A DNA stretch of 64,000 nucleotides from an uncultured Pelagibacteraceae bacterium (GTDB lineage: Bacteria; Pseudomonadota; Alphaproteobacteria; Pelagibacterales; Pelagibacteraceae), in contig CACMVB010000001.1 in NCBI GenBank assembly GCA_902617025.1, forward strand, positions 1-64,000, in the 5' to 3' direction. Both the position numbers and the translations under genes were made by a program. Under the pieces are notes generated by a model. That model ran no database searches and was not told the origin of the DNA. It was given only the letters and a program-made list of their open reading frames with translations. This document shows, piece after piece, positions 1 through 64,000 of the stretch. Each line of letters starts with the position of its first letter. Within the stretch, counting starts at the first letter, position 1.

Positions 1-666
1 GATAACGATGTAGGCGCAACCGAAAGTTCAATAGGTTTTCATACAGCGGTAGATGTTGCAACTCAAGCATTGGATAATTTACAATCTACAGCAGCTAGCC
101 ATAGAAGATCTATGATACTTGAGGTTATGGGTCGTGATGCAGGACATATCGCACTCAATGCGGGTATAGCAGGAGGGGCAGATATTATTTTAATTCCTGA
201 AATAAACTATTCAATAAATGGAATTATTAATAAACTTAATTCAATGAAAAAAAATGATATTCAACATTCATTAATTGTAGTCGCTGAGGCAGTTAAAAAA
301 GAGGATGGTTCGAGAGTGGTTCACAAATATATGGACGGTGAACAAAGACTCGGCGGTATTGGAGATTACATAGCTCAGGAATTAATGAAGAAAACAGATG
401 TTGAATGTAGAGTAACATCACTTGGTCACGTTCAAAGAGGAGCACCCCCAACAGCGAGTGACAGGATATTAGCTAGTGCTTTTGGAGTTTATGCTGTAGA
501 TTTATTAAACCAAAACAAATTTGATCGAATGGTTGCATGGAGAGACAGGAAAGTGGTTGATGTACCTATTGATGAAGGTATCAAAACATATAAAAATGTT
601 GAAAGAAAAGACTCTTTAGTAGAAACAGCCTTATCACTAGGAATTTATTTAGGAGACAATGTTTAA
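1..666 (+). CDS. pfkA: 6-phosphofructokinase, 3' part (start outside window)
   Basis: The reading frame is open from base 1, so the N-terminal part, including the nucleotide-binding GGD region, lies outside the window. The visible 221 residues carry the family's core signatures: DNDVGATESSIGF near the start, MGRDAGHIAL around residue 40 and LGHVQRGAPP followed by SDRILAS. The enzyme phosphorylates fructose 6-phosphate to the 1,6-bisphosphate in glycolysis. ATP versus pyrophosphate use cannot be decided because the deciding residues are missing. The stop codon overlaps the next ATG (TAATG), suggesting co-transcription. The usual QRGG is QRGA here. Confidence 0.9.
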   Translation, partial: DNDVGATESSIGFHTAVDVATQALDNLQSTAASHRRSMILEVMGRDAGHIALNAGIAGGADIILIPEINYSINGIINKLNSMKKNDIQHSLIVVAEAVKKEDGSRVVHKYMDGEQRLGGIGDYIAQELMKKTDVECRVTSLGHVQRGAPPTASDRILASAFGVYAVDLLNQNKFDRMVAWRDRKVVDVPIDEGIKTYKNVERKDSLVETALSLGIYLGDNV

Positions 667-1442
667 TGAAAGATAAAAAATTAAATTTAGTTGCTAATAG
701 ACTTGTAAAAGCTTTTCTAAAAAACAAAATTATAAATCCTATTCCAATTAAATACACAAAAAAACTTTCGAATGCTCAAAAATTTAGAAAATTATGTGAA
801 AGTAAAATAAAAAAACCTGTCATAGGATTTAAAGCAGGGGGGACGGGTATACCTGTTATAAAAAAACTTAAAGAAAAAGAACCTTTTTACGCATCGGTAT
901 ATAAGCATAACGTACTAAAAAATAATAAATCTGTAAAAACAAATAAATATACTTTAGGTATTGAACTTGAAGTTTGTTATCTGCTTAAAAAAAGTTTTTT
1001 TGATTTTAAAAAAAAAATATCAATTAACAATATGAAAAGATTTATAATTTATATTGCACCTTGTATTGAAGTGGTTGGTTATAGACAAAAGAAAAAAGGT
1101 ATAAAGAGTTTTGGAGATCTATGTTCTGATTTTGGTGCAAATATAAAATTTATCATGGGTCCAAGAAAGAAATTTAGAAATAATAATGTCAGAAATTTAA
1201 AAACTAATATTTCTAATTCAAAGATAAAACAATCCGTAAATGGGAACACTAATACAGTTTATATAAATCCAATGAATTCTTTATTGTTTGTTTTAAAAAA
1301 ACTTCAAAAAGATAAAGTAAAACATGGTAAAGATTTTTACGTTTTTACTGGCTCATCAGTAGGAGTTGTTCCAATTCTAAGTAAAGGCATCTACAAAGGA
1401 AAAATTGAAAAATTAGGAACTGTAAAAACTAAAATTAATTAG
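666..1442 (+). CDS. MhpD/fumarylacetoacetase-family hydratase-like protein
   Basis: This 258-residue protein resembles 2-keto-4-pentenoate hydratases and the FAH superfamily. It has GFKAGGTG (~54-61, the family's GYKIGLT-like segment), GIELEV (~98-103, the acidic metal-binding region), PCIEVVGYR (~132-140), DFGAN (~155) and a late TGSSVGVVPI motif (~229-238). Family members hydrate or cleave keto acids from aromatic or sugar-acid degradation, using Mg2+. It starts inside the pfkA stop codon, so the two are probably co-transcribed. The substrate is unknown. The sequence is diverged and Lys-rich, so activity is not certain. Confidence 0.65.
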   Translation: MKDKKLNLVANRLVKAFLKNKIINPIPIKYTKKLSNAQKFRKLCESKIKKPVIGFKAGGTGIPVIKKLKEKEPFYASVYKHNVLKNNKSVKTNKYTLGIELEVCYLLKKSFFDFKKKISINNMKRFIIYIAPCIEVVGYRQKKKGIKSFGDLCSDFGANIKFIMGPRKKFRNNNVRNLKTNISNSKIKQSVNGNTNTVYINPMNSLLFVLKKLQKDKVKHGKDFYVFTGSSVGVVPILSKGIYKGKIEKLGTVKTKIN

Positions 1443-1650
1443 ACAATAAATAGCCACCAACTATTAAAATAACAATCCCTGAGATAAATTTAATATTCTT
1501 TAGAAATGATTCTTTTTTCTCGCTTCGAAACTTTCTTTTAGAAAGAAAATAAATATTTGTTTCAGCTTTATTTCTGAACTTAGGTCTTAATGGCGATGGA
1601 ATTGATTTGTTTTCAATATTCTTGAATTTTTTTGGATTGATTTGCAACAT
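1435..1650 (-). CDS. small single-pass membrane protein, unknown function
   Basis: This 71-residue protein has a basic N-terminal two thirds and a single C-terminal membrane segment (~52-69, rich in Ile, Val and Gly) ending LLSN, as in a tail-anchored protein. An AGAGG ribosome-binding site lies just before the ATG, which supports a real gene. It converges with the hydratase gene, overlapping it by 8 bp, and is divergent from the iron transporter, whose Fur boxes lie 67-112 bp upstream of this start. It could therefore share iron control. I do not recognise a family. Confidence 0.5.
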   Translation of the reverse strand: MLQINPKKFKNIENKSIPSPLRPKFRNKAETNIYFLSKRKFRSEKKESFLKNIKFISGIVILIVGGYLLSN

Positions 1651-1716
1651 ACCTCTATTAACTCTATTTTGCTAAAGTTATCAACAGATTATACCATCTA
1701 AGAGTGCGTCAATTAT

Positions 1717-1735
1717 GCAAATGATAATCATTCTC
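1717..1735 (+). promoter_or_regulatory. Fur box 1 (distal)
   Basis: The 19-mer matches 16 of 19 positions of the classical Fur consensus GATAATGATAATCATTATC, including the whole central ATGATAATCATT. It lies in the divergent spacer between the small membrane protein gene and the iron-binding protein gene, consistent with iron-dependent repression. In alphaproteobacteria Fur or a related regulator may bind. Confidence 0.85.
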
Positions 1736-1743
1736 AATATATT

Positions 1744-1762
1744 GTAAATGATAATCATTATC
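1744..1762 (+). promoter_or_regulatory. Fur box 2 (proximal)
   Basis: This site matches 17 of 19 positions of the Fur consensus and sits 17 bp before the fbpA-like ATG. It is spaced 27 bp from the first box, measured start to start, so two Fur dimers could bind in tandem and occlude the promoter. Confidence 0.88.
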
Positions 1763-1779
1763 AATATACGAGGGAAATA

Positions 1780-2799
1780 ATGAAAAAAACAATAATATTC
1801 AGCTATCTATTTTTAGTTGCATTTGCAGGAAGTCTACTTGCAAACGAAGTAAATATATTTAGCGCAAGGCATTATGACTCTGATGTTCAACTTTATGAAA
1901 AGTTTACTGCTAAAACAGGAATAAAAGTAAACGTTGTATCAGGAAAGTCAGGTGCTTTAGAAAAAAGGATAATTGAAGAGGGAGCTGATAGCCAAGCTGA
2001 TCTTTACATTACAGCTGATGCTGGAAGATTAGGTGCTTTTGAAGTTAACCTTCAGGGGGGACTTACAAGTTCAGCGATAAAATCAGCTGTTCCTAGTAAT
2101 TTTAGAACATCAAAATGGACTGGTATAGCTAAGAGAGCAAGGATTGTATATTTTGCACCAGATAGAGTAAGTGGTGCAGAATTAGCTGGTTTAACTTATG
2201 AGAGTTTAGCTGATCCAAAGTGGAAAGGCAGACTAGTAATAAGATCTTCCAACAATATCTATAATCAATCACTTGTAGCTTCATTAATTAAAAATAATGG
2301 AAAAGGTAAAATTGCTGATTGGTCAAAAGGCATGGTTTCAAATATGGCTAGATCGCCTAAGGGTAATGACAGAGCACAAATACTTGCTGTTGCCGCAGGA
2401 GAAGCAGATATAGCGGTTGCTAATACTTATTACTTAGCGCTTATGCTTTCTGGAAAAAAAGGACCAGAACAGCAATTGGCTGCTAAAAAAGTAAAACCTT
2501 TCTTTCCTAATCAAGATGGAAGAGGAACACATATGAATATTAGTGGAGCAGGGCTTGTTAAAGGTGCACCGAATAAAGCTAATGCAATAAAATTAGCTGA
2601 GTTCTTATTAAGTGAGGAAGCTCAAAATCATATTGTAAATAATACTTTTGAGTATCCAATGATAAAAGGTGTGTCCCCACATCCACTTGTTGTAAATATG
2701 GGATTAGATTTTAAACAAGATCTAAAAACAAAAGTTGTTAATTACGGAAAAAGACAAGCAGATGCTTTAGAAGTAATGACAGCAGCAGGCTGGAAGTAG
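1780..2799 (+). CDS. fbpA: Fe(III) ABC transporter, periplasmic iron-binding protein
   Basis: This 339-residue protein has an N-terminal signal peptide (~1-21, cleavage near LLA-N) and belongs to the FbpA/FutA/AfuA ferric-iron-binding family. It shows the ARHYDSD segment (~29-35), containing a candidate His/Tyr ligand pair, and NTYYLA in the C-terminal lobe, which corresponds to the Tyr pair that ligates Fe(III) in the family. It captures ferric iron in the periplasm for the permease and ATPase encoded downstream. A GAGGG ribosome-binding site precedes the ATG, and two Fur boxes lie immediately upstream, which strongly supports iron as substrate. Confidence 0.93.
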   Translation: MKKTIIFSYLFLVAFAGSLLANEVNIFSARHYDSDVQLYEKFTAKTGIKVNVVSGKSGALEKRIIEEGADSQADLYITADAGRLGAFEVNLQGGLTSSAIKSAVPSNFRTSKWTGIAKRARIVYFAPDRVSGAELAGLTYESLADPKWKGRLVIRSSNNIYNQSLVASLIKNNGKGKIADWSKGMVSNMARSPKGNDRAQILAVAAGEADIAVANTYYLALMLSGKKGPEQQLAAKKVKPFFPNQDGRGTHMNISGAGLVKGAPNKANAIKLAEFLLSEEAQNHIVNNTFEYPMIKGVSPHPLVVNMGLDFKQDLKTKVVNYGKRQADALEVMTAAGWK

Positions 2800-2864
2800 T
2801 TGTTTAACATATGAGGTGAACAATAAAAAAAGAAATTAACTTTATATGATAACAAGGCTCATAA

Positions 2865-4481
2865 ATGACAAAGTATAATATATGGTTTTTTGGATCACTG
2901 ATTGTAGCTTCATTAGTAGCTATGCCGATAATTACAGTTTTTTTAAGTTTTTTTTATGAAACTAGTAATTATTTTTACATATTAAAAGAAACTTTTTTAT
3001 TTGATTATATTTTTAACTCTTTAACAATTTTGTTATTTGTTATCTTTTTTACTTTTATTCTTGGAATTCTTTCTGCATATTTTGTATCTTTTTATGATTT
3101 TCCGTTATCCAACTTCTTTAGTTGGGCGTTAATCTTATCATTTGCAGTTCCTGGTTATATCTATGCATTCTCAATAATTGCTTTTTTTGAAAATTACGGT
3201 ACAGCCTTCTCGTTATTAACATTTCTGTTTGGTGAGAATAATTATAATCCAATCATTCCTAAAATAGATGGATTAATTGGAGCTATTTTATCTATATCGT
3301 TCTCTTTGTTTCCTTACGTTTATGTATTAACAAGAGCATCATTTTATTATCAATCGAATAATTACATTGAAGTAGGAAAAAATCTGGGACTTTCGTCTAA
3401 TGAAACTTTTTTTAGGATAGTTTTGCCATCTGCAAGACCAGCAATCATCGCAGGGTTAGCTTTAGTATCAATGGAATGTTTATCAGATTTTGGAACTGTA
3501 TCATTTTTTAGTGTTAATACATTGACTACTGGTATTTATAATTCGTGGTTATCTTTTGATGATTTAAACTCCGCTAATCAGATATCTTTTATATTACTAA
3601 TCTTCATTCTTTTACTTTTTTCGATAGAAATTTATTCAAGAAAAGAAGCAAGATATCATCAGCCAGGCAGGGGATTTAAGCCAATAAGCAAAATTAAATT
3701 GACTGGAAAAAAATCAATAATTCCAGTTTTAATTTGTACATTTATTTTCCTATTAAGCTTTATTTTTCCGGTTTCTCAGATGATATATTGGACAGTGAAA
3801 TTTCCAAAATATATTCAAGATATAGATATTTTTAAAATAAACTTAAACACTTTAATGCTAGTAGGATTAGCTAGCGCGTTTATTGTAATTATTTCTTTAT
3901 TTATTAATTATGGAAGTAGAATTTCAAAAAGCAAAATTCTAAATTATCTTACAACTTTTTCAATTTCAGGTTATGCGATACCAGGGGTTATCTTAGCAGT
4001 TGCTTTTATTACTTTCTTTTCAAATTTAAGTGATTTTTTAACAATCAATTTTGATTTTAAAAGTTCAAAAGGTTTATTTATTGGATCTATTTTTGGATTA
4101 TTATTAGCTTATTTTATAAGATTTTTTTCATTATCTTTTAATGGAATAAAATCAAGTTATGAAAAAATTAATAATTCTATTGATGAAAGCGCCTATCTAC
4201 TTGGTTACTCTAAGATTAATACATTTTGGAAAATTCATATTCCTTATCTAAGCACAAATATAATTTTGATAGTTTTATTGATTTCTCTAGAGATAATTAA
4301 AGAATTACCCATGACAATGATTTTAAGACCTTTTAATTTCGAAACATTTGCTACTCAGGCTTATATATATGCATCCCAAGATTTACTTGAAGCGGCTGCA
4401 TTACCATCTCTTTTTTTAATATTTTGGTCTACAATTTTGATACTTCTATCATCTAGATATATACTTTCAAAAAAAAATTAA
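2865..4481 (+). CDS. fbpB: Fe(III) ABC transporter permease, two-domain
   Basis: This 538-residue polytopic inner-membrane protein has two fused permease halves, as in FbpB/ThiP. Each half carries a cytoplasmic EAA-type loop: EVGKNLGLSSNETFFRIVLP (~168-187) and a second copy in which ESAYLLGYSK is followed by FWKIHIP (~440-460). The loops contact the ATPase encoded next. It follows fbpA after a 65-bp spacer and precedes fbpC by 13 bp, so this is a normal three-gene operon. The length is typical of the family. Confidence 0.92.
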   Translation: MTKYNIWFFGSLIVASLVAMPIITVFLSFFYETSNYFYILKETFLFDYIFNSLTILLFVIFFTFILGILSAYFVSFYDFPLSNFFSWALILSFAVPGYIYAFSIIAFFENYGTAFSLLTFLFGENNYNPIIPKIDGLIGAILSISFSLFPYVYVLTRASFYYQSNNYIEVGKNLGLSSNETFFRIVLPSARPAIIAGLALVSMECLSDFGTVSFFSVNTLTTGIYNSWLSFDDLNSANQISFILLIFILLLFSIEIYSRKEARYHQPGRGFKPISKIKLTGKKSIIPVLICTFIFLLSFIFPVSQMIYWTVKFPKYIQDIDIFKINLNTLMLVGLASAFIVIISLFINYGSRISKSKILNYLTTFSISGYAIPGVILAVAFITFFSNLSDFLTINFDFKSSKGLFIGSIFGLLLAYFIRFFSLSFNGIKSSYEKINNSIDESAYLLGYSKINTFWKIHIPYLSTNIILIVLLISLEIIKELPMTMILRPFNFETFATQAYIYASQDLLEAAALPSLFLIFWSTILILLSSRYILSKKN

Positions 4482-4494
4482 TATAATCACCTTA

Positions 4495-5565
4495 ATGACC
4501 AATAATTTTTTTGAGATTCAAAATGGTTATTTTACTGCAAGTGACAAAAATAAAGTAAATAACGTTAATCTAATCATAGAAAAACAGGGAGAGATTGTTT
4601 CTTTGTTGGGTCCTTCTGGAATAGGCAAAACTACTATACTTAGAACAATTGCCGGTTTACAAAAACTTAGCGAAGGTAAAATTAAACTTAGAGATAAAAT
4701 TTTAGCCTCTGACAAAATTCATATCGAACCAGAAAAAAGGAATGTAGCTCTCTCTTTTCAAGATAATTCTCTTTTTCCTAATTATAAAGTAATTGACAAT
4801 ATAAACTTTGGAGAAAAAAGATCTAATGGCTTTGGCTCTAGTGTAGATGTAAAAGAAATAATTAGATTATTAAGAATTGAACCTATATTAGAAAAATACC
4901 CTCATCAAATAAGTGCCGGTGAGGCTCAACGAGTCTCATTAGCTAGATCGTTAATGTCTAAACCTGATCTGCTATTATTGGACGAACCGTTCTCAAATAT
5001 AGATCAAAGCTTAAAGGAGGAAATTCAAGTATCAGTAAAAAAACTTTTAAAAAGAATAAATTTAACAACCATAATTGTAACACATGACTCATATGAAGCT
5101 TTTTCGATGGCTGATAAATGTGGAATTATTCTAGATCAAGAATTAAAGCAGTACGATATCCCTTATAATGTGCATCATGAACCTAACTCAATTGATGTTG
5201 CTAATTTTTTAAATAAAGGAATTTTTATCGATGTTCAGGTTGTAGATAGTGAATGTGCAGTACATAGATTAAAACATGATGAACTTGGAGAAATTAGAGG
5301 CAAATTATCAAATAATTTTCCATCTGGATCAAAAGTTAAATTACTTTTACAGCCTGAGGATTTAATACACGATGATCAAAGTAAACTAAAATTAGAAGTA
5401 GTAGATAGAAAATTTAGAGGTACTAATTTTATTTATACTTTAAAGACTAAAAAAGGTGAGCATTTACCAGTATTTGTTCACTCTCACCATATCCATCAAC
5501 ACGAGAAGTCGGAACAATTTGGTGTTAAGTCTCCGATTTATATTGACCACTTAGTATGTTTTTAA
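4495..5565 (+). CDS. fbpC: Fe(III) ABC transporter ATP-binding protein
   Basis: This 356-residue ATPase powers the ferric importer. It has a Walker A motif GPSGIGKT (~39-46), a signature ISAGEAQR (~139-146, with A in place of the usual second G), Walker B LLLLDEPF (~159-166) and the switch His in VTHDS. The last ~110 residues form a TOBE-like regulatory domain, as in FbpC/PotA. It ends the operon and is followed by tRNA-Arg. Confidence 0.92.
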   Translation: MTNNFFEIQNGYFTASDKNKVNNVNLIIEKQGEIVSLLGPSGIGKTTILRTIAGLQKLSEGKIKLRDKILASDKIHIEPEKRNVALSFQDNSLFPNYKVIDNINFGEKRSNGFGSSVDVKEIIRLLRIEPILEKYPHQISAGEAQRVSLARSLMSKPDLLLLDEPFSNIDQSLKEEIQVSVKKLLKRINLTTIIVTHDSYEAFSMADKCGIILDQELKQYDIPYNVHHEPNSIDVANFLNKGIFIDVQVVDSECAVHRLKHDELGEIRGKLSNNFPSGSKVKLLLQPEDLIHDDQSKLKLEVVDRKFRGTNFIYTLKTKKGEHLPVFVHSHHIHQHEKSEQFGVKSPIYIDHLVCF

Positions 5566-5582
5566 GTAAATATAATAGTTCA

Positions 5583-5659
5583 GCGCCCTTAGCTCAGCTG
5601 GATAGAGCATCGGTTTTCTAAACCGAGGGTCGTAGGTTCGAATCCTTCAGGGCGCGCCA
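5583..5659 (+). tRNA. tRNA-Arg (TCT anticodon)
   Basis: A 77-nt cloverleaf with acceptor strands GCGCCCT and AGGGCGC, discriminator G and an encoded CCA. The anticodon stem TCGGT/ACCGA encloses the loop TTTCTAA, giving anticodon TCT (reads AGA). The T-arm contains GGTTCGAATCC. It lies between fbpC and galE with 9 bp to the next ATG. Confidence 0.95.
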
Positions 5660-5668
5660 ATCAATATT

Positions 5669-6640
5669 ATGATTAAAAACATTCTTATTACTGGAGGGGC
5701 TGGTTACATAGGCTCTCATGTTTCAGAAGTTTTAATTAAAAATAAAAAAAAAATTTTTATAACAGACAATTTGTCTACTGGTTACAGAAGACTTATTAAT
5801 AAAAAAGCTAAATTCTTTAAGGTAGACATTCTTAAAAGTAAAAAAATTAGGGAAATAATTATAAAAAACAAAATAGATTCTGTCATACATTTAGCTGCTA
5901 ATTTAATAATTGGAGAAGGTGAAAAATACCCAAAAAAATATTTCAAAAACAACGTTCTAGGAACTAAAAATTTATTAGAATCATGTAAAAATACAGGAGT
6001 AAAAAACTTAGTTTTTTCCTCAACGGCGGCTGTTTACAAAGACGGTCAATATAAAGTACATGAAAATTCTGTTATTAAGCCAAAAAGTGTTTACGGAAAA
6101 ACAAAAATTAAAGCTGAAAAAATTATTAAAAAATTTTGTAAGAGAAATAAAATTAATTACTGTATTCTCAGATATTTCAATATTGCGGGATCAAGCCCTT
6201 CTGGAAAAATTGGATTAATAAATAAAAGTGACCATTTATTCAAAAATTTTTCTAGAGAAATTATCAAAAAAAGACCCATTCTTAAAATTTACGGAGGTAA
6301 TTATGAAACAAAAGATGGATCTTGTATAAGAGACTTTATTCACGTTTCTGATATCGCGGAAATCCATTACAAAGTTTTGGAAAAGATAAATAATTTGAAT
6401 AATTCTAAAATTCTTAATTGCGGTTATAACAAAGGTATTTCAGTTCTTGAAGTTGCAAAAGTATTTAAAAAACAAACTTCTAAAAAGGTAGAAATTTTAG
6501 TTTCAAAAAGGAGAAAAGGTGATCTAGTGAAAATTATTGCTACGAATAATAAGCTGAAGAAGTTTATTAAATGGAAACCAAAATTTAATAACTTAAATAC
6601 AATAGTTAAAAGCTGCATCAGTTGGGAAAAAAGACAATAA
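5669..6640 (+). CDS. galE: UDP-glucose 4-epimerase-like (SDR family)
   Basis: This 323-residue extended short-chain dehydrogenase has an NAD-binding GGAGYIGSH motif (9-17), an acidic TDNLSTG segment (~32-38), SSTAAVY (~117-123) and the catalytic YGKTK (Tyr142, Lys146). It most likely interconverts UDP-glucose and UDP-galactose for envelope sugars. RDFIHVSDIA (~218-227) is typical of GalE. A related epimerase specificity, such as UDP-N-acetylglucosamine or UDP-arabinose, cannot be excluded. The stop codon overlaps the zapE ATG. Confidence 0.87.
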   Translation: MIKNILITGGAGYIGSHVSEVLIKNKKKIFITDNLSTGYRRLINKKAKFFKVDILKSKKIREIIIKNKIDSVIHLAANLIIGEGEKYPKKYFKNNVLGTKNLLESCKNTGVKNLVFSSTAAVYKDGQYKVHENSVIKPKSVYGKTKIKAEKIIKKFCKRNKINYCILRYFNIAGSSPSGKIGLINKSDHLFKNFSREIIKKRPILKIYGGNYETKDGSCIRDFIHVSDIAEIHYKVLEKINNLNNSKILNCGYNKGISVLEVAKVFKKQTSKKVEILVSKRRKGDLVKIIATNNKLKKFIKWKPKFNNLNTIVKSCISWEKRQ

Positions 6641-7680
6641 TGTCATCGAGTATACAAAACTCTTTTAGTGAATTTTGTAATAAAAATAAATTTGAGATTA
6701 ATAAAAAACAAACAGAAATATTAAACAGTCTAGAAAAATTTATTTTTCCAAGGTATAAATTATTTAATTTTTTTTCTAAAAAAGAAGACCCTAGTTGTTT
6801 CTATCTTTATGGAAATGTTGGAGTTGGTAAAACTATGATAGCTAATTTTGTATACGATCAAATAAATATTAAAAAAACTAAATTTCATTTTAATGAATTC
6901 ATGATAAATTTTCATGATTTTAGACATAAACAAAAAGATGATAATTCTATTTCTAAATTTGTAAAAAATCTCAAACAAAAATTCGATTTTTTATATTTAG
7001 ATGAATTTCAAGTGACAAATATTGTAGATGCTATGATTTTAGGAAAATTATTTGAAAATATTTTTTTTAATAATATAAAGATTCTAATTACTACAAATAC
7101 TAGATTAGTTGATTTATATAAAGATGGTTTGCAAAGGGAACAATTTATCCCTTTTATCAGTTTAATCGAAAAAAAATCAGTGCAAAAAGAATTATTCTTA
7201 GAAGATGATTACAGGCTTCAGAACCAAGACAATAGTCAGAGAATTTTTCACCCTTTGAATGAAAAAACCTTATTTAAAATTAATCAAAAATTTAGGATAT
7301 TTACAAAAAATTTAAATAAAGAAGAAAAATCAATTAATACAAAAGGAAGAGTTTTCAAAATTAATAATTATTATGGTGGTTTAGCTAGATTTAATTTTAA
7401 AGAATTATGTGATCAAAACTTAGGGGCTGAAGATTATCTTAATATATCCCTGATATGTGAACACATTTTTATAGAAGAGGTACCAATATTTAATGAGTAT
7501 AATTCTAATCAACAATTAAGATTTATTACATTAATAGATATTCTTTATGAAAAAAAAATAAGTCTTACACTTTCTATGGAGAGAGAACTAAGTAAAATTG
7601 GAACTTCTAAAAAACATTGTGAGATTTTTAAAAGAACCACGAGTAGACTTCACGAAATGACTAGGTCAAAATATTCTTAA
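6640..7680 (+). CDS. zapE: ZapE/AFG1-family AAA+ ATPase
   Basis: I place the start at the ATG inside the galE stop (TAATG) rather than at an upstream TTG, giving 346 residues. Walker A is GNVGVGKT (58-65) and Walker B is FLYLDEF (~118-124), followed by QVTNIVDAMIL, a hallmark of AFG1/ZapE. Bacterial ZapE is a division-associated ATPase affecting the Z-ring, and mitochondrial AFG1 works in protein quality control. The C-terminus is shorter and more diverged than in E. coli. The role here is inferred from the family. Confidence 0.85.
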   Translation: MSSSIQNSFSEFCNKNKFEINKKQTEILNSLEKFIFPRYKLFNFFSKKEDPSCFYLYGNVGVGKTMIANFVYDQINIKKTKFHFNEFMINFHDFRHKQKDDNSISKFVKNLKQKFDFLYLDEFQVTNIVDAMILGKLFENIFFNNIKILITTNTRLVDLYKDGLQREQFIPFISLIEKKSVQKELFLEDDYRLQNQDNSQRIFHPLNEKTLFKINQKFRIFTKNLNKEEKSINTKGRVFKINNYYGGLARFNFKELCDQNLGAEDYLNISLICEHIFIEEVPIFNEYNSNQQLRFITLIDILYEKKISLTLSMERELSKIGTSKKHCEIFKRTTSRLHEMTRSKYS

Positions 7681-7785
7681 TTTTGGTTGTAAATACACAC
7701 ATTTAGTAATACAAAAAAATTGTATATCTATATATTGACCATCATTAAATTGAAGAAATAAAAAAATAAAATTATATTAAACTCG

Positions 7786-7821
7786 TTTTGAATTCTAAAT
7801 TCAAAAATATTGTTAACAATA
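7786..7821 (+). promoter_or_regulatory. paired inverted repeats in the aapJ leader
   Basis: A perfect 9-bp inverted repeat, TTTTGAATT with AATTCAAAA and a 3-nt spacer (7786-7806), is followed by a perfect 12-bp palindrome ATTGTTAACAAT (7810-7821, counted from A7809 or A7810 depending on rounding). They sit 18-52 bp before the aapJ ATG and its AAAGGA ribosome-binding site. They could be an operator or a 5' leader hairpin. A possible -35 TTGACC lies at 7735-7740, but no convincing -10 was assigned. Function is inferred only. Confidence 0.45.
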
Positions 7822-7838
7822 AAAAAAGGATATCTTAA

Positions 7839-8885
7839 ATGATAAAATCTATTAAAACTTGGATTTTAGTTGGATTTACTTCTTTGCTATTGGTTGCTTG
7901 CGGCCAAGGTGGAAGTGGATCTGGTTCAAAAAAATCTAAAACTTTAGACAATACTAAGAAAGCTGGATTTGTGAAATGTGGAGTTTCACAAGGTCTACCT
8001 GGTTTTTCTAATGCTGATGCATCAGGAAACTGGTCTGGTATTGATGTGGATGTATGTAGAGCTGTTGCAGCTGCAGTGTTAGGTGATGCTGATAAAGTTA
8101 AATATACTCCATTAAGTGCCGCAGAGAGATTTACAGCTTTAACATCAGGTGAAATTGATGTTCTAGCACGTAACACAACTTGGACATTATCAAGAGATGC
8201 TGACATTGGTTTAACATTCGTTGGTGTTAATTTTTATGATGGACAAGGGTTCATGGTAAGAAAGAATTCTGGAATTAATTCTGTGAATGATTTCAAAGAT
8301 GGTATATCTGCTTGTACAAATACAGGAACAACTACTGAGCTTAATATGAGAGACTTCTTTAACTCTAAAAATATTAAGTATGAACCAATTGCTTTTGAAA
8401 AGGCAGACGAAGTAGTTCAAGCTTATGATGCAGGAAGATGTGATACTTATACAACTGATAAATCTGGATTAGCTGCTCAAAGAACAAAATTGAGCGCACC
8501 AGATGATCATAAAGTATTACCTGAAACAATTTCTAAAGAACCATTGGGACCTGTTGTAAGACAAGGTGACTCAGTGTGGGAAGATATTGTAAGATGGTCT
8601 CTTAACACAATGATCGAAGCTGAAGAGTATGGTGTTAATTCATCAAACGCTTCAAGCCTGAAAGACTCTGACAACCCAGCTATCAAAAGATTAGTTGGCG
8701 CGGAAGGAGAATTAGGTGCTGCATTCGGTTTAGATAACGACTGGAGCTTAAGAATTATCGAGCAAGTTGGTAATTATGGGGAAAGCTATAAAAAACATAT
8801 AGCTGATACTGGAATTCTACCAAATAGAGGTCCAAATGAATTATGGACTAAAGGTGGAATTCTTTACGTACCACCAGCAAGATAA
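7839..8885 (+). CDS. aapJ: general L-amino-acid ABC transporter substrate-binding lipoprotein
   Basis: This 348-residue periplasmic binding protein belongs to the AapJ/BztA family. The signal ends in a lipobox-like LVAC with Cys21, suggesting a lipoprotein, unlike many soluble AapJ proteins. It carries GVSQGLPGFS and GIDVDVCRAVAAAV, then TSGEIDVLARNTTWT and the C-terminal NRGPNELW. The family binds a broad range of L-amino acids such as glutamate, aspartate and glutamine. It heads the aapJQMP set, with a hairpin between it and aapQ. The leader carries strong inverted repeats. Confidence 0.94.
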   Translation: MIKSIKTWILVGFTSLLLVACGQGGSGSGSKKSKTLDNTKKAGFVKCGVSQGLPGFSNADASGNWSGIDVDVCRAVAAAVLGDADKVKYTPLSAAERFTALTSGEIDVLARNTTWTLSRDADIGLTFVGVNFYDGQGFMVRKNSGINSVNDFKDGISACTNTGTTTELNMRDFFNSKNIKYEPIAFEKADEVVQAYDAGRCDTYTTDKSGLAAQRTKLSAPDDHKVLPETISKEPLGPVVRQGDSVWEDIVRWSLNTMIEAEEYGVNSSNASSLKDSDNPAIKRLVGAEGELGAAFGLDNDWSLRIIEQVGNYGESYKKHIADTGILPNRGPNELWTKGGILYVPPAR

Positions 8886-8899
8886 TTGCTAATAAAATT

Positions 8900-8932
8900 A
8901 AAAAGGGCTGGATTTATCTGGCCCTTTTTTTT
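8900..8932 (+). terminator. intercistronic hairpin with T-tract, aapJ/aapQ
   Basis: The stem AAAAGGGC/GCCCTTTT (8901-8908 with 8921-8928) has a 12-nt loop and runs into a T-tract. It looks like a Rho-independent terminator inside the operon. It probably lets the binding protein be made in excess of the permeases by partial termination or by protecting the upstream mRNA 3' end. Confidence 0.75.
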
Positions 8933-8947
8933 ACTCTCAATTTTAAA

Positions 8948-10123
8948 ATGAATCTTAAAAAACTTAGCATTGAAAACAAAAAAATCAGAAATTTAATACC
9001 TCAAGCATTAACTATATTAGCTTTACTTTCAGTAATTTTTTATTTTGCGACAAATGCTCAAATCAACATGGGTAACAGAGGAATATCATTTGGTTTTGGT
9101 TTTTTAAGTCAAGAGGCATCATTTGATATAGCTTTTTCATTAATTGAGTTCGATGGATCTTACTCTTATGGAAGAGCCTTTTTAGTTGGGCTATTAAATA
9201 CTATTTTAGTTTCAATTATAGGAATTTTCTTAGCAACAATTCTTGGTGTAATTGTAGGTGTTGCTAGATTATCTAATAATTATTTGATAGCTAAAACCGC
9301 AGAATGGTATGTAGAAATATTTAGAAATATTCCACTAATTTTACAAATATTTTTTTGGTATTTTGCAGCTCTTAGAGCATTACCTTCTCCAGAAAATGCA
9401 ATAAATTTTTATGATGTATCTTATTTGACAATTAAAGGTTGGTATATTCCAAAGTTTGTTTGGATCAATTTTGATATATTTTGTTATTCGCTCATATTAG
9501 CTTTTATATCTATATATTTTTTAAATCGATATACAAAAAAACAGCGTGAAGAGTTTGGTAAAATTTTACCAACTTTTACATTATCTTTAGGGATTTTAAT
9601 TTCGATACCTTTATTAAGTTTTTTATTACTAGGCGTATCTCTTTCTTTTGATTATCCAGAATTAAAACAACTATCTGAAACATCTTATACTTATGAAAAT
9701 GGAGTTAGCATAATACCAGAATTAATAGCACTAGCTCTTGCACTATCTATGTATACGGCAACTTTTATAGCTGAGAATGTTAGAGCGGGAGTAATGGGTG
9801 TAGGTAAAGGTCAAAAAGAGGCTGCAGCGAGCATAGGATTGAACAAAGGCCAAATTCTTAAATTAGTAGTGATGCCTCAAGCATTAAGGATTATTATTCC
9901 TCCAACTACTAATCAATATTTAAATTTAACAAAAAACTCATCTTTAGCAGCGGCAATAGCATATCCAGACATGGTTTTAGTTTTTGCAAAAACTGCTTTA
10001 ATGCAAACCGGAAGAGCGATTGAAATTATTTCAATTACAATGCTTACTTACTTATCTCTAAGTATATCGATATCTATATTAATGAACTGGTATAATAAAA
10101 AAATGGCTATCAAGGAAAAATAA
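8948..10123 (+). CDS. aapQ: L-amino-acid ABC transporter permease 1
   Basis: This 391-residue inner-membrane protein is the AapQ/BztB half of the general amino-acid importer. It has several hydrophobic helices and a late EAA loop (EAAASIGLNKGQILKLVVMP, ~297-316) that docks on AapP. FRNIPLILQIFFWY (~127-140) is typical of His/Glu-family permeases. It lies 15 bp downstream of the hairpin, and its stop directly abuts the aapM ATG. Confidence 0.93.
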   Translation: MNLKKLSIENKKIRNLIPQALTILALLSVIFYFATNAQINMGNRGISFGFGFLSQEASFDIAFSLIEFDGSYSYGRAFLVGLLNTILVSIIGIFLATILGVIVGVARLSNNYLIAKTAEWYVEIFRNIPLILQIFFWYFAALRALPSPENAINFYDVSYLTIKGWYIPKFVWINFDIFCYSLILAFISIYFLNRYTKKQREEFGKILPTFTLSLGILISIPLLSFLLLGVSLSFDYPELKQLSETSYTYENGVSIIPELIALALALSMYTATFIAENVRAGVMGVGKGQKEAAASIGLNKGQILKLVVMPQALRIIIPPTTNQYLNLTKNSSLAAAIAYPDMVLVFAKTALMQTGRAIEIISITMLTYLSLSISISILMNWYNKKMAIKEK

Positions 10124-11380
10124 ATGATATTAAATAATTTAAAACCAACAAAAGATAAAATTAATACATTTTTACCCTTAGGAAGTATTTTTGTTATATT
10201 TGCCTTTTTAGACGTTTTGACAAATACTTTTTTAAATTACAATATTACAGGTTTTTTGCCTAAAACATTAAATTATTTTTTTCCATTATTATTAGGCTAC
10301 TTCGGTCTTTATCTAATAAGAATAGAGTTCAGTGGTAATAGATTTTTAGACAAATTAAATAAAAATATTAACTCAAGTAATTTTAATGCTTTTTTAACTC
10401 TTCTAATATTATTCATAATTATCAAAGCAATTTCACCTTTGATGAATTGGTTAATTTTAGAGGCTAATTTTGCAGGTTCTTCAAAAGATGATTGTACTGG
10501 TAATGGAGCTTGTTGGGTATTTATAAAAGTATGGTTTAATAGACTAATGTATGGGCTTTATCCGGATGTAGAGCAATGGAGAGTTAATAGTGCCTTCTTA
10601 TTGTTATTTGCTTTGGTTGGAATAGCCTTTTTCGTGCCTCAAAAAATTAAAAAATATTTTATCATTTTTTTACTTTTTGTTTATCCTTTTATTGGTATTA
10701 AGTTACTATCAGGCGGAAGCTTTGGATTAGTATATGTTGAAACCGCTGCATGGGGAGGTCTTTCATTAACTTTTATTATTTCTGCATTTGCAATCCTTTT
10801 CTGTTTTCCAATTGGTGTCTTTTTAGCATTAGGTAGAAGATCTTCATTGCCCGCTATAAGATATATTTCGATTGGTTTTATAGAACTTTGGAGAGGTGTA
10901 CCTTTAATTACAGTTTTATTTATGGCAGCTGTAATGTTTCCAATGTTTTTACCAGATGGTACTTTTATTGATAAGCTAATTAGAGTTTTAATAGCGATCA
11001 CTTTGTTTGAAGCTGCTTACATGGCAGAAGTTGTAAGAGGAGGATTACAAGCTTTACCAAAAGGTCAATATGAAGCTGCGAAGTCTTTAGGGATGGGATA
11101 TTGGAGAATGAATGTTCTTATTATATTACCTCAAGCGCTTAAATTGGTAATACCTGGGATAGCAAATACTCTCCTGGCCTTAGTAAAAGATACACCTTTA
11201 ATTTTTGTGGTTGGGTTGATGGAATTAGCTGGTATGATAGGTTTAGCAAAAACTAATCCAAAATGGCTTGGAATGGCCATGGAGGGATATGTTTTTGCTG
11301 GTTTAGTTTTTTGGATAATATGCTATGCAATGAGTAGATACAGTCAAAATTTAGAGAAAAAATTAAGCACCGAAAGATAA
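10124..11380 (+). CDS. aapM: L-amino-acid ABC transporter permease 2
   Basis: This 418-residue partner permease (AapM/BztC) has an N-terminal membrane region before the core permease domain, as is usual for Aap[17 protein letters not shown] (~249-264) and the EAA loop [20 protein letters not shown] (~319-338) mark the His-family permease domain. It forms the heterodimeric channel with AapQ and is followed 2 bp later by the ATPase gene. Confidence 0.93.
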
Positions 11381-11382
11381 TT

Positions 11383-12114
11383 ATGGGAAAAATAATAGAG
11401 TTAAAAAAAGTTAATAAATGGTTTGATAAATTTCAGGTATTAAAAGATATCGATCTTGAAGTTGCTCCTCAAGAAAAAATAGTTATATGTGGTCCATCAG
11501 GGTCAGGAAAATCAACTTTAATTAGATGTATTAATAGATTAGAGGAGCACCAAGAAGGAAACATTATCGTTGATGGCACGGAACTAGCTGAGAACACAAA
11601 AAATATTGAAAAAATAAGAGCCGAAGTTGGAATGGTTTTTCAGCAGTTTAATTTGTTTCCTCATCTTTCTATTTTAGATAACTGTACTTTAGCACCAATC
11701 TGGGTAAAAAAATTACCTAAAAAAGAAGCTGAAGAGGTTGCAATGAAAAATTTAACTAGAGTTCAAATAGATGATCAAGCTCTGAAATTTCCTGGTCAGC
11801 TTTCAGGAGGTCAACAACAAAGAGCAGCGATAGCAAGAGCACTTTGTATGGAACCAAAAATCATGTTATTTGATGAACCTACTTCTGCATTAGATCCAGA
11901 AATGATTAAAGAAGTTTTAGATGTAATGGTCGATCTTGCAAAAGGTGGAATGACTATGATAGTAGTTACCCACGAAATGGGTTTTGCCAAAGAGGTCGCT
12001 GATTATATGATTTTTATGGATGAAGGAAAAATAGTTGAAAGAGCAAAAACAAAAGAGTTTTTTGAAAATCCAAAATCAGATCGAACTAAATTATTTTTAA
12101 GTCAGATTTTATAG
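11383..12114 (+). CDS. aapP: L-amino-acid ABC transporter ATP-binding protein
   Basis: This 243-residue ATPase is the AapP/BztD subunit, of typical length for polar amino-acid importers. It has Walker [10 protein letters not shown] (~37-45), Q-loop [10 protein letters not shown], signature LSGGQQQR (~145-152), Walker [13 protein letters not shown] (~165-176) and switch VTHEMGFA. It ends the aap operon and overlaps the convergent cysteine synthase gene by 6 bp. Confidence 0.95.
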
Positions 12115-13104
12115 CCATTTTGGGATTGGCAAATTTTTACTTTTTAAAAATTCTTTATTAAAAATTTTACTTGCGTATCTTTTTCCATGATCACAAAGTA
12201 TTGTGACTATTGTTTTTCCAGGACCCATTTTTTTAGCAAGTTTAATAGCTCCTGCAATATTAATACCAGAAGATCCACCTAGTATAATTTTCTGCTTTTC
12301 GATTAAATCATAAACGATATCTAAAGCCTCTGTATCATTTGTTTGAAAAGCATCATCAACTAACGCTTTTTCAAAATTTTTAGTAATTCTTCCAGTACCA
12401 ATACCTTCAGTTATCGAGCTACCAGAGCTTTCTAATTTATTATTCTTAATGTGAGAGAATAATGAAGAACCCATGGGATCAGATAAAGCAATCTTTACAT
12501 TTTTATTCTTATTTTTTAATCCTATAGATACACCAGCTAAAGTCCCACCTGTCCCAACCGCACATGTAAAACCATCTACCGTACCAGCTGTTTGGTTCCA
12601 AATTTCTTCTGCAGTAGTTTTGATATGGGCTTCTGTATTAATAACGTTGTCAAACTGATTAGCCCAGTATACTCCATTCTTACTATATTTATTTAATTCT
12701 TCAGCAATCTGCTTTGATTGTTTGATGTAATTTTTTGGATTAGAATAAGGAACTGCATCAACTTCAATTAATTCAGCGCCTAATTTTTTGAGAGTTTCTT
12801 TTTTTTCGATTGATTGTGTGTTTGGAATAACTATTTTAAGTTTTAGACCATATTCTTTACACACTACAGCTAAACCTATGCCAGTATTTCCAGCTGTTCC
12901 CTCAACAATAGTGCCTCCTTTCGAAATAAGTTTTCTTTTAATTGCATCTTGAACAATAAATAATGCTGCTCTGTCTTTGACTGACTCTCCAGGATTAAAA
13001 TATTCTGCCTTCCCATATATATTACAACCAGTCAATTCTGAGGCTTGTTTTAGTCTCACTAATGGTGTATTTCCAATTTGAGAAATTATTGAATTAGTTT
13101 CCAT
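12109..13104 (-). CDS. cysK: cysteine synthase-family PLP enzyme
   Basis: This 331-residue fold-type II PLP enzyme has the Schiff-base lysine in GESVKDRAA (Lys43), a substrate loop GTAGNTGIG, the phosphate-binding VGTGGTLAG and the PLP-nitrogen segment GGSSGIN. It should make cysteine from O-acetylserine and sulfide. TAGNTG instead of the classical TSGNTG and the ~20 extra C-terminal residues leave cystathionine beta-synthase-like activity possible. Its start codon is only 12 bp from the start of the divergent secreted-protein gene, so the promoters must lie inside the neighbouring coding regions or the mRNAs have almost no leader. Confidence 0.88.
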
Positions 13105-13116
13105 ATCATTAAATAT

Positions 13117-13800
13117 ATGAAAAAATATTTACTTTCAATTGCTTTAATATTTATATCGCCTTTAGAAATTAATGCTCATGTAGATCATTATTCAAAATAT
13201 AATTATCTTGAATATGAATTATTTAGAAACAACAAATCAATTGGTTATCACAAGTATAATTTTAAAAGAAATGGACCTGATTTAATTATAGATAATGAGG
13301 TTAGTTTTAAAATTAGAAAATTTGGAGTAGACCTTTATAAATATTATGCAAAAGGGGTAGAAAAATACAAAAATGGGATTTTTTCAGGTTTTAACTCAGA
13401 GACTAATCAAAATAAAAAAGAGAAATATGTTAATATTACGATCGATCCGAATGATAAAGCCTTAATTATTGATGGGTCATCCTTTAAAGGTAAGGTAGAT
13501 AAAGATTTAATAATTGGTACGTGGTGGAATCATGAAATTGTTCAAAAAAAAGCTCAAATTAGCGCAGTTTCAGGAAGAATAATTAAACAAAATGTAGAAT
13601 TTATAGGAAAAGAGGATGTAAAAATAGGTGATAAGGTTTACAAAACGCTTCGTTTTAATTTTAGTTCGTCCGACCCAAGTTTATCAAAAGATAAAAAACT
13701 AAATACAGATATTTGGTATGAAGAAAAAACTTTTTTGTGGGTCAAAGCAGCTTTCGACAAGACAGGATACTGGGAATATAGGCTAAAAAAAGTAAATTGA
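13117..13800 (+). CDS. secreted protein, DUF6134-like
   Basis: This 227-residue protein has a clear signal peptide (~1-20, cleaved near INA-H), then an all-beta-looking domain. Features such as YLEYELFRNNKSIGYHKYNF early in the mature protein and TDIWYEEKT followed by WVKAAFDKTGYWEYRL at the end resemble DUF6134/DUF3108-type periplasmic proteins. Function is unknown. It is divergent from the cysteine synthase gene with an unusually short 12-bp spacer. Confidence 0.65.
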   Translation: MKKYLLSIALIFISPLEINAHVDHYSKYNYLEYELFRNNKSIGYHKYNFKRNGPDLIIDNEVSFKIRKFGVDLYKYYAKGVEKYKNGIFSGFNSETNQNKKEKYVNITIDPNDKALIIDGSSFKGKVDKDLIIGTWWNHEIVQKKAQISAVSGRIIKQNVEFIGKEDVKIGDKVYKTLRFNFSSSDPSLSKDKKLNTDIWYEEKTFLWVKAAFDKTGYWEYRLKKVN

Positions 13801-13943
13801 TTTAAATATCCACTTTATTTTTTAGGTTTAGTCAATACTAAATATACGTTTTTTTTGCATTTTCGACCCCCTAAAAAAAATAATTATAGGTATTGCCAAA
13901 ATGTCCAATTTGAGGTTTTATTATTAAAAAATTGGGGAGTTCG

Positions 13944-14309
13944 ATGGAAGAAAATTTCAATATTCATTTAGGAAAAAAATTAAGAATGAGAAGACTATCT
14001 TTAGGATTAACTCAAACCAAAGTAGCACAAGCTATTAATGTTACTTTCCAACAGATTCAGAAATATGAGAAGGGTACAAATGGAGTTAGTTCAAATAGAT
14101 TGATGCAATTATCTCAGTTTTTAAAAGTTCCAATTATTTATTTTTTCGAGGACTTTAAAGAATTTAAAGATGTAAGTACAAGTGAAGAGAACAACGATGA
14201 TTTAAACTATTCTTTTTTAAGTAGAACATTCTCTTCTTTATCTAAGTCTCAAAAAGAAAAAATTTTACAAATTTTAAGTAATACGTCTAAATTTGAGAAA
14301 GTTGGTTAA
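13944..14309 (+). CDS. XRE-family transcriptional regulator
   Basis: I use the ATG after a GGGGAG ribosome-binding site, giving 121 residues, rather than an upstream TTG. An XRE helix-turn-helix fills ~residues 8-62 (KLRMRRLSLGLTQTKVAQAI, then VTFQQIQKYEKG). It resembles the conserved alphaproteobacterial PraR/SinR-like regulators, in which the VTFQQ...KYE segment is characteristic. The acidic C-terminal third may be a dimerisation region. It ends 1 bp before the 3' end of tRNA-Asn on the other strand. Its targets are unknown. Confidence 0.87.
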   Translation: MEENFNIHLGKKLRMRRLSLGLTQTKVAQAINVTFQQIQKYEKGTNGVSSNRLMQLSQFLKVPIIYFFEDFKEFKDVSTSEENNDDLNYSFLSRTFSSLSKSQKEKILQILSNTSKFEKVG

Positions 14310-14310
14310 T

Positions 14311-14386
14311 TGGCTCCTCGGGCAGGACTCGAACCTGCGACCAATTGATTAACAGTCAACTGCTCTACCAACTGAGCTACCGAGGA
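14311..14386 (-). tRNA. tRNA-Asn (GTT anticodon)
   Basis: Read on the minus strand this is a 76-nt cloverleaf with acceptor TCCTCGG/CCGAGGA, discriminator G and an encoded CCA. The anticodon stem TTGAC...ATCAA surrounds GTT (reads AAC and AAT). The D-arm contains AGCTCAGTTGGTAGAGC and the T-arm GGTTCGAGTCC. It stands beside the tRNA-Cys-anchored island. Confidence 0.95.
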
Positions 14387-14434
14387 ATAATTGCGAACAT
14401 ACTTTTTTTAATAAAATAAAACAACTTATTTTTT

Positions 14435-14479
14435 TGGAGGCCACGCCCAGAATCGAACTGGGATAAAAGGATTTGCAAT
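14435..14479 (-). repeat. orphan tRNA-Cys 3' fragment, distal att core
   Basis: This 45-bp sequence is identical to 18471-18515 and comprises the CCA end, T-arm, variable region and anticodon-loop half of tRNA-Cys. Beyond position 14479 it no longer matches the tRNA, so no complete tRNA can form here. It marks the far boundary of the island. Confidence 0.93.
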
Positions 14480-14502
14480 ATTCTGGATTCACAATATCCG
14501 TT

Positions 14503-14521
14503 CTCTCTGGTACTCTCTGGT
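14503..14521 (+). repeat. two direct repeats CTCTCTGGT at 10-bp spacing
   Basis: CTCTCTGGT occurs at 14503-14511 and 14513-14521, one helical turn apart, just inside the distal att core. The spacing fits protein binding on one face of the helix, but this is only a suggestion. Confidence 0.4.
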
Positions 14522-14602
14522 GCTCTTAAAAGATGAAATTCAGTCTTTTTTTAATTCAACTCCAAATAGTTATTATAAAAATAGGTAAAATCTTTTAGCT
14601 AA

Positions 14603-14624
14603 ACCAGTCCCTACACCGGTCCCT
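14603..14624 (+). repeat. paired ACCRGTCCCT repeats, left end of island
   Basis: ACCAGTCCCT (14603-14612) and ACCGGTCCCT (14615-14624) lie in direct orientation 124 bp inside the distal att core. The same decamer pair recurs at the other end of the element. This arrangement resembles arm-type binding sites of a tyrosine recombinase. Confidence 0.6.
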
Positions 14625-14653
14625 GGAATAGATAATTTTGATATACTAAATTC

Positions 14654-15238
14654 ATGAATTTTTCTCTTTTTTTTCTCATATCTATTTTTATATTTTTGAG
14701 TTCCGCAAATTCACATTCTGGAAGAACAAATTCTGAAGGATGTCATAAAAAGACAAGTAATAATACTTATCATTGTCATAATAGAAAATCTAATTATGAA
14801 AATAACTCATCAATCCAAAAATTTAAAGTAATAGACGGAGATACAGTTTCAATAAACAACATTTCAATTAGATTTTCAGGAATTGATGCACCAGAAAGTT
14901 ACTACAGAGGTAAAACACAAAAATGTGTAAAAGAAAACACGATTGTGGAATGTGGTCGTTTATCTAAGGAATATTTAATAAAAATTATTGGAAACAAAAA
15001 AGTAAAATGTAAAATCGAGAAAAAACCAGATCAATATAATCGAAAATTAGGTGAGTGTTTTGTAAATAATAAAAGTTTATCTAGTTTGATGGTTAGAGGG
15101 GGTTATGCATTTGATTACCCAAAATATTCCAAAAAAAAATATTCAAAAGATCAAGAATTTGCAAAGTCTAATAAACTTGGACTCTGGAGTATGGAGTTTG
15201 AATTTCCATGGGTTTTTAGGAAAAATTCAAGAAATTAA
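14654..15238 (+). CDS. secreted thermonuclease-like (SNase) protein
   Basis: This 194-residue protein has a signal peptide (~1-20), then a short Cys/His segment HSGRTNSEGCH...YHCH (21-42) often seen attached to SNase domains, then a nuclease-like domain (~54-190). Catalytic residues expected for staphylococcal nuclease are in place: Arg73 and Glu81 in IRFSGIDAPES, Asp61/Asp63 in DGDT and Arg130 in QYNRKLG. It should cut DNA or RNA outside the cytoplasm. It is the first cargo gene of the island and points toward the TerB operon, 59 bp upstream of it. Whether it belongs to that operon functionally is unknown. Confidence 0.88.
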   Translation: MNFSLFFLISIFIFLSSANSHSGRTNSEGCHKKTSNNTYHCHNRKSNYENNSSIQKFKVIDGDTVSINNISIRFSGIDAPESYYRGKTQKCVKENTIVECGRLSKEYLIKIIGNKKVKCKIEKKPDQYNRKLGECFVNNKSLSSLMVRGGYAFDYPKYSKKKYSKDQEFAKSNKLGLWSMEFEFPWVFRKNSRN

Positions 15239-15297
15239 ATATATTTCACATCTTTCAAAAGATCAAAAAATCTGATTTAATTTTAAAAGGGAGAATA

Positions 15298-15723
15298 ATG
15301 GACATATTAGAGGAGTATAGAGGTCAAAGCGATAGAACTATCTGTATTGTTGGAACTATTATACTTTCAACAAAAATATGTATGGTAGATGGTAAATTCT
15401 CATTGTATGAAAAAGATGAGATATTAAAAACTTTTCCCACTAATGATCCTAAAAAAAAGGAGACTATTTTAGATATTATAGATAAAGCCTCTAAAGATAA
15501 AAATGACGTAGTATATCATGCTGAGCGAATTAAAAAATTTGTTGATCCAGAACATGATAAATTTTTAGATTTTATTGTTGCAACTTTGATCAAATTTGCA
15601 AAATCAGATCACCATTTTGATGATAAAGAAAAAAAACTAATTTCAAAAGTTATAGATGTTTTCAATGATCATAAAAAACTTTCCTTATTACAAAAAATTA
15701 AAAAAAAGATGCGAGTTAATTAA
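15298..15723 (+). CDS. TerB/DjlA-like cytoplasmic protein (island operon gene A)
   Basis: This 141-residue, largely alpha-helical protein has no signal or membrane segment. Two acidic helix-capping motifs, VDGKFSLYE (30-38) and SDHHFDDKE (103-111), match the repeated DG...E pattern of TerB and the DjlA N-terminal domain, which are often linked to metal sensing and membrane stress complexes. A strong GGGAG ribosome-binding site precedes the ATG. Its stop overlaps the next start (TAATG), so it is translationally coupled to the large coiled-coil membrane protein. Family assignment is by pattern only. Confidence 0.65.
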   Translation: MDILEEYRGQSDRTICIVGTIILSTKICMVDGKFSLYEKDEILKTFPTNDPKKKETILDIIDKASKDKNDVVYHAERIKKFVDPEHDKFLDFIVATLIKFAKSDHHFDDKEKKLISKVIDVFNDHKKLSLLQKIKKKMRVN

Positions 15724-17489
15724 TGGAAAAAAATTTAGATAACATTTTTGATAGATTTTACCCTAGATCTCAAACAGTCCAACAAGGAATTTTTCTTCTT
15801 AAAACAGCATGGGCTGTCGAAATTTTATTGGCAACTATAGGATGTTTATTTGGAATTATTTTGATGTGGAAATTTACCGATGAGGAAGCCCAAGTAAGAA
15901 GTTTCTTGGGTATTTCTGGAGATGGTTTAATGATGGGTTTAATATTTTTTATGGTGGGTATAATTGAATTAACGAAAATCCCATTAGCTTCAGCAGTTTA
16001 TTATAGTAGAACTTTTTATATTCGAACTATCTTTTTGATAGCTTTAATAGCTGTAAATATTTCTACTTTTGAAACAGTTGTGGCAGGTTTTGAGAGAATA
16101 CAAAACCTAAGGACAAAAGATTTTAGATCATTATTAATTCAGAAAGACACTTTAGAAGATCAAATTTTAGAAAAAAGAATTAAAGTAGATGAAAAAAATT
16201 TGAATAATCAAATCGCTGATCTTCAATTAGCTAATGACAAAATCATTAATCAAATGCAAAAACTAGAAAATTCTGCAAAATCTAGAAAAAATTCAATAGA
16301 GGGGGCATCTTCACAAAGTGGAAGTGCGGAAAGTTTGCAAAGCCTTATAGACAGAGATGAAAAAGAAATACAGAGATTACAAAAAGATAATTTAGAGTCT
16401 CAAGCGATGCTTAAAGATACAGCTTGGTATAAAAAAGGATCAATAGATAGTTCAATTAAATTTAATAAGGAAAGAATAGATGAATTATCAAAAGAAATTA
16501 AAAATAATACCGATAAATTATCTACAGTTAAAAACTCAATGTCGAGAGACGTAAAAAATCAACTAGATTTAATAGATAGACAATTAAGTAGATCAATCAA
16601 ACCATTGCAAGATAATTTAAGAAAAAATCAGCAACTTATAGATAAGTATAATGATGATTTAAATAACATAGCGGATAAAAACCGAGAAAATCTAAAAGAA
16701 ATTAGTTCTATTCAAGAAGAAATTGATCAAATAGTAGAAAGAATAGACAGAGAAGGTCCTGACAATCAGGTTATACGAGTGGCTTCATGGTTTAAAAATT
16801 ACTTTATAATAGATTATGAGCTCGAAAATAATAAAATTAATAGAGAGATTAATAATTTAGAAACTTCTAAGGTTTTTAATACCTTTTTCTTTTGGAGATT
16901 CAAAACAGATCGTACACAAAAAGAAATTGATGTAATTAATGATCAAATTTCAAGATTGAATGAGCAGAAATTAACAAATGAACAAAGAATTATTCAAGAA
17001 AGAGAAAAAGGTGCCACTAAAACAGTTTATTCTGATATCCCACAAGCTGCCTTAACTTTTGCTTTTTGGATTTGGTTTGGAGTTCTAAGTTTTATAGTAT
17101 CAATTACTGGCACAATGTTAGCATTTGCTAGTCTTAATTTAAGAGACCCTCGAATGCACGATGATAGACAGAAAACTCAATTAAAAAGAAGGGGATTATT
17201 TTGGTGGTTTGTACGTTTATTATCAGCATGGACAAAAAATTTAAGAGTAAAAACTAGACAATTATTTAAACCTAATATCGTAGAAAAGAAAGTTGAGGTA
17301 GAGGTTGAAAAAATTGTAGAAAAAATTGTAGAAAAACCAGTGATACAAGAAAAGATAATTGAAAAAGAAATTGAAGTTCCAAAACAAATTGAAAAAAAAG
17401 TATTTGTCCATGTTCCATTTCCAACTGATGATCCGGAAGTAATCAAAAAAGGTCCCATGATTTATAATGATAAGGATAAGAAAAAATAA
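15723..17489 (+). CDS. large coiled-coil membrane protein, unknown (island operon gene B)
   Basis: This 588-residue protein has three predicted N-terminal membrane helices (~29-49, 68-90, 102-122), a long Lys/Glu/Asn-rich coiled coil (~125-435, broken around 350-395 by an aromatic amphipathic stretch), a fourth helix (~442-472) and a basic cytoplasmic tail. The tail (~519-560) consists of VEK/IEK-type short repeats and ends with a Pro-rich VHVPFPTDDPEV. I recognise no catalytic motif. The shape suggests a membrane-anchored scaffold or sensor rather than an enzyme. Both flanking genes overlap it by one base, so the three products are likely made in fixed proportion. Confidence 0.75.
   Translation: MEKNLDNIFDRFYPRSQTVQQGIFLLKTAWAVEILLATIGCLFGIILMWKFTDEEAQVRSFLGISGDGLMMGLIFFMVGIIELTKIPLASAVYYSRTFYIRTIFLIALIAVNISTFETVVAGFERIQNLRTKDFRSLLIQKDTLEDQILEKRIKVDEKNLNNQIADLQLANDKIINQMQKLENSAKSRKNSIEGASSQSGSAESLQSLIDRDEKEIQRLQKDNLESQAMLKDTAWYKKGSIDSSIKFNKERIDELSKEIKNNTDKLSTVKNSMSRDVKNQLDLIDRQLSRSIKPLQDNLRKNQQLIDKYNDDLNNIADKNRENLKEISSIQEEIDQIVERIDREGPDNQVIRVASWFKNYFIIDYELENNKINREINNLETSKVFNTFFFWRFKTDRTQKEIDVINDQISRLNEQKLTNEQRIIQEREKGATKTVYSDIPQAALTFAFWIWFGVLSFIVSITGTMLAFASLNLRDPRMHDDRQKTQLKRRGLFWWFVRLLSAWTKNLRVKTRQLFKPNIVEKKVEVEVEKIVEKIVEKPVIQEKIIEKEIEVPKQIEKKVFVHVPFPTDDPEVIKKGPMIYNDKDKKK
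17311..17334 (+). repeat. tandem 12-nt repeat encoding VEKI units
   Basis: AAATTGTAGAAA occurs twice in a row (17311-17322, 17323-17334) in the tail of gene B. It keeps frame, adding four residues per unit, and could vary in copy number by slippage. Confidence 0.6.
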
Positions 17490-18376
17490 TGTCAGAAATC
17501 ACTGAAAGATTAACAAAAGGTGAGGAAAACGATTATCATCCAGTAAATCAATACATTGACGAACAAAGCAGACTTAGAAGAGCTAGAAGTTTCTGGATTA
17601 GAGCTAAATCGTGGGCATTATTAATAATTGCAATCGGCTTTCTATTTGTTTTATTAGCTTGGGCTTATTCTCTGCTTCACAAACACTACATTTTAAAAAG
17701 AGTAGGTGCAGTTCAAGAAAGAGTAATAGAGGAAAGAATAAACGAAGCAATTTCTATTGGAGGAATGTCTAAATCTGTTTCTGAAATTAGAATGCTTGGA
17801 GACAACCAATTAGCAATAGAAGAGCTGAGAAAAACAAAAAAAGCTTTAGAAAACGAACAAAATAAAAATAAAGAGCTAGCTCAAGAAATTGATAATACTT
17901 CAGAACAGATCAGTAAAGCTGCTGAAGAGTTAGAAAAATCTGTTGGAAAAGTAGATTCTTTTGAGTCTGAGAAGTTAGCATTACTAAAAAAACAACAAGA
18001 GCTTGAAAATCAAGTAGCTCAACTTAAAGAAGAGGGACAAGAAAGAGCAGAAACAATTAAAAAATTAGAAGAAATAAAAGAAAAAAATAAAAATGCGGTT
18101 CAAAATTATTATTTATTTAATGAAGAAATTGTGAAAGTGAGCAATAAAAACTTAAGAATAATGACACGATATCAGTTCAAAGATTTAAATGCTACGAGAC
18201 CAATGTTTGTTGACTGCTATGTTGATTTTGTTAAACGAGCTAATTTGGACCTAGTGGACTTAAATCTTGGTACAATTGAAACTGATTTTAAGTTATCGAA
18301 AAAATATACAGATAGTGGATTTACCAAACAACAATTTGTAGATTTAAAACAAAATAATTGTAGATATCTAAATTAA
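17489..18376 (+). CDS. single-pass coiled-coil membrane protein, unknown (island operon gene C)
   Basis: This 295-residue protein has a charged cytoplasmic N-terminus (1-40), one membrane helix (~41-63), a long heptad-rich coiled coil (~108-190) and a compact C-terminal domain (~193-295) with two cysteines (Cys233, Cys291). With a positive N-terminal flank (RRARSFWIRAK) the C-terminus should face the periplasm, where the cysteines could pair. It starts inside the stop of gene B (TAATG) and ends the operon 28 bp before the right-end repeats. I do not recognise a family; it is not an OmpA/MotB-type protein by motif. Confidence 0.7.
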   Translation: MSEITERLTKGEENDYHPVNQYIDEQSRLRRARSFWIRAKSWALLIIAIGFLFVLLAWAYSLLHKHYILKRVGAVQERVIEERINEAISIGGMSKSVSEIRMLGDNQLAIEELRKTKKALENEQNKNKELAQEIDNTSEQISKAAEELEKSVGKVDSFESEKLALLKKQQELENQVAQLKEEGQERAETIKKLEEIKEKNKNAVQNYYLFNEEIVKVSNKNLRIMTRYQFKDLNATRPMFVDCYVDFVKRANLDLVDLNLGTIETDFKLSKKYTDSGFTKQQFVDLKQNNCRYLN

Positions 18377-18404
18377 CACTTTTATTATAAGAAATTATGG
18401 GATT

Positions 18405-18425
18405 ACCAGTCCCTAACCAGTCCCT
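18405..18425 (+). repeat. paired ACCAGTCCCT repeats, right end of island
   Basis: ACCAGTCCCT occurs at 18405-18414 and again at 18416-18425, in the same orientation as the pair at the left end, and 45 bp inside the tRNA-proximal att core. Sharing a decamer pair at both ends of the element supports recombinase arm sites. Confidence 0.62.
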
Positions 18426-18470
18426 GATGGGGATAAATTAGCTATTCGTATCCAAAATGATCGGTTTTAC

Positions 18471-18544
18471 TGGAGGCCACGCCCAGAATCGAACTGGGAT
18501 AAAAGGATTTGCAATCCTCTGCGTAACCATTCCGCCACGTGGCC
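18471..18544 (-). tRNA. tRNA-Cys (GCA anticodon), island attachment site
   Basis: On the minus strand the acceptor strands are GGCCACG and CGTGGCC with discriminator T and encoded CCA, 74 nt in all. The anticodon stem GAGGA/TCCTT encloses TTGCAAA, giving GCA. Bases 18471-18515 form the att core shared with 14435-14479. This copy is intact, so integration preserved tRNA function. Confidence 0.95.
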
Positions 18545-18563
18545 CTTGATTTAGACAAAATCT

Positions 18564-19628
18564 TTAAACTTGTAATGATTTTAATCTATTTTTTTTATTA
18601 TCGAATAAATATATCTTATTTTTTTGGAAGTAAATTGTAATTTTTTTATCTTTTATACTTTTAGCACTTTTTATTCTGATTTCTGTGTTATTTAAATGAG
18701 AATATATAATTTTTTCTGACCCTAAATTTTCAATTAAATCAACACTGATTTCAACTCTATATTCACTTTGATTTTCTAGAGAGATATCTTCAGGTCTAAT
18801 ACCCACATAAAGACCATCTTCAAAATTTAAATTTTCAAATTTAAAATCTATATTGAATAATTTAAATGTATTTTTGTTTAATATATCTTCAGTTTTAACT
18901 TTGAAAATATTCATTTTAGGATTACCAATGAATTCTGCAACAAAAATATTATTTGGATTATTGTAAATATCTTCAGGGCTTCCAAATTGTTCAATCTTTC
19001 CTTTATTCATAATGACAATTTTATCAGCTAAGGTCATTGCTTCAATTTGATCATGGGTTACATAAATAATATTGCTTTTAAGTTTTTTATGTAATTTTGA
19101 AATTTCAACTCTCATCTCCGACCTAAGTGCAGCATCAAGATTAGAAAGAGGCTCATCAAATAAAAATAATTTAGGGTTTCTAGTGATAGCTCTTCCAATT
19201 GCCACACGCTGTCTTTGACCTCCCGAAAGTTCCTTTGGTCTTCTATCCAAAAGTTCTTCAATTTTTAAAATTTTTGCAGCTTCATTTACTTTATCTAAAA
19301 TATCGTTTTTTGAAATTTTTTCAGATTTAAGACCGAAAGAGATATTCTCAAAAACATTCATATGGGGATACAAAGCGTAGGATTGGAAAACCATCGCAAT
19401 TTGTCTTTTTGAAGGTAATAAATCATTTAATAGATTGTTTTCTAAAAGTATTTTGCCTCTATCTATTTTTTCTAGTCCAGCTATCATTCTTAGTAGGGTT
19501 GATTTTCCGCAACCAGACGGACCTAAAAGAACAATAAATTTTCCTTTTTCAACCTCTAGGTTAAATTTACTAATTACATTATTTTTCCCGTATGATTTGT
19601 CTATATCTTCAAACTCTAAAAAGGGCAT
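18564..19628 (-). CDS. sugar ABC transporter ATP-binding protein (MalK/UgpC type)
   Basis: This 354-residue ATPase has Walker A GPSGCGKST (~36-44), signature LSGGQRQR (~134-141), Walker B LFLFDEPLSNLD and switch VTHDQIEAM, with a C-terminal TOBE-type domain (~240-350). These are hallmarks of the MalK/UgpC group energising carbohydrate importers. It is divergent from the binding-protein gene (119 bp between starts) and is presumably the ATPase for the two permeases there, since that cluster lacks its own ATPase. The gene ends next to tRNA-Cys. Confidence 0.9.
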   Translation of the reverse strand: MPFLEFEDIDKSYGKNNVISKFNLEVEKGKFIVLLGPSGCGKSTLLRMIAGLEKIDRGKILLENNLLNDLLPSKRQIAMVFQSYALYPHMNVFENISFGLKSEKISKNDILDKVNEAAKILKIEELLDRRPKELSGGQRQRVAIGRAITRNPKLFLFDEPLSNLDAALRSEMRVEISKLHKKLKSNIIYVTHDQIEAMTLADKIVIMNKGKIEQFGSPEDIYNNPNNIFVAEFIGNPKMNIFKVKTEDILNKNTFKLFNIDFKFENLNFEDGLYVGIRPEDISLENQSEYRVEISVDLIENLGSEKIIYSHLNNTEIRIKSAKSIKDKKITIYFQKNKIYLFDNKKNRLKSLQV

Positions 19629-19747
19629 ATTCTGTATATTATCATTTTAATAAAATTTTCAAACCTCGTATGCATTTTAATCATAGATATTTTTTCAACC
19701 TTATTGATAAACTTAAATCATTATTTAAATATTTAATAGGAGAAAAA

Positions 19748-21070
19748 ATGAGAAAAATATTATCATTCATTTTTGCTTTAACTTTATTATCGTCTAATAG
19801 TTTTGCAGATATAACTTTTTGGACTACTGAAGTTCAACCAGCAAGAATGGAGAAACAAATGGAAATGGCTAAATCATTTGAGTCCAAGACTGGAATTAAA
19901 GTTGAAGTAATACCAGTGGAGGAAAAAGATTTAGGTTCTAGAGCTACTGCCGCCGCAGCTGCTGGAAATCTTCCAGATGTAATTTATCATACACTTCAAT
20001 ATGTTTTACCCTGGGCTGAAGCAGGTATACTTGATGTAAATGCAAACAATGATGTTGTTAAAAGTTTAGGAAAAAATACTTTTGCTCCAGGAGCGTTGAA
20101 CATGGCAAAGAAGGGTGGAAAAATTGCTGCTGTGCCAGTTGACGGCTGGACACAAATGGTAGTTTATAGGAAAGACTTATTCAAACAAGCAGGTCTTGAA
20201 CCACCGACAAGTTATGAAAATATTACTAAAGCTGTTAAAGTTCTTTCAGGTGGAGACATGTTTGGATTTGTAGCTGCAACTAAAACTGATGAAAACTTTA
20301 TGAGCCAAGTTCTTGAACATGTTCTTTTAGCAAATGGTGTTAACTTTGTAAAAAAAGGAGGAACAAAAAAACAAGGAAAAGCTCTTAAAAACTCTTTAGA
20401 GTTTTATAAAGTTATAGCTAAAGCGAGTCCTCCAGGAGAATTATTCTGGAAACAATCAAGAGAGCTATACTTTGCTGGCAAAACACCAATGATAATTTGG
20501 TCACCGTTTATAATGGATGAGTTGGCTGGACTAAGAGATTCAGCTCCACCAACGATAAACAGCGATCCAACATCATCTGAACTTGCTTCTAAAACTGGTT
20601 TCATAACGAATTTTAGTGGACCAAATAACAAGAAAGGTGCTGCATGGGCAGATTTAAGATATTTTGGTATTACAGCTGACGCAGATACTGATGAAGCTAA
20701 AAAGTTTGTTGAGTATTCTATGGACGAAGGTTACACAAGTACGTTAGCAATCGCTCCTGAGGGTAAATTTCCAGTAAGAAGAGGAAATTCTTCAGATCCT
20801 GCTGCGTTTACAAAAGCTTGGAGTAAATTACCAGTTGGTGTAGATAGAAAAAAACCATTAACTGAACTTTATTCGCCCGATGTAATTAATAACATTGTTG
20901 CAGGATTAGATACCGCAAATAGATGGGGTGTAAAAGAAGGTGAGCTTTCAAGAGCATCAAAAATAATCAATGCTCAATTCTTGAATAGAATTACAAGAGA
21001 ATACATTGATGACCAAATAACTGTTGATGAAGCGGTTAAAAAAATTAACGCAGAATTAGCAAAATTCTAG
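19748..21070 (+). CDS. sugar ABC transporter periplasmic binding protein (family 1)
   Basis: I choose the ATG after an AGGAG ribosome-binding site because it starts a clean signal peptide (~1-22, cleaved near SFA-D), giving 440 residues. In-frame upstream ATGs would bury the signal. The protein belongs to extracellular solute-binding family 1 (MalE/UgpB-like): FESKTGIKVEVIPV, LPDVIYHTLQY, VPVDGWTQMVVYRKDLF and GKTPMIIWSPF. It should capture an oligosaccharide or glycoside. The substrate is unknown, but a glycosidase gene ends the operon. A strong hairpin follows the stop. Confidence 0.9.
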   Translation: MRKILSFIFALTLLSSNSFADITFWTTEVQPARMEKQMEMAKSFESKTGIKVEVIPVEEKDLGSRATAAAAAGNLPDVIYHTLQYVLPWAEAGILDVNANNDVVKSLGKNTFAPGALNMAKKGGKIAAVPVDGWTQMVVYRKDLFKQAGLEPPTSYENITKAVKVLSGGDMFGFVAATKTDENFMSQVLEHVLLANGVNFVKKGGTKKQGKALKNSLEFYKVIAKASPPGELFWKQSRELYFAGKTPMIIWSPFIMDELAGLRDSAPPTINSDPTSSELASKTGFITNFSGPNNKKGAAWADLRYFGITADADTDEAKKFVEYSMDEGYTSTLAIAPEGKFPVRRGNSSDPAAFTKAWSKLPVGVDRKKPLTELYSPDVINNIVAGLDTANRWGVKEGELSRASKIINAQFLNRITREYIDDQITVDEAVKKINAELAKF

Positions 21071-21084
21071 CAAATTTATTTCTT

Positions 21085-21115
21085 AAAAGCGGATAATAGG
21101 TTATTATCCGCTTTT
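21085..21115 (+). terminator. intercistronic hairpin, sugar binding protein/permease
   Basis: A perfect 14-bp stem AAAAGCGGATAATA/TATTATCCGCTTTT closes over a 3-nt GGT loop and ends only 2 nt before the permease ATG at 21118. It can terminate transcription or protect the upstream message, favouring excess binding protein. It would also bury the permease ribosome-binding region. Confidence 0.8.
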
Positions 21116-21117
21116 AA

Positions 21118-22377
21118 ATGAGTTCCATATTATCAAAAATAGAAAAAAGGACTGCATATATACTTCTTTTACCTGCTGTATGCTTGGTATTTGCAATAAT
21201 TTTATTTCCAATTTTTGCGAACGTCTGGATTAGTTTTAAAGAAGTTGGACTTAAAGATATAAGAATTCCAGAGCCTAGGGCAAAAAAAATTGTAAAAAAT
21301 ATACAAGATAGTAATTCTGAATTAAAGATTATCTATAAATTAAGAAATAGTTCTTTAATCCAAGATATTAAAGAAGTTAGATTTTCAGATAAATTACCAA
21401 AAAATATTGAACCAGTAAATTTGGACAAAAGATGTGAATTTAAGTCACAAAAAGTCAAATGTTTTTTTGGAAATTGGGAGGCAGGCTATCGTGAAAATTT
21501 CGAAATTTTTGTCAAAGATATGAATAACAATGCTATTAACAGTAAATACGTTAAATCTAATAAGCCAGATTTGAATGGAAAATCAAATAATATTTTATTG
21601 ACAACAGATTTTACTCTCAAAAATTTTAAAAATGTTTTTATTAATAACAATTTTTTTGAGCTTTTAATGACGACTTTTTACTTTACTTTTTTCGGAACAC
21701 TTGGAGCTATTTTACTTGGCATATTCGCTGCTCAACTTGTAAATCAAAAATTTTATGGAAGAACTTTTATGCGTAGTATACTTCTTTTTCCTTATGTAGG
21801 TCCCGTGGTTGCTTTGGCTTATACCTGGACTTTACTCTTAGATCCTAATAGCGGCATAATAAATTCTCTTCTAGTTAATTATGAAGTGATCGAAAAGCCT
21901 ATAAATTTACTAGGACAAAAGTATTTGATTGTTAATATTTTAGGATTTGAGTTGAAACTTAGATTAGCATTAACAACAGTGATATTTTTTGAGATCTGGC
22001 GATATTTTCCTTTAGCTTTTTTATTTATATTAGCTAGACTACAAGCTATTCCAAAGGATCTTTATGAGGCTGCAGATGTTGATGGTGCTGGGCCCTTTAG
22101 AAAATTTTTTTATATTACTCTTCCACAAATTACAGCGATTTTATCAATATTATTTATGATTAGATTTATTTGGAACTTTAATAAGTTTGAAGATATATTT
22201 TTATTAACAGGCGGTGCTTCAGGTACTTTAACGTTACCAATAAGTGTATATCAACAAGGATTTGCAGTATCAAATATTGGCATGGGCTCAGCAGTTTCAA
22301 TAGTAATCGTATTATTATTGATAACTTTCATGATTATTTATTTCAAATTAATTGGAAAAAAGGCTAATGAAATTTAA
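21118..22377 (+). CDS. sugar ABC transporter permease 1 with periplasmic insert
   Basis: This 419-residue MalF/UgpA-type permease has a first membrane helix (~12-36), then about 140 residues of extracytoplasmic domain (~38-180) before the core helices. The EAA loop (EAADVDGAGPFRKFFYITLP, ~318-337) docks on the ATPase. The insert contains two cysteines (CEFKSQKVKC) that could form a disulfide, as in the MalF P2 domain, but I see no clear homology. No ribosome-binding site is visible because a hairpin occupies the leader. Confidence 0.87.
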   Translation: MSSILSKIEKRTAYILLLPAVCLVFAIILFPIFANVWISFKEVGLKDIRIPEPRAKKIVKNIQDSNSELKIIYKLRNSSLIQDIKEVRFSDKLPKNIEPVNLDKRCEFKSQKVKCFFGNWEAGYRENFEIFVKDMNNNAINSKYVKSNKPDLNGKSNNILLTTDFTLKNFKNVFINNNFFELLMTTFYFTFFGTLGAILLGIFAAQLVNQKFYGRTFMRSILLFPYVGPVVALAYTWTLLLDPNSGIINSLLVNYEVIEKPINLLGQKYLIVNILGFELKLRLALTTVIFFEIWRYFPLAFLFILARLQAIPKDLYEAADVDGAGPFRKFFYITLPQITAILSILFMIRFIWNFNKFEDIFLLTGGASGTLTLPISVYQQGFAVSNIGMGSAVSIVIVLLLITFMIIYFKLIGKKANEI

Positions 22378-23560
22378 ATCTTTAATAATAACTTTGCTTG
22401 CATCATCAATTTTTCTTACAATAATAATTTGTATATGGAAAATATTGGCAACTTTGCAAGGTTTAAGTTTTACAAATCTTAACTTTAATCTAAATCTATT
22501 ATTATCAATCGGATTAGTTATAACTTGTGTATTTATTGGGAAAAAGTTCAATCATAACTTAAAAATTTTTTTATTATCCTTATTATTTACAATTTTATAT
22601 ACATTTTTAAATGAAAACTCCCCTATATGGTTTTCATTAGGTATTTTTTTACTAATTTTATTTTTTACAAATAAATTGAAAAAATACGATTTAAAATATT
22701 TAAATCAGGATTTTATATACGAAAAAATTGTGTTTGAGTTTTTATCTTTATTTGCAATAGTATTTTTTGCATTAGTTATATTATTTCCTTTTTACATAAT
22801 GTTTGTTACCAGCTTTAAAACACAAACTGCTCTATTGATTAACCCGATTGATCTAAGTATTGATTTTTCAAAAAATATTTTTGAGATATTCAAATCTTAT
22901 TTTGTCATTTTCAAAACATATGATTTTGGAAGATATATTCTTACAAGCTCGTATGTATCAGTTGGAACCGTTTTAATAACCTTATTATTTGCTGTCCCCG
23001 CAGCTTACGCTGTTGCAAGATTAAATTTCTTTGGCAAAACATTTCTTTCAACATCAATATTGATAATTTATATGTTTCCAGCAATAGTATTAGTAATTCC
23101 TTTATACACTGTTTTTAGTCAACTAGGTTTGAGGAATTCTGTAGAAGGCCTACTAATAGTTTACACAGCAACCACTTTACCAGTAGCTATATATATGCTT
23201 CAAGGATACTTTAAAAGCATACCTAAAGAAATCGAAGAGGCGGGACTTATAGATGGACAAAATTGGTTTGGAATAATTCTGAAAATAATAATTCCTCTTA
23301 GTTTACCTGCTATAGCTTCAGTATCGTTATATGTATTTATGATAGCTTGGAATGAATTTTTATTTTCTCTTATGTTTTTAGATAATCCAAAAACATTTAC
23401 ATTATCTAGAGCAATAAATCATTTGACTGGTGATGCCGAAACTCCACGGCAATATCTAATGGCTGGATCCGTGGTGGTAACTTTACCAATACTTTTAATA
23501 TTCATATATTTTGAAAAATATTTAGTAAGCGGTTTAACAGCTGGCAGTGTTAAAGAATAA
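22367..23560 (+). CDS. sugar ABC transporter permease 2 with extra N-terminal helices
   Basis: The start is taken at the ATG that overlaps the upstream gene by 11 bp, not at an earlier TTG, giving 397 residues. The C-terminal ~270 residues are a MalG-type permease: FYIMFVTSFKT (~135-145), the EAA-like loop EEAGLIDGQNWFGIILKIIIP (~286-305) and YLMAGSVVV. Before it lie about 115 residues of extra hydrophobic helices, not standard for MalG, which normally has six helices. Stop and next start overlap (TAATG). Confidence 0.85.
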   Translation: MKFKSLIITLLASSIFLTIIICIWKILATLQGLSFTNLNFNLNLLLSIGLVITCVFIGKKFNHNLKIFLLSLLFTILYTFLNENSPIWFSLGIFLLILFFTNKLKKYDLKYLNQDFIYEKIVFEFLSLFAIVFFALVILFPFYIMFVTSFKTQTALLINPIDLSIDFSKNIFEIFKSYFVIFKTYDFGRYILTSSYVSVGTVLITLLFAVPAAYAVARLNFFGKTFLSTSILIIYMFPAIVLVIPLYTVFSQLGLRNSVEGLLIVYTATTLPVAIYMLQGYFKSIPKEIEEAGLIDGQNWFGIILKIIIPLSLPAIASVSLYVFMIAWNEFLFSLMFLDNPKTFTLSRAINHLTGDAETPRQYLMAGSVVVTLPILLIFIYFEKYLVSGLTAGSVKE

Positions 23561-24822
23561 TGAATTGCACAATCAAAGAAGCAAAGAAAACCTTAATAAA
23601 TAACAGAAGATTAAATTACACTTTACCTACTAATACTAAACTTTATCCAGCTCAATGGAATTGGGACTCAGCATTTATTGCATTAGGATATTCTAATTTC
23701 AATTTAAACTATTCATTTAAAGAACTTGAAACTCTGATTTCAGGACAATGGGATGACGGAATGATACCACACATTCTTTTCCATATTAAAGATTTAAATT
23801 ATACTCCTAATTATAAAGCTTGGAATTGTGGTAAAAAAGTTTCCTCATCTGGAATAACTCAACCACCAATTTTGGTAAGCATTTTAAGGATAATATTTGA
23901 AAGACAAAAATTTTCAAAAAAGGAGATAAAAAAATTTCAGCCTTTGATTTTAAAGATTAAAAGATATTTAGAATGGTTTATTAGATACAGAGATCCTAAA
24001 AGAACCGGTTTAATTTCTATACTTCACCCATGGGAAAGTGGTTATGATAATTCTCCTTTGTGGGATAAATCAATGAGTAAGATTAAAATAGAATCAAATC
24101 TTAGTTACAAGAGAAAGGATAATAAAATTGTCGAAAAAAGCCAAAGGCCTTTGAAAATCGATTATGATAGATATGTAACTATTAAAAATCATTTAAAGGA
24201 AATGAATTATGATCCAAAAAAATTATACTTCAAATCAAAATTTAATGTTGTAGATGTTGGATTTAATTCACTTTTTTTAAAAGCTTTAAAAGATATGGAT
24301 TTTTTACTTAGATGTATAGATAAAACAAATTCTTCCATAAAAAAATATATTCTTTTAAATGAGAGTAAGCTTATAAAATTATTCGACTCAAAAAAAATGA
24401 CATTTAAAAATAAAGATATAAGAAATAATAGTTCAATAGTCATACCTTCAATAACTAATTTTTTTATGTTATTTGCAGATTTAAATAATAATTCAATTAA
24501 TAAATCATTAATAAAAAGTTTAAAAAGATATGATAAAAATAATAAATATCTTTTTCCTTCAATAAATTCTAAACATAAATCTTTTGAAGAAAAAAGATAC
24601 TGGAGAGGGCCAGTATGGGTTAATTGCAATTGGATTCTATATCAAGGCTTAAAAAATAAAGATAAAAAGTTCGCAGAAACCATAAGAAAAAAGACCTTAA
24701 ATTTAGTTGAAAAGAAAAAATTTCGAGAATATTACAGTTGTAGGTCAGGTTTAGGAATGGGTGCTAAAAATTTTTCTTGGACTGCTGCCTTATATCTAGA
24801 TTTAAAACTTAATAGTTATTGA
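23560..24822 (+). CDS. GH63/MGH1-like glycoside hydrolase
   Basis: This 420-residue protein resembles the (alpha/alpha)6-barrel glycosidases of the GH63/MGH1/trehalase type. Recognisable blocks are PAQWNWDSAFIALGY (~30-44), DGMIPHI, GITQPPI, the catalytic-region HPWESGYDNSPLWD (~155-168, Asp162 candidate acid) and RYWRGPVWVN (~345-354). Relatives release glucose or mannose from glycerate-linked or oligosaccharide substrates. No signal peptide is seen, so it should act in the cytoplasm on the imported sugar. It is the last gene of the transporter operon. Confidence 0.83.
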   Translation: MNCTIKEAKKTLINNRRLNYTLPTNTKLYPAQWNWDSAFIALGYSNFNLNYSFKELETLISGQWDDGMIPHILFHIKDLNYTPNYKAWNCGKKVSSSGITQPPILVSILRIIFERQKFSKKEIKKFQPLILKIKRYLEWFIRYRDPKRTGLISILHPWESGYDNSPLWDKSMSKIKIESNLSYKRKDNKIVEKSQRPLKIDYDRYVTIKNHLKEMNYDPKKLYFKSKFNVVDVGFNSLFLKALKDMDFLLRCIDKTNSSIKKYILLNESKLIKLFDSKKMTFKNKDIRNNSSIVIPSITNFFMLFADLNNNSINKSLIKSLKRYDKNNKYLFPSINSKHKSFEEKRYWRGPVWVNCNWILYQGLKNKDKKFAETIRKKTLNLVEKKKFREYYSCRSGLGMGAKNFSWTAALYLDLKLNSY

Positions 24823-24853
24823 AATCTGATATATATCTTTAGATATCAAAAAA

Positions 24854-27502
24854 ATGGAATTTAAAAAATATAATCATAGCAAAGAAGAAGAAAAAATCTC
24901 AAATTTTTGGATCAAAAAAGGCTTATTCAAACCAAAAAAGAGCAAATCAAAAAAAAAATTTTCTATAGTAATTCCTCCACCTAATGTAACTGGCAGATTA
25001 CACATGGGACATGCTCTTAACAATAGTCTCCAAGATGTTTTAGTTAGATTTAATAGAATGAAAGGCTTCGAAACTCTTTGGCAACCAGGAACAGACCATG
25101 CTGGAATTGCAACACAAGCAGTTGTTGAAAATAACCTTTTAAAAGAAGGAATTAAAAAAAATGATTTGGGAAGAGAAAAATTTATTAAAAAGATATGGGA
25201 TTGGAAAGAGGAGTCTGGTGGAATAATTTTAGATCAACTTAAGAAATTAGGTTGTTCTTGTGATTGGTCTAGAACCAGGTTCACCATGGACAAGGATCTT
25301 TCTAAAGCCGTAATTAAAGTTTTTGTTGATCTTTATAAAAACAAGCTGATTTACAAGGACAAAAAATTAGTCAACTGGGATACTAAACTTCAAACTGCTA
25401 TTTCCGACTTGGAAGTAAACCAAAAAGATGTTCAATCTCAATTATATTACATAGATTATACGATAGAGAACTCAGATCAAAAAATCACTATTGCCACTAC
25501 TAGACCAGAGACAATGATGGGAGATACCGCAGTTGCTGTAAATCCAAAGGATAAAAGATATGTAAATTTGGTTGGAAAAAATGTCCTTATCCCAATTGTT
25601 AATAGGACTGTCAAAATTATTTCTGACAATTACGCTGATCCAGAACAAGGTTCAGGAGCTGTAAAAATTACACCAGCACATGATTTCAATGATTATGAGG
25701 TAGGCAAGAGAAATAAATTAGAAATAATAAACATTTTTGAAATGAATGGGAAAATAAACAAAAATGGGATTAAAGAGTTTCATGGTTTAGACAGGTTTGA
25801 AGCAAGAAAACTTATAATTAAAAAATTAAAGGAAATAGGTTCTCTAGTAAAAATTGAAAATATTAAAAATAAAGTTCCATATGGAGATAGATCAAACACT
25901 ATAATTGAACCCCTCTTAACAGAGCAATGGTTCGTTGATGCAAAAAAATTATCCAAAAAACCAATTAAGATAGTTAAAGAGGGCAAAACTACTTTTTTTC
26001 CAAACAATTGGTCAAAAACATTTTTTCAATGGATGAATAATATTGAGCCTTGGTGTATATCTCGACAGATTTGGTGGGGTCATAGAATACCTGCTTGGTA
26101 TGATGAAAATGGAAATATTTTCGTTGCTGAAAATGAAAAAGGTGCAGCAAAGCTAGCAAAGAAAAGAAATAGAAATAATCAATTTAAGTTAAGACAGGAA
26201 ACAGATGTTTTAGATACCTGGTTTTCATCAGCTCTATGGCCTTTCGCAACTCTTGGATGGCCAAGCAAAACTAAAGAGCTTAATAAATTTTATCCAACTT
26301 CAGTTCTTGTTACTGGATTTGATATAATTTTCTTTTGGGTAGCAAGGATGTTGATGATGGGAAATTATTTCAGAAAAAATACACCTTTTCAAAAAGTATA
26401 TGTTCATGCATTAGTAAGAGATGAAAAGGGGCAGAAAATGTCAAAGTCAAAAGGTAATGTAATTGATCCATTAGATTTAATAAATGAATATGGAGCAGAT
26501 AGTTTAAGGTTTACTTTAATTTCGATGGCCTCTCCAGGACGAGATGTAAAATTATCAAAAGATAGAGTTACTGGAAATAGAAACTTTATAACAAAAATTT
26601 GGAGCGCAAATAATTTTTTAAAACTAAATAATTGTAAATTGGATAAAAAGATAAATTTGACCTCAATCAAACTTCCAATAAATCATTGGATTTATAATGA
26701 ATTTATAAAATCACAAAATTTAATAACTAAAAATATTGAAATATTTAGGTTTGATGAGGCTGCTAGGTACGCATATCAATTTGTTTGGCATTCTTATTGC
26801 GACTGGTATTTAGAGTTCTTAAAACCAATTCTAAATTCAAAAAATAAAATTGAGATAAAAGAGGCTAAGACTTTCTCATCATTTATGATGGCAAATATTC
26901 TTAGAATTCTTCATCCGTTTATCCCTTTTTTCACTGAGAACTTGTGGTCTTTAAATGCTTATAAAAAGATTTTTAATGATTATTTAATTTGTTCTAGTTG
27001 GCCAGATTTAAAGATAATTAATAAATTCAATAAAAATCAAAATAATATAAATGATTTAATCGAAATAATTTCTAACATTAGATCTACTAAAGCAGAGTTA
27101 AAAATTACACCAAAATTATATTGTGATATATTTTTTGATGATAAATCAGGGAAATTAAAAAAATTGGTACACAAAAATATAAATTTGGTAAAACAGGTTG
27201 GTAGAGTAAATAATGTCCTTACAACAAAGATAAGAGATAAAAATTCAATAGATATTTTGGTTCTTAAGGAAAAACTTTCATTAAATTTTAATGAGGATGT
27301 AAATTTAAGATCTCAAAAAGAGAGAATTTTACAAAAAATTGAGACAATCAATAAACAAATTACTACTTTAAATAATAAGCTTAAAAATAAGGCTTATGTG
27401 ACAAAAGCACCTAAAGAAATAGTACAAAATGATAAAAATTTAGTTAAAGAATTAACTATTGAAGATGGAAAATTAAGAAGTATTGTGTCTAGTATTAATT
27501 AA
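24854..27502 (+). CDS. valS: valyl-tRNA synthetase
   Basis: This 882-residue class I synthetase charges tRNA-Val. The HIGH motif is GRLHMGHALN (~48-57), the editing domain carries TTRPETMMGDTAVAVNP, and KMSKS is QKMSKSKGNV (~530). The C-terminal ~80 residues form a coiled-coil arm typical of ValRS. Length and order of motifs are normal. A short AT-rich inverted repeat (24833-24846) lies just upstream. The next gene starts directly after the stop. Confidence 0.97.
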   Translation: MEFKKYNHSKEEEKISNFWIKKGLFKPKKSKSKKKFSIVIPPPNVTGRLHMGHALNNSLQDVLVRFNRMKGFETLWQPGTDHAGIATQAVVENNLLKEGIKKNDLGREKFIKKIWDWKEESGGIILDQLKKLGCSCDWSRTRFTMDKDLSKAVIKVFVDLYKNKLIYKDKKLVNWDTKLQTAISDLEVNQKDVQSQLYYIDYTIENSDQKITIATTRPETMMGDTAVAVNPKDKRYVNLVGKNVLIPIVNRTVKIISDNYADPEQGSGAVKITPAHDFNDYEVGKRNKLEIINIFEMNGKINKNGIKEFHGLDRFEARKLIIKKLKEIGSLVKIENIKNKVPYGDRSNTIIEPLLTEQWFVDAKKLSKKPIKIVKEGKTTFFPNNWSKTFFQWMNNIEPWCISRQIWWGHRIPAWYDENGNIFVAENEKGAAKLAKKRNRNNQFKLRQETDVLDTWFSSALWPFATLGWPSKTKELNKFYPTSVLVTGFDIIFFWVARMLMMGNYFRKNTPFQKVYVHALVRDEKGQKMSKSKGNVIDPLDLINEYGADSLRFTLISMASPGRDVKLSKDRVTGNRNFITKIWSANNFLKLNNCKLDKKINLTSIKLPINHWIYNEFIKSQNLITKNIEIFRFDEAARYAYQFVWHSYCDWYLEFLKPILNSKNKIEIKEAKTFSSFMMANILRILHPFIPFFTENLWSLNAYKKIFNDYLICSSWPDLKIINKFNKNQNNINDLIEIISNIRSTKAELKITPKLYCDIFFDDKSGKLKKLVHKNINLVKQVGRVNNVLTTKIRDKNSIDILVLKEKLSLNFNEDVNLRSQKERILQKIETINKQITTLNNKLKNKAYVTKAPKEIVQNDKNLVKELTIEDGKLRSIVSSIN

Positions 27503-29221
27503 ATGTCTAAAATTGATAAAAAAAAACTACCTAGTCGTCATACATCTTTGGGCCCAGATAGAGCTCCACATAGATCTTTTTACTATGCAATGGGAGAAAC
27601 CGAACAGGATGTGGCGAAACCGTTTGTTGGAGTAGTATCAACTTGGAATGAAGCCGCACCTTGCAATACAGCTTTAATGCGACAGGCACAATCAGTTAAA
27701 AAAGGAGTAAAACGATCTGGTGGAACTCCAAGAGAATTTTGCACGATAACTGTAACAGATGGTATTGCCATGGGTCATGAAGGAATGAAATCATCGTTAA
27801 TTTCCAGAGAAGTAATAGCCGACTCAGCAGAACTGACTGTGAGAGGACATTGTTATGATGCACTAGTTGGTATCGCTGGATGCGATAAATCTCTTCCAGG
27901 CTTGATGATGTCTATGTTAAGATTAAATGTTCCTAGTGTGTTTATTTATGGTGGATCAATTTTGCCAGGAAAATTTAAAGGAAAAGATGTTACCGTTGTA
28001 GATGTTTTTGAAGCAGTAGGTAAACATTCCTCAGGCAAAATGTCTTCTGAAGAATTAAGAGAATTGGAATTAGTAGCTTGTCCAAGTGCTGGAGCTTGTG
28101 GAGGTCAATTTACAGCTAATACTATGGCGTGTGTATCGGAAGCGATAGGGTTGGCTTTACCTTATTCAGCTGGTACACCAGCACCTTATGAGGAAAGAGA
28201 TAAATATGCTTATGAAAGTGGTCAAGCAGTTATGAATTTATTAGAAAAAAAAATTAAGCCAAGAGAAATAGTAACTAAAAAATCTTTAGAAAACGCAGCA
28301 ACTATTGTGGCTGCTACTGGAGGGTCCACTAATGCAGCCCTTCATTTACCTGCACTAGCTAATGAGATAGGAGTAAAATTTGATTTAATGGACGTAGCAA
28401 AAATATTTAAAAAAACTCCTTATCTTGCTGATTTAAAACCCGGAGGAAAATACGTTGCAAAAGATATGTGGGAAGCAGGCGGTGTTCCTATGTTATTAAA
28501 AACCTTATTTGACGGTGGTTATATTCATGGTGAGTGTATGACAGTTACAGGTAAAACTATGAAAGAAAATTTAGCTAACATTAAGTTTAATATTAATCAA
28601 AAAGTTTTAAGAGAGTATAATAATCCACTTTCTCCAGACGGGGGAGTAGTTGGATTAAAAGGTAATCTAGCACCAGACGGAGCAATTGTAAAAATTGCAG
28701 GATTAAAAAAATTACAATTTACAGGTAAAGCTAGGTGTTTTGATAATGAGGAGGATGCAATGAAAGCAGTACAGACAAAAAAATATAAAGATGGTGATGT
28801 AATAATAATTAGATACGAAGGTCCAAAAGGCGGACCAGGAATGAGGGAAATGCTTTCAACTACTGGAGCTATTTATGGACAAGGCAAAGGTGAAAAAGTT
28901 GCACTTATAACTGATGGAAGGTTTTCAGGAGCTACTAGAGGTTTCTGTGTTGGTCACGTTGGTCCAGAAGCTGCAATGGGCGGCCCAATCGCACTTCTTA
29001 AAAATGGAGACGTAATAGATATAGACGCAAAAAAAGGATCAATTAATGTTAGGCTCACAAGCGCTCAATTAAAATCTAGAAGAAAAAAATGGAAAGAAAA
29101 AAAATCAAGCTTTGGATCAGGAACAATTTGGAAATATGCTCAAACAGTAGGACCAGCTTATCTCGGTGCTCCAACACATCCAGGTAAGAAAAAAGAAGTT
29201 AAAGAATATTCGAAAATTTAA
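27503..29221 (+). CDS. ilvD: dihydroxy-acid dehydratase
   Basis: This 572-residue Fe-S enzyme forms 2-keto acids in isoleucine, valine and CoA precursor synthesis. The cluster cysteines are in GCDKSLPG and in [15 protein letters not shown], the metal region is [13 protein letters not shown], and [20 protein letters not shown] follows near the end. It abuts valS and overlaps the manC-like start by one base. This adjacency is metabolically sensible for valine supply and use but may be coincidental. Confidence 0.97.
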
Positions 29222-30423
29222 TGAAAATACGTCCAGTAATTTTATGTGGCGGTTCTGGCACAAGGCTTTGGTCTAATAAAAAACATCATCAACCAAAGCA
29301 GTTTATTGATTTTGGAAATTGGACGTTATTCGGAAAAACTTTAGAAAGAATAAAAAATTCTATTTTTGATCATCCAATAATAAGCACCAATAAAAAATAT
29401 TTAAGAGAAATTAAAAAACATTTAAAATTAAAAGGTTTTAGGAAATATAAAATTATTCTTGAACCAGCGAAAAGAAATACTGCTCCTGCTATACTCAGTT
29501 CAGCATTAATAAAAGAAATACCTGAGAACCAACCATTAATTTTTTTAACATCGGATCATTTAATTGAAAAAACTAACTTATTTAATAAATCTATTAAAAA
29601 ACATCAAAAATATTTGACGGATAAAAACATCTTTATATTTGGCATTAAGCCATCTTACCCTTCATCTGATTTTGGTTATTTTTTAACAAATCGGGTTAAG
29701 AACATATATAAGGTTTCAAAATTTATTGAAAAACCAAACTTAGAAAAAGCAAAAAAAATAATTAAAAGAAATGCTTATTTAAATTCAGGAATGTTTTTCC
29801 TTACAAAAAAATCAATAATTTATAACTTTAAGAAGTATCAAAACAAAAACTTTAGCTGTTGTTTAAATTCTGTAAACAAATCAAAATTTAAAAATAATGT
29901 TTATTATCTTAATAAAAGTGACTTTTTAAAATGTAATACAATTTCTTTTGATTATGCAATATTGGAAAAATCAAAAGATATAAATGCTATAAATTTAAAT
30001 ATACCTTGGTCTGATCTAGGTAGCTGGAAAGAAATCTGCAAAATCTACGATAAATCAAAGGCTAAATATCAAAAAAAGAAAAATATTTTTTACAGACCTT
30101 GGGGCAGCTATACAAATTTGTACAACGGTAAAAATTTTTTAATTAAAGAACTTTATATAAAACCTAAAGGAGTTTTAAGTCTTCAAAAGCATTTTCATCG
30201 CTCTGAACATTGGGTTGTAACTCAAGGAACTCCAAAAATAACTTTGAATAGAAAAAAATTTTTCTTAAAATCTAATGAAACTATTTTTATACCGGTTAAA
30301 TCTATTCACAGAATAGAAAATCCATATAAAAAACCGGTAAAAATAATTGAAGCTCAATTAGGATCAATTTTAAAAGAAACTGATATAGTTAGATACCATG
30401 ATATTTACGGTAGAATTAAATAA
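29221..30423 (+). CDS. manC: mannose-1-phosphate guanylyltransferase/mannose-6-phosphate isomerase
   Basis: This 400-residue protein begins with a nucleotidyltransferase domain: LCGGSGTRLWSNK (~8-20), PKQF, EPAKRNTAPAI, LTSDHLIE. Its C-terminal ~120 residues form a cupin-like type II phosphomannose isomerase domain with KHFHRSEHWVV, where the His residues bind metal. It should supply GDP-mannose for surface sugars. At 400 residues it is shorter than the usual ~470 of ManC/AlgA. It overlaps ilvD by one base, which may be an accidental operon. Confidence 0.9.
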   Translation: MKIRPVILCGGSGTRLWSNKKHHQPKQFIDFGNWTLFGKTLERIKNSIFDHPIISTNKKYLREIKKHLKLKGFRKYKIILEPAKRNTAPAILSSALIKEIPENQPLIFLTSDHLIEKTNLFNKSIKKHQKYLTDKNIFIFGIKPSYPSSDFGYFLTNRVKNIYKVSKFIEKPNLEKAKKIIKRNAYLNSGMFFLTKKSIIYNFKKYQNKNFSCCLNSVNKSKFKNNVYYLNKSDFLKCNTISFDYAILEKSKDINAINLNIPWSDLGSWKEICKIYDKSKAKYQKKKNIFYRPWGSYTNLYNGKNFLIKELYIKPKGVLSLQKHFHRSEHWVVTQGTPKITLNRKKFFLKSNETIFIPVKSIHRIENPYKKPVKIIEAQLGSILKETDIVRYHDIYGRIK

Positions 30424-31192
30424 TTTCAAGTTCGATTGGTGTGTGATCAGATGGTTTTTCTTTGGACCTTGGCTTTTTATTTATATTAATTGATTTGATA
30501 TTTTCGATTAAACTGTTTGAAAGTAAAAAATGATCTATTCTCATACCATAATTTTTTTGCCAGGAACCTGCAAAGTAGTCCCAAAATGTATACTCTTGTT
30601 TTGTTTTATTTAAAAATCTATAAACATCTTTAAAACCTAAATTTATTAATTCTCTAAATTTTTTTCTTATTTCCAATCTTCCTAAAGCATCGTTTTCATA
30701 TCTTTTAAAATCATGAACATCTATTTCTTCAGGAATAATATTAAAATCTCCTGCGATAAGAATATTTGAGTTTTTTTGAATTTTTTTTTTTACATTTAAT
30801 ATAAATTTTTTTAACCACTCTTTTTTATATTCATATTTTTCTGTATCTACAGGATTTCCATTAGGAACATAAATATTTATAAGTTCTATCTTTTTCTTTT
30901 TAAATCTTAACTTAGCAGTTATAATTCTAGATTGCTTTAAATCATCTTTAATAAAGCTATTATTAATTTTCTCTAATTCTTGTTTAGAAATAATAGCAAC
31001 ACCATTGTAACTTTTTTGACCAAAAACATAAGAATTATATCCAATATTTTTAAAATCTTCATAAGGAAAACTCATATCTTGAGTTTTAATTTCTTGGAGT
31101 AATAAGATATCAGGATTTGATTTTTTGATATAATCAACAATATTAGTAATTCTTGCTCTGACTGAATTCACGTTCCATGAAATTATTTTCAT
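30416..31192 (-). CDS. xthA: exodeoxyribonuclease III (AP endonuclease)
   Basis: I start at the ATG inside the stop of the A-type carrier gene (TAATG), giving 258 residues; an upstream start would add ten out-of-family residues. The EEP-fold motifs are present: ISWNVNSVRAR (4-14), LLLQEIKT with the metal Glu (~34), NIYVPNG, GDFNI and the C-terminal SDHTPIELEI. It repairs abasic sites and trims 3' ends of DNA. It ends 8 bp inside the 3' end of manC on the other strand. Confidence 0.95.
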   Translation of the reverse strand: MKIISWNVNSVRARITNIVDYIKKSNPDILLLQEIKTQDMSFPYEDFKNIGYNSYVFGQKSYNGVAIISKQELEKINNSFIKDDLKQSRIITAKLRFKKKKIELINIYVPNGNPVDTEKYEYKKEWLKKFILNVKKKIQKNSNILIAGDFNIIPEEIDVHDFKRYENDALGRLEIRKKFRELINLGFKDVYRFLNKTKQEYTFWDYFAGSWQKNYGMRIDHFLLSNSLIENIKSININKKPRSKEKPSDHTPIELEII

Positions 31193-31506
31193 TAAACTGA
31201 GAAAGATAGGCCACAACCACACGAAGCCGAAGCTTTAGGGTTTTTTATTGAAAAAGTCTCACCAATCATCTCTTTTTTAAAATCTACTACTGATCCAGCA
31301 ATGATATCAAGTGATTGTCTATCAATTACAGTTTTATCAAACAAAATGTCATCTTTTTCTACTTTGTCATCAAAGCTAAAATTATATTTAAATCCAGAGC
31401 ATCCGCCGCCTTGAACAGCAATTCTGAAATATTTTTTTTCATCACTTTTAGTGATTTTCTCTATTTGGCTTTTTGCACTATCAGTAAATTCTAATTTTTT
31501 TTCCAT
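31192..31506 (-). CDS. erpA: A-type iron-sulfur carrier/insertion protein
   Basis: This 104-residue protein matches the ErpA/IscA/SufA family, with cysteines in GGGCSGFKY (~32-40) and the terminal SCGCG (~95-99), the three-Cys pattern that binds the Fe-S cluster. It delivers clusters to target apoproteins. Distinguishing ErpA from IscA needs phylogeny. It is co-directional with xthA, overlapping by one base, and divergent from dgt. Confidence 0.87.
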   Translation of the reverse strand: MEKKLEFTDSAKSQIEKITKSDEKKYFRIAVQGGGCSGFKYNFSFDDKVEKDDILFDKTVIDRQSLDIIAGSVVDFKKEMIGETFSIKNPKASASCGCGLSFSV

Positions 31507-31537
31507 AATTATTTAGTATATAATCTATATAGTAAGC

Positions 31538-32677
31538 ATGCAAAAAAATTCAATCCAAACATTATCTAGATTAGCTGTTCCATTAAAGACAAAGGGAAGG
31601 TTTTTTAAAGAACAAAAAACAAACTTTAGATCTGATTTTCAAAGAGATAGAGATAGAATAATTCATTCAACAGCTTTTCGACGGCTCAAGCATAAAACAC
31701 AAGTATTTGTTAATACAACCGGTGATCACTTTAGAACTAGAATCACTCATTCACTAGAGGTAGCTCAGATAGCACGAACTTTATCTAAGTTTTTTAATCT
31801 AAACGAGGATTTATGTGAAACTTTAAGCTTAGCCCATGATTTGGGCCACACACCTTTTGGCCATGCGGGCGAGGAAGCGCTTAACGACTGCATGAAAAAA
31901 TTTGGAGGATTTGATCATAACATACAAACGTTAAGAGTTGCTTTATTTTTAGAAAATAGATACTACGATTTTAAAGGTTTGAATCTAACATTAGAAACGT
32001 TAGATGGACTGATTAAGCACAATGGTCCGATTAAAAATTTAAAAAAATTTAAAAAAATTTTGGGAATAAAATATTTTAAAAATAAAATTAAATTTACCTC
32101 AAGTCCATCATTAGAGGCACAATTGGCATCAATATCAGACGATATAGCTTATAACAGTCACGATCTAGAAGATGGTTTAAAATCAAATTTATTCTATCTT
32201 AGCGATTTAAAAAATATTCCAATTTTAAACAAAATTGTTTTTAAACATACAAAAAAAATAAAAAACCACTCAATAGACTTGGTTATAAGACAAATTGTGC
32301 GAGAAATAATTAATGAAATGGTTAAAGATTTAATTATAACAACCCAAAAGAATATTAAGAAAAATAAAGTAAAAAATTTAAATGATGTTTTGAAATCTAA
32401 GTACCCAATTGTAGATTTTTCAAATAAAATGAGGAAATTTGATAAAAAGATAAAAAAATTTTTAAGAAAAAATATGTACTATCACAAGAATGTTAAATCA
32501 AATACAAATCAAGGTAAAAAAATTATTAAAAAATTATTTTTATCTATAAGAAAAAATCCAAATAAATATTTAAATGTGAGTAAGTACGATAAAACAAACG
32601 TTGCTAGATCGATTTGTGATTTTATTGCTGGCATGACTGATAGATATGCAATAAATCTATATAATAAGATTAAATGA
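31538..32677 (+). CDS. dgt: dGTPase-like HD-domain triphosphohydrolase
   Basis: This 379-residue protein carries the HD metal-binding residues: THSLEVAQIA (~69-78), LAHDLGHTPFGHAGEEAL (~105-122) and SISDDIAYNSHDLEDG (~203-218). It hydrolyses dNTPs to nucleosides and triphosphate, so it controls dNTP balance, and is of the alphaproteobacterial dgt type that precedes argS. Its stop overlaps argS by 4 bp (ATGA). Confidence 0.93.
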   Translation: MQKNSIQTLSRLAVPLKTKGRFFKEQKTNFRSDFQRDRDRIIHSTAFRRLKHKTQVFVNTTGDHFRTRITHSLEVAQIARTLSKFFNLNEDLCETLSLAHDLGHTPFGHAGEEALNDCMKKFGGFDHNIQTLRVALFLENRYYDFKGLNLTLETLDGLIKHNGPIKNLKKFKKILGIKYFKNKIKFTSSPSLEAQLASISDDIAYNSHDLEDGLKSNLFYLSDLKNIPILNKIVFKHTKKIKNHSIDLVIRQIVREIINEMVKDLIITTQKNIKKNKVKNLNDVLKSKYPIVDFSNKMRKFDKKIKKFLRKNMYYHKNVKSNTNQGKKIIKKLFLSIRKNPNKYLNVSKYDKTNVARSICDFIAGMTDRYAINLYNKIK

Positions 32678-34398
32678 ATATATTTGAAAATTATTTATCC
32701 ATAATTAACAAGATTATTTTAGACAATAAAAAAATTTTAAATCTTTCCACCTTAGAAGGTCTAGAAAACTTAAATTTAGAAGTTCCTCCAGAACATTTTA
32801 ATTATGACTTATCTTCAAATGTTTCACTAGTTTTAGCAAAAAAAAATAAATTAAATCCAATAAGTTTAGCAGAACATATAAAAGATTTATTATTACAAAA
32901 AATTGACCATTTTGAAAAAATTGAAATTGCTGGCCCAGGTTTTTTAAATATAAAACTCTCAAAAAAAGGATTAATTGATAACATTAATGATATATTAAAA
33001 GATAAAGAGACTTATGGATCAAAAAAATCAAATAAGTCTTATAACATAGAATTTGTCTCTGCCAATCCTACGGGCCCTATGCATATAGGTCACTGTAGAG
33101 GAGCAGTTTTTGGTGATGTTTTATCAAACTTATTATTATTTAATGGTAATAAAGTAATTAGAGAATACTATATAAATGATTACGGCAATCAAATACATAA
33201 CTTTGTAAAGTCAGTTTATCTGAGAATAAGGGAAATTAAATTTAAAGAAGAGTTCATTTCAAATGAAAATTTATATCCTGGTAATTATATTAAAGAAATA
33301 GCTAGCAATATAATTAAAAATAATAAACATATTGATGTTGAAAATTTAGATAGTTGTTTCGAAGAATTAAAAAAACTTTCCATACAGGGATCAATGAATT
33401 TGATAAAAGATGATCTAAAAAAACTTGGCATTAAACATGATAATTTTTTTTCAGAGTCTGAGATAGTAAAAAAGGATTTAGTTAATAAGTCTATAAAAAT
33501 TCTTAAAACAAATGATTATGTAGAAGAGGGTTACCTACCCCCCCCAAAAGGTGAAATACCAAAAGAGTGGAAAAAAACAAAAAGACTAGTTTTTAAATCA
33601 ACACTATTTGGAGATGATACAGATAGAGCATTACAAAAAGATGATGGATCATGGACATATTTTGCAAACGATATCGCATATCACTCAGATAAGATTAATA
33701 GAAAATATAATAATTTAATAAATATTCTTGGAGCAGATCATACAGGATATATAAAAAGAATTACTGCTGCTGTGTCTGCTTTATCTAATAAAAAAATTAA
33801 ACTGGATTGTAAAGTTTGTCAATTAGTGAAACTCTATAAAAATGGTCAACCATTTAAGATGTCTAAAAGAGCAGGTGATTTTATCTCTGCACAAGATTTA
33901 TTGAATGAAGTTAGCAAAGACTCAATTCGATTTATGATGTTAAATAGAAGTAACGATGTAGAGCTTGATTTCGATTTTGAAAAAGTTAAAGAAAAAACAA
34001 AAGACAATCCAGTTTTTTATGTTCAATATGCATATGCTAGGATTAATTCAATTGCAAGGACACTTAAAATTAATTTGAAAAATCATATTTCAATAAATTC
34101 CAAAACATTTAAACCAAATGATTACGAGGAAAAAATACTAAGAAAAATCTTTGAATGGCCTAAAATAATAGAGTCGGCAGCAAATAAATTTGAACCACAT
34201 AAAATCCCTTTTTATTTGTACGAGCTCTCAACTTTATTTCATTCTTATTGGAGCAAAGGCAATGAAGATATTAATTATAGATTTATACAAAATGGTAAAA
34301 TAAAAAAAGAGGATTCGTTAGCTTTTATTTGTCTTATTGCTGTAGTAATCAAAAATGGAATGAATATCCTTGGAGTTTCACTTCCTGAAAAAATGTAA
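32674..34398 (+). CDS. argS: arginyl-tRNA synthetase
   Basis: This 574-residue class I enzyme charges tRNA-Arg. It has the HIGH motif in SANPTGPMHIGHCRGA (~129-144), a KMSK-like FKMSKRAGDF (~393-402) and a C-terminal DALR anticodon-binding domain. The N-terminal Add-1-like domain lies before the catalytic core. It sits in the conserved alphaproteobacterial order argS-SPOR-nagZ-scpA-scpB-tat, overlapping the small gene that follows by one base. Confidence 0.97.
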   Translation: MNIFENYLSIINKIILDNKKILNLSTLEGLENLNLEVPPEHFNYDLSSNVSLVLAKKNKLNPISLAEHIKDLLLQKIDHFEKIEIAGPGFLNIKLSKKGLIDNINDILKDKETYGSKKSNKSYNIEFVSANPTGPMHIGHCRGAVFGDVLSNLLLFNGNKVIREYYINDYGNQIHNFVKSVYLRIREIKFKEEFISNENLYPGNYIKEIASNIIKNNKHIDVENLDSCFEELKKLSIQGSMNLIKDDLKKLGIKHDNFFSESEIVKKDLVNKSIKILKTNDYVEEGYLPPPKGEIPKEWKKTKRLVFKSTLFGDDTDRALQKDDGSWTYFANDIAYHSDKINRKYNNLINILGADHTGYIKRITAAVSALSNKKIKLDCKVCQLVKLYKNGQPFKMSKRAGDFISAQDLLNEVSKDSIRFMMLNRSNDVELDFDFEKVKEKTKDNPVFYVQYAYARINSIARTLKINLKNHISINSKTFKPNDYEEKILRKIFEWPKIIESAANKFEPHKIPFYLYELSTLFHSYWSKGNEDINYRFIQNGKIKKEDSLAFICLIAVVIKNGMNILGVSLPEKM

Positions 34399-34661
34399 TG
34401 TATAAATTTTTTAATACACTTATGTTTCTAACAATAATTTTTTTTGTACTGTTTGTTTATAAGCACTATTCTTCATCCAAAATTGTCAATGCTAAAAACT
34501 TTAATCGTTTAAATATTGACGAAATTTTGAAAAATAAAGTTCAAAATTTGCCAATTTTAGTGAATGATACTAATAATGTAATAGAATTTAATGATTCTTT
34601 TGATGAAGAAATAAATAGTAATAAGAAAAGAAGTTTTTGGGACTTATTAAAAAATAGATGA
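34398..34661 (+). CDS. small inner-membrane protein in the SPOR gene position
   Basis: This 87-residue protein has one N-terminal membrane segment (~4-22) and a ~65-residue polar tail. In many alphaproteobacteria the gene between argS and nagZ encodes a longer protein with a C-terminal peptidoglycan-binding SPOR domain. Here the tail is too short for that domain, so this may be a reduced orthologue. It overlaps both neighbours (ATG in the argS stop; ATGA with nagZ). No function is known. Confidence 0.7.
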   Translation: MYKFFNTLMFLTIIFFVLFVYKHYSSSKIVNAKNFNRLNIDEILKNKVQNLPILVNDTNNVIEFNDSFDEEINSNKKRSFWDLLKNR

Positions 34662-35602
34662 GATGCAAAGCTCTAATTATAAGTTTAAAAGGAACAAAAT
34701 TAACAAAGAGAGAAGAAATCCTTTTAGCACAAGAAAAACCTTGGGGAGTAATATTATTTAAAAGAAATTTAAAATCTTTTATCCAAATTAAAAACCTGAC
34801 GAGTAAAATTAAAAGACTTACCAAAAATAAAAATTTTCCAATATTAATTGATGAGGAAGGCAAGGAAGTTACTAGGTTAAAAGAATTAATAAATCACAAT
34901 GTTTCTGCAAATTTTTTTGGAGAATTGTTTTATAAAAATAAGCATTTTTGTTTAAAACTTTTTAAACATTATATTAATTCATTGAGTTTAACTCTAAAAA
35001 ACCTTGGTATTAATATAAATACTATTCCAGTTCTTGATATATTAAGGAACAATACAAATAAAGTAATTGGTAATAGAAGTTTTTCAAAAGATAAAAAAAT
35101 AGTTAAAGAACTAGGATTAGCAACCTTAAAAAATTTACATAAGAATAAAATTTCAGGAGTTATTAAACATATTCCAGGCCATGGAGCTTCTAATTTAGAC
35201 AGTCATAAAATATTACCAAAAATATCTTTAAGTCCAAAAAAACTAAATAATATTGATTTTCATCCATTTAAAATATCTGGAGCTAAATTAGCAATGACTG
35301 CTCACATTTTATACATGAATCTGGATAATAAAAATCCTGTTACATTTTCAAGAAAAATTATAAAAAATGTTATCAGAAAAAAATTAAAATTTAAGGGTAT
35401 ACTATTATCTGATGATATATCTATGAAAGCCTTAAAATATGATTTAGTTACAAATGCGATGAAATCAATCGATGCTGGTTGTAATCTTGTATTATATTGT
35501 TCAGGGAACATTAATGACAACTTTAAATTGATCAAATCATTACCGTATATTGATAAATTTACCGCAAAAAAAACATCAGAATTTTATAAATTTTTAAGGT
35601 AA
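34658..35602 (+). CDS. nagZ: beta-N-acetylhexosaminidase (GH3, peptidoglycan recycling)
   Basis: This 314-residue GH3 enzyme has KHIPGHGASNLDSH (the His/Asp dyad loop characteristic of NagZ) and the nucleophile motif LLSDDISMKAL (~248-258). It cleaves GlcNAc from anhydro-muropeptides in the cytoplasm during wall recycling. It sits between the membrane protein and scpA as in relatives. The usual R-at-GRSF site is GNRSFSKD here. Confidence 0.93.
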   Translation: MRCKALIISLKGTKLTKREEILLAQEKPWGVILFKRNLKSFIQIKNLTSKIKRLTKNKNFPILIDEEGKEVTRLKELINHNVSANFFGELFYKNKHFCLKLFKHYINSLSLTLKNLGININTIPVLDILRNNTNKVIGNRSFSKDKKIVKELGLATLKNLHKNKISGVIKHIPGHGASNLDSHKILPKISLSPKKLNNIDFHPFKISGAKLAMTAHILYMNLDNKNPVTFSRKIIKNVIRKKLKFKGILLSDDISMKALKYDLVTNAMKSIDAGCNLVLYCSGNINDNFKLIKSLPYIDKFTAKKTSEFYKFLR

Positions 35603-35610
35603 AATTAAAA

Positions 35611-36345
35611 ATGGAATCAAATAATGTAAATCAAATTTCTGTTGATATTCCAAATTATAATGGACCATTAGAGATTTTGCTTGATTTAGCTAAAACTCAA
35701 AAAGTAAATTTGGCTGAAATTTCCATAACTAAACTCGCAGATCAATTTTTAGAATTTATAAAGAAAAATGAAAATCTAAACTTAGAAACTGCATCTGAAT
35801 TTCTGTTAATGGCTACTTGGTTAGCTTATTTAAAATCTAAACTATTATTGCCTGAAGAAGACGATGATAATTTTAAAGCACTTGAGGTAGCTGAAAAATT
35901 AAAGCTACAATTAAAAAAACTAGAGTTAATTAGAATTTTATCTGATCAAATGTTGCAAAAAAAAAGATTGGGTGTTCATATTTTTTCAAGAGGCATGAAA
36001 GGAGGAATAAGATCAATCAATACACCAATTTATGACGTCTCACTTTATGAATTACTTAAAACTTATTCTAATATTCAAATGCAAAAAACTTTTCAAAATA
36101 TTAGTATTCCTAGATTACCTGTTTTAACGACTGAGGAGGGAATAAAATTAATAAGAAATAATCTAGATAAAATAATTGAATGGAAAAATATTATAGAATT
36201 GATTCCAAAATTTTACTTAGAAAAAAAAATGAAAAGAACCGGTATAACCGGCATTTTTGCTGCATCTCTTGAATTAACTAAAGAAGGAGTAGTATCAGTA
36301 TCTCAAAAAAAACTATTTGAGAAATTAATGATAAAAAAAATTTAG
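35611..36345 (+). CDS. scpA: segregation and condensation protein A (kleisin)
   Basis: This 244-residue kleisin bridges SMC heads in the condensin complex. It shows NYNGPLEILLDLAKTQKVNL (~15-34), FLLMATWLAYLKSKLLLP (~65-82) and a C-terminal winged-helix region. It is adjacent to its partner scpB, which begins directly after the stop. Length and motifs are standard. Confidence 0.94.
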   Translation: MESNNVNQISVDIPNYNGPLEILLDLAKTQKVNLAEISITKLADQFLEFIKKNENLNLETASEFLLMATWLAYLKSKLLLPEEDDDNFKALEVAEKLKLQLKKLELIRILSDQMLQKKRLGVHIFSRGMKGGIRSINTPIYDVSLYELLKTYSNIQMQKTFQNISIPRLPVLTTEEGIKLIRNNLDKIIEWKNIIELIPKFYLEKKMKRTGITGIFAASLELTKEGVVSVSQKKLFEKLMIKKI

Positions 36346-37032
36346 ATGAAAAATAAAAAAAAGAATAATATTATTGATTTCCCATCATCACCTTCTAAAC
36401 TTGAAAGGCAAATCGAGGCTATACTTTTTGCAGCTTCAGAACCATTAGATATTGAAACTATTGAAAAAAGAGTCGAAACTACAGTTGATATTAAAAAAGT
36501 ATTAGAAAACCTTCAAGCTATCTATAAAAAAAGAGGAATTAATTTAATCTGTATTAAAAATAAGTGGTCATTCAGAACTGCTGAAGACCTTTCAAAATTA
36601 ATGGCATTGCAAAAATCAACGCAAAAAAAATTGTCCAAAGCCACATTAGAAACTTTAGCTATTATAGTTTATCATCAACCTGTAACTAGATCTGAGATTG
36701 AGGAAATAAGAGGTGTATCATTTGCTTCTAATACTCTAGAAACACTACTCGAATTAAACTGGGTAAGACCCGCAGGTCGTAAAGATGTTCCTGGAAAACC
36801 TATACAATATGCTACAACTGAAAATTTTCTAGATCATTTTAATATTCAAAAATTGTCTGATTTGCCAACAATCGACGAACTTGGTTCTGCGGGATTGATA
36901 GACACTTCAAGTATAGATAAATCTATTTTTGGTACAGGTAAATTCTTCAAAGAACAGTCTATTTCTGAAAAGCAAAGTATCTATGAGGATATTGATGAAG
37001 CTATTAAAAAAGCTCCTGAGGAGGAAAAATAA
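36346..37032 (+). CDS. scpB: segregation and condensation protein B
   Basis: This 228-residue ScpB has two winged-helix domains: LERQIEAILFAASEPL (~19-34) opens the first, and LSKATLETLAIIVYHQPVTR (~95-114) with GRKDVPGKPIQYATT opens the second. It binds ScpA and modulates SMC function in chromosome segregation. It is coupled to scpA with no spacer. The acidic C-terminus is variable in the family. Confidence 0.94.
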   Translation: MKNKKKNNIIDFPSSPSKLERQIEAILFAASEPLDIETIEKRVETTVDIKKVLENLQAIYKKRGINLICIKNKWSFRTAEDLSKLMALQKSTQKKLSKATLETLAIIVYHQPVTRSEIEEIRGVSFASNTLETLLELNWVRPAGRKDVPGKPIQYATTENFLDHFNIQKLSDLPTIDELGSAGLIDTSSIDKSIFGTGKFFKEQSISEKQSIYEDIDEAIKKAPEEEK

Positions 37033-37073
37033 ACGTATTTATTTAATTCTTTTTATTGTATATAATTAAATCT

Positions 37074-37271
37074 ATGGGAATTAGTTTCTGGCAAATAGCA
37101 ATAGTAGTCGTTCTTGTAGTTTTACTTTTTGGAAGAGGAAAAATATCAAGTTTGATGGGAGATGTAGCAAAAGGCATTAAAAGTTTTAAAAAAGGAATGT
37201 CTGAGGATGCTTCAACAAACAATCAAGATGATAATTCTAAGTCAGAAAATTCTGACTCTGAAAATAAATAG
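37074..37271 (+). CDS. tatA: twin-arginine translocase subunit TatA
   Basis: I use the ATG that begins MGISFWQ, giving 65 residues; an upstream TTG adds unlikely residues. It has a single membrane helix (~4-22), the FGRGKI hinge and an amphipathic helix followed by a Ser/Asp-rich tail. TatA multimers form the pore for folded proteins. It heads tatABC, and a Tat-like signal occurs on the M48 protease encoded at 51.2-52.1 kb. Confidence 0.93.
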
Positions 37272-37276
37272 TCAAA

Positions 37277-37510
37277 ATGCCTCAAATCGGATGGTTAGAG
37301 ATTTTATCAATAGCAATAATTGCGATTTTAGTTTTAGGCCCTAAAGAGTTTCCAATAGCATTAAAAAAAATAGGTTCATTCATAGGAAAAGTAAAAGGTA
37401 CTTTAAGTAATTTTCAAAAGGAAATTTCTTCAATTACTAAAGATGTAAATTTAGAAAAAGAGATTATTCCTGAAAAAAAAAATAAAGAAAAAATAAAAAA
37501 AAATGGCTGA
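37277..37510 (+). CDS. tatB: twin-arginine translocase subunit TatB
   Basis: This 77-residue protein has the TatB-type MPQIGWLEIL start, one membrane helix, the LGPKEFP hinge (~21-27) and an amphipathic helix with a Lys-rich tail. It is shorter than E. coli TatB. It binds signal peptides with TatC. It overlaps tatC by 8 bp. Confidence 0.92.
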   Translation: MPQIGWLEILSIAIIAILVLGPKEFPIALKKIGSFIGKVKGTLSNFQKEISSITKDVNLEKEIIPEKKNKEKIKKNG

Positions 37511-38270
37511 TAATAACTCTTTTACCAGCCATTTTGTTGAACTAAGATCTAGACTTTTAAATTCTTTAATATTTATTTTAGTTGTATTTGTAATTTCATA
37601 TATTTTTGCTGAACAAATTTATAACTTTTTAGTAGATCCGTACGCAAAAGCGGTAAAGGATGACCCAACTTCCAGACGTCTTATCTTCACAGCCTTACAT
37701 GAAACATTTATAACTTATATCAAAGTTTCTTTTTTTGCAGCAATTTTTTTAGGAAGTCCCGTTTTATTAATTCAAATTTATAAATTTATAGCGCCAGGAC
37801 TTTATAGAAATGAGAAAAAAGCTATTCTTCCATATTTAATTTCAACTCCTGTACTTTTTTTATTAGGTGGACTACTTGTTTATTATTTGGTTATGCCATT
37901 AGCAATTAAATTTTTTTTATCGTTTGAAACATTAGGTTCTAGTACAAGTTTACCAATACAATTAGAAGCAAAAGTAAATGAATATTTATCTCTAATTATG
38001 AGGTTGATATTCGCGTTTGGTATAAGTTTTCAATTACCAATTTTATTAAACTTATTAGCAAGGATAGGAGTCGTAAATTCTGATTATTTAAAAACTAGAA
38101 GGAGGTATGTTATAGTTATTATTTTTACTCTAGCAGCTATATTAACTCCCCCAGACCCGATCACTCAAGTTGGACTAGCAATACCTTTATTATTACTTTA
38201 CGAATTGTCTATATTTACAGTAAAATTTATCGAAAAAAAAAAGAAAAAAGAAAACTTAGAAGATGCATAA
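37503..38270 (+). CDS. tatC: twin-arginine translocase subunit TatC
   Basis: This 255-residue, six-helix membrane protein carries the classic SFTSHFVELRSRL start (~6-18), FTALHETFITYIKVS (~58-72) and APGLYRNEKK, plus FxPSDP-like ATLTPPDPITQ (given as AILTPPDPITQ) near the end. It is the twin-arginine receptor. It overlaps serS by 8 bp, following the usual alphaproteobacterial order. Confidence 0.95.
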   Translation: MADNNSFTSHFVELRSRLLNSLIFILVVFVISYIFAEQIYNFLVDPYAKAVKDDPTSRRLIFTALHETFITYIKVSFFAAIFLGSPVLLIQIYKFIAPGLYRNEKKAILPYLISTPVLFLLGGLLVYYLVMPLAIKFFLSFETLGSSTSLPIQLEAKVNEYLSLIMRLIFAFGISFQLPILLNLLARIGVVNSDYLKTRRRYVIVIIFTLAAILTPPDPITQVGLAIPLLLLYELSIFTVKFIEKKKKKENLEDA

Positions 38271-39510
38271 TATTAAAGAACTAAGAGAAAATTTAGAAAT
38301 ATTTAAAAAAAAACTTTCTTACAGAAATTTTGAATTTAATGTAAAAGAATTTGATGATTTAGATAAATTAAATCGTAAGCTAATTAATCAAAAAGAAAAA
38401 CTAGAACAAGAAAAAAAAATATTATCTAAGTCAAAAGAAAGATCAAACTTTGAAAGATCAAAGAAAATTTCAGAACAAATTATAAAATTATCTGATGAAC
38501 AAATTAATACTCAAAAAAAATTAAATCAATTATTACATCTAATTCCAAATTTAGCTTTAGAAGGTGTTCCAGTTGGAAAAGATGAAAAAGCTAATAAATT
38601 AATTGAACAACACGGAAGTATAAAAAAATTCTCATTTAAACCAAAATCTCATGTCGAGTTAGGAACAAAGAATAAATATATTGACTTTGATACTTCAATT
38701 AAGCTAGCTGGTTCTAGATTTGTTGTATTAAGAGATAAAATTGCTTTGTTAGAAAGAGCTCTTATAAATTTTATGTTAGATATACATACAAATGAATTTA
38801 ATTATACTGAAATTTCACCACCACTTATTGTTAATGAAGACGTTATGTTTGGAACTGGTCAATTACCAAAATTTGAAGATGATCAATTTGAAATTAAATT
38901 TGAAAATTCTGAACAAAGAAAATTTTTAATTCCTACTGCAGAAGTTTCGCTCACTAATTTATTGAGAAAATCATTAATTCAAAAAGATGATTTACCTCAA
39001 AGATATGTAGCTTCTACACCTTGTTTTCGAAAAGAAGCTGGTAGTTATGGAAGAGACACAAAAGGAATGATGAGACAACATCAATTTTATAAAGTTGAAT
39101 TAGTGAGCATAGTTCAACCTGAAAACTGCATCTCAGAACTTGAAAGGATGGTAAGTTGTGCAACAGATATTTTAAAAAAACTGGAGATACCTTTTCAAAA
39201 AATATTGCTTTCGTCAGGAGACATGGGATTTAGTGCTGAAAAAACATTTGATATTGAAGCATGGATACCGTCAGAAAACATGTACAGAGAAATTTCAAGT
39301 TGTTCTTCATGTGGGTCTTTTCAGGCTAGAAGAATGGGTACTAAATATAAAACCGAAAAGGGGAATAAATTTGTTGGAACTTTAAATGGTTCAGGATTAG
39401 CTGTCGGTAGATTAATAATAGCCATATTAGAAAATAATCAAAATGAAGATGGTTCAGTTACAATTCCAAATGTTTTAAAAAAATATATGAATAATTTAGA
39501 TAAAATTTGA
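38263..39510 (+). CDS. serS: seryl-tRNA synthetase
   Basis: This 415-residue class II synthetase has an N-terminal coiled coil (~25-100) that holds the tRNA-Ser long arm, motif 2 FRKEAGSYGRDTKG (~256-269) and motif 3 NGSGLAVGRLIIAILEN (~377-393). Cognate tRNA-Ser(TGA) is encoded at 55.1 kb. The start overlaps tatC; no other start fits the domain. Confidence 0.97.
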   Translation: MHNIKELRENLEIFKKKLSYRNFEFNVKEFDDLDKLNRKLINQKEKLEQEKKILSKSKERSNFERSKKISEQIIKLSDEQINTQKKLNQLLHLIPNLALEGVPVGKDEKANKLIEQHGSIKKFSFKPKSHVELGTKNKYIDFDTSIKLAGSRFVVLRDKIALLERALINFMLDIHTNEFNYTEISPPLIVNEDVMFGTGQLPKFEDDQFEIKFENSEQRKFLIPTAEVSLTNLLRKSLIQKDDLPQRYVASTPCFRKEAGSYGRDTKGMMRQHQFYKVELVSIVQPENCISELERMVSCATDILKKLEIPFQKILLSSGDMGFSAEKTFDIEAWIPSENMYREISSCSSCGSFQARRMGTKYKTEKGNKFVGTLNGSGLAVGRLIIAILENNQNEDGSVTIPNVLKKYMNNLDKI

Positions 39511-39557
39511 TAAAATTCTACTTGTACATCTAATACATTTACTATAATTGTCTCAAC

Positions 39558-39842
39558 ATGAGCGGACAAGGAATTGCACAATTTATACCACTTATATTAA
39601 TTTTCGTAATTTTTTACTTTTTTTTAATTAGACCACAACAAAAAAGAGTAAAAGACCATAAAGCAATGGTTGAGTCACTTAAAAAGGGTGACGAGATAAT
39701 TACATCAGGTGGTATTATTGGTGTCGTAGATCGTGTTATGGAAGATGATCGAATTGAAGTAACGATAGGTGAAAATACTAAAGTTCAAATAATTAGATCT
39801 ACAATAACAAGTTTGCTAAAAAAAGAAGAAGTAAAAAAATAA
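39558..39842 (+). CDS. yajC: preprotein translocase subunit YajC
   Basis: This 94-residue protein has a single N-terminal membrane helix (~8-24), then the family hallmark FFLIRPQQKR and a GDEIITSGGIIG segment. It associates with SecDF, whose genes follow, and helps export and membrane-protein insertion. The spacer before secD is 9 bp. Confidence 0.95.
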   Translation: MSGQGIAQFIPLILIFVIFYFFLIRPQQKRVKDHKAMVESLKKGDEIITSGGIIGVVDRVMEDDRIEVTIGENTKVQIIRSTITSLLKKEEVKK

Positions 39843-39851
39843 TTCTTTTTC

Positions 39852-41396
39852 GTGCTTAATTTTACAAAAATAAATGTTTTTTCAATTTATTTAATATTTT
39901 TTTTAATTGCAGTATTTTCAATTTTAAATTTTCAATCAAAAGATAACGTACTTATAGATAAAAAAGTAAACTTAGGTCTTGATTTACAAGGAGGATCATA
40001 TCTCTTGCTTGAGATAAACTCAGATTCATTAATTGAAGAAAAAATACAGTCAAAAGTAATTCCAATAAAAAAACTATTTAAAGAAAATAATTTAGATTAT
40101 TCTGATTTTAAAATTAAAAAAAAATCTTTTACTTTGAAAATAGGAGATATAGAAAAATTTGAATTAATTTTTTTATCTAAAAAAGACAATTTAGTTAATC
40201 CTTACATAGATAATTATAGGTCCTTCGAATTGGATTATAAGCAATTAGGAAATAATGAAATTGAAATATTTTTTTCAAAATTTGGATTATTAACAATTAA
40301 TAACGCTGCTTTGAAACAATCTATTGAAATAGTTAGGCGTAGAATAGATGACGTTGGTACAAAAGAACCAACTATTTTACAAAGAGGAGAAAAAAGAATT
40401 TTAGTAGAGTTACCAGGTTTAAAAGATCCTGAAAGAATAAAAAAATTATTAGGTAAAACTGCTCAGTTAAACTTTAGGTTAGTAACTGAAAATTTAGAAT
40501 TTGGGGTTGACAATTTGACCTCTGAAACAGGAGAGGTTTTAAAAATAAGTAAAAGAATCGTCATGAGTGGAGAAAACTTAATAGACGCTCAACCTAGTAT
40601 TCAAAACAAACAAAATGAACCTACAGTTTCTTTTACCTTAGATAGATTAGGTGCTCAAAAATTTGGCAGAGCAACTACAGACAATGTCGGAAAAAGGCTT
40701 GCAATAGTTCTTGATGGTAAAATAATAAGTGCCCCTAATATTAATGAACCAATAACTTCGGGAAAAGGCGTAATATCTGGAAATTTTACTTTTCAGGAAG
40801 CCACAGACTTAGCTTTATTATTAAGATCAGGAGCTTTACCAACGCCTCTTGTTGTAGTTGAAGAAAGAACTGTCGGACCTGATTTAGGGGAGGATTCAAT
40901 TAAATCAGGAATTACATCTCTTATTGTAGGTTTTACACTTGTAATCTTTTTCATGTTTTATAAATACAGAGTTTTTGGCTTAATTGCTAACACAGCGTTA
41001 ATCGCGAACCTATTAATGTTGGTTGGTGTTTTAACAATATTGGAAGCAACTTTAACCCTGCCAGGTATTGCTGGGATTATATTGACAGTTGGTATGGCTG
41101 TTGATGCTAACGTGTTAATATTCGAGAGAATAAAAGAAGAATTAAAGACAGAGAAATCAATAATACATGCTTTTGACACAGGATATACAAAAGCCAAGAT
41201 TACAGTTCTAGACGCAAATATAACAACCTTGATAGCTGCTATTATTTTATTTGCTTTTGGATCTGGACCTGTGAAAGGTTTTGCTATTACACTGGGAATA
41301 GGAATTATTACTACTTTATTTACAGCATATTTCCTTGCCCGTCATTTAACATCAATGATTGTTTTAAGAAATAAGAATAAAGAAATAAAAATTTAA
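39852..41396 (+). CDS. secD: protein translocase subunit SecD
   Basis: This 514-residue protein starts with GTG, since the sole upstream alternatives would overlap yajC. It has one N-terminal helix (~10-27), NLGLDLQGGSYLLLEI (~42-57), a large periplasmic P1 region, LDGKIISAPNI, and five C-terminal helices with GMAVDANVLIFERIKEE (~413-429). It pulls exported proteins using proton motive force. It overlaps secF by one base. Confidence 0.95.
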   Translation: MLNFTKINVFSIYLIFFLIAVFSILNFQSKDNVLIDKKVNLGLDLQGGSYLLLEINSDSLIEEKIQSKVIPIKKLFKENNLDYSDFKIKKKSFTLKIGDIEKFELIFLSKKDNLVNPYIDNYRSFELDYKQLGNNEIEIFFSKFGLLTINNAALKQSIEIVRRRIDDVGTKEPTILQRGEKRILVELPGLKDPERIKKLLGKTAQLNFRLVTENLEFGVDNLTSETGEVLKISKRIVMSGENLIDAQPSIQNKQNEPTVSFTLDRLGAQKFGRATTDNVGKRLAIVLDGKIISAPNINEPITSGKGVISGNFTFQEATDLALLLRSGALPTPLVVVEERTVGPDLGEDSIKSGITSLIVGFTLVIFFMFYKYRVFGLIANTALIANLLMLVGVLTILEATLTLPGIAGIILTVGMAVDANVLIFERIKEELKTEKSIIHAFDTGYTKAKITVLDANITTLIAAIILFAFGSGPVKGFAITLGIGIITTLFTAYFLARHLTSMIVLRNKNKEIKI

Positions 41397-42301
41397 TGAT
41401 TAAAAATATAAATTTTGTATCAAAATTTAGAAGAGCTAATTTAGTTTCAGTTATAATTTTTGTCTTAAGTATTTTTTTTATATCTTTTAAAGGATTAAAT
41501 TACGGAATTGACTTCAAAGGAGGAACATTAATAGAATTAAGAGTTGAAAATAATATTGATGCCTCCTCTATAAGAGAGTCTTTAAACTCGATGGATTTAG
41601 GTGATATAAATGTTAAGAAATTTGGAAAAGAGGGAGATTATTTAATCAAAGTGGAGCAAAAAGAAAAAAATAATAGTAATTTAATACCAGAGATAAAAAA
41701 TAAGTTAACAGATTATTTAAATACAGATGTAGATTTTAGAAGAGTCGAGAATGTAGGTCCAAAGGTAAGTTCTGAATTACTTGAGTCCTCAATTATAGCT
41801 ATATCACTGGCTTTATCAGCTATGCTGTTTTATATATGGGTAAGGTTTGAGTGGCAATTTAGTGTTGGATCAATTATTGCTTTATTACACGATGTAGTTA
41901 TTACTTTAGGAATTTTTTCTGTTCTCTCATTAGAAATAAACTTATCAATTATAGCCGCAGTTCTAACAATTGTTGGTTATTCAATGAATGATACAGTGGT
42001 TATTTACGATAGAATAAGAGAAAATTTATCAAAATATACAAAAATAAGCATAAGCGATATCTCAAATTTATCAATAAACGAAACTCTTGCGAGAACAATA
42101 ATAACTTCTGTTACTACTTTGTTAGCATTAGTTTCAATTTACATTTTAGGAGGTGAAATATTAAGAGGGTTTTCGTTCGCAATGATTTTAGGAGTAATAA
42201 TAGGAACTTACTCATCAATTTTTGTAGCTACACCTATTCTTAAATTTTTTAAAGTAAGCTATAAAACTTTAGAAAAAGAGGAAGAAAAAATAGTTCCTTA
42301 A
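41396..42301 (+). CDS. secF: protein translocase subunit SecF
   Basis: This 301-residue partner of SecD has six helices, GIDFKGGTLIELRV (~36-49), and the conserved GYSMNDTVVIYDRIREN (~195-211). With SecD it forms an RND-type export motor. It ends 1 bp before the stop of a convergent membrane-protein gene. Confidence 0.95.
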   Translation: MIKNINFVSKFRRANLVSVIIFVLSIFFISFKGLNYGIDFKGGTLIELRVENNIDASSIRESLNSMDLGDINVKKFGKEGDYLIKVEQKEKNNSNLIPEIKNKLTDYLNTDVDFRRVENVGPKVSSELLESSIIAISLALSAMLFYIWVRFEWQFSVGSIIALLHDVVITLGIFSVLSLEINLSIIAAVLTIVGYSMNDTVVIYDRIRENLSKYTKISISDISNLSINETLARTIITSVTTLLALVSIYILGGEILRGFSFAMILGVIIGTYSSIFVATPILKFFKVSYKTLEKEEEKIVP

Positions 42302-42302
42302 A

Positions 42303-42905
42303 TTAATAAAGATTTTGAGCCGCTACCATAGAAAGTAACATAGGAAACGATAACAAAGTATTTACTCTTGAAAATAACATTGCAGTCTTCGCAGAATTTG
42401 CTTTATCTTCAGGTGTACATTCAATCATGCCTAACGCTTTTTTTTGATTAGGCCAAATAACAAACCACACATTGTAAGCCATAATTATCCCAAGCCACAT
42501 CCCAATTCCGATTGCAGTACTTTTTGGATCACCGGCGCCAATACCTAATGTCATTGCCTGGTGAACATATCCTTGTAAATATGCAACTATTAATCCAGTT
42601 ATTATAGTTCCTAATGCTGCCCATCTAAACCAGAAAAGTGCCTTAGGTGCTATAACTTTACCTATCGCAGGTTTTTGCTCATCAGGAATATTCGGCATTG
42701 AAGGTATTTGCACAAAATTGAAGTACCAAAGTAAACCAATCCACATTATTCCTGTTAATACATGAAGATATCTAAATAACCAGCTAAGAAAATATCTGTC
42801 AAAGGCAAAACCATCACCAAAAAAATGTAAACCAATTAATAATATAACAGCTATACCTAATGCTAAGTGGACAGTTTTAGATAGTGATTGTAAAATACTT
42901 GTCAT
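42303..42905 (-). CDS. PuuD/DUF989-like multi-helix membrane protein
   Basis: This 200-residue protein has four to five hydrophobic helices, including a His-containing YLHVLTGIMWIGLLWYF segment (~46-62), a helix at ~90-112 and GMWLGIIMAYNVWFVIWPNQ (~135-154). It resembles the membrane domain of urate hydroxylase PuuD, but lacks the C-terminal cytochrome c domain, so urate oxidation cannot be claimed. The conserved histidines suggest haem or another redox cofactor. It converges with secF. Confidence 0.65.
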   Translation of the reverse strand: MTSILQSLSKTVHLALGIAVILLIGLHFFGDGFAFDRYFLSWLFRYLHVLTGIMWIGLLWYFNFVQIPSMPNIPDEQKPAIGKVIAPKALFWFRWAALGTIITGLIVAYLQGYVHQAMTLGIGAGDPKSTAIGIGMWLGIIMAYNVWFVIWPNQKKALGMIECTPEDKANSAKTAMLFSRVNTLLSFPMLLSMVAAQNLY

Positions 42906-42931
42906 AACTTTTTATAACATAAATTTTGTTT

Positions 42932-45811
42932 TTAAGCAGTCTTTTTCATTGTGCCATTACCGATTATTTCTCTTATAAATTTGCCGGTATAACTCTCTTT
43001 TATATTTGAAACTTTTTCAGGTGTCCCTTCTGCTATGATTCTTCCACCATTAATACCTCCTTCTGGGCCCATATCTATAATATGATCTGCAGTTTTGATG
43101 ACATCTAAATTGTGTTCAATAACAACTACAGTGTTACCTGTGTTTACAAAAGCTTGTAAAATCTCCAATAATTTTTTTATATCGTGTGAATGCAATCCGG
43201 TAGTCGGTTCATCAAGTATGTACAATGTTCTCCCAGTTGGTCTTTTGGACAATTCTTTGGCTAGCTTTATTCGTTGAGCTTCTCCACCGGATAAGGTCGT
43301 GGCTTGCTGACCAATTTTCATATAACCAAGTCCGACATGTTTTAGTGTTATCAACTTTGATTTGATGCTTTGAATATTTTCAAAAAAGTCACAACCTTCA
43401 TCAACAGTCATATCTAAGATATCTGCTATATTTTTATTTTTAAATCTTATTTCTAAAGTTTCTCGATTATATCTTGCGCCTTTACATGTGTCACAAGGTA
43501 TAAAAACATCTGGTAAAAAATGCATTTCATAGGTTAAAACACCATCACCTTCACATGTTTCACATCTTCCTCCTTTAACATTAAAAGAATATCTTCCGAC
43601 TTTATATCCTCTAGCTTTAGACTCAGGTAATCCTGCAAACCATTCCCTTATAGGACCAAAAGCACCAGTGTAAGTCGCTGGATTAGATCTTGGAGTCCTA
43701 CCAATAGGAGATTGATCAATATCAATAATTTTGTCTATTAACTCTGTACCCTTGAAACCTGTAAATGCCTTTGGAACTTTACGACTTTTATTTTTATTCA
43801 GCATTAAGTTAAAAGCATTATATAACGTGTGCAGTATCAAAGTTGATTTTCCACTTCCAGAAACACCAGTAACACATGTAAATGTCCCAACAGGAATTTT
43901 TAAATTAACTTTTTTTAAATTATTTCCACTTGCTCCACTTATTTCAATGTATCTTCCATTTTTTGCTAATCTTCTTTTTTTTGGAATTGAAATAAATTTT
44001 TTACCCGACAAGTAATTACCGGTAATACTATTTTTGCTTTGAATTATTTCTTTAACTTCACCTTCTGCTACTACCTGTCCACCTTTCAACCCTGCTTCTG
44101 GACCAATATCTATTATGTGATCTGAGCTTTCCATAGTTTCAATATCATGTTCAACAACTATAACTGTATTTCCTAAATCTCTTAATTTTTTTAAAGCTTT
44201 TATTAATTTTTTATTATCTCTTTGATGTAATCCAATCGAAGGCTCATCTAAAACATACAACACACCTGTGAGGCCTGATCCTATTTGAGAGGCTAATCTA
44301 ATTCTCTGTGCTTCACCTCCCGATAATGTGCCAGACTCCCTAGATAAAGTTAAATAATTCAACCCCACATTTAAAAGAAAATTTAATCTTTCATTTATTT
44401 CTTTTAATATATGTTGAGCAATTTTTTTTTCTTTCTCATTAAAAATATTTTCTAAATCAGCAAACCATTTCTGAGCATCATCAATTGACTTTTCAGTAAC
44501 TTCACTAATATTTAATTTATTAATCTTAACACATAAAGCCTCATCTTTAAGTCTCATACCTTTACATTTATCACAATCAGTTTCACTTTGATATTGTGAA
44601 ATTTCTTCTCTCTTCCATTCACTATCAGTTTCAAGATATCTTCTTTCTAAATTGTTTATTACACCTTCAAAAGTTTTTTTAGTAGTGTATGACTCGTATC
44701 CATCGTCGTATGAAAATTTAATTTCCTCTTCATCTGATCCATAAAGAATAATATCTTGTATCTTTTTTGGAATTTTTTTCCAAGAATCAGATAAAGAAAT
44801 TCCATAATGTTTCGCAATTGATGCAATTGTTTGAGCATAATACAAAGAAGTTGATTTAGACCAAGGTTCAATTGCTCCATCTTGAAGACTTTTTTTTGGA
44901 TCAGAAACAACTAAATTTGGATCGACATTAAGGTTATGACCTATTCCCTCACACTCCTCACATGCGCCATATGGTGAATTGAATGAAAACAATCTTGGCT
45001 CAACTTCTTCAATTGTAAAGCCACTTTCAGGACAAGAAAATTTAGAAGAAAAAGTAATTGTTTCTCTTTTTCTAAACTTTTTAGGTAAAGTTTCATTTTC
45101 ATATTCAACAATTAATAATCCATCTGATAAATTTAAACAAGTTTCTACACTATCGGCTAATCTATTTCCTAAATTTGAATTTAATATTATTCTGTCAACA
45201 ATTATAGATATATCGTGTTTAATTTTTTTATTAAGATTTGGGAATTCATCAATATTTAAATATTTACCATCTACCTTAATTTTAGAAAAACCTCTTTTTT
45301 TGTAATTTAAAATTTCTTTTTTATATTCTCCTTTTCTACCCCTCACGATTGGAGCGAGTAGATAAATAGTATTATTTTTGGGAAGTTTTTTTATTTTGTC
45401 TACCATTTCACTTATTGATTGTGACTTTATTGGTTTTCCTGTAAATGGTGAATAAGGTATGCCAACTCTTGCAAACAATACTCTCATGTAATCATAAATC
45501 TCAGTAACAGTAGCCACAGTAGATCGTGGGTTTTTTGATGTATTTTTTTGCTCAATAGAAATAGCTGGACTCAATCCCTCTATAAAATCCACATTGGGTT
45601 TTTTCATTTTGTCGAGAAATTGTCTGGCGTATGACGAAAGACTTTCTACGTATCTTCTTTGGCCTTCTGCATAAATAGTATCAAAAGCTAAAGATGATTT
45701 ACCTGACCCAGAGAGGCCAGTTATCACCACTAATTTATCTTTTGGAATTTCTAAAGAAACATTTTTTAAGTTGTGTTCTTTAGCGCCTTTTACAACGATT
45801 TTTTTCAACAT
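42932..45811 (-). CDS. uvrA: excinuclease ABC subunit A
   Basis: This 959-residue double ABC ATPase recognises DNA damage with UvrB. It has Walker A GLSGSGKS (~33-40) and GVSGSGKST, two LSGGEAQR signatures, and the second zinc module RCETCEGDG...CDTCKG intact. In the first zinc module the second cysteine is Ser (CPESG), a change I recall being common in alphaproteobacteria. Divergent from ssb across a 101-bp AT-rich spacer with no LexA-like box that I could see. Confidence 0.97.
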
Positions 45812-45912
45812 TTTTTTTCCCTCAAAAAATAATCACCTTATATTTACCTATCAAATATGATATAAATAAAAGAATTTAAACAATAAAAAAATCAAAATAT
45901 ATTCAAATTATT

Positions 45913-46371
45913 ATGGCTGGAAGTTTAAATAAAGTACAATTAATAGGTCGTTTAGGCGCAGATCCTGAAATCAAACAAATGGTTAATGGCAAAAGTGTTG
46001 CTAGACTTAGTATTGCAACTAGCCAATCTTGGAAAGATAAATCTAGCGGAGAGAGAAAAGAAAAAACTGAGTGGCATAGAGTTGTTATTTTTAATGAGGG
46101 TCTAGTTAACGTAGTACAACAATATGTGAAAAAAGGATCTAATCTTTACATTGAGGGACAATTAAGCACAAGAAAATGGAAAGATGAGTCAACAGGTCAG
46201 GATAAATACTCTACAGAGGTAGTTTTACAAGGCTATAATTCGAGCTTGACTATGCTTGATAGTAAAAATAGTGGTAACAATTCTAACTTAGTTTCAGAAA
46301 ACAAAAGTTCACTTCCAAATGATAATTTAAATCAGGATAGTTCTAACTTAGATGACGAAATTCCTTTTTAG
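45913..46371 (+). CDS. ssb: single-stranded DNA-binding protein
   Basis: This 152-residue protein has the OB-fold start [16 protein letters not shown] (~4-19), [11 protein letters not shown] (~53-63) and [10 protein letters not shown], and the acidic tip DDEIPF that recruits partner proteins. It coats single-stranded DNA in replication and repair. The linker is Asn/Ser-rich. gyrA follows 5 bp later. Confidence 0.96.
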
Positions 46372-46376
46372 TCTAA

Positions 46377-48950
46377 ATGGAAAAAAATACTCTAGAAAAT
46401 AACAGATCTTTCAAACCAATATTCGTTCAGGATGAGATGAGCTCATCATATTTATCTTATGCTATGAGTGTAATTGTAAGTAGAGCGTTGCCAGATGTTA
46501 GAGATGGTTTAAAACCTGTACATAGAAGAATCATATACGCGATGTATAAAGGTGGGTTTGACTGGTCAAAACCTTTTAGAAAATCTGCTAGAATAGTCGG
46601 AGATGTTATAGGTAAATATCATCCACATGGAGACCAATCCGTTTATGATGCGCTTGTAAGATTAGTCCAAGATTTTTCAATGAGTGTTCCACTTATTTCA
46701 GGTCAAGGAAATTTTGGATCAATAGACGGTGACCCTCCTGCTGCTATGAGATATACTGAAACTAAATTAGGTAGAATTTCACAATTTTTAACAGAGGACT
46801 TAGAAAAAAATACTGTTAATTTTAGAAGCAATTATGACGAAACTGAAAAAGAGCCAGAAGTGCTTCCTTCACAATATCCTAATATTTTAGTTAATGGCGC
46901 CGGTGGAATTGCCGTTGGTATGGCAACAAGTATTCCACCTCATAACCTCGGAGAAGTAATTGATGCGACTATTGCTTATATTAACAACAAAGAAATAACT
47001 ATCAGTCAGTTAATGAAACATGTTCCAGGACCAGACTTTCCAACTGGTGGAATTATTATTGGAAAAGATATTATTAAACAAGGTTATAACAAGGGCAGAG
47101 GATCGTTTAAAATTAGGGGAGAAATAGAATTTGAAGAGAAAAAAAGTGGAAGAGAGATTTTAATTATAAAATCAATACCATACCAAGTAAATAAATCATT
47201 ACTTATTGAAAAAATAGCTCAATTAGTAAGAGATAAAAAGATTGAGGGCATAAAAGATTTGCGAGACGAGTCAAACAGAGAAGGGATAAGAGTTGTAATT
47301 GAACTTAGAAAAGGTATTGAGCCAGAAACAATAAGAAGGCAACTTTATAAATTAACTAATATAGAAAGTTCTTTTGGATTTAATACATTAGCCATTGTTG
47401 GAAATAAACCAAAAATACTAAATTTAAAAGAGTTTATTTCAGAGTTCTTAAAATTTAGAGAAGATACAGTTATTAAAAGAGTAAAATTTGATTTAAATAA
47501 AGCTGAAGAACGCGCTCATGTCTTAATTGGTTTAGCGACAGCTGTAGAAAATATAGATGAAACAATTAAAATAATTAAAAATTCTAAAGATACGATCACA
47601 GCAAAAAAAAATCTTTTGTTAAAAAAATGGAAGATTAAGAAAAGTATCAAGATGATTTCTTTAATTGAAAAAAAAAGAAATATTTCTTCTTATCAATTGT
47701 CCCAAGAACAAGTAGAAGCTATTTTAGAGCTAAAGTTACAAAAGCTTACAGCTTATGGAATTAACGAAATTGAGACTGAAATTTCGAAACTCTCAAAATT
47801 AATAATAGAATATAATAAAATAATAAATTCAAAAAAAGCTCTTTACAGTCTAATAATAAATGAGCTGGAAATGATTAAAGATAAATTTTCATATCCAAGA
47901 AAAACAAAAATAATTGATGCAGTTTTAAATTATAATATTGAAGAAACTATACAAAAAGAGTCTGTTGTTATTAATATTACTAATCAAGGTTATATTAAAA
48001 GAGGGCCATTAAGCTCTTTAAAATCACAAAAAAGAGGTGGAAAAGGAAAAACAGGTATCTCAACACGAGAGGATGATTTTGTAGTTCAGATTTTTACTGC
48101 TAACACGCATACACCTGTTCTTTTCTTCTCTACTCAAGGACTTGTATACAAAATAAAAGCTCACAAAATCCCCGAAGGAACTTCTGCCTCAAAAGGCAAG
48201 TCAATTTTTAATTTATTACCTTTAAAAAGTCATCATTCCATAAGTTCTATAATGCCCCTTCCAGAGGATGAGACTGAATGGAAAAAGTTTATGGTTATTT
48301 TTGCTACAGCAAATGGAAATGTGAGAAAAAACTCCTTAGAGGATTTTATAAATATAAATAATAGCGGAAAAATAGCTATGAAACTTGACCAGGACGATAA
48401 AATTATTGGAGTTAAAATTTGTAAAGATGATCAAGATATTTTACTAAGTACTCAATTTGGAAAATGTATCAGGTTCAAATCAAAAAAACTTAGGTTATTC
48501 AAGGGTCGATCATCAAAAGGCATTAAAGGAATTAAATTGAATGAAAACGATAAGGTTATATCTTTATCTATTTTAGATAATTCTCAAATTAATAATAAAG
48601 CTTTAAATAAGGAAAAAAAGATTAAAAGTGCTGTTGACCGATATATTTTATCTGTTTCTGAAAATGGTTTTGGTAAAAGATCCTCGTATTTAGATTATAG
48701 AGTAACGAATAGAGGAGGCAAAGGAATAATTGGTATAATTAATTCCCCGAGGAATGGAAATATAGCCTCATCTTTAATAGTAGGAGAGTCAGATGAAATT
48801 CTCCTTTCTACAGATAAAGGTAGCATGATGAGATGTGCTGTTAAAGAAATTAGAATAGCTGGTAGAAACACACAAGGTGTAAGAATTAAAAAATTATCAG
48901 GATCTGAAAAAGTTGTTTCGGTAATAAAGATTGAGGATAATATACAATAA
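46377..48950 (+). CDS. gyrA: DNA gyrase subunit A
   Basis: This 857-residue type II topoisomerase subunit cuts DNA with Tyr126 (AAMRYTETKL). The quinolone pocket reads HPHGDQSVYD (82-91), with Gln at the place of E. coli Ser83. The C-terminal beta-pinwheel has the GyrA-box region QKRGGKGKTG (~558-567) typical of gyrase rather than topoisomerase IV. Operon-like with ssb upstream and coaD downstream. Confidence 0.95.
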   Translation: MEKNTLENNRSFKPIFVQDEMSSSYLSYAMSVIVSRALPDVRDGLKPVHRRIIYAMYKGGFDWSKPFRKSARIVGDVIGKYHPHGDQSVYDALVRLVQDFSMSVPLISGQGNFGSIDGDPPAAMRYTETKLGRISQFLTEDLEKNTVNFRSNYDETEKEPEVLPSQYPNILVNGAGGIAVGMATSIPPHNLGEVIDATIAYINNKEITISQLMKHVPGPDFPTGGIIIGKDIIKQGYNKGRGSFKIRGEIEFEEKKSGREILIIKSIPYQVNKSLLIEKIAQLVRDKKIEGIKDLRDESNREGIRVVIELRKGIEPETIRRQLYKLTNIESSFGFNTLAIVGNKPKILNLKEFISEFLKFREDTVIKRVKFDLNKAEERAHVLIGLATAVENIDETIKIIKNSKDTITAKKNLLLKKWKIKKSIKMISLIEKKRNISSYQLSQEQVEAILELKLQKLTAYGINEIETEISKLSKLIIEYNKIINSKKALYSLIINELEMIKDKFSYPRKTKIIDAVLNYNIEETIQKESVVINITNQGYIKRGPLSSLKSQKRGGKGKTGISTREDDFVVQIFTANTHTPVLFFSTQGLVYKIKAHKIPEGTSASKGKSIFNLLPLKSHHSISSIMPLPEDETEWKKFMVIFATANGNVRKNSLEDFININNSGKIAMKLDQDDKIIGVKICKDDQDILLSTQFGKCIRFKSKKLRLFKGRSSKGIKGIKLNENDKVISLSILDNSQINNKALNKEKKIKSAVDRYILSVSENGFGKRSSYLDYRVTNRGGKGIIGIINSPRNGNIASSLIVGESDEILLSTDKGSMMRCAVKEIRIAGRNTQGVRIKKLSGSEKVVSVIKIEDNIQ

Positions 48951-48951
48951 A

Positions 48952-49440
48952 ATGAAAATTGCTGTATATCCAGGTACTTTTGATCCTATAACTTTTGGCC
49001 ATATAGATGTTATTAAAAAATCATTAAAGATATTTGATAAATTAATAGTGGCAACTACTGATAACACAGATAAAAATTATTTTTTTTCTATCGAAGAACG
49101 AATTGATATTATAAATAACTCACTGTTTAAAGATTTGAAATTTAATAAAAAAAAAATTAAAGTTATTTCATTTAATAATCTTACAATTGATCTTTGCAGA
49201 AAATACAACGCTACTGCGATTATAAGAGGTTTAAGAGCTGTTTCAGACTTTGAGTATGAATTTCAATTAGCTGGGATGAATAAAAAACTAAACTCTAAAA
49301 TTGAAACAATGTTCATGATGTCTGATGTAGAAAATCAGATAATTTCATCAAAATTTGTAAAAGAAATCGCAAATCTCGGAGGAGATATTGAGAGATTTGT
49401 AACTAAACACACAGTTAAAATGCTAAAAAGCAAATATTAA
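48952..49440 (+). CDS. coaD: phosphopantetheine adenylyltransferase
   Basis: The start is at the ATG 1 bp after the gyrA stop, giving 162 residues; an upstream TTG lies in gyrA. It has GTFDPITFGHIDVI (~8-21, the (T/H)xGH active site), RGLRAVSDFEYEFQLA (~87-102) and the late ISSKFVKEIA. It transfers AMP to phosphopantetheine in CoA synthesis. Its stop overlaps the cyclophilin ATG. Confidence 0.95.
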   Translation: MKIAVYPGTFDPITFGHIDVIKKSLKIFDKLIVATTDNTDKNYFFSIEERIDIINNSLFKDLKFNKKKIKVISFNNLTIDLCRKYNATAIIRGLRAVSDFEYEFQLAGMNKKLNSKIETMFMMSDVENQIISSKFVKEIANLGGDIERFVTKHTVKMLKSKY

Positions 49441-49994
49441 TGAAAAAATATTTTTATTTATTTCTAATTTTTTTTAGTTTAATTAATAATAATCTTATGG
49501 CAAATAATATTATGATATTAAAATTAACTTATGGTGATGTTGAAATAGAGTTATATCCTGATAAGGCACCAAATCATGTAAAAAGATTTCAAGACTTATC
49601 AAATAGTGGAAAATATGATGGGGTGGTTTTCCATAGAGTAATTGATGGATTTATGGCCCAAACAGGTGATGTCAAATTTGGTAATTCTAATAGCCCAGAC
49701 TTTAATCTATCACTAGCTGGCACTGGAGGATCAGATTTACCAAATTTAAAAGCTGAGTTCACAGATATTGCTCATACGAGAGGCGTGATATCAGCAGCAA
49801 GGTCAGCTGACCCAGATAGTGCCAACAGTCAATTTTTTATTTGTTTTGAGTCAGCTCCTCATTTAGACAGACAATATTCAGCGTTTGGAAAAGTTGTTAA
49901 AGGTATGGAATTTGTAGATAAAATTAAAAGAGGCGACCCTAATTCTGGTGCGGTACCTAATCCAGATAAAATTATATCTCTTAGATCAAAATAG
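49440..49994 (+). CDS. periplasmic peptidyl-prolyl isomerase (cyclophilin)
   Basis: This 184-residue protein has a signal peptide (~1-21) and a full cyclophilin domain: GVVFHRVIDGFMAQTGD (~60-76) and NSQFFICFESAPHLD (~128-142), containing the catalytic Arg and the Gln/Phe pocket. It accelerates proline isomerisation in exported proteins. The RGVISAARSADPDS insert is typical of bacterial PpiA-like forms. Six bases separate it from tgt. Confidence 0.92.
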   Translation: MKKYFYLFLIFFSLINNNLMANNIMILKLTYGDVEIELYPDKAPNHVKRFQDLSNSGKYDGVVFHRVIDGFMAQTGDVKFGNSNSPDFNLSLAGTGGSDLPNLKAEFTDIAHTRGVISAARSADPDSANSQFFICFESAPHLDRQYSAFGKVVKGMEFVDKIKRGDPNSGAVPNPDKIISLRSK

Positions 49995-49999
49995 TTTAA

Positions 50000-51115
50000 A
50001 TGCAAAAAAAAGAATTTTCTTTTGAGTTAATCACTCAAGATGATAAAGCAAGGCTTGGAAAAATAATAACAAATAGAGGTATAATAGAAACTCCAGCGTT
50101 TATGCCTGTCGGCACTCAAGGAACAGTCAAAGCAGTTTTTCCTGACGATATTTTAGAAACTGGTAGCCAAATTATTCTAGGCAACACTTATCATTTATTA
50201 TTAAGACCAGGAATAGATGTATTAAACAATTTTGGTGGAATTCATGATTTTATGAATTGGAAGAAACCAATACTCACAGACTCTGGTGGTTATCAAATTA
50301 TGTCTCTATCCAAATTTAATAAAATTGATATTAAAATTGGAGCAATTTTTAAATCTCATTTAGATGGTAAAAAAATTATATTAAGTCCTGAAAAAAGTAT
50401 TCAAGTTCAAAAATCGATTAATTCAGATATTATTATGGTTTTAGATGAATGCCCAAAACTAACAACTGATAAAAAAGTTATATCTAATGCTATAAATGTA
50501 TCTACTGAATGGGCAAAAAGGAGTAAAATCGAATTTGGAAATAATAAATCTAAAGCACTTTTTGGAATAGCTCAAGGAGGTTTGTTTAAAGATTTAAGAA
50601 TTGAGTCAATTAACAAATTAACCGAAATAGATTTTGATGGATATGCTATGGGTGGTCTCGCTGTTGGAGAGCAACAATCAGATATGTTCAAGATTTTAAA
50701 CGAAACAACAGACTATTTACCAAAATTTAAACCTAGGTATTTAATGGGTGTAGGCACACCCTCTGACATTCTTGGAGCAGTAAATGAGGGGATTGATATG
50801 TTTGATTGTGTTTTGCCAACAAGATCTGGTAGGACTGGACTTGCTTTTACATGGGAGGGAAAAATTAATCTAAAAAATTCTAAATTTCAGAAAGATAAGG
50901 AGCCTCTAGATAAAAATTGCCAAATAAGAAATTTGAACAAGTTTTCGAAGGGATATTTAAATCATCTAATTAAAACTGACGAAATACTTGCTTCGATGTT
51001 AATTTCATTAAACAATATTTATTTTTATCAACAATTTATGCGACATATTAGAACTAATATAAAAAATGGGACTTTTAAGAAATTTTATAAGAAATATATT
51101 AATTTTTTTGATTAA
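50000..51115 (+). CDS. tgt: queuine/preQ1 tRNA-guanine transglycosylase with altered zinc site
   Basis: This 371-residue enzyme exchanges guanine-34 in tRNAs with GUN anticodons for a queuosine precursor. Catalytic Asp94 (LTDSGGYQ) and nucleophile Asp269 (FDCVLPTRSGRTG) are present. The family zinc site CxCxxC...H is not: the first Cys is Cys307, but the other two positions are Ile309 and Leu312, and the His of the HN(I/L) motif is Asn338. tRNA-Asn(GTT), a Q-type substrate, is encoded at 14.3 kb. The gene ends before tRNA-Lys. Confidence 0.93.
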   Translation: MQKKEFSFELITQDDKARLGKIITNRGIIETPAFMPVGTQGTVKAVFPDDILETGSQIILGNTYHLLLRPGIDVLNNFGGIHDFMNWKKPILTDSGGYQIMSLSKFNKIDIKIGAIFKSHLDGKKIILSPEKSIQVQKSINSDIIMVLDECPKLTTDKKVISNAINVSTEWAKRSKIEFGNNKSKALFGIAQGGLFKDLRIESINKLTEIDFDGYAMGGLAVGEQQSDMFKILNETTDYLPKFKPRYLMGVGTPSDILGAVNEGIDMFDCVLPTRSGRTGLAFTWEGKINLKNSKFQKDKEPLDKNCQIRNLNKFSKGYLNHLIKTDEILASMLISLNNIYFYQQFMRHIRTNIKNGTFKKFYKKYINFFD

Positions 51116-51159
51116 TTATTTGAATTTTAGCAAATAAATATATAAAAGAACTTTTTATA

Positions 51160-51235
51160 GGGCCCTTAGCTCAGTTGGTAGAGCACCTCCCTTTTAAGGA
51201 GGGTGTCGATGGTTCGAGTCCATCAGGGCTCACCA
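51160..51235 (+). tRNA. tRNA-Lys (TTT anticodon)
   Basis: A 76-nt cloverleaf with acceptor GGGCCCT/AGGGCTC (one G-T pair), discriminator A and encoded CCA. The anticodon stem CCTCC/GGAGG encloses CTTTTAA, giving TTT (reads AAA and AAG, the dominant lysine codons here). T-arm GGTTCGAGTCC is present. Confidence 0.96.
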
Positions 51236-51241
51236 ATAAAA

Positions 51242-52075
51242 TTATATCTTTATTGGTGGATACTCCACAATCACTTCGTTAATCCAGTTGTTTAGATTTT
51301 CAATTCTTTTTTTGCTACTTGGGTGAGTGCTTAAAAATACTGGAGGTTCTTTTCCCTTATTTTTCTTAGCCATTCTTTCCCATAGTTTTACAGACTCTCT
51401 GATGTCAAAACCTGACAAAGATGAAAATATTAAACCTAAATAATCTGCCTCAGTTTCTTGTTTTCTACCAAAGGGGTTCATTATTCCTAATTTAAATATA
51501 TCTAAACCAGTATTTTGGCCAACAGTGTTTCTAGTTCTATTAATGGCTCCTCCTAAAAAAATATCTGCTACAGTTGTACCCAAATTGATAGTCATTGCAT
51601 GGCTCATTCTCTCAACTGAATGTCTAGCTACTGCATGAGCAATTTCATGACCCATTACAATAGAGAGAGCATCGATATTCTTTGTCACTTTAAGTAATCC
51701 GGTATACACTGCTATTTTTCCTCCAGGCATACACCAAGCATTTACAACTTTATCATTATCTACAAGAATGTAATCCCATTCAAAACCATTTGTTGGATCA
51801 TTTTTATTTTGTGATTTGAAAAAAGCACTAACTGAAGACTCCATTTTTTTTCCAATTTTAATTACGTTATTCAGCTCTTTACCCTTTGTGATAAGTTTTG
51901 ATTTACTTCTAAAATTTTCGTAAGCTGCTGCTGCTTGTTTATTAATTCTAGCCTCAGAAATAATACTTAGTTGTTTTCTATCAGTAATTGGAACTGTCGT
52001 GCAAGATGGCAGAATCAATGAACAACAACCACACCCAAATAAGCCAAGAAATCTTCTTCTATTTATGTTATACAT
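51242..52075 (-). CDS. M48-family metalloprotease with Tat-like lipoprotein signal
   Basis: This 277-residue protein has the M48 zinc site VMGHEIAHAVARHS and the third ligand region ETEADYLGL, as in LoiP/BepA-type outer-membrane proteases that degrade misfolded proteins. The N-terminus reads NRRRFLGLFGCGCC followed by LILPSC (~5-25), combining a twin-arginine-like motif with a lipobox-like Cys. Export through TatABC (37.1-38.3 kb) and lipid anchoring are therefore plausible. It points away from the microORF and DUF502 gene. Confidence 0.88.
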   Translation of the reverse strand: MYNINRRRFLGLFGCGCCSLILPSCTTVPITDRKQLSIISEARINKQAAAAYENFRSKSKLITKGKELNNVIKIGKKMESSVSAFFKSQNKNDPTNGFEWDYILVDNDKVVNAWCMPGGKIAVYTGLLKVTKNIDALSIVMGHEIAHAVARHSVERMSHAMTINLGTTVADIFLGGAINRTRNTVGQNTGLDIFKLGIMNPFGRKQETEADYLGLIFSSLSGFDIRESVKLWERMAKKNKGKEPPVFLSTHPSSKKRIENLNNWINEVIVEYPPIKI

Positions 52076-52085
52076 TTACAGATTC

Positions 52086-52163
52086 ATGATTTTAAATAAT
52101 AAATTATTAATTGCAATTTTTATCTTAATAATTATTTTCATTATTTATTCAAGTTATTCGTAA
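52086..52163 (+). CDS. putative 25-residue hydrophobic membrane microprotein
   Basis: An ATG opens 25 codons (start MILNNKLLIAIFIL) that are almost wholly Ile, Leu, Phe and Val and end with SSYS, the shape of one membrane helix. It fills most of the 91-bp spacer between the divergent M48 gene and the DUF502 gene and stops 3 bp before the latter's ATG. No clear ribosome-binding site is seen. It may be a real microprotein, an upstream leader of DUF502, or chance in AT-rich DNA. Confidence 0.35.
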   Translation: MILNNKLLIAIFILIIIFIIYSSYS

Positions 52164-52166
52164 CAA

Positions 52167-52781
52167 ATGTCAAAAAAAAATATGAAAAAATCTATTTTTA
52201 CAAGGATAAGAAATAATTTTATTGCTGGTATTGTCGTATTAATTCCAATTGGTATAACTCTTTATCTTACATTATTTATAATTAGAATATCTGGCAATTT
52301 AATTCCTAAAGAAATAAACCCAAATAATTACTTACCTTTTAATATCCCTGGTGTTGAAATTTTAATTGCTTTGTTTTTGATTACCTTTATTGGTTGGCTT
52401 TCATTATCTTTTATAGGAAAAAAATTTTTTGATATATTTAATAATTTCTTAAAGAAAATACCAATTCTGAGAACTATTTATTCAGCAATTGGTCAAATGA
52501 CTGAAACTTTTACCAAAACAGATAACAGTGAAAAAAGTGTAGTATTACTAGAATATCCCAGAAAAGGTATTTGGGTAGTCGGATTTGCAACTAAAGAAAA
52601 CAAAGGGATAATTGAAAAAAAAGTAAATGAGGAATTGGTTAATGTTTTTGTTCCAACTACACCGAACCCAACAAGTGGTTTTTTGTTAATGTTGCCAAAA
52701 AAAGATTTGATTTATTTGGACGTTACTTTTGAGCAGGCTTCAAAATTTATTGTTTCAGCTGGTACAACCAATATCGATTAA
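52167..52781 (+). CDS. DUF502 family membrane protein
   Basis: This 204-residue protein has two N-terminal membrane helices (~18-40 and ~62-84), the DUF502 motif GIVVLIPIGITL, and ILRTIYSAIGQM (~111-122), then a polar domain with VNVFVPTTPNPTSG (~159-172). Function is unknown; the family is widespread and in alphaproteobacteria sits beside recG, as here (convergent, 1 bp gap). Confidence 0.88.
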   Translation: MSKKNMKKSIFTRIRNNFIAGIVVLIPIGITLYLTLFIIRISGNLIPKEINPNNYLPFNIPGVEILIALFLITFIGWLSLSFIGKKFFDIFNNFLKKIPILRTIYSAIGQMTETFTKTDNSEKSVVLLEYPRKGIWVVGFATKENKGIIEKKVNEELVNVFVPTTPNPTSGFLLMLPKKDLIYLDVTFEQASKFIVSAGTTNID

Positions 52782-52782
52782 T

Positions 52783-54822
52783 TTATTCAAAATTTATTAC
52801 TTCTGCTTTATCAAATAATTTTAGTAGAAAGCCATATTTATTTTGATTTAATTTGTCTTGATTTATCTTAACGTAATTTTCTGCTAAATCGAAAAGATCT
52901 TTATGGATAACAGGATCTGCAAATTTAAAATTTTTTATTCCACTCTGCTGAAACCCAATTATATCTCCAAAACCTCTCAATTTCAGATCTTCCTCTGCAA
53001 TAAAAAAACCGTCATCAGATTCTTTTAATATTTTAATTCTTTTTATTGCATTTTTGGATAAACCTTCTTTAAATAATAATATACAAGTCCCTTGCTTTTG
53101 TCCTCTGCCAACTCTTCCTCTTAATTGATGAAGCTGAGCAAGACCAAATTTGTTGGCATTTTCTATTATTATTAAATTAGCATTTGGAAAATCAATTCCA
53201 ACCTCAATTACTGTTGTAGAAACTAATATTGAAATTTCTTTTTTTAAGAATTTTTTTAAAATAATTTCTTTTTGTTCATTATCTAAATTGCCATGTATCA
53301 ATCCAACTTGATTTGGAAATTTATTATTTATAAAATCAAATTTATTTTTTGCAGAGGAATAATCTAAAAATGATGATTCATCTATCAAAGGACATACCCA
53401 AAATATTTGGTTTTGGTTGGCAATTTGTTTTTTTATATATGGCAAAATTTCATTAATTTTTTTTTCAGGTTTACTCAAAGTTATTATACTTTTTCTATTT
53501 GAAGGTTTCTGGTCTATTTTTGAAATGTCCATATCACCGTAAAGAGACATCATCATTGTTCTTGGTATTGGGGTTGCAGACATTAAAAGTACATCACAAT
53601 TATCTCCACCTTTTTTAGCTAGTTCAATTCTTTGTTTTACGCCAAATTTATGTTGCTCATCTATTATTATTAATCCTAACTTTTTAAAAACTATTTTTTT
53701 TTGAAATAAAGCGTGCGTTCCTATTATTAAATTTGTATTACCGTCTTTTAAAGATTTCAGTGTTTTTTTTCTATTTTTTATTTCTGTTTTTCCAGATAAA
53801 AAATCTATTTTAAAATTTAAACCCTTAAAGACTTTTTTTGCTAGATTGAAATGTTGCGTTGCCAAAATTTCAGTAGGTGCCATTAAAGCACATTGATATC
53901 CACTTTCAATAATATTACAAATTACAAGTAAGCTTACTATTGTTTTTCCTGAACCAACATCTCCTTGTATTATTCTAAACATTCTTTGTTTTTTTGATAA
54001 ATCTTTATTAATTTCCATTAAGACTTTTTTCTGACTTGATGTTAAAGAAAATGGGAGTTTATTTTTTACGATCTTAGAATATTTTTCAGTAAACCTCTTT
54101 TGCAATTTAATTTTTTTAATCTTTTTTCTATTTTCAGAAAGGATAAAAAAATTTGCACACAATTCATCGAAAACTAATCTTCTAAAACTTTGAGACGTAT
54201 TATTTTTTCCTTCATTCGATGTATGAAGTTTTTTAATACTATTGTTCCAATTTTCAAGTTTATGTTTTTTAATAAAATCTTCATCTAACCAGTCTTCAAT
54301 TTCAGGCAGGTTATTTATGACTCGCTCTGAAATTGATCTGTATTTTTTTTCATTAATTCCTTTTGTGAGATTATATTTCGGAATATTTTTTAATACGTAC
54401 TCTTGTTTTTCTAAACTAGTCACATAATCCGGATTGGTCATTTGATATTTTTTGTTAAAATAGCCAACTTTGCCACTAATAATCAACCAGCTATTTTTAG
54501 GAAATAATTTTCTTAAATATCCCTCCCTACTATTAAAATATACTATTTCAATTTGACCAACTTCGTCTTCACAAATAATTTTGTTTGGCAAATTTTTTAT
54601 TCTTGGAAAATTAAGTTTTTTAACAAATACCTTTATTGTTTGTATCTTACCTATTTCTAATTCATTTAAATTAATGATTTTTGATCTGTCTGTTTCTGAG
54701 TAGGGCAAATTTAGCACGATATCTTTAATCTTTTCAATTTTCTTTTTTTTCAGGTATTTTGAAAGCTGTTTACCAATACCTTTTAAGAAATCTACATTTT
54801 TAAAAATAAAATCTTTTTTCAT
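52783..54822 (-). CDS. recG: ATP-dependent DNA helicase RecG
   Basis: This 679-residue helicase reverses stalled replication forks. An N-terminal wedge domain precedes Walker A GDVGSGKT (~290-297), DEQH in IIDEQHKFG (~394), SATPIPRTMMMSLYGD (~416-431) and motif VI QLRGRVGRG. Length and domain order are typical. It is divergent from sdhE across 31 bp, an arrangement common in alphaproteobacteria. Confidence 0.96.
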   Translation of the reverse strand: MKKDFIFKNVDFLKGIGKQLSKYLKKKKIEKIKDIVLNLPYSETDRSKIINLNELEIGKIQTIKVFVKKLNFPRIKNLPNKIICEDEVGQIEIVYFNSREGYLRKLFPKNSWLIISGKVGYFNKKYQMTNPDYVTSLEKQEYVLKNIPKYNLTKGINEKKYRSISERVINNLPEIEDWLDEDFIKKHKLENWNNSIKKLHTSNEGKNNTSQSFRRLVFDELCANFFILSENRKKIKKIKLQKRFTEKYSKIVKNKLPFSLTSSQKKVLMEINKDLSKKQRMFRIIQGDVGSGKTIVSLLVICNIIESGYQCALMAPTEILATQHFNLAKKVFKGLNFKIDFLSGKTEIKNRKKTLKSLKDGNTNLIIGTHALFQKKIVFKKLGLIIIDEQHKFGVKQRIELAKKGGDNCDVLLMSATPIPRTMMMSLYGDMDISKIDQKPSNRKSIITLSKPEKKINEILPYIKKQIANQNQIFWVCPLIDESSFLDYSSAKNKFDFINNKFPNQVGLIHGNLDNEQKEIILKKFLKKEISILVSTTVIEVGIDFPNANLIIIENANKFGLAQLHQLRGRVGRGQKQGTCILLFKEGLSKNAIKRIKILKESDDGFFIAEEDLKLRGFGDIIGFQQSGIKNFKFADPVIHKDLFDLAENYVKINQDKLNQNKYGFLLKLFDKAEVINFE

Positions 54823-54853
54823 AATAAATTTGATTCATGTATAATATAATTTT

Positions 54854-55111
54854 ATGTCTAACAAATTAGAAATTTTTAAAAAAAGATTAATTTATAGAGC
54901 ATCTTACAGAGGCACAAAAGAAATGGATATGTTATTAAGTGCTTTTGTTAATAAATTTATTGAAAAATTTGATGAGGCAGAATTAATAGAACTAGAAAAA
55001 TTTTTAAACTTTGAAGATGAAATAATCTATAATTATTACCACTATAAAATTATCAAGGGTGGGATAAATAAAAATAAAATTTCAAAGTTGTTTGAAAATT
55101 TCAAATTATAA
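54854..55111 (+). CDS. sdhE: FAD assembly factor SdhE
   Basis: This 85-residue helical protein has the RGTKEMD motif (~17-23), matching the RGxxE signature of SdhE/DUF339, which promotes covalent FAD attachment to succinate dehydrogenase. The start fits the family's first helix. Its TAA stop abuts the CCA end of the tRNA-Ser on the other strand with no spacer. Confidence 0.92.
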   Translation: MSNKLEIFKKRLIYRASYRGTKEMDMLLSAFVNKFIEKFDEAELIELEKFLNFEDEIIYNYYHYKIIKGGINKNKISKLFENFKL

Positions 55112-55201
55112 TGGCGGAGAGGGTGGGATTCGAACCCACGAACGAGTTGCCCCGTTGCTGGTTTTCAAGACCAGTGCTTTCAACCGCTCAGCCACCTCTC
55201 C
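55112..55201 (-). tRNA. tRNA-Ser (TGA anticodon)
   Basis: Minus strand, 90 nt, class II with a long variable arm. Acceptor GGAGAGG/CCTCTCC, discriminator G and encoded CCA. The anticodon stem CTGGT/ACCAG surrounds CTTGAAA, giving TGA. It is read by the SerS encoded at 38.3 kb. Confidence 0.96.
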
Positions 55202-55307
55202 TGAGAAAATAAACCTTATTTATTACTATCAAAGTCATTAAATAACAATCATTAAGTTTTAATTTCTTATGCTAGTTAATAAATTATAAATATGATAGTT
55301 AAAAAAA

Positions 55308-56306
55308 ATGTCTAAAATATTTACATTAATATTATTTTTGAATTTTTTTTTAATTTCAAATGCAAATAGCAATTCTCACTCTTTTGAATTGTGGCTAAAA
55401 AATTTTAAAAAACAAGCGATAGAATCAGGCATCTCAGTAAAGATTGTAAATGATGTAATGAACGATGCAAGATTTTTACCCAAAGTTATTGAGTATGATA
55501 GATTTCAACCTGAATTTTATGAGGATACTTTTACCTATGTTAAAAAAAGAACATCAAGGAAAAAAGTTAGAGAAGGCATTAAGCTTTATAAAAAAGAAAA
55601 AAAAATAATTGATCAAGTTGAAAATTATTTTAAAGTAGAAAAAGAAATCTTACTTGCATTGATGGGTATTGAAACAAATTTTGGAAAGTATTTGGGAAAA
55701 ATGGACATTATTTCATCGTTGGCTACTCTTAGTTACGATAAAAGAAGAAGTGAATTTTTTACAAAAGAACTTCTGATATTACTAAATTTGATAGACAAAA
55801 AAATAATTAATAAGGAAATCTTGTTTGGTTCATGGGCTGGCGCTTTTGGAAACTTTCAATTTATGCCAAGAACAATCAGAAATTATGCAATAGATTTTAA
55901 TAATAATAAACTAATTGAATTAAAAGAGACAGTCGATTCTTTCGCCTCAGCAGCAAACTATCTGAAAAAGATTGGATGGAAAAAAAATCAACCCTGTTTT
56001 TTAAAAGTGGAGTTAAAAGAAAATATTCCTCTAAAATACCTTAATTCTTCAGCTAGAAAAATAATTAATAAGAAAAAAGCTATTTTTTTTAAAAAATATA
56101 TTTCTAACTTCGAAAGTTTAAACATAAATCCAAATCAAACTTCCGCTATAATAATACCTGATAAAGATATAATACCTGGAGCTCAAACTTTAGCACCTGC
56201 TTATATTATATTTGATAACTATGAAAAAATTTTAAGTTGGAATAGATCTTTAAGATTTGCCATCGCTGTTTGCACTTTAAAAGAAAATTTTAAAAATGAA
56301 ATTTAA
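55308..56306 (+). CDS. mltB: lytic murein transglycosylase B-like
   Basis: This 332-residue protein has a signal peptide (~1-22) and an SLT_2 domain with the catalytic Glu in MGIETNFGKYLG (~119-130) and GSWAGAFGNFQFMP (~173-186). It cuts peptidoglycan glycan strands to anhydro ends. No lipobox is evident, so it may be soluble. It begins the wall-enzyme run of this region and overlaps the SPOR lipoprotein start by 11 bp. Confidence 0.93.
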   Translation: MSKIFTLILFLNFFLISNANSNSHSFELWLKNFKKQAIESGISVKIVNDVMNDARFLPKVIEYDRFQPEFYEDTFTYVKKRTSRKKVREGIKLYKKEKKIIDQVENYFKVEKEILLALMGIETNFGKYLGKMDIISSLATLSYDKRRSEFFTKELLILLNLIDKKIINKEILFGSWAGAFGNFQFMPRTIRNYAIDFNNNKLIELKETVDSFASAANYLKKIGWKKNQPCFLKVELKENIPLKYLNSSARKIINKKKAIFFKKYISNFESLNINPNQTSAIIIPDKDIIPGAQTLAPAYIIFDNYEKILSWNRSLRFAIAVCTLKENFKNEI

Positions 56307-57030
56307 TATAATATTTATCTTTATTTTCTTAACTTCATGTACCACCAATGTTACAAAATTAGAAAATAGATCTCCTTACAACTCAAAAGGCTTTGCTTAT
56401 ATTTACAATGACCAAGACTATGAAACAAAAATTATAAACTCTAAACTTGATAATTCAAAAGAACAAGTTTCTGTCTATAATCTAAAAATCAACTCTTTAA
56501 TCAAAATAATTAATCCAAACACTAAAGAATCTTTAACAATTAATAATTACAAAAGAATCCAATATCCAGATTTTTATAAGATTTTGATTACTGAAAAAGT
56601 TGCAGAAAAACTTAGTCTAGATCCTAAATTACCCTTAGTAGAATTAATAGAAATTAAAAAAAATAAATCTTTTGTTGCTGAAAAAGCAGAGATTTTCAAT
56701 GAAGAAAAAAAAATTTCATCTAATGCACCAGTTACATCAGTACAAATATCAAATATTTCAAAAAATAATCCCTCAAAAAAAAATATAGAAAATGAATTTT
56801 ATATTGTAATTGGAACTTTTTTCTCATTTGAAACTGCTGAATTTTTAATAAAAAGAATCAAAAAGAAAATACCTATATATGATATAAAGAAATTAAAAAT
56901 TGTAAAAAAAAGTAGTAAAGAAATTAAGCTTTTATCAGGACCTTATAACTCTATTAATTTAATGAAAAATGATTACATTTATTTAAAAAATTTTGGTTTT
57001 GAAGAATTGGATATTTCAACTGATGAATAA
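56296..57030 (+). CDS. rlpA: RlpA-like SPOR-domain lipoprotein
   Basis: This 244-residue protein has a lipobox-like LTSC (Cys15) and a middle region (~30-110) placed where RlpA carries its double-psi barrel, though diverged. A C-terminal SPOR domain (~165-240) opens with FYIVIGTFFSFETAEFL and binds denuded glycans at the septum. In alphaproteobacteria rlpA lies exactly between mltB and the dac gene. The catalytic Asp of RlpA could not be located with confidence, so it may be structural only. Confidence 0.75.
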   Translation: MKFNIIFIFIFLTSCTTNVTKLENRSPYNSKGFAYIYNDQDYETKIINSKLDNSKEQVSVYNLKINSLIKIINPNTKESLTINNYKRIQYPDFYKILITEKVAEKLSLDPKLPLVELIEIKKNKSFVAEKAEIFNEEKKISSNAPVTSVQISNISKNNPSKKNIENEFYIVIGTFFSFETAEFLIKRIKKKIPIYDIKKLKIVKKSSKEIKLLSGPYNSINLMKNDYIYLKNFGFEELDISTDE

Positions 57031-58171
57031 ATTTATTTTTTTAATAATAGTATATTTAAGTCTATTTAATGTCTTATATGCTACGCCAAATCTAAATGCT
57101 CGTACAGCTATACTGGTTGACTATGATTCAGACAAAGTTCTTTATGAGATGGATCCTGACTCCCAAATATATCCTGCATCAATGACAAAAATTATGACTT
57201 CAATTGTTGCTTTTGATCTCTTAAAAAAGAATAAACTCTCACTTGATGATATGTTTGTCGTATCTGAAAATGCATGGCGATTATCTCAAAGCGGTTATTC
57301 ATCAATGTTCATTATGATAAACGATCAAGTATCAGTGGAAGATTTATTAAAAGGAATTATAATCGCTTCAGGGAATGATGCTTGTGTTGCACTGGCTGAA
57401 GGTATCGCTGGTTCAGAGGAAAACTTTGCGGAAATGATGAATGAAAAAGCAGAAGAAATAGGTATGTATTCAACTAATTTTACTAATTCATCTGGTATTA
57501 ATGATCCTGATAATATTTCAACAGTTAGAGACATTGCAATTATGTCTAAATACTTAATAAAAAATTACCCTGATTATTATGAAATGTTTAAAGAAAAAAC
57601 TTTCACGTGGGATAGAACAGGCGGTGAGCCCATTAAACAAGGGAATAGAAATCCGTTGTTATACAAAAATATAGGAGTTGACGGAGTTAAAACTGGTTAT
57701 TTGGCTGTAGAAAAATACTCACTAGCAAGCTCTATGAAAAAAAATGAAAGACGATTAATAGCTGTTGTTTCTGGCTTTCCCACAAAAAATTTGAGAAGTT
57801 CTGACTCCTTAAAATTATTAAATTGGGGCTTTAGAAACACAAGCACTTTTGAGATATCAAAGAAAGACATCTCTGAATTCGAGTTAGACACCTGGTTGGG
57901 TAAAAAAAGTAAAATTAAGGCAGTGACGAAGGAAGATTTTTACATAACTATTAACAAAAAGGATATAAGAAATTTAAAAGTAATATTGCAATATGAAGGT
58001 CCTGTAATTGCTCCAGTTGAAAAAGGAAAAAAAATTGCCAATTTAATTATTTCAAATAAAGATGAAAATATTAAAACCTTACCTTTATATGCTGCGGAGG
58101 ATTTAAAAAAGGTTAATTTTTTTAAAAGCCTAATAACATCCATTAATTATTTAATTTGGGGTGATGTATAA
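57023..58171 (+). CDS. dacC: D-alanyl-D-alanine carboxypeptidase (penicillin-binding protein)
   Basis: The start is the ATG that begins a signal peptide (~1-21), giving 382 residues; an upstream TTG would bury it. The serine motifs are YPASMTKIM (SxxK, ~52-60), ASGND (SxN, ~110-114) and VKTGYL (KTG, ~215-220). A C-terminal PBP5-like domain and an amphipathic tail (LITSINYLIW) suggest membrane attachment. It trims the terminal D-Ala of stem peptides. Confidence 0.93.
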   Translation: MNKFIFLIIVYLSLFNVLYATPNLNARTAILVDYDSDKVLYEMDPDSQIYPASMTKIMTSIVAFDLLKKNKLSLDDMFVVSENAWRLSQSGYSSMFIMINDQVSVEDLLKGIIIASGNDACVALAEGIAGSEENFAEMMNEKAEEIGMYSTNFTNSSGINDPDNISTVRDIAIMSKYLIKNYPDYYEMFKEKTFTWDRTGGEPIKQGNRNPLLYKNIGVDGVKTGYLAVEKYSLASSMKKNERRLIAVVSGFPTKNLRSSDSLKLLNWGFRNTSTFEISKKDISEFELDTWLGKKSKIKAVTKEDFYITINKKDIRNLKVILQYEGPVIAPVEKGKKIANLIISNKDENIKTLPLYAAEDLKKVNFFKSLITSINYLIWGDV

Positions 58172-58817
58172 AAAAAAACCTTTCTTTATTGTTTTTGAAG
58201 GCATTGAAGGGTGTGGAAAATCATTTCAAAGTAAAAGATTATTTAAGAATTTAAAAAAAAATAAAATTCAATCAATTATTACAAGGGAACCAGGTGGAAC
58301 TAAAAGTGCAGAATTAATAAGAAAACTTATTTTAAGTGATTATTTTCAAAAATCGAGCAAAGATAAATTCGATAAGTATACAGATACATTGTTGTACTTA
58401 GCCGCAAGAAATGAGCATGTAAAAGAGAAGATAAAACCTGCTCTCAAAAAAAAAATGGTAGTTATTTGTGATAGATTTATAGACTCTACAATAGCTTATC
58501 AAGTTTATGGTAAAAAAGTTAATTATACCTTTATAAATAACATTCATAAGACTATCTTGGGAAACCTGAAACCAAATATCGTATTTGTCCTTAAAGTTTC
58601 ATCAAAATCATCTACGCAAAGATTAAGAAAGAGAAAGTCTAAAAACAGATACGACAATTTTTCAAGCTCGTTTTATAAAAAAGCTCAAAAATCCTTTATA
58701 AAAATAGCAAATAAAAAGAAAAATTATTATGTTTTAGACTCTTCAAAAAATACAAATACGCTAGAGAAGAAAATATTAGATATAACTTTGAATAAACTAA
58801 AAAAAGATGAATTTTAA
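58164..58817 (+). CDS. tmk: thymidylate kinase
   Basis: The ATG 3 bp after an in-frame GTG is used, giving 217 residues; it overlaps dacC by 8 bp. The P-loop is EGIEGCGKSFQSKRL, with TREPGGTKSAE (~37-47) and VICDRFIDSTIAYQ (~99-112). It phosphorylates dTMP for DNA synthesis. holB follows with an 11-bp overlap, a pairing seen widely in bacteria. Confidence 0.95.
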   Translation: MYKKKPFFIVFEGIEGCGKSFQSKRLFKNLKKNKIQSIITREPGGTKSAELIRKLILSDYFQKSSKDKFDKYTDTLLYLAARNEHVKEKIKPALKKKMVVICDRFIDSTIAYQVYGKKVNYTFINNIHKTILGNLKPNIVFVLKVSSKSSTQRLRKRKSKNRYDNFSSSFYKKAQKSFIKIANKKKNYYVLDSSKNTNTLEKKILDITLNKLKKDEF

Positions 58818-59730
58818 AAATTACTTTAATCCCAAAAAAACAATGCGTTTAGTTGGACTCTATGAAAAGTTTAACTTTTTTAAAAAATTAATTTTAGAGG
58901 AGAAATTTCCACAAGCCTTAATTTTCTCAGGTGATAAAGGTCTCGGGAAATCTACTCTTATATTTCATTTAATGTATTATTATTTTGATAAACAAAACTA
59001 TGATGAAAAAAATAATTTAGTAATTAAAGAAAACAACATATTTAAACAAATAAATGAAAATTTATATCCTGGTATTATTTACTTAGATGGGTCTAAACTA
59101 AAAAATATTAAAATTGATGATGTAAGAAATTTAAGAAATGACTTATTAAAAACCCCTTTTACTAAAAAAAGATTTATAATTTTAGATGATGTAGAGCTAT
59201 TTAATACAAATAGTTTAAACGCTTTATTAAAAGTCATAGAGGAACCAAGAAAAAATAATTATTTTATACTTATTAATAATCAAACAAAACCTATTTTAGC
59301 GACTATTAAATCAAGATGTTTAGAAATTAAATTGATTATGAGCGATAATAAAAAAAAACAAATTACAAACACATTGCTTAATTACTTTAATCTTGAGGAG
59401 ATTTTAGACCAAAACTTAATTACTGTTTCTCCCGGTAACTTTCTAAGAATAAATTATTTCTTTGTTGAAAAAAAAATTGATATTGAAGGTGACCCAATAT
59501 CAAATCTCTCAAAAATCTTGAATTTATATAAAAAAGAAAAAGATATTTTTTATCGTGATTTATTATTGTTTTTCGCAGATTATTACTTAATAATTAATAA
59601 ATCTGGAAAAACTTCTAATAAGAAAAAATTTATTGAAAATAGATCTTTTGTCGTTAAAAATATTAATGATTTTTTTTTATATAACCTAAGCCAAAATACT
59701 TTGTTAAATTCTTTAGAGGATAGTTTTTAA
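58807..59730 (+). CDS. holB: DNA polymerase III delta' subunit
   Basis: This 307-residue clamp-loader subunit has GDKGLGKST (~38-46, P-loop-like), DDVELFNTNSLNALLKVIEEP (~116-136) and ATIKSRCLEIKL (sensor and SRC motif). It helps load the sliding clamp. The zinc-module cysteines seen in longer relatives are absent. It directly abuts metG. Confidence 0.87.
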   Translation: MNFKNYFNPKKTMRLVGLYEKFNFFKKLILEEKFPQALIFSGDKGLGKSTLIFHLMYYYFDKQNYDEKNNLVIKENNIFKQINENLYPGIIYLDGSKLKNIKIDDVRNLRNDLLKTPFTKKRFIILDDVELFNTNSLNALLKVIEEPRKNNYFILINNQTKPILATIKSRCLEIKLIMSDNKKKQITNTLLNYFNLEEILDQNLITVSPGNFLRINYFFVEKKIDIEGDPISNLSKILNLYKKEKDIFYRDLLLFFADYYLIINKSGKTSNKKKFIENRSFVVKNINDFFLYNLSQNTLLNSLEDSF

Positions 59731-61269
59731 ATGAGTAAAAATTTTTATATTACGACACCAATTTATTACCCATCAGGTAAACCGCATATGGGACACGCAT
59801 ACTCAAGTATTATTGCTGACATATTTGCGCGATTTAAAAGATTGGAGGGATATAACGTTTTATTTTTAACAGGCACAGATGAGCATGGCCAAAAAATTCA
59901 AAAAGAGGCTTTAAAAAACAATAAGAGTCCTAGAGAATTTTGTGACGAAATCTCTGAAACGTTTAGGTCATTGACAAAAATATTAAACCTGACAAATGAT
60001 GACTTTATTAGAACTACAGAACCTAGACATTTTAATTCTGTTAAAGAAATATGGAATAGATTAATCAAGTCAGGAGATATTTATCTTGATAAATATAGTG
60101 GCTGGTATTCAGTTTCAGATGAGGCCTATTATGATGAAAGTGAAATAGAAGATAAAAATGGAAAAAAAATTTCTAAAATATCCGGTTCACTAGTAGAATG
60201 GGTAGAGGAAGAATCTTTTTTTTTTAAGTTATCAGCTTTTCAAAAAAGATTATTAGATTATTACGATAAAAAACAAGATTTTATTCACCCCAAATCTAGA
60301 AAAAATGAAGTTGTAAGTTTTGTAAAGAAAGGCTTAAAAGATTTGTCAATAAGCAGAACATCTTTTTCATGGGGAATACCTGTTCCTGATAATAAAAAAC
60401 ATGTTATTTATGTTTGGCTAGATGCATTAACAAACTACTTAAGTGCACTTAATTTCCCTGATCTTAATGACAATAAATATAAATCTTTCTGGCCTGCTGA
60501 TGTACATATTATTGGAAAAGATATTTTAAGATTTCATGCAGTATATTGGCCAGCTTTTTTATTAGCCGCTAATTTACCTCTTCCAAAAAAAATTTTTGGT
60601 CATGGATGGATTCTTTCTGATGAAAAAAAAATGTCTAAATCATTAGGTAATATTTTAGACCCGATTGAAATTATTAAAAATTATGGAATTGATCAATTAA
60701 GATATTATTTAATTAAAGAAGTTTCATTAGGAAATGACGGAAGTATTTCATTGGAAAATCTTAACAACTGTATCAATAATGACCTTGCAAATAATTATGG
60801 TAATTTGTGTCAAAGAGTTTTTTCATTTATAAAAAAAAATTGTAACAACAAAATTCCAAAAGCTAGTAATTTTAAAGAAGAGGATAAAAAATTAATAAAT
60901 AACATTAAAGAGAATGTGCCAAAACTTATCGATCTAATTAATAATCAAAATTTAAATGAATATATTAAAATAGTAGTTGATTTTTCTTTCGAAGCAAATA
61001 AGTATTTCAACGACTCTGAGCCCTGGACTTTAAAAAAAAAGGATCAAGAACGAATGAACACTATTTTAAATACTATAGTTGAGCAAATTAAAAATATATC
61101 TATTTTATTAAATCCAATCATACCAATTTCATCTGAAAAAGTTTTAGGATCAATCAATATTTCTAAAAAAGATATTACAATTGAAAATATTAATAAAAAT
61201 ATTTTAGATAACAATAAAGAATTAAAAAATTTAGATATTCTATTTAAAAAAGTTGAAAATGATAATTGA
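59731..61269 (+). CDS. metG: methionyl-tRNA synthetase
   Basis: This 512-residue class I enzyme has the HIGH motif in PSGKPHMGHAYSS (~11-23), the GTDEHGQK motif and the KMSKS sequence KKMSKSLGNI (~297-306). The connective domain lacks a zinc knuckle (SDEAYYDE where other forms have Cys), as is usual for alphaproteobacterial MetG. No C-terminal dimerisation domain is present. It overlaps tatD by 11 bp. Confidence 0.96.
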   Translation: MSKNFYITTPIYYPSGKPHMGHAYSSIIADIFARFKRLEGYNVLFLTGTDEHGQKIQKEALKNNKSPREFCDEISETFRSLTKILNLTNDDFIRTTEPRHFNSVKEIWNRLIKSGDIYLDKYSGWYSVSDEAYYDESEIEDKNGKKISKISGSLVEWVEEESFFFKLSAFQKRLLDYYDKKQDFIHPKSRKNEVVSFVKKGLKDLSISRTSFSWGIPVPDNKKHVIYVWLDALTNYLSALNFPDLNDNKYKSFWPADVHIIGKDILRFHAVYWPAFLLAANLPLPKKIFGHGWILSDEKKMSKSLGNILDPIEIIKNYGIDQLRYYLIKEVSLGNDGSISLENLNNCINNDLANNYGNLCQRVFSFIKKNCNNKIPKASNFKEEDKKLINNIKENVPKLIDLINNQNLNEYIKIVVDFSFEANKYFNDSEPWTLKKKDQERMNTILNTIVEQIKNISILLNPIIPISSEKVLGSINISKKDITIENINKNILDNNKELKNLDILFKKVENDN

Positions 61270-62035
61270 TTCTCATTGCCATTTAACTTATGAGCCGATG
61301 TCAAAGTCTCTACGTGAAACTATTGATCGTGCTAACAGAGATGGAGTTAAGTACATGCTTACTATTTCTACTGAAGATAAAAGTTTTAACAAAATACTTA
61401 ATATTTTAAAAGAACACAAAAGTGTTTATGGTACATATGGTATCCATCCTCATGAAGCTAAATTACACCAAAATATTAAAAAAGCTGACATAGTAAATAA
61501 AGTCAATCAAAGTAAAAAAATTATTGGTATTGGTGAAACAGGTTTAGATTTTTATTACAATCATTCTGAAAAAAAAGTTCAAATAAAATCTTTTGAAGAA
61601 CATATATTGGCCGCACAAGAAAAAAATTTACCACTTATAGTTCATACTAGATCAGCAGAAAAGGATACTTACGAGATATTAAAAAATTATTTAAGTAAAA
61701 AAGATATCAAAATACTTATTCATTGTTTTACTGGATCAAAAGATTTTGCTTTTAAATTGTTAGATTTAGGTGCTTTTATTTCTGCAAGTGGTGTAGTCAC
61801 CTTTAAAAAATCTCAAGAGCTAGCTCTTACATTTAAAAAAATACCTAATGACAAAATATTGGTTGAAACTGACTCACCGTACCTTGCCCCGGTACCTCTA
61901 AGAGGTAAATCAAATGAGCCTAGCTACATAATTCATACAGTAAAATTTCTTTCACAACTTAAAGGATTGTCATTTGAAGAATTCTCAAAAATTACAACTA
62001 ATAATTTTTTTAGTTTATTTGGTAAATTAAATTGA
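61259..62035 (+). CDS. tatD: TatD-family metal-dependent hydrolase/DNase
   Basis: The start is the ATG before IIDSHCHL, giving 258 residues. Metal ligands are in DSHCHL (HxH), GIGETGLDFYY (Glu), PLIVHTR, HCFTGS and ETDSPYLAP. The family has 3'-5' exonuclease or DNase activity. It is part of the metG-tatD-MBL run common to many bacteria. Confidence 0.93.
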   Translation: MIIDSHCHLTYEPMSKSLRETIDRANRDGVKYMLTISTEDKSFNKILNILKEHKSVYGTYGIHPHEAKLHQNIKKADIVNKVNQSKKIIGIGETGLDFYYNHSEKKVQIKSFEEHILAAQEKNLPLIVHTRSAEKDTYEILKNYLSKKDIKILIHCFTGSKDFAFKLLDLGAFISASGVVTFKKSQELALTFKKIPNDKILVETDSPYLAPVPLRGKSNEPSYIIHTVKFLSQLKGLSFEEFSKITTNNFFSLFGKLN

Positions 62036-62799
62036 AAAACAAATTTACGATTTTAGGCTGTGGTAGTTCATTAGGGTCACCATGGATAACTAACTATAGA
62101 GGAAATCTAAGAGGCACATCTAAAAATTTGAGGACAAGATGTTGTGCTCATATCCAAAAAGGAAACTTGTCAGTTCTAATAGACACCTCTCCTGACATTA
62201 AGCAGCAATTTTTAAAAAATAAAATAAGAAATCTTGACTGTATTTTGTATACGCATGAGCATGCAGATCAGACAGCGGGAATATTTGAAATGAGACCTTT
62301 TTATTGGAAAAACAAATCAAAAATTCCCATTTACGGTAGCCCTAAAACAATACAAGCGTTAAAGAGTTCTTATAGCTTTTGTTTTGTTGAAAAGCATGGC
62401 TATAAACCAATTATGAAAGCTAAGGTGATAAAAAAAAATTTTTTTATTTTTAAAAATAATATTAAATTATTTGTTAAAGCTTTTGATGTTAATCATGGAT
62501 TGATAAAATCAACTGCATATGTAATTGATAAAATTGCTTACATAAGTGATTGCAATGGTATACCAGTAAAAAATTTCAAGCATCTTAAAAATCTTAATTA
62601 CCTAATTTTAGATTGTTTAAAAATAGATAAACATCCATCTCATTTTTCTTTAGCTCAAGCTTTAAATCTTATAAATTTAATAAAACCTAAAAAGGCTATT
62701 CTAACTAACTTGCATACTGATTTGGATTATTATGAATTAAAAAAAAAATTACCTAGAAATATTATTCCAGCTTATGATGGATTAAGCTTAAGTTATTAA
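62032..62799 (+). CDS. MBL-fold metallohydrolase with HxHxDQ motif
   Basis: This 255-residue protein starts at a TTG that overlaps the tatD stop (TTGA); no ATG fits the domain. It has LGCGSSLGSPWITN, the metal motif THEHADQTAG (HxHxDQ rather than HxHxDH), VNHGLIKSTAYV and SDCNGIP. It resembles the PhnP/RNase Z-like group encoded after tatD in alphaproteobacteria. The Gln in place of a metal His may alter the zinc site. Substrate is unknown. Confidence 0.82.
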   Translation: MKNKFTILGCGSSLGSPWITNYRGNLRGTSKNLRTRCCAHIQKGNLSVLIDTSPDIKQQFLKNKIRNLDCILYTHEHADQTAGIFEMRPFYWKNKSKIPIYGSPKTIQALKSSYSFCFVEKHGYKPIMKAKVIKKNFFIFKNNIKLFVKAFDVNHGLIKSTAYVIDKIAYISDCNGIPVKNFKHLKNLNYLILDCLKIDKHPSHFSLAQALNLINLIKPKKAILTNLHTDLDYYELKKKLPRNIIPAYDGLSLSY

Positions 62800-63332
62800 A
62801 TCAATTCTTCAATTTTTTTTAAGAATTTTTTAGATGTAGGCTTTGTTATTGATGAAAATGTTTCGGCAATTTTTCCGTCTTTTCCAATTATAATTTTATG
62901 AAAATTCCATTTAGGAATAGCGCCAATTCCATAGTCTTTTCTGGCCCATTTATAAAATGGATGAGAATTATTTCCAATTACACTAATTTTTTCTGTCATT
63001 GGAAAAGTTATTCCAAAGTTTGTTTCACAAAAATCCTTAATTTCTTTATTACTGCCTGGTTCTTGCCTAAAATTATTAGTTGGGACGCCTAAAATAACTA
63101 AATTTTTGCTTTTATATTCAGACCATAATGTTTGAAGATCTTCATATTGGGGTGTGTAGCCGCATCTACTTGCAACATTAACTACTACAATTACCTTTCC
63201 TTTAAACTGACTTAATTTAATTAAATTCCCATCTATGCTATTGAATTCGTAATCGTAAGCGGTACCATTGTTCCCAGCTATAACTTTTGAAAAAAAACCG
63301 AACATAAACAAAATAATGAATATTTTTTTCAT
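62796..63332 (-). CDS. periplasmic glutathione peroxidase-like
   Basis: This 178-residue protein has a signal peptide (~1-19), then a thioredoxin-like fold with the active Cys in NVASRCGYTPQYEDLQ, a Gln in the same motif, and Trp in PKWNFHKI. It removes peroxides; with Cys instead of Sec, thioredoxin may be the donor. A secreted location means glutathione may not be the physiological reductant. It converges with the MBL gene, overlapping 4 bp. Confidence 0.9.
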   Translation of the reverse strand: MKKIFIILFMFGFFSKVIAGNNGTAYDYEFNSIDGNLIKLSQFKGKVIVVVNVASRCGYTPQYEDLQTLWSEYKSKNLVILGVPTNNFRQEPGSNKEIKDFCETNFGITFPMTEKISVIGNNSHPFYKWARKDYGIGAIPKWNFHKIIIGKDGKIAETFSSITKPTSKKFLKKIEELI

Positions 63333-63730
63333 AATTTTAATGCTTTTAATACTGCATCAATTGGCAAAAATATACATTTAAATCTATTAAAATTGTCGCG
63401 ATTTAATAGTTTTTCGAAATCAGATAACCTCTTAGGGATTTTTACATTTTTTTTAATTGATATTTTTTTTAAGGTCATTAAATCATCTTTAACATCTTTT
63501 AATTTAACGTTTTTTATTTTTCTCGATATAAGACTTGCTGAAGCCTCGCAATATACACAGGACTCAGTTTCGTATTTCATTGAACTTATTTTTTTTTTAT
63601 TTGCTATTAGCTCTAAGGTAATTTTGTCTCCACAAGTTGAGTTTTTTAATGATATTTTATGTGAGAATTTATTTTCCAGACCTACATTTGATGTATTGGA
63701 AGCTAATTTGATAACGTCTTTATTGATCAT
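63329..63730 (-). CDS. SufU/IscU-like iron-sulfur scaffold protein
   Basis: This 133-residue protein has the three scaffold cysteines: Cys in STCGDKI (~31-37), the SCVYCEASASL segment (~57-67) and RFKCIFLPIDAVLKAL near the C-terminus. This matches the IscU/SufU/NifU-N fold used for sulfur relay or cluster assembly. It is co-directional with the peroxidase gene (ATGA-type overlap) and with nhaA upstream. Whether it builds clusters or only relays sulfur is unclear. Confidence 0.82.
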   Translation of the reverse strand: MINKDVIKLASNTSNVGLENKFSHKISLKNSTCGDKITLELIANKKKISSMKYETESCVYCEASASLISRKIKNVKLKDVKDDLMTLKKISIKKNVKIPKRLSDFEKLLNRDNFNRFKCIFLPIDAVLKALKL

Positions 63731-64000
63731 CTTTTAGAAGAGAGCAATAGTAAGAAATACCCGAAGAGGGTAGAGAGAAGAGATCCAGTTAACACTCCAA
63801 TTTTAACTCCATCCATATATTCTAAATTATTTACAAAAGCTAAATTTCCTACAAATAAACTCATTGTAAAACCAATACCTGTTAATATTGAAACTCCATA
63901 AAGAGCTAACCAAGTAGAACCAGATGGTTTATCGGCAAATTTAAGCTTAACAGATATATAAGAGAGGGCAAAAACACCAATTTGTTTTCCAAAAAAAAGA
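63727..64000 (-). CDS. nhaA: Na+/H+ antiporter NhaA, C-terminal part (start outside window)
   Basis: The minus strand is open from the window edge to a TGA at 63727-63729. The ~90 visible residues include the NhaA hallmark FFGKQIGVFAL at the start, STWLALYGVSILTGIGFTMSLFVGNLAF in two adjoining blocks and a last membrane helix ending in SSKR. NhaA exchanges Na+ for H+. Its stop overlaps the scaffold gene ATG. Confidence 0.92.
   Translation of the reverse strand, partial: LFFGKQIGVFALSYISVKLKFADKPSGSTWLALYGVSILTGIGFTMSLFVGNLAFVNNLEYMDGVKIGVLTGSLLSTLFGYFLLLLSSKR

Follow-up and report, generated by a model that had tools for sequence, protein, structure and literature searches.

The small island at the tRNA-Cys gene of this uncultured Pelagibacteraceae bacterium is probably a non-autonomous integrative cassette, moved in trans by tyrosine integrases that differ in arm specificity. 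Its end architecture is common to other integrase-less elements, one of which moved recently, and we therefore favour movement in trans. The window analysed (64,000 nucleotides of contig CACMVB010000001.1) contains the following features of the island and its left flank.

14311-14386, minus strand: tRNA-Asn, left flank marker outside the element (ARAGORN, Rfam)
14435-14479, minus strand: left att copy, displaced tRNA-Cys 3' half, 45 bp (exact repeat of 18471-18515)
14504-14527, plus strand: TCTC-N6-TCTC-N6-TCTT triple, 24 bp inside the left att copy (pattern match)
14604-14624, plus strand: left arm pair CCAGTCCCT-ACA-CCGGTCCCT, then AGATAA at 14630 (motif counts, end comparison)
14654-15238, plus strand: SNase-like nuclease gene, 194 aa, YHYH-type segment (PF00565, E 8.5e-18; NF033223)
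15298-15723, plus strand: TerB-domain gene, 141 aa (PF05099, E 6e-9)
15723-17489, plus strand: 588-aa protein, mostly helical, coiled-coil (ORF)
17489-18376, plus strand: 295-aa coiled-coil protein (ORF; weak coiled-coil family matches only)
18406-18425, plus strand: right arm pair CCAGTCCCT-AA-CCAGTCCCT, then GGGGATAAAT (motif counts, end comparison)
18471-18515, minus strand: right att copy, 3' half of the intact tRNA-Cys (exact repeat)
18471-18544, minus strand: intact tRNA-Cys (GCA), insertion target (ARAGORN and Rfam)

The island regenerates its target tRNA and lacks an integrase

The sequence-only reading of this DNA had described perfect 45-bp att repeats at tRNA-Cys, and the copies at 14435-14479 and 18471-18515, 4,036 bp apart, are indeed identical; stretches widened to 57 bp are 93% alike. 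Since ARAGORN places an intact tRNA-Cys (GCA) at 18471-18544 on the minus strand, in agreement with Rfam, the repeat is the 3' half of this tRNA, starting in the anticodon loop and taking in the encoded CCA. A 166-bp probe from the repeat start matched the two repeat places and nowhere else in the window's genome. On the left, 48 bp separate the att copy from tRNA-Asn on its outer side, and the sequence adjoining that copy is the spacer found between tRNA-Asn and tRNA-Cys in relatives with empty sites. The island, which holds four genes (an SNase gene and a TerB/coiled-coil operon), thus shows what defines a tRNA island, a regenerated tRNA with a displaced fragment and relatives with empty sites. 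The same reading had seen no integrase, and tblastn with eight recombinases together with a profile gave zero matches in the island, neither to an integrase nor to a remnant of one, with two integrase-bearing islands as positive controls. The element would have entered tRNA-Cys at the anticodon loop and brought a replacement 3' half; having no recombinase gene, it would move only with a matching integrase acting in trans.

Comparison of the locus across genomes, which had been suggested as a check, showed that the empty tRNA-Cys site is the commoner state. Of the 30 tRNA-Cys loci examined in relatives, 21 were empty, including those of the three nearest flank relatives, with a tRNA-Asn to tRNA-Cys gap of 44-49 bp. 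With 21 of 30 loci empty, the pattern that had been named as evidence against mobility, vertical conservation of the repeats and intervening genes everywhere, is not what the locus shows. Between the window's genome (G000) and G138, identities of the island genes (588-aa protein 86%, TerB 80%, SNase 64%) resemble those of the flank genes (CysK 87%, HTH 88%, the gene at 13117-13800 65%). The tRNA-Cys copy of the window thus appears, from this similar divergence, to bear no sign of recent transfer, and it could be frozen. In two further genomes, G283 and G195, the tRNA-Cys site has related cargo but no left att copy.

Paired arm sites and a TCTC triple mark the island ends

Inside each end of the island lies one pair of CCRGTCCCT direct repeats (14604 and 14616; 18406 and 18417). 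These four are all the copies in the window, where chance predicts a mean of 0.05, and the island's two pairs are the only such pairs in the whole genome. The left arms are spaced by 12 rather than 11, and the right end of G283 is nearly identical to that of the island, with one arm change. The TCTC triple matched once in the window and in none of 100 shuffles, a test that is after the fact because the motif was first spotted by eye. We infer that the arm pairs are integrase arm sites and that the triple may be bound by an accessory or directionality factor. The island would then retain the DNA that an integrase needs: a core located in the anticodon stem-loop and, close to either end, two arm-type sites as a pair. 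Neither the CCRGTCCCT pairs nor the triple had appeared in the sequence-only reading.

A family of integrase-less cassettes at tRNA-Leu(UAA)

The layout of the island was repeated in 31 integrase-less elements at tRNA-Leu(UAA) in 19 genomes, of 0.9-9.1 kb and often stacked in arrays. The TCTC motif, with at most one mismatch allowed, stood at offsets 20-25 in 27 of 32 elements, and an arm pair lay 121-126 bp inside the left att copy in 29 of 32; the island fits both, with its triple at 24 without mismatch and its arm pair at 123. Arm sequences vary between elements yet agree at both ends of each. An element's own right end was unbeaten as the match to its left end in 27 of 32 cases (18 of those tied); the count retains the five elements whose own right end was not the best match (three in L294, the first in L298 and the first in L183). 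The end-matching sum was reached by none of 10,000 permutations, which treat related rows as independent although the sample holds near-copies (L290/L301/L307/L309 and L291/L304). For the island, the arm match with its own right end was 34/36, against 30 for the best other right end. Different arm sequences occur within one genome and even within one array. No integrase was found in the 32 elements, in 20 regions or in ten element stretches (with two positive controls), using a profile that was built from eight recombinases and could miss distant ones.

Among 297 genomes the cassette motif pattern occurred in 52, at 57 places, compared with 8 places for a reversed control pattern; several further hits of the motif had other spacers. 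Of the 20 places fetched from these 57, 18 were at tRNA-Leu(UAA), and two (L306 and L308) had no tRNA-Leu copy. The TCTC motif served to pick most of the tRNA-Leu loci, and its presence there in one element each follows from that choice; arms, att copies, absent integrases and additional array members played no part in the selection. The cassettes insert at tRNA-Leu(UAA) and use the 5' half of the tRNA, whereas the island uses the 3' half of tRNA-Cys and so falls outside the family as defined by that insertion. Nevertheless, the anticodon cores of tRNA-Cys and tRNA-Leu(UAA), AGGATTTGCAATCCT and AGGACTTAAAATCCT, look alike, and the island would belong to a cassette family otherwise found at tRNA-Leu(UAA), in which each member has an arm sequence of its own that is present at either end.

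The cargo of sampled cassettes included a Mokosh-like helicase, cytosine methylases and a Cas4-like protein; the 12 cargo or defence assignments are based on 20 hand-picked protein queries. We tentatively suggest, as a broader possibility, that there is a system of coded cassettes, in which numerous cassettes without an integrase, located at tRNA-Leu(UAA) and tRNA-Cys and each bearing a private, matched pair of arm addresses, are moved between species by non-resident helper integrases of phage or mobile-element origin and varied arm specificity, and carry secreted-protein and phage-defence genes.

A sister element has moved recently

A tRNA-Leu element of the window's genome differs by one mismatch in 5,115 bp from its counterpart in G058 (the two being L290 and L301). 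The near-identity stops at the att copy and at the tRNA end, and the flanks are only 78.8% and 82.1% identical, which suggests that this sister element jumped between species very recently. The element is common to G000, G058 and G027 (98-100% identical). These three genomes have one Xer-length PF00589 gene apiece, and G079 has none. A second shared pair, in G123 and G274, is 90.3% identical within flanks of 88.6-93.9%, as would be expected of inheritance.

These results bear on two explanations that dispense with a helper. The first is that the island is not mobile at all, and that vertical inheritance with occasional precise loss between the 45-bp repeats, by recombination or slippage, has produced the empty sites. 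Precise deletion between direct 45-bp repeats is possible, and on the flank tree three changes suffice for the carriers, an outcome equalled by 98 of 500 label shuffles. However, this leaves the matched, element-specific arms, the fixed offsets and the arrays unaccounted for, as well as a sister element with one mismatch in 5.1 kb across flanks of 79-82% identity, and we regard it as highly improbable. The second is that the island is a fossil: it would be an older element, fixed in place after the loss of its integrase, with att and arm sites as remnants. Its lack of an integrase, the similar divergence of island and flank genes between G000 and G138, and the missing left att copies in G283 and G195 would all agree with this. 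Yet the island has kept its two arm pairs and its two att copies intact, elements of this layout without an integrase are common (in 52 of the 297 genomes, with 18 of the 20 regions at tRNA-Leu(UAA)), and one member moved very recently between genomes neither of which has an integrase gene. We therefore consider a fossil unlikely.

Candidates for the helper integrase

A helper integrase for the favoured movement in trans would come from a phage or another mobile element. The window's genome gave a single PF00589 match, an Xer-like gene at C1:68551-69096, outside the window, and no PF00239 match. A host-encoded solo recombinase of this Xer-like type (317-325 aa) might itself move the cassettes: it is the sole PF00589 gene in G000, PF00589 is present in 110 of 147 family genomes and nearly always single, and the protein scores well under the XerC/XerD cut-offs. 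A single recombinase is, however, hard to square with arms that differ within genomes and arrays. Moreover, its N-terminus, read by eye, looks shorter and seems to lack the arm-binding-like stretch of the island integrases, and no PF00589 was detected in the carriers G079 and G086, drafts that are perhaps incomplete. We think this origin of the activity quite improbable.

Searches for a cognate element by its ends yielded no related autonomous element with the island's ends, among either the arm-pattern loci or the integrases of 397 genomes; the 12 arm-binding-type integrases in those genomes include none at tRNA-Cys or tRNA-Leu(UAA). The CCAGTCCCT pair was present in 36 viral and at least 118 genome stretches, most of which look like chance, and the exact pair occurred in one of 297 family genomes, the window's own. 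Among the 154 pair loci listed, an integrase match was present at L115 alone, some 2.3 kb away from the pair, and the search for a helper by arm pattern was set aside. The core with the TCTC motif occurred in six viral contigs (GC 38-57%, no tRNA called), five of which had no integrase match. In the sixth, L312, an integrase match (E 9e-15) ends about 20 bases from the pattern and adjoins what we take to be a tmRNA-like end; we regard this as probably an unrelated element.

HTVC019P-type temperate pelagiphages, whole phages with an integrase, use the same anticodon-loop targets in tRNA-Cys and tRNA-Leu(UAA) as the cassettes. HTVC022P and HTVC121P share 37 bp with tRNA-Cys and HTVC019P 15 bp, whereas S35-C6, HTVC109P and HTVC200P share 40, 26 and 12 bp with tRNA-Leu(UAA). 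HTVC022P is reported to integrate at tRNA-Cys (PMC12753301), and a 46-bp tRNA-Leu fragment is reported from an HTVC019P-like genome (PMC3861242). The HTVC019P core lies behind the integrase gene; positions 8946-8996 of this phage were rejected as attP, being by eye part of a whole tRNA-Cys-like gene. An integrase of this type could be the helper if it used the common anticodon core and not the tandem arms, and the shared targets speak for it. However, eight phage attP regions contained no matched tandem pair by the rule used for the cassettes (best 16/36 in one, 0 in seven). The phages also carry the 5' half of tRNA-Cys and the island the 3' half, and the matched arms of the cassettes would be left unexplained. 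Such a helper seems to us unlikely.

Comparison with known systems

CIMEs, remnants that have their ends in common with an integrative conjugative element, are att-flanked and without recombination genes, as is the island, but no autonomous element related to the island was found. In Islander-type tRNA islands (PMC4383910), a regenerated tRNA and a displaced fragment likewise define the ends precisely, but these are usually identified with a tyrosine integrase; the island has none and keeps paired arm sites. Tycheposons are described (PMC10872708) as cargo islands of streamlined marine bacteria, of 4-200 kb, bounded by a tRNA and carrying a xerD-type tyrosine recombinase; the island shares the tRNA boundary but not the recombinase. 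MITEs and CALIN arrays resemble the cassettes in having ends recognised by a recombinase encoded elsewhere and in forming arrays; however, they need a transposase or an integron integrase (PMC11389934), whereas the cassettes have a tRNA-half att and private tandem arm pairs.

Integrase-bearing islands of the same bacterial family (G093, G089, G056, G007 and G017) and phage satellites are also small and tRNA-inserted. Matched tandem arm pairs, of the kind seen in the island, were found at both ends in G093, G089 and G056 (0 of 100 shuffles each). All five islands have an integrase; a primase/helicase-like gene is present in four of them and a small terminase in two, and they occupy other tRNAs. 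Searches of the tRNA-Cys island revealed no integrase, primase or terminase gene; it thus lacks the integrase, replication and packaging genes of PICI/PICMI-like satellites. The suggestion of a satellite-like element moved by another element's recombinase is therefore retained for movement in trans and dropped for a phage satellite in the strict sense.

Implications

Few cells in the ocean are as abundant as SAR11-type bacteria, whose small genomes contain few recognised mobile elements, and the route by which their accessory genes are transferred is therefore an open question. Cassettes that lack an integrase but have readable end codes would give a concrete vehicle. A cognate integrase is expected for every arm code, and helpers can therefore be searched for by code: the attP of a cognate helper would hold AGGAYTTRMAATCC and an arm pair matching the cassette. 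Given the Mokosh-like helicase, cytosine methylases and Cas4-like protein, the cassettes may spread phage defence, and may do so through the tRNA sites that pelagiphages use. If the suggestion of coded cassettes is true, there is cassette traffic in genomes that are generally regarded as too streamlined to harbour mobile elements.

Cargo of the island

The TerB query gave no tblastn match in phage records; viral contigs yielded no confirmed relative for TerB, the 588-aa protein or SNase, and neither the 45-bp att in exact form nor a left-end pattern occurred in any of them. On these empty searches a viral origin of the cargo was rejected. The structure model of the 588-aa protein (mean pLDDT 70.6, pTM 0.41) had no PDB match at E <= 0.001. 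The TerB domain hints, as a guess, at a membrane-stress or phage-response module, and relatives of the 588-aa protein were present in 12 of 397 genomes.

An integrase-less island at tRNA-Cys

The 45-bp repeats reported in the sequence-only reading are exact (14435-14479 and 18471-18515, 4,036 bp apart), and extend from the tRNA-Cys anticodon loop to the encoded CCA. The left att copy lies 48 bp from tRNA-Asn, a spacing as in empty relatives, and the right one forms the 3' half of the intact tRNA-Cys. The genes between the att copies encode:

SNase-like protein
TerB
588-aa coiled-coil protein
295-aa coiled-coil protein

The reported absence of an integrase was also borne out: ten integrase-less stretches, including the island, were searched with eight recombinases (tblastn) and with a profile, and no integrase or significant remnant was identified (best non-significant matches E 0.077 and 0.31, respectively). 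Both positive controls were recovered in this search.

Of 61 genomes probed for tRNA-Cys, 44 gave a match, and 30 loci were examined. An empty allele, which the earlier reading had proposed as support for mobility, was present in 21 of the 30, all from the window's genus, with tRNA-Asn and tRNA-Cys separated by 44-49 bp. This distance was 1,088-1,116 bp in six loci from a neighbouring family, and in two (the window and G195) tRNA-Asn was absent within the examined stretch. The remaining locus, from genome G117 (L198 1575-2514), has 940 bp between the two tRNAs and no tRNA copy, and resembles a short coding insert. When 23 rows were placed in a tree built from two flank proteins, those closest to the window were G233, G135 and G132, all empty, followed by carrier G283; over ~48 bp the G132 spacer shows a single base change relative to that of the window. 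The four carriers did not form one clade. The starred branches of this tree forced at least two changes, with equally few in 98 of 500 label shuffles. The genus is polymorphic on the right-hand side of tRNA-Cys (window 18564-24822; L188-L212), with either a sugar ABC operon (MalK/SBP) or ValS directly.

Relatives of the 588-aa protein were found in 12 of 397 family genomes, including the window's. At the tRNA-Cys site of G138, the 45-bp copy, SNase, TerB and 588-aa gene run to the contig end. In G283 this site holds TerB, the 295-aa gene and the 588-aa gene divided between two contig ends, with SNase reduced to its last 27 residues, ~7 kb of other genes, a right end like the window's with one arm change, and no left att copy. 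The 11-kb island of G195 (L181 7582-18596), which lies between tRNA-Cys and tRNA-Asn, lacks an att copy and combines a diverged operon with genes of caspase-like, trypsin-like and ligand-gated-channel-like type. Elsewhere the operon is flanked by copies of tRNA-Thr(UGU) (G298, 49 bp), tRNA-Leu(UAA) (G378, 39-40 bp) or tRNA-Leu(GAG) (G086, 22 bp). Since the ends in G298 and G086 are unlike the window's, cargo is not always coupled to one end type. Two tRNA-Cys islands each encode a ~150-aa protein (L179 7427-7882 and L181 15959-16426) with no convincing match in Pfam or PHROGs; by eye, these look related to each other.

Matched arms in a proposed cassette family

The motif CCRGTCCCT occurs four times in the 64 kb, twice at each island end, and as a pair is found only at these two ends across the window genome. 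As a yardstick we used five integrase-bearing islands, of which four carry a primase/helicase-like gene and two a small terminase. Same-kind tandem pairs at both ends of G093, G089 and G056 were equalled by none of 100 shuffles each, with one for G007 and eight for G017. For integrase-less elements the corresponding counts were 0 (G298), 0 (G378-B), 1 (window), 7 (G378-A) and 13 (G378-C), and the G086 element had no tandem arm pairs under this test. From their architecture, we infer that the tandem pairs are putative arm-type sites.

The window element also carries a TCTC triple (TCTC-N6-TCTC-N6-TCTT) 24 bp inside its left att. A search of 297 genomes, tolerating one mismatch, identified related patterns at 57 places in 52 genomes, against eight for the reversed pattern. 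Twenty of these regions were fetched: 18 contained copies of the tRNA-Leu(UAA) 5' half (two or three in nine of these 18), and a profile search found an integrase in none of the 20. Together with L183 these yielded 31 tRNA-Leu elements, and with the window element a set of 32, of 0.9-9.1 kb. The arm pair begins 121-126 bp from att in 29 of the 32 (window, 123). An element's own right end was unbeaten as the fit to its left arms in 27, nine uniquely, including the window element, and 18 tied; the summed arm-match score was reached by none of 10,000 permutations. Arm codes vary even inside a single array. Cargo of the tRNA-Leu elements was sampled by hand, ten proteins against Pfam and ten, partly overlapping, against PADLOC. 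The sample included a helicase resembling Mokosh components, two C5 methylases, a Cas4-like protein, an autotransporter, a polysaccharide lyase, and dehydroquinate-synthase-like and trypsin-like proteins; several had no match. One tRNA-Leu(UAA) element of G274 (L304 3802-5785) has another layout, with matched arms CTAGTGTAG at 55 bp and no TCTC triple, and is perhaps a second family at this site.

tRNA islands and helper-dependent elements are known kinds, the latter including MITEs and CALIN arrays (PMC11389934). The literature searched, which included few subscription journals, contained no description of SAR11 integrase-less tRNA-Leu/tRNA-Cys cassettes with matched arms.

A sister element shared between species

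The window genome (G000) also has two integrase-less elements at tRNA-Leu(UAA), beyond the window itself, at ~170.1-176.3 kb of contig 1 (within L290, 167-184 kb). One, of 4,986 bp, has 100.0% BLAST identity with a copy in another species, G058. Base by base, the two differ at one position in 5,115 bp. This stretch begins 2 bp outside the left att copy and runs one base beyond the tRNA end, where the near-identity stops; the outer flanks are 78.8% (2,448 bp) and 82.1% (3,009 bp) identical. We read this pattern as recent movement; the genomes sharing this element are drafts, so the match may be an assembly artefact. Versions 98.3-98.4% identical are present in G079 and G027, in flanks 71-78% identical to those of the window genome. 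An element shared by G123 and G274 (90.3%) is not more alike than its flanks (88.6-93.9%). PF00589 genes number one each in G000, G058 and G027 (325 aa), with none in G079.

Candidate helpers

The sole PF00589 match in the window genome is a Xer-like gene, far under the XerC and XerD cut-offs, and there is no PF00239 match:

L003 1135-2088 (contig 1, ~68 kb), solo Xer-like recombinase

Across the family, 110 of 147 genomes have a PF00589 match, almost always a single one.

On the element strand, the cores at tRNA-Cys (AGGATTTGCAATCCT) and tRNA-Leu(UAA) (AGGACTTAAAATCCT) are alike and nearly palindromic. Sequence comparison therefore suggests that one recombinase type could serve both tRNAs on opposite strands, with the island on the 3' side of tRNA-Cys and the 5' side of tRNA-Leu. 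Arm-binding-type integrases numbered 12 in 397 genomes at E < 1e-60. Eight lie at tRNA copies (tRNA-Asn, Met, Ser, Arg or Glu), that of G119 adjoins tRNA-Ser with no copy found, and three had no tRNA called. At 1e-20 there were 16; among the additional four, that of G036 adjoins tRNA-Leu(UAG). Eight integrase-bearing islands, at tRNA-Ser (L252), Met (L253, L255, L257, L347), Asn (L258), Arg (L343) and Glu (L344), are candidate phage satellites; L252, L253, L257 and L258 carry primase/helicase-like genes, and L252 and L253 a small terminase.

Integrase-bearing pelagiphages have both tRNA targets in common with the cassettes. Overlaps with tRNA-Cys were 37 bp (HTVC022P and HTVC121P) and 15 bp (HTVC019P), and with tRNA-Leu(UAA) 40 bp (S35-C6), 26 bp (HTVC109P) and 12 bp (HTVC200P); HTVC120P and Bylgja matched tRNA-Arg. 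These targets agree with PMC12753301 and PMC3861242. Under the arm-match rule, seven of the eight attP regions of these phages scored 0 and one scored 16 of 36. By eye, HTVC019P appears to carry a whole tRNA-Cys-like gene from 8946 onward (L218 3001 onward), plus an att core behind its integrase gene. One viral contig (L312 3869-5090) has an integrase-like gene whose end lies ~20 bases away from a match to the core-plus-TCTC pattern and next to a tmRNA-like end.
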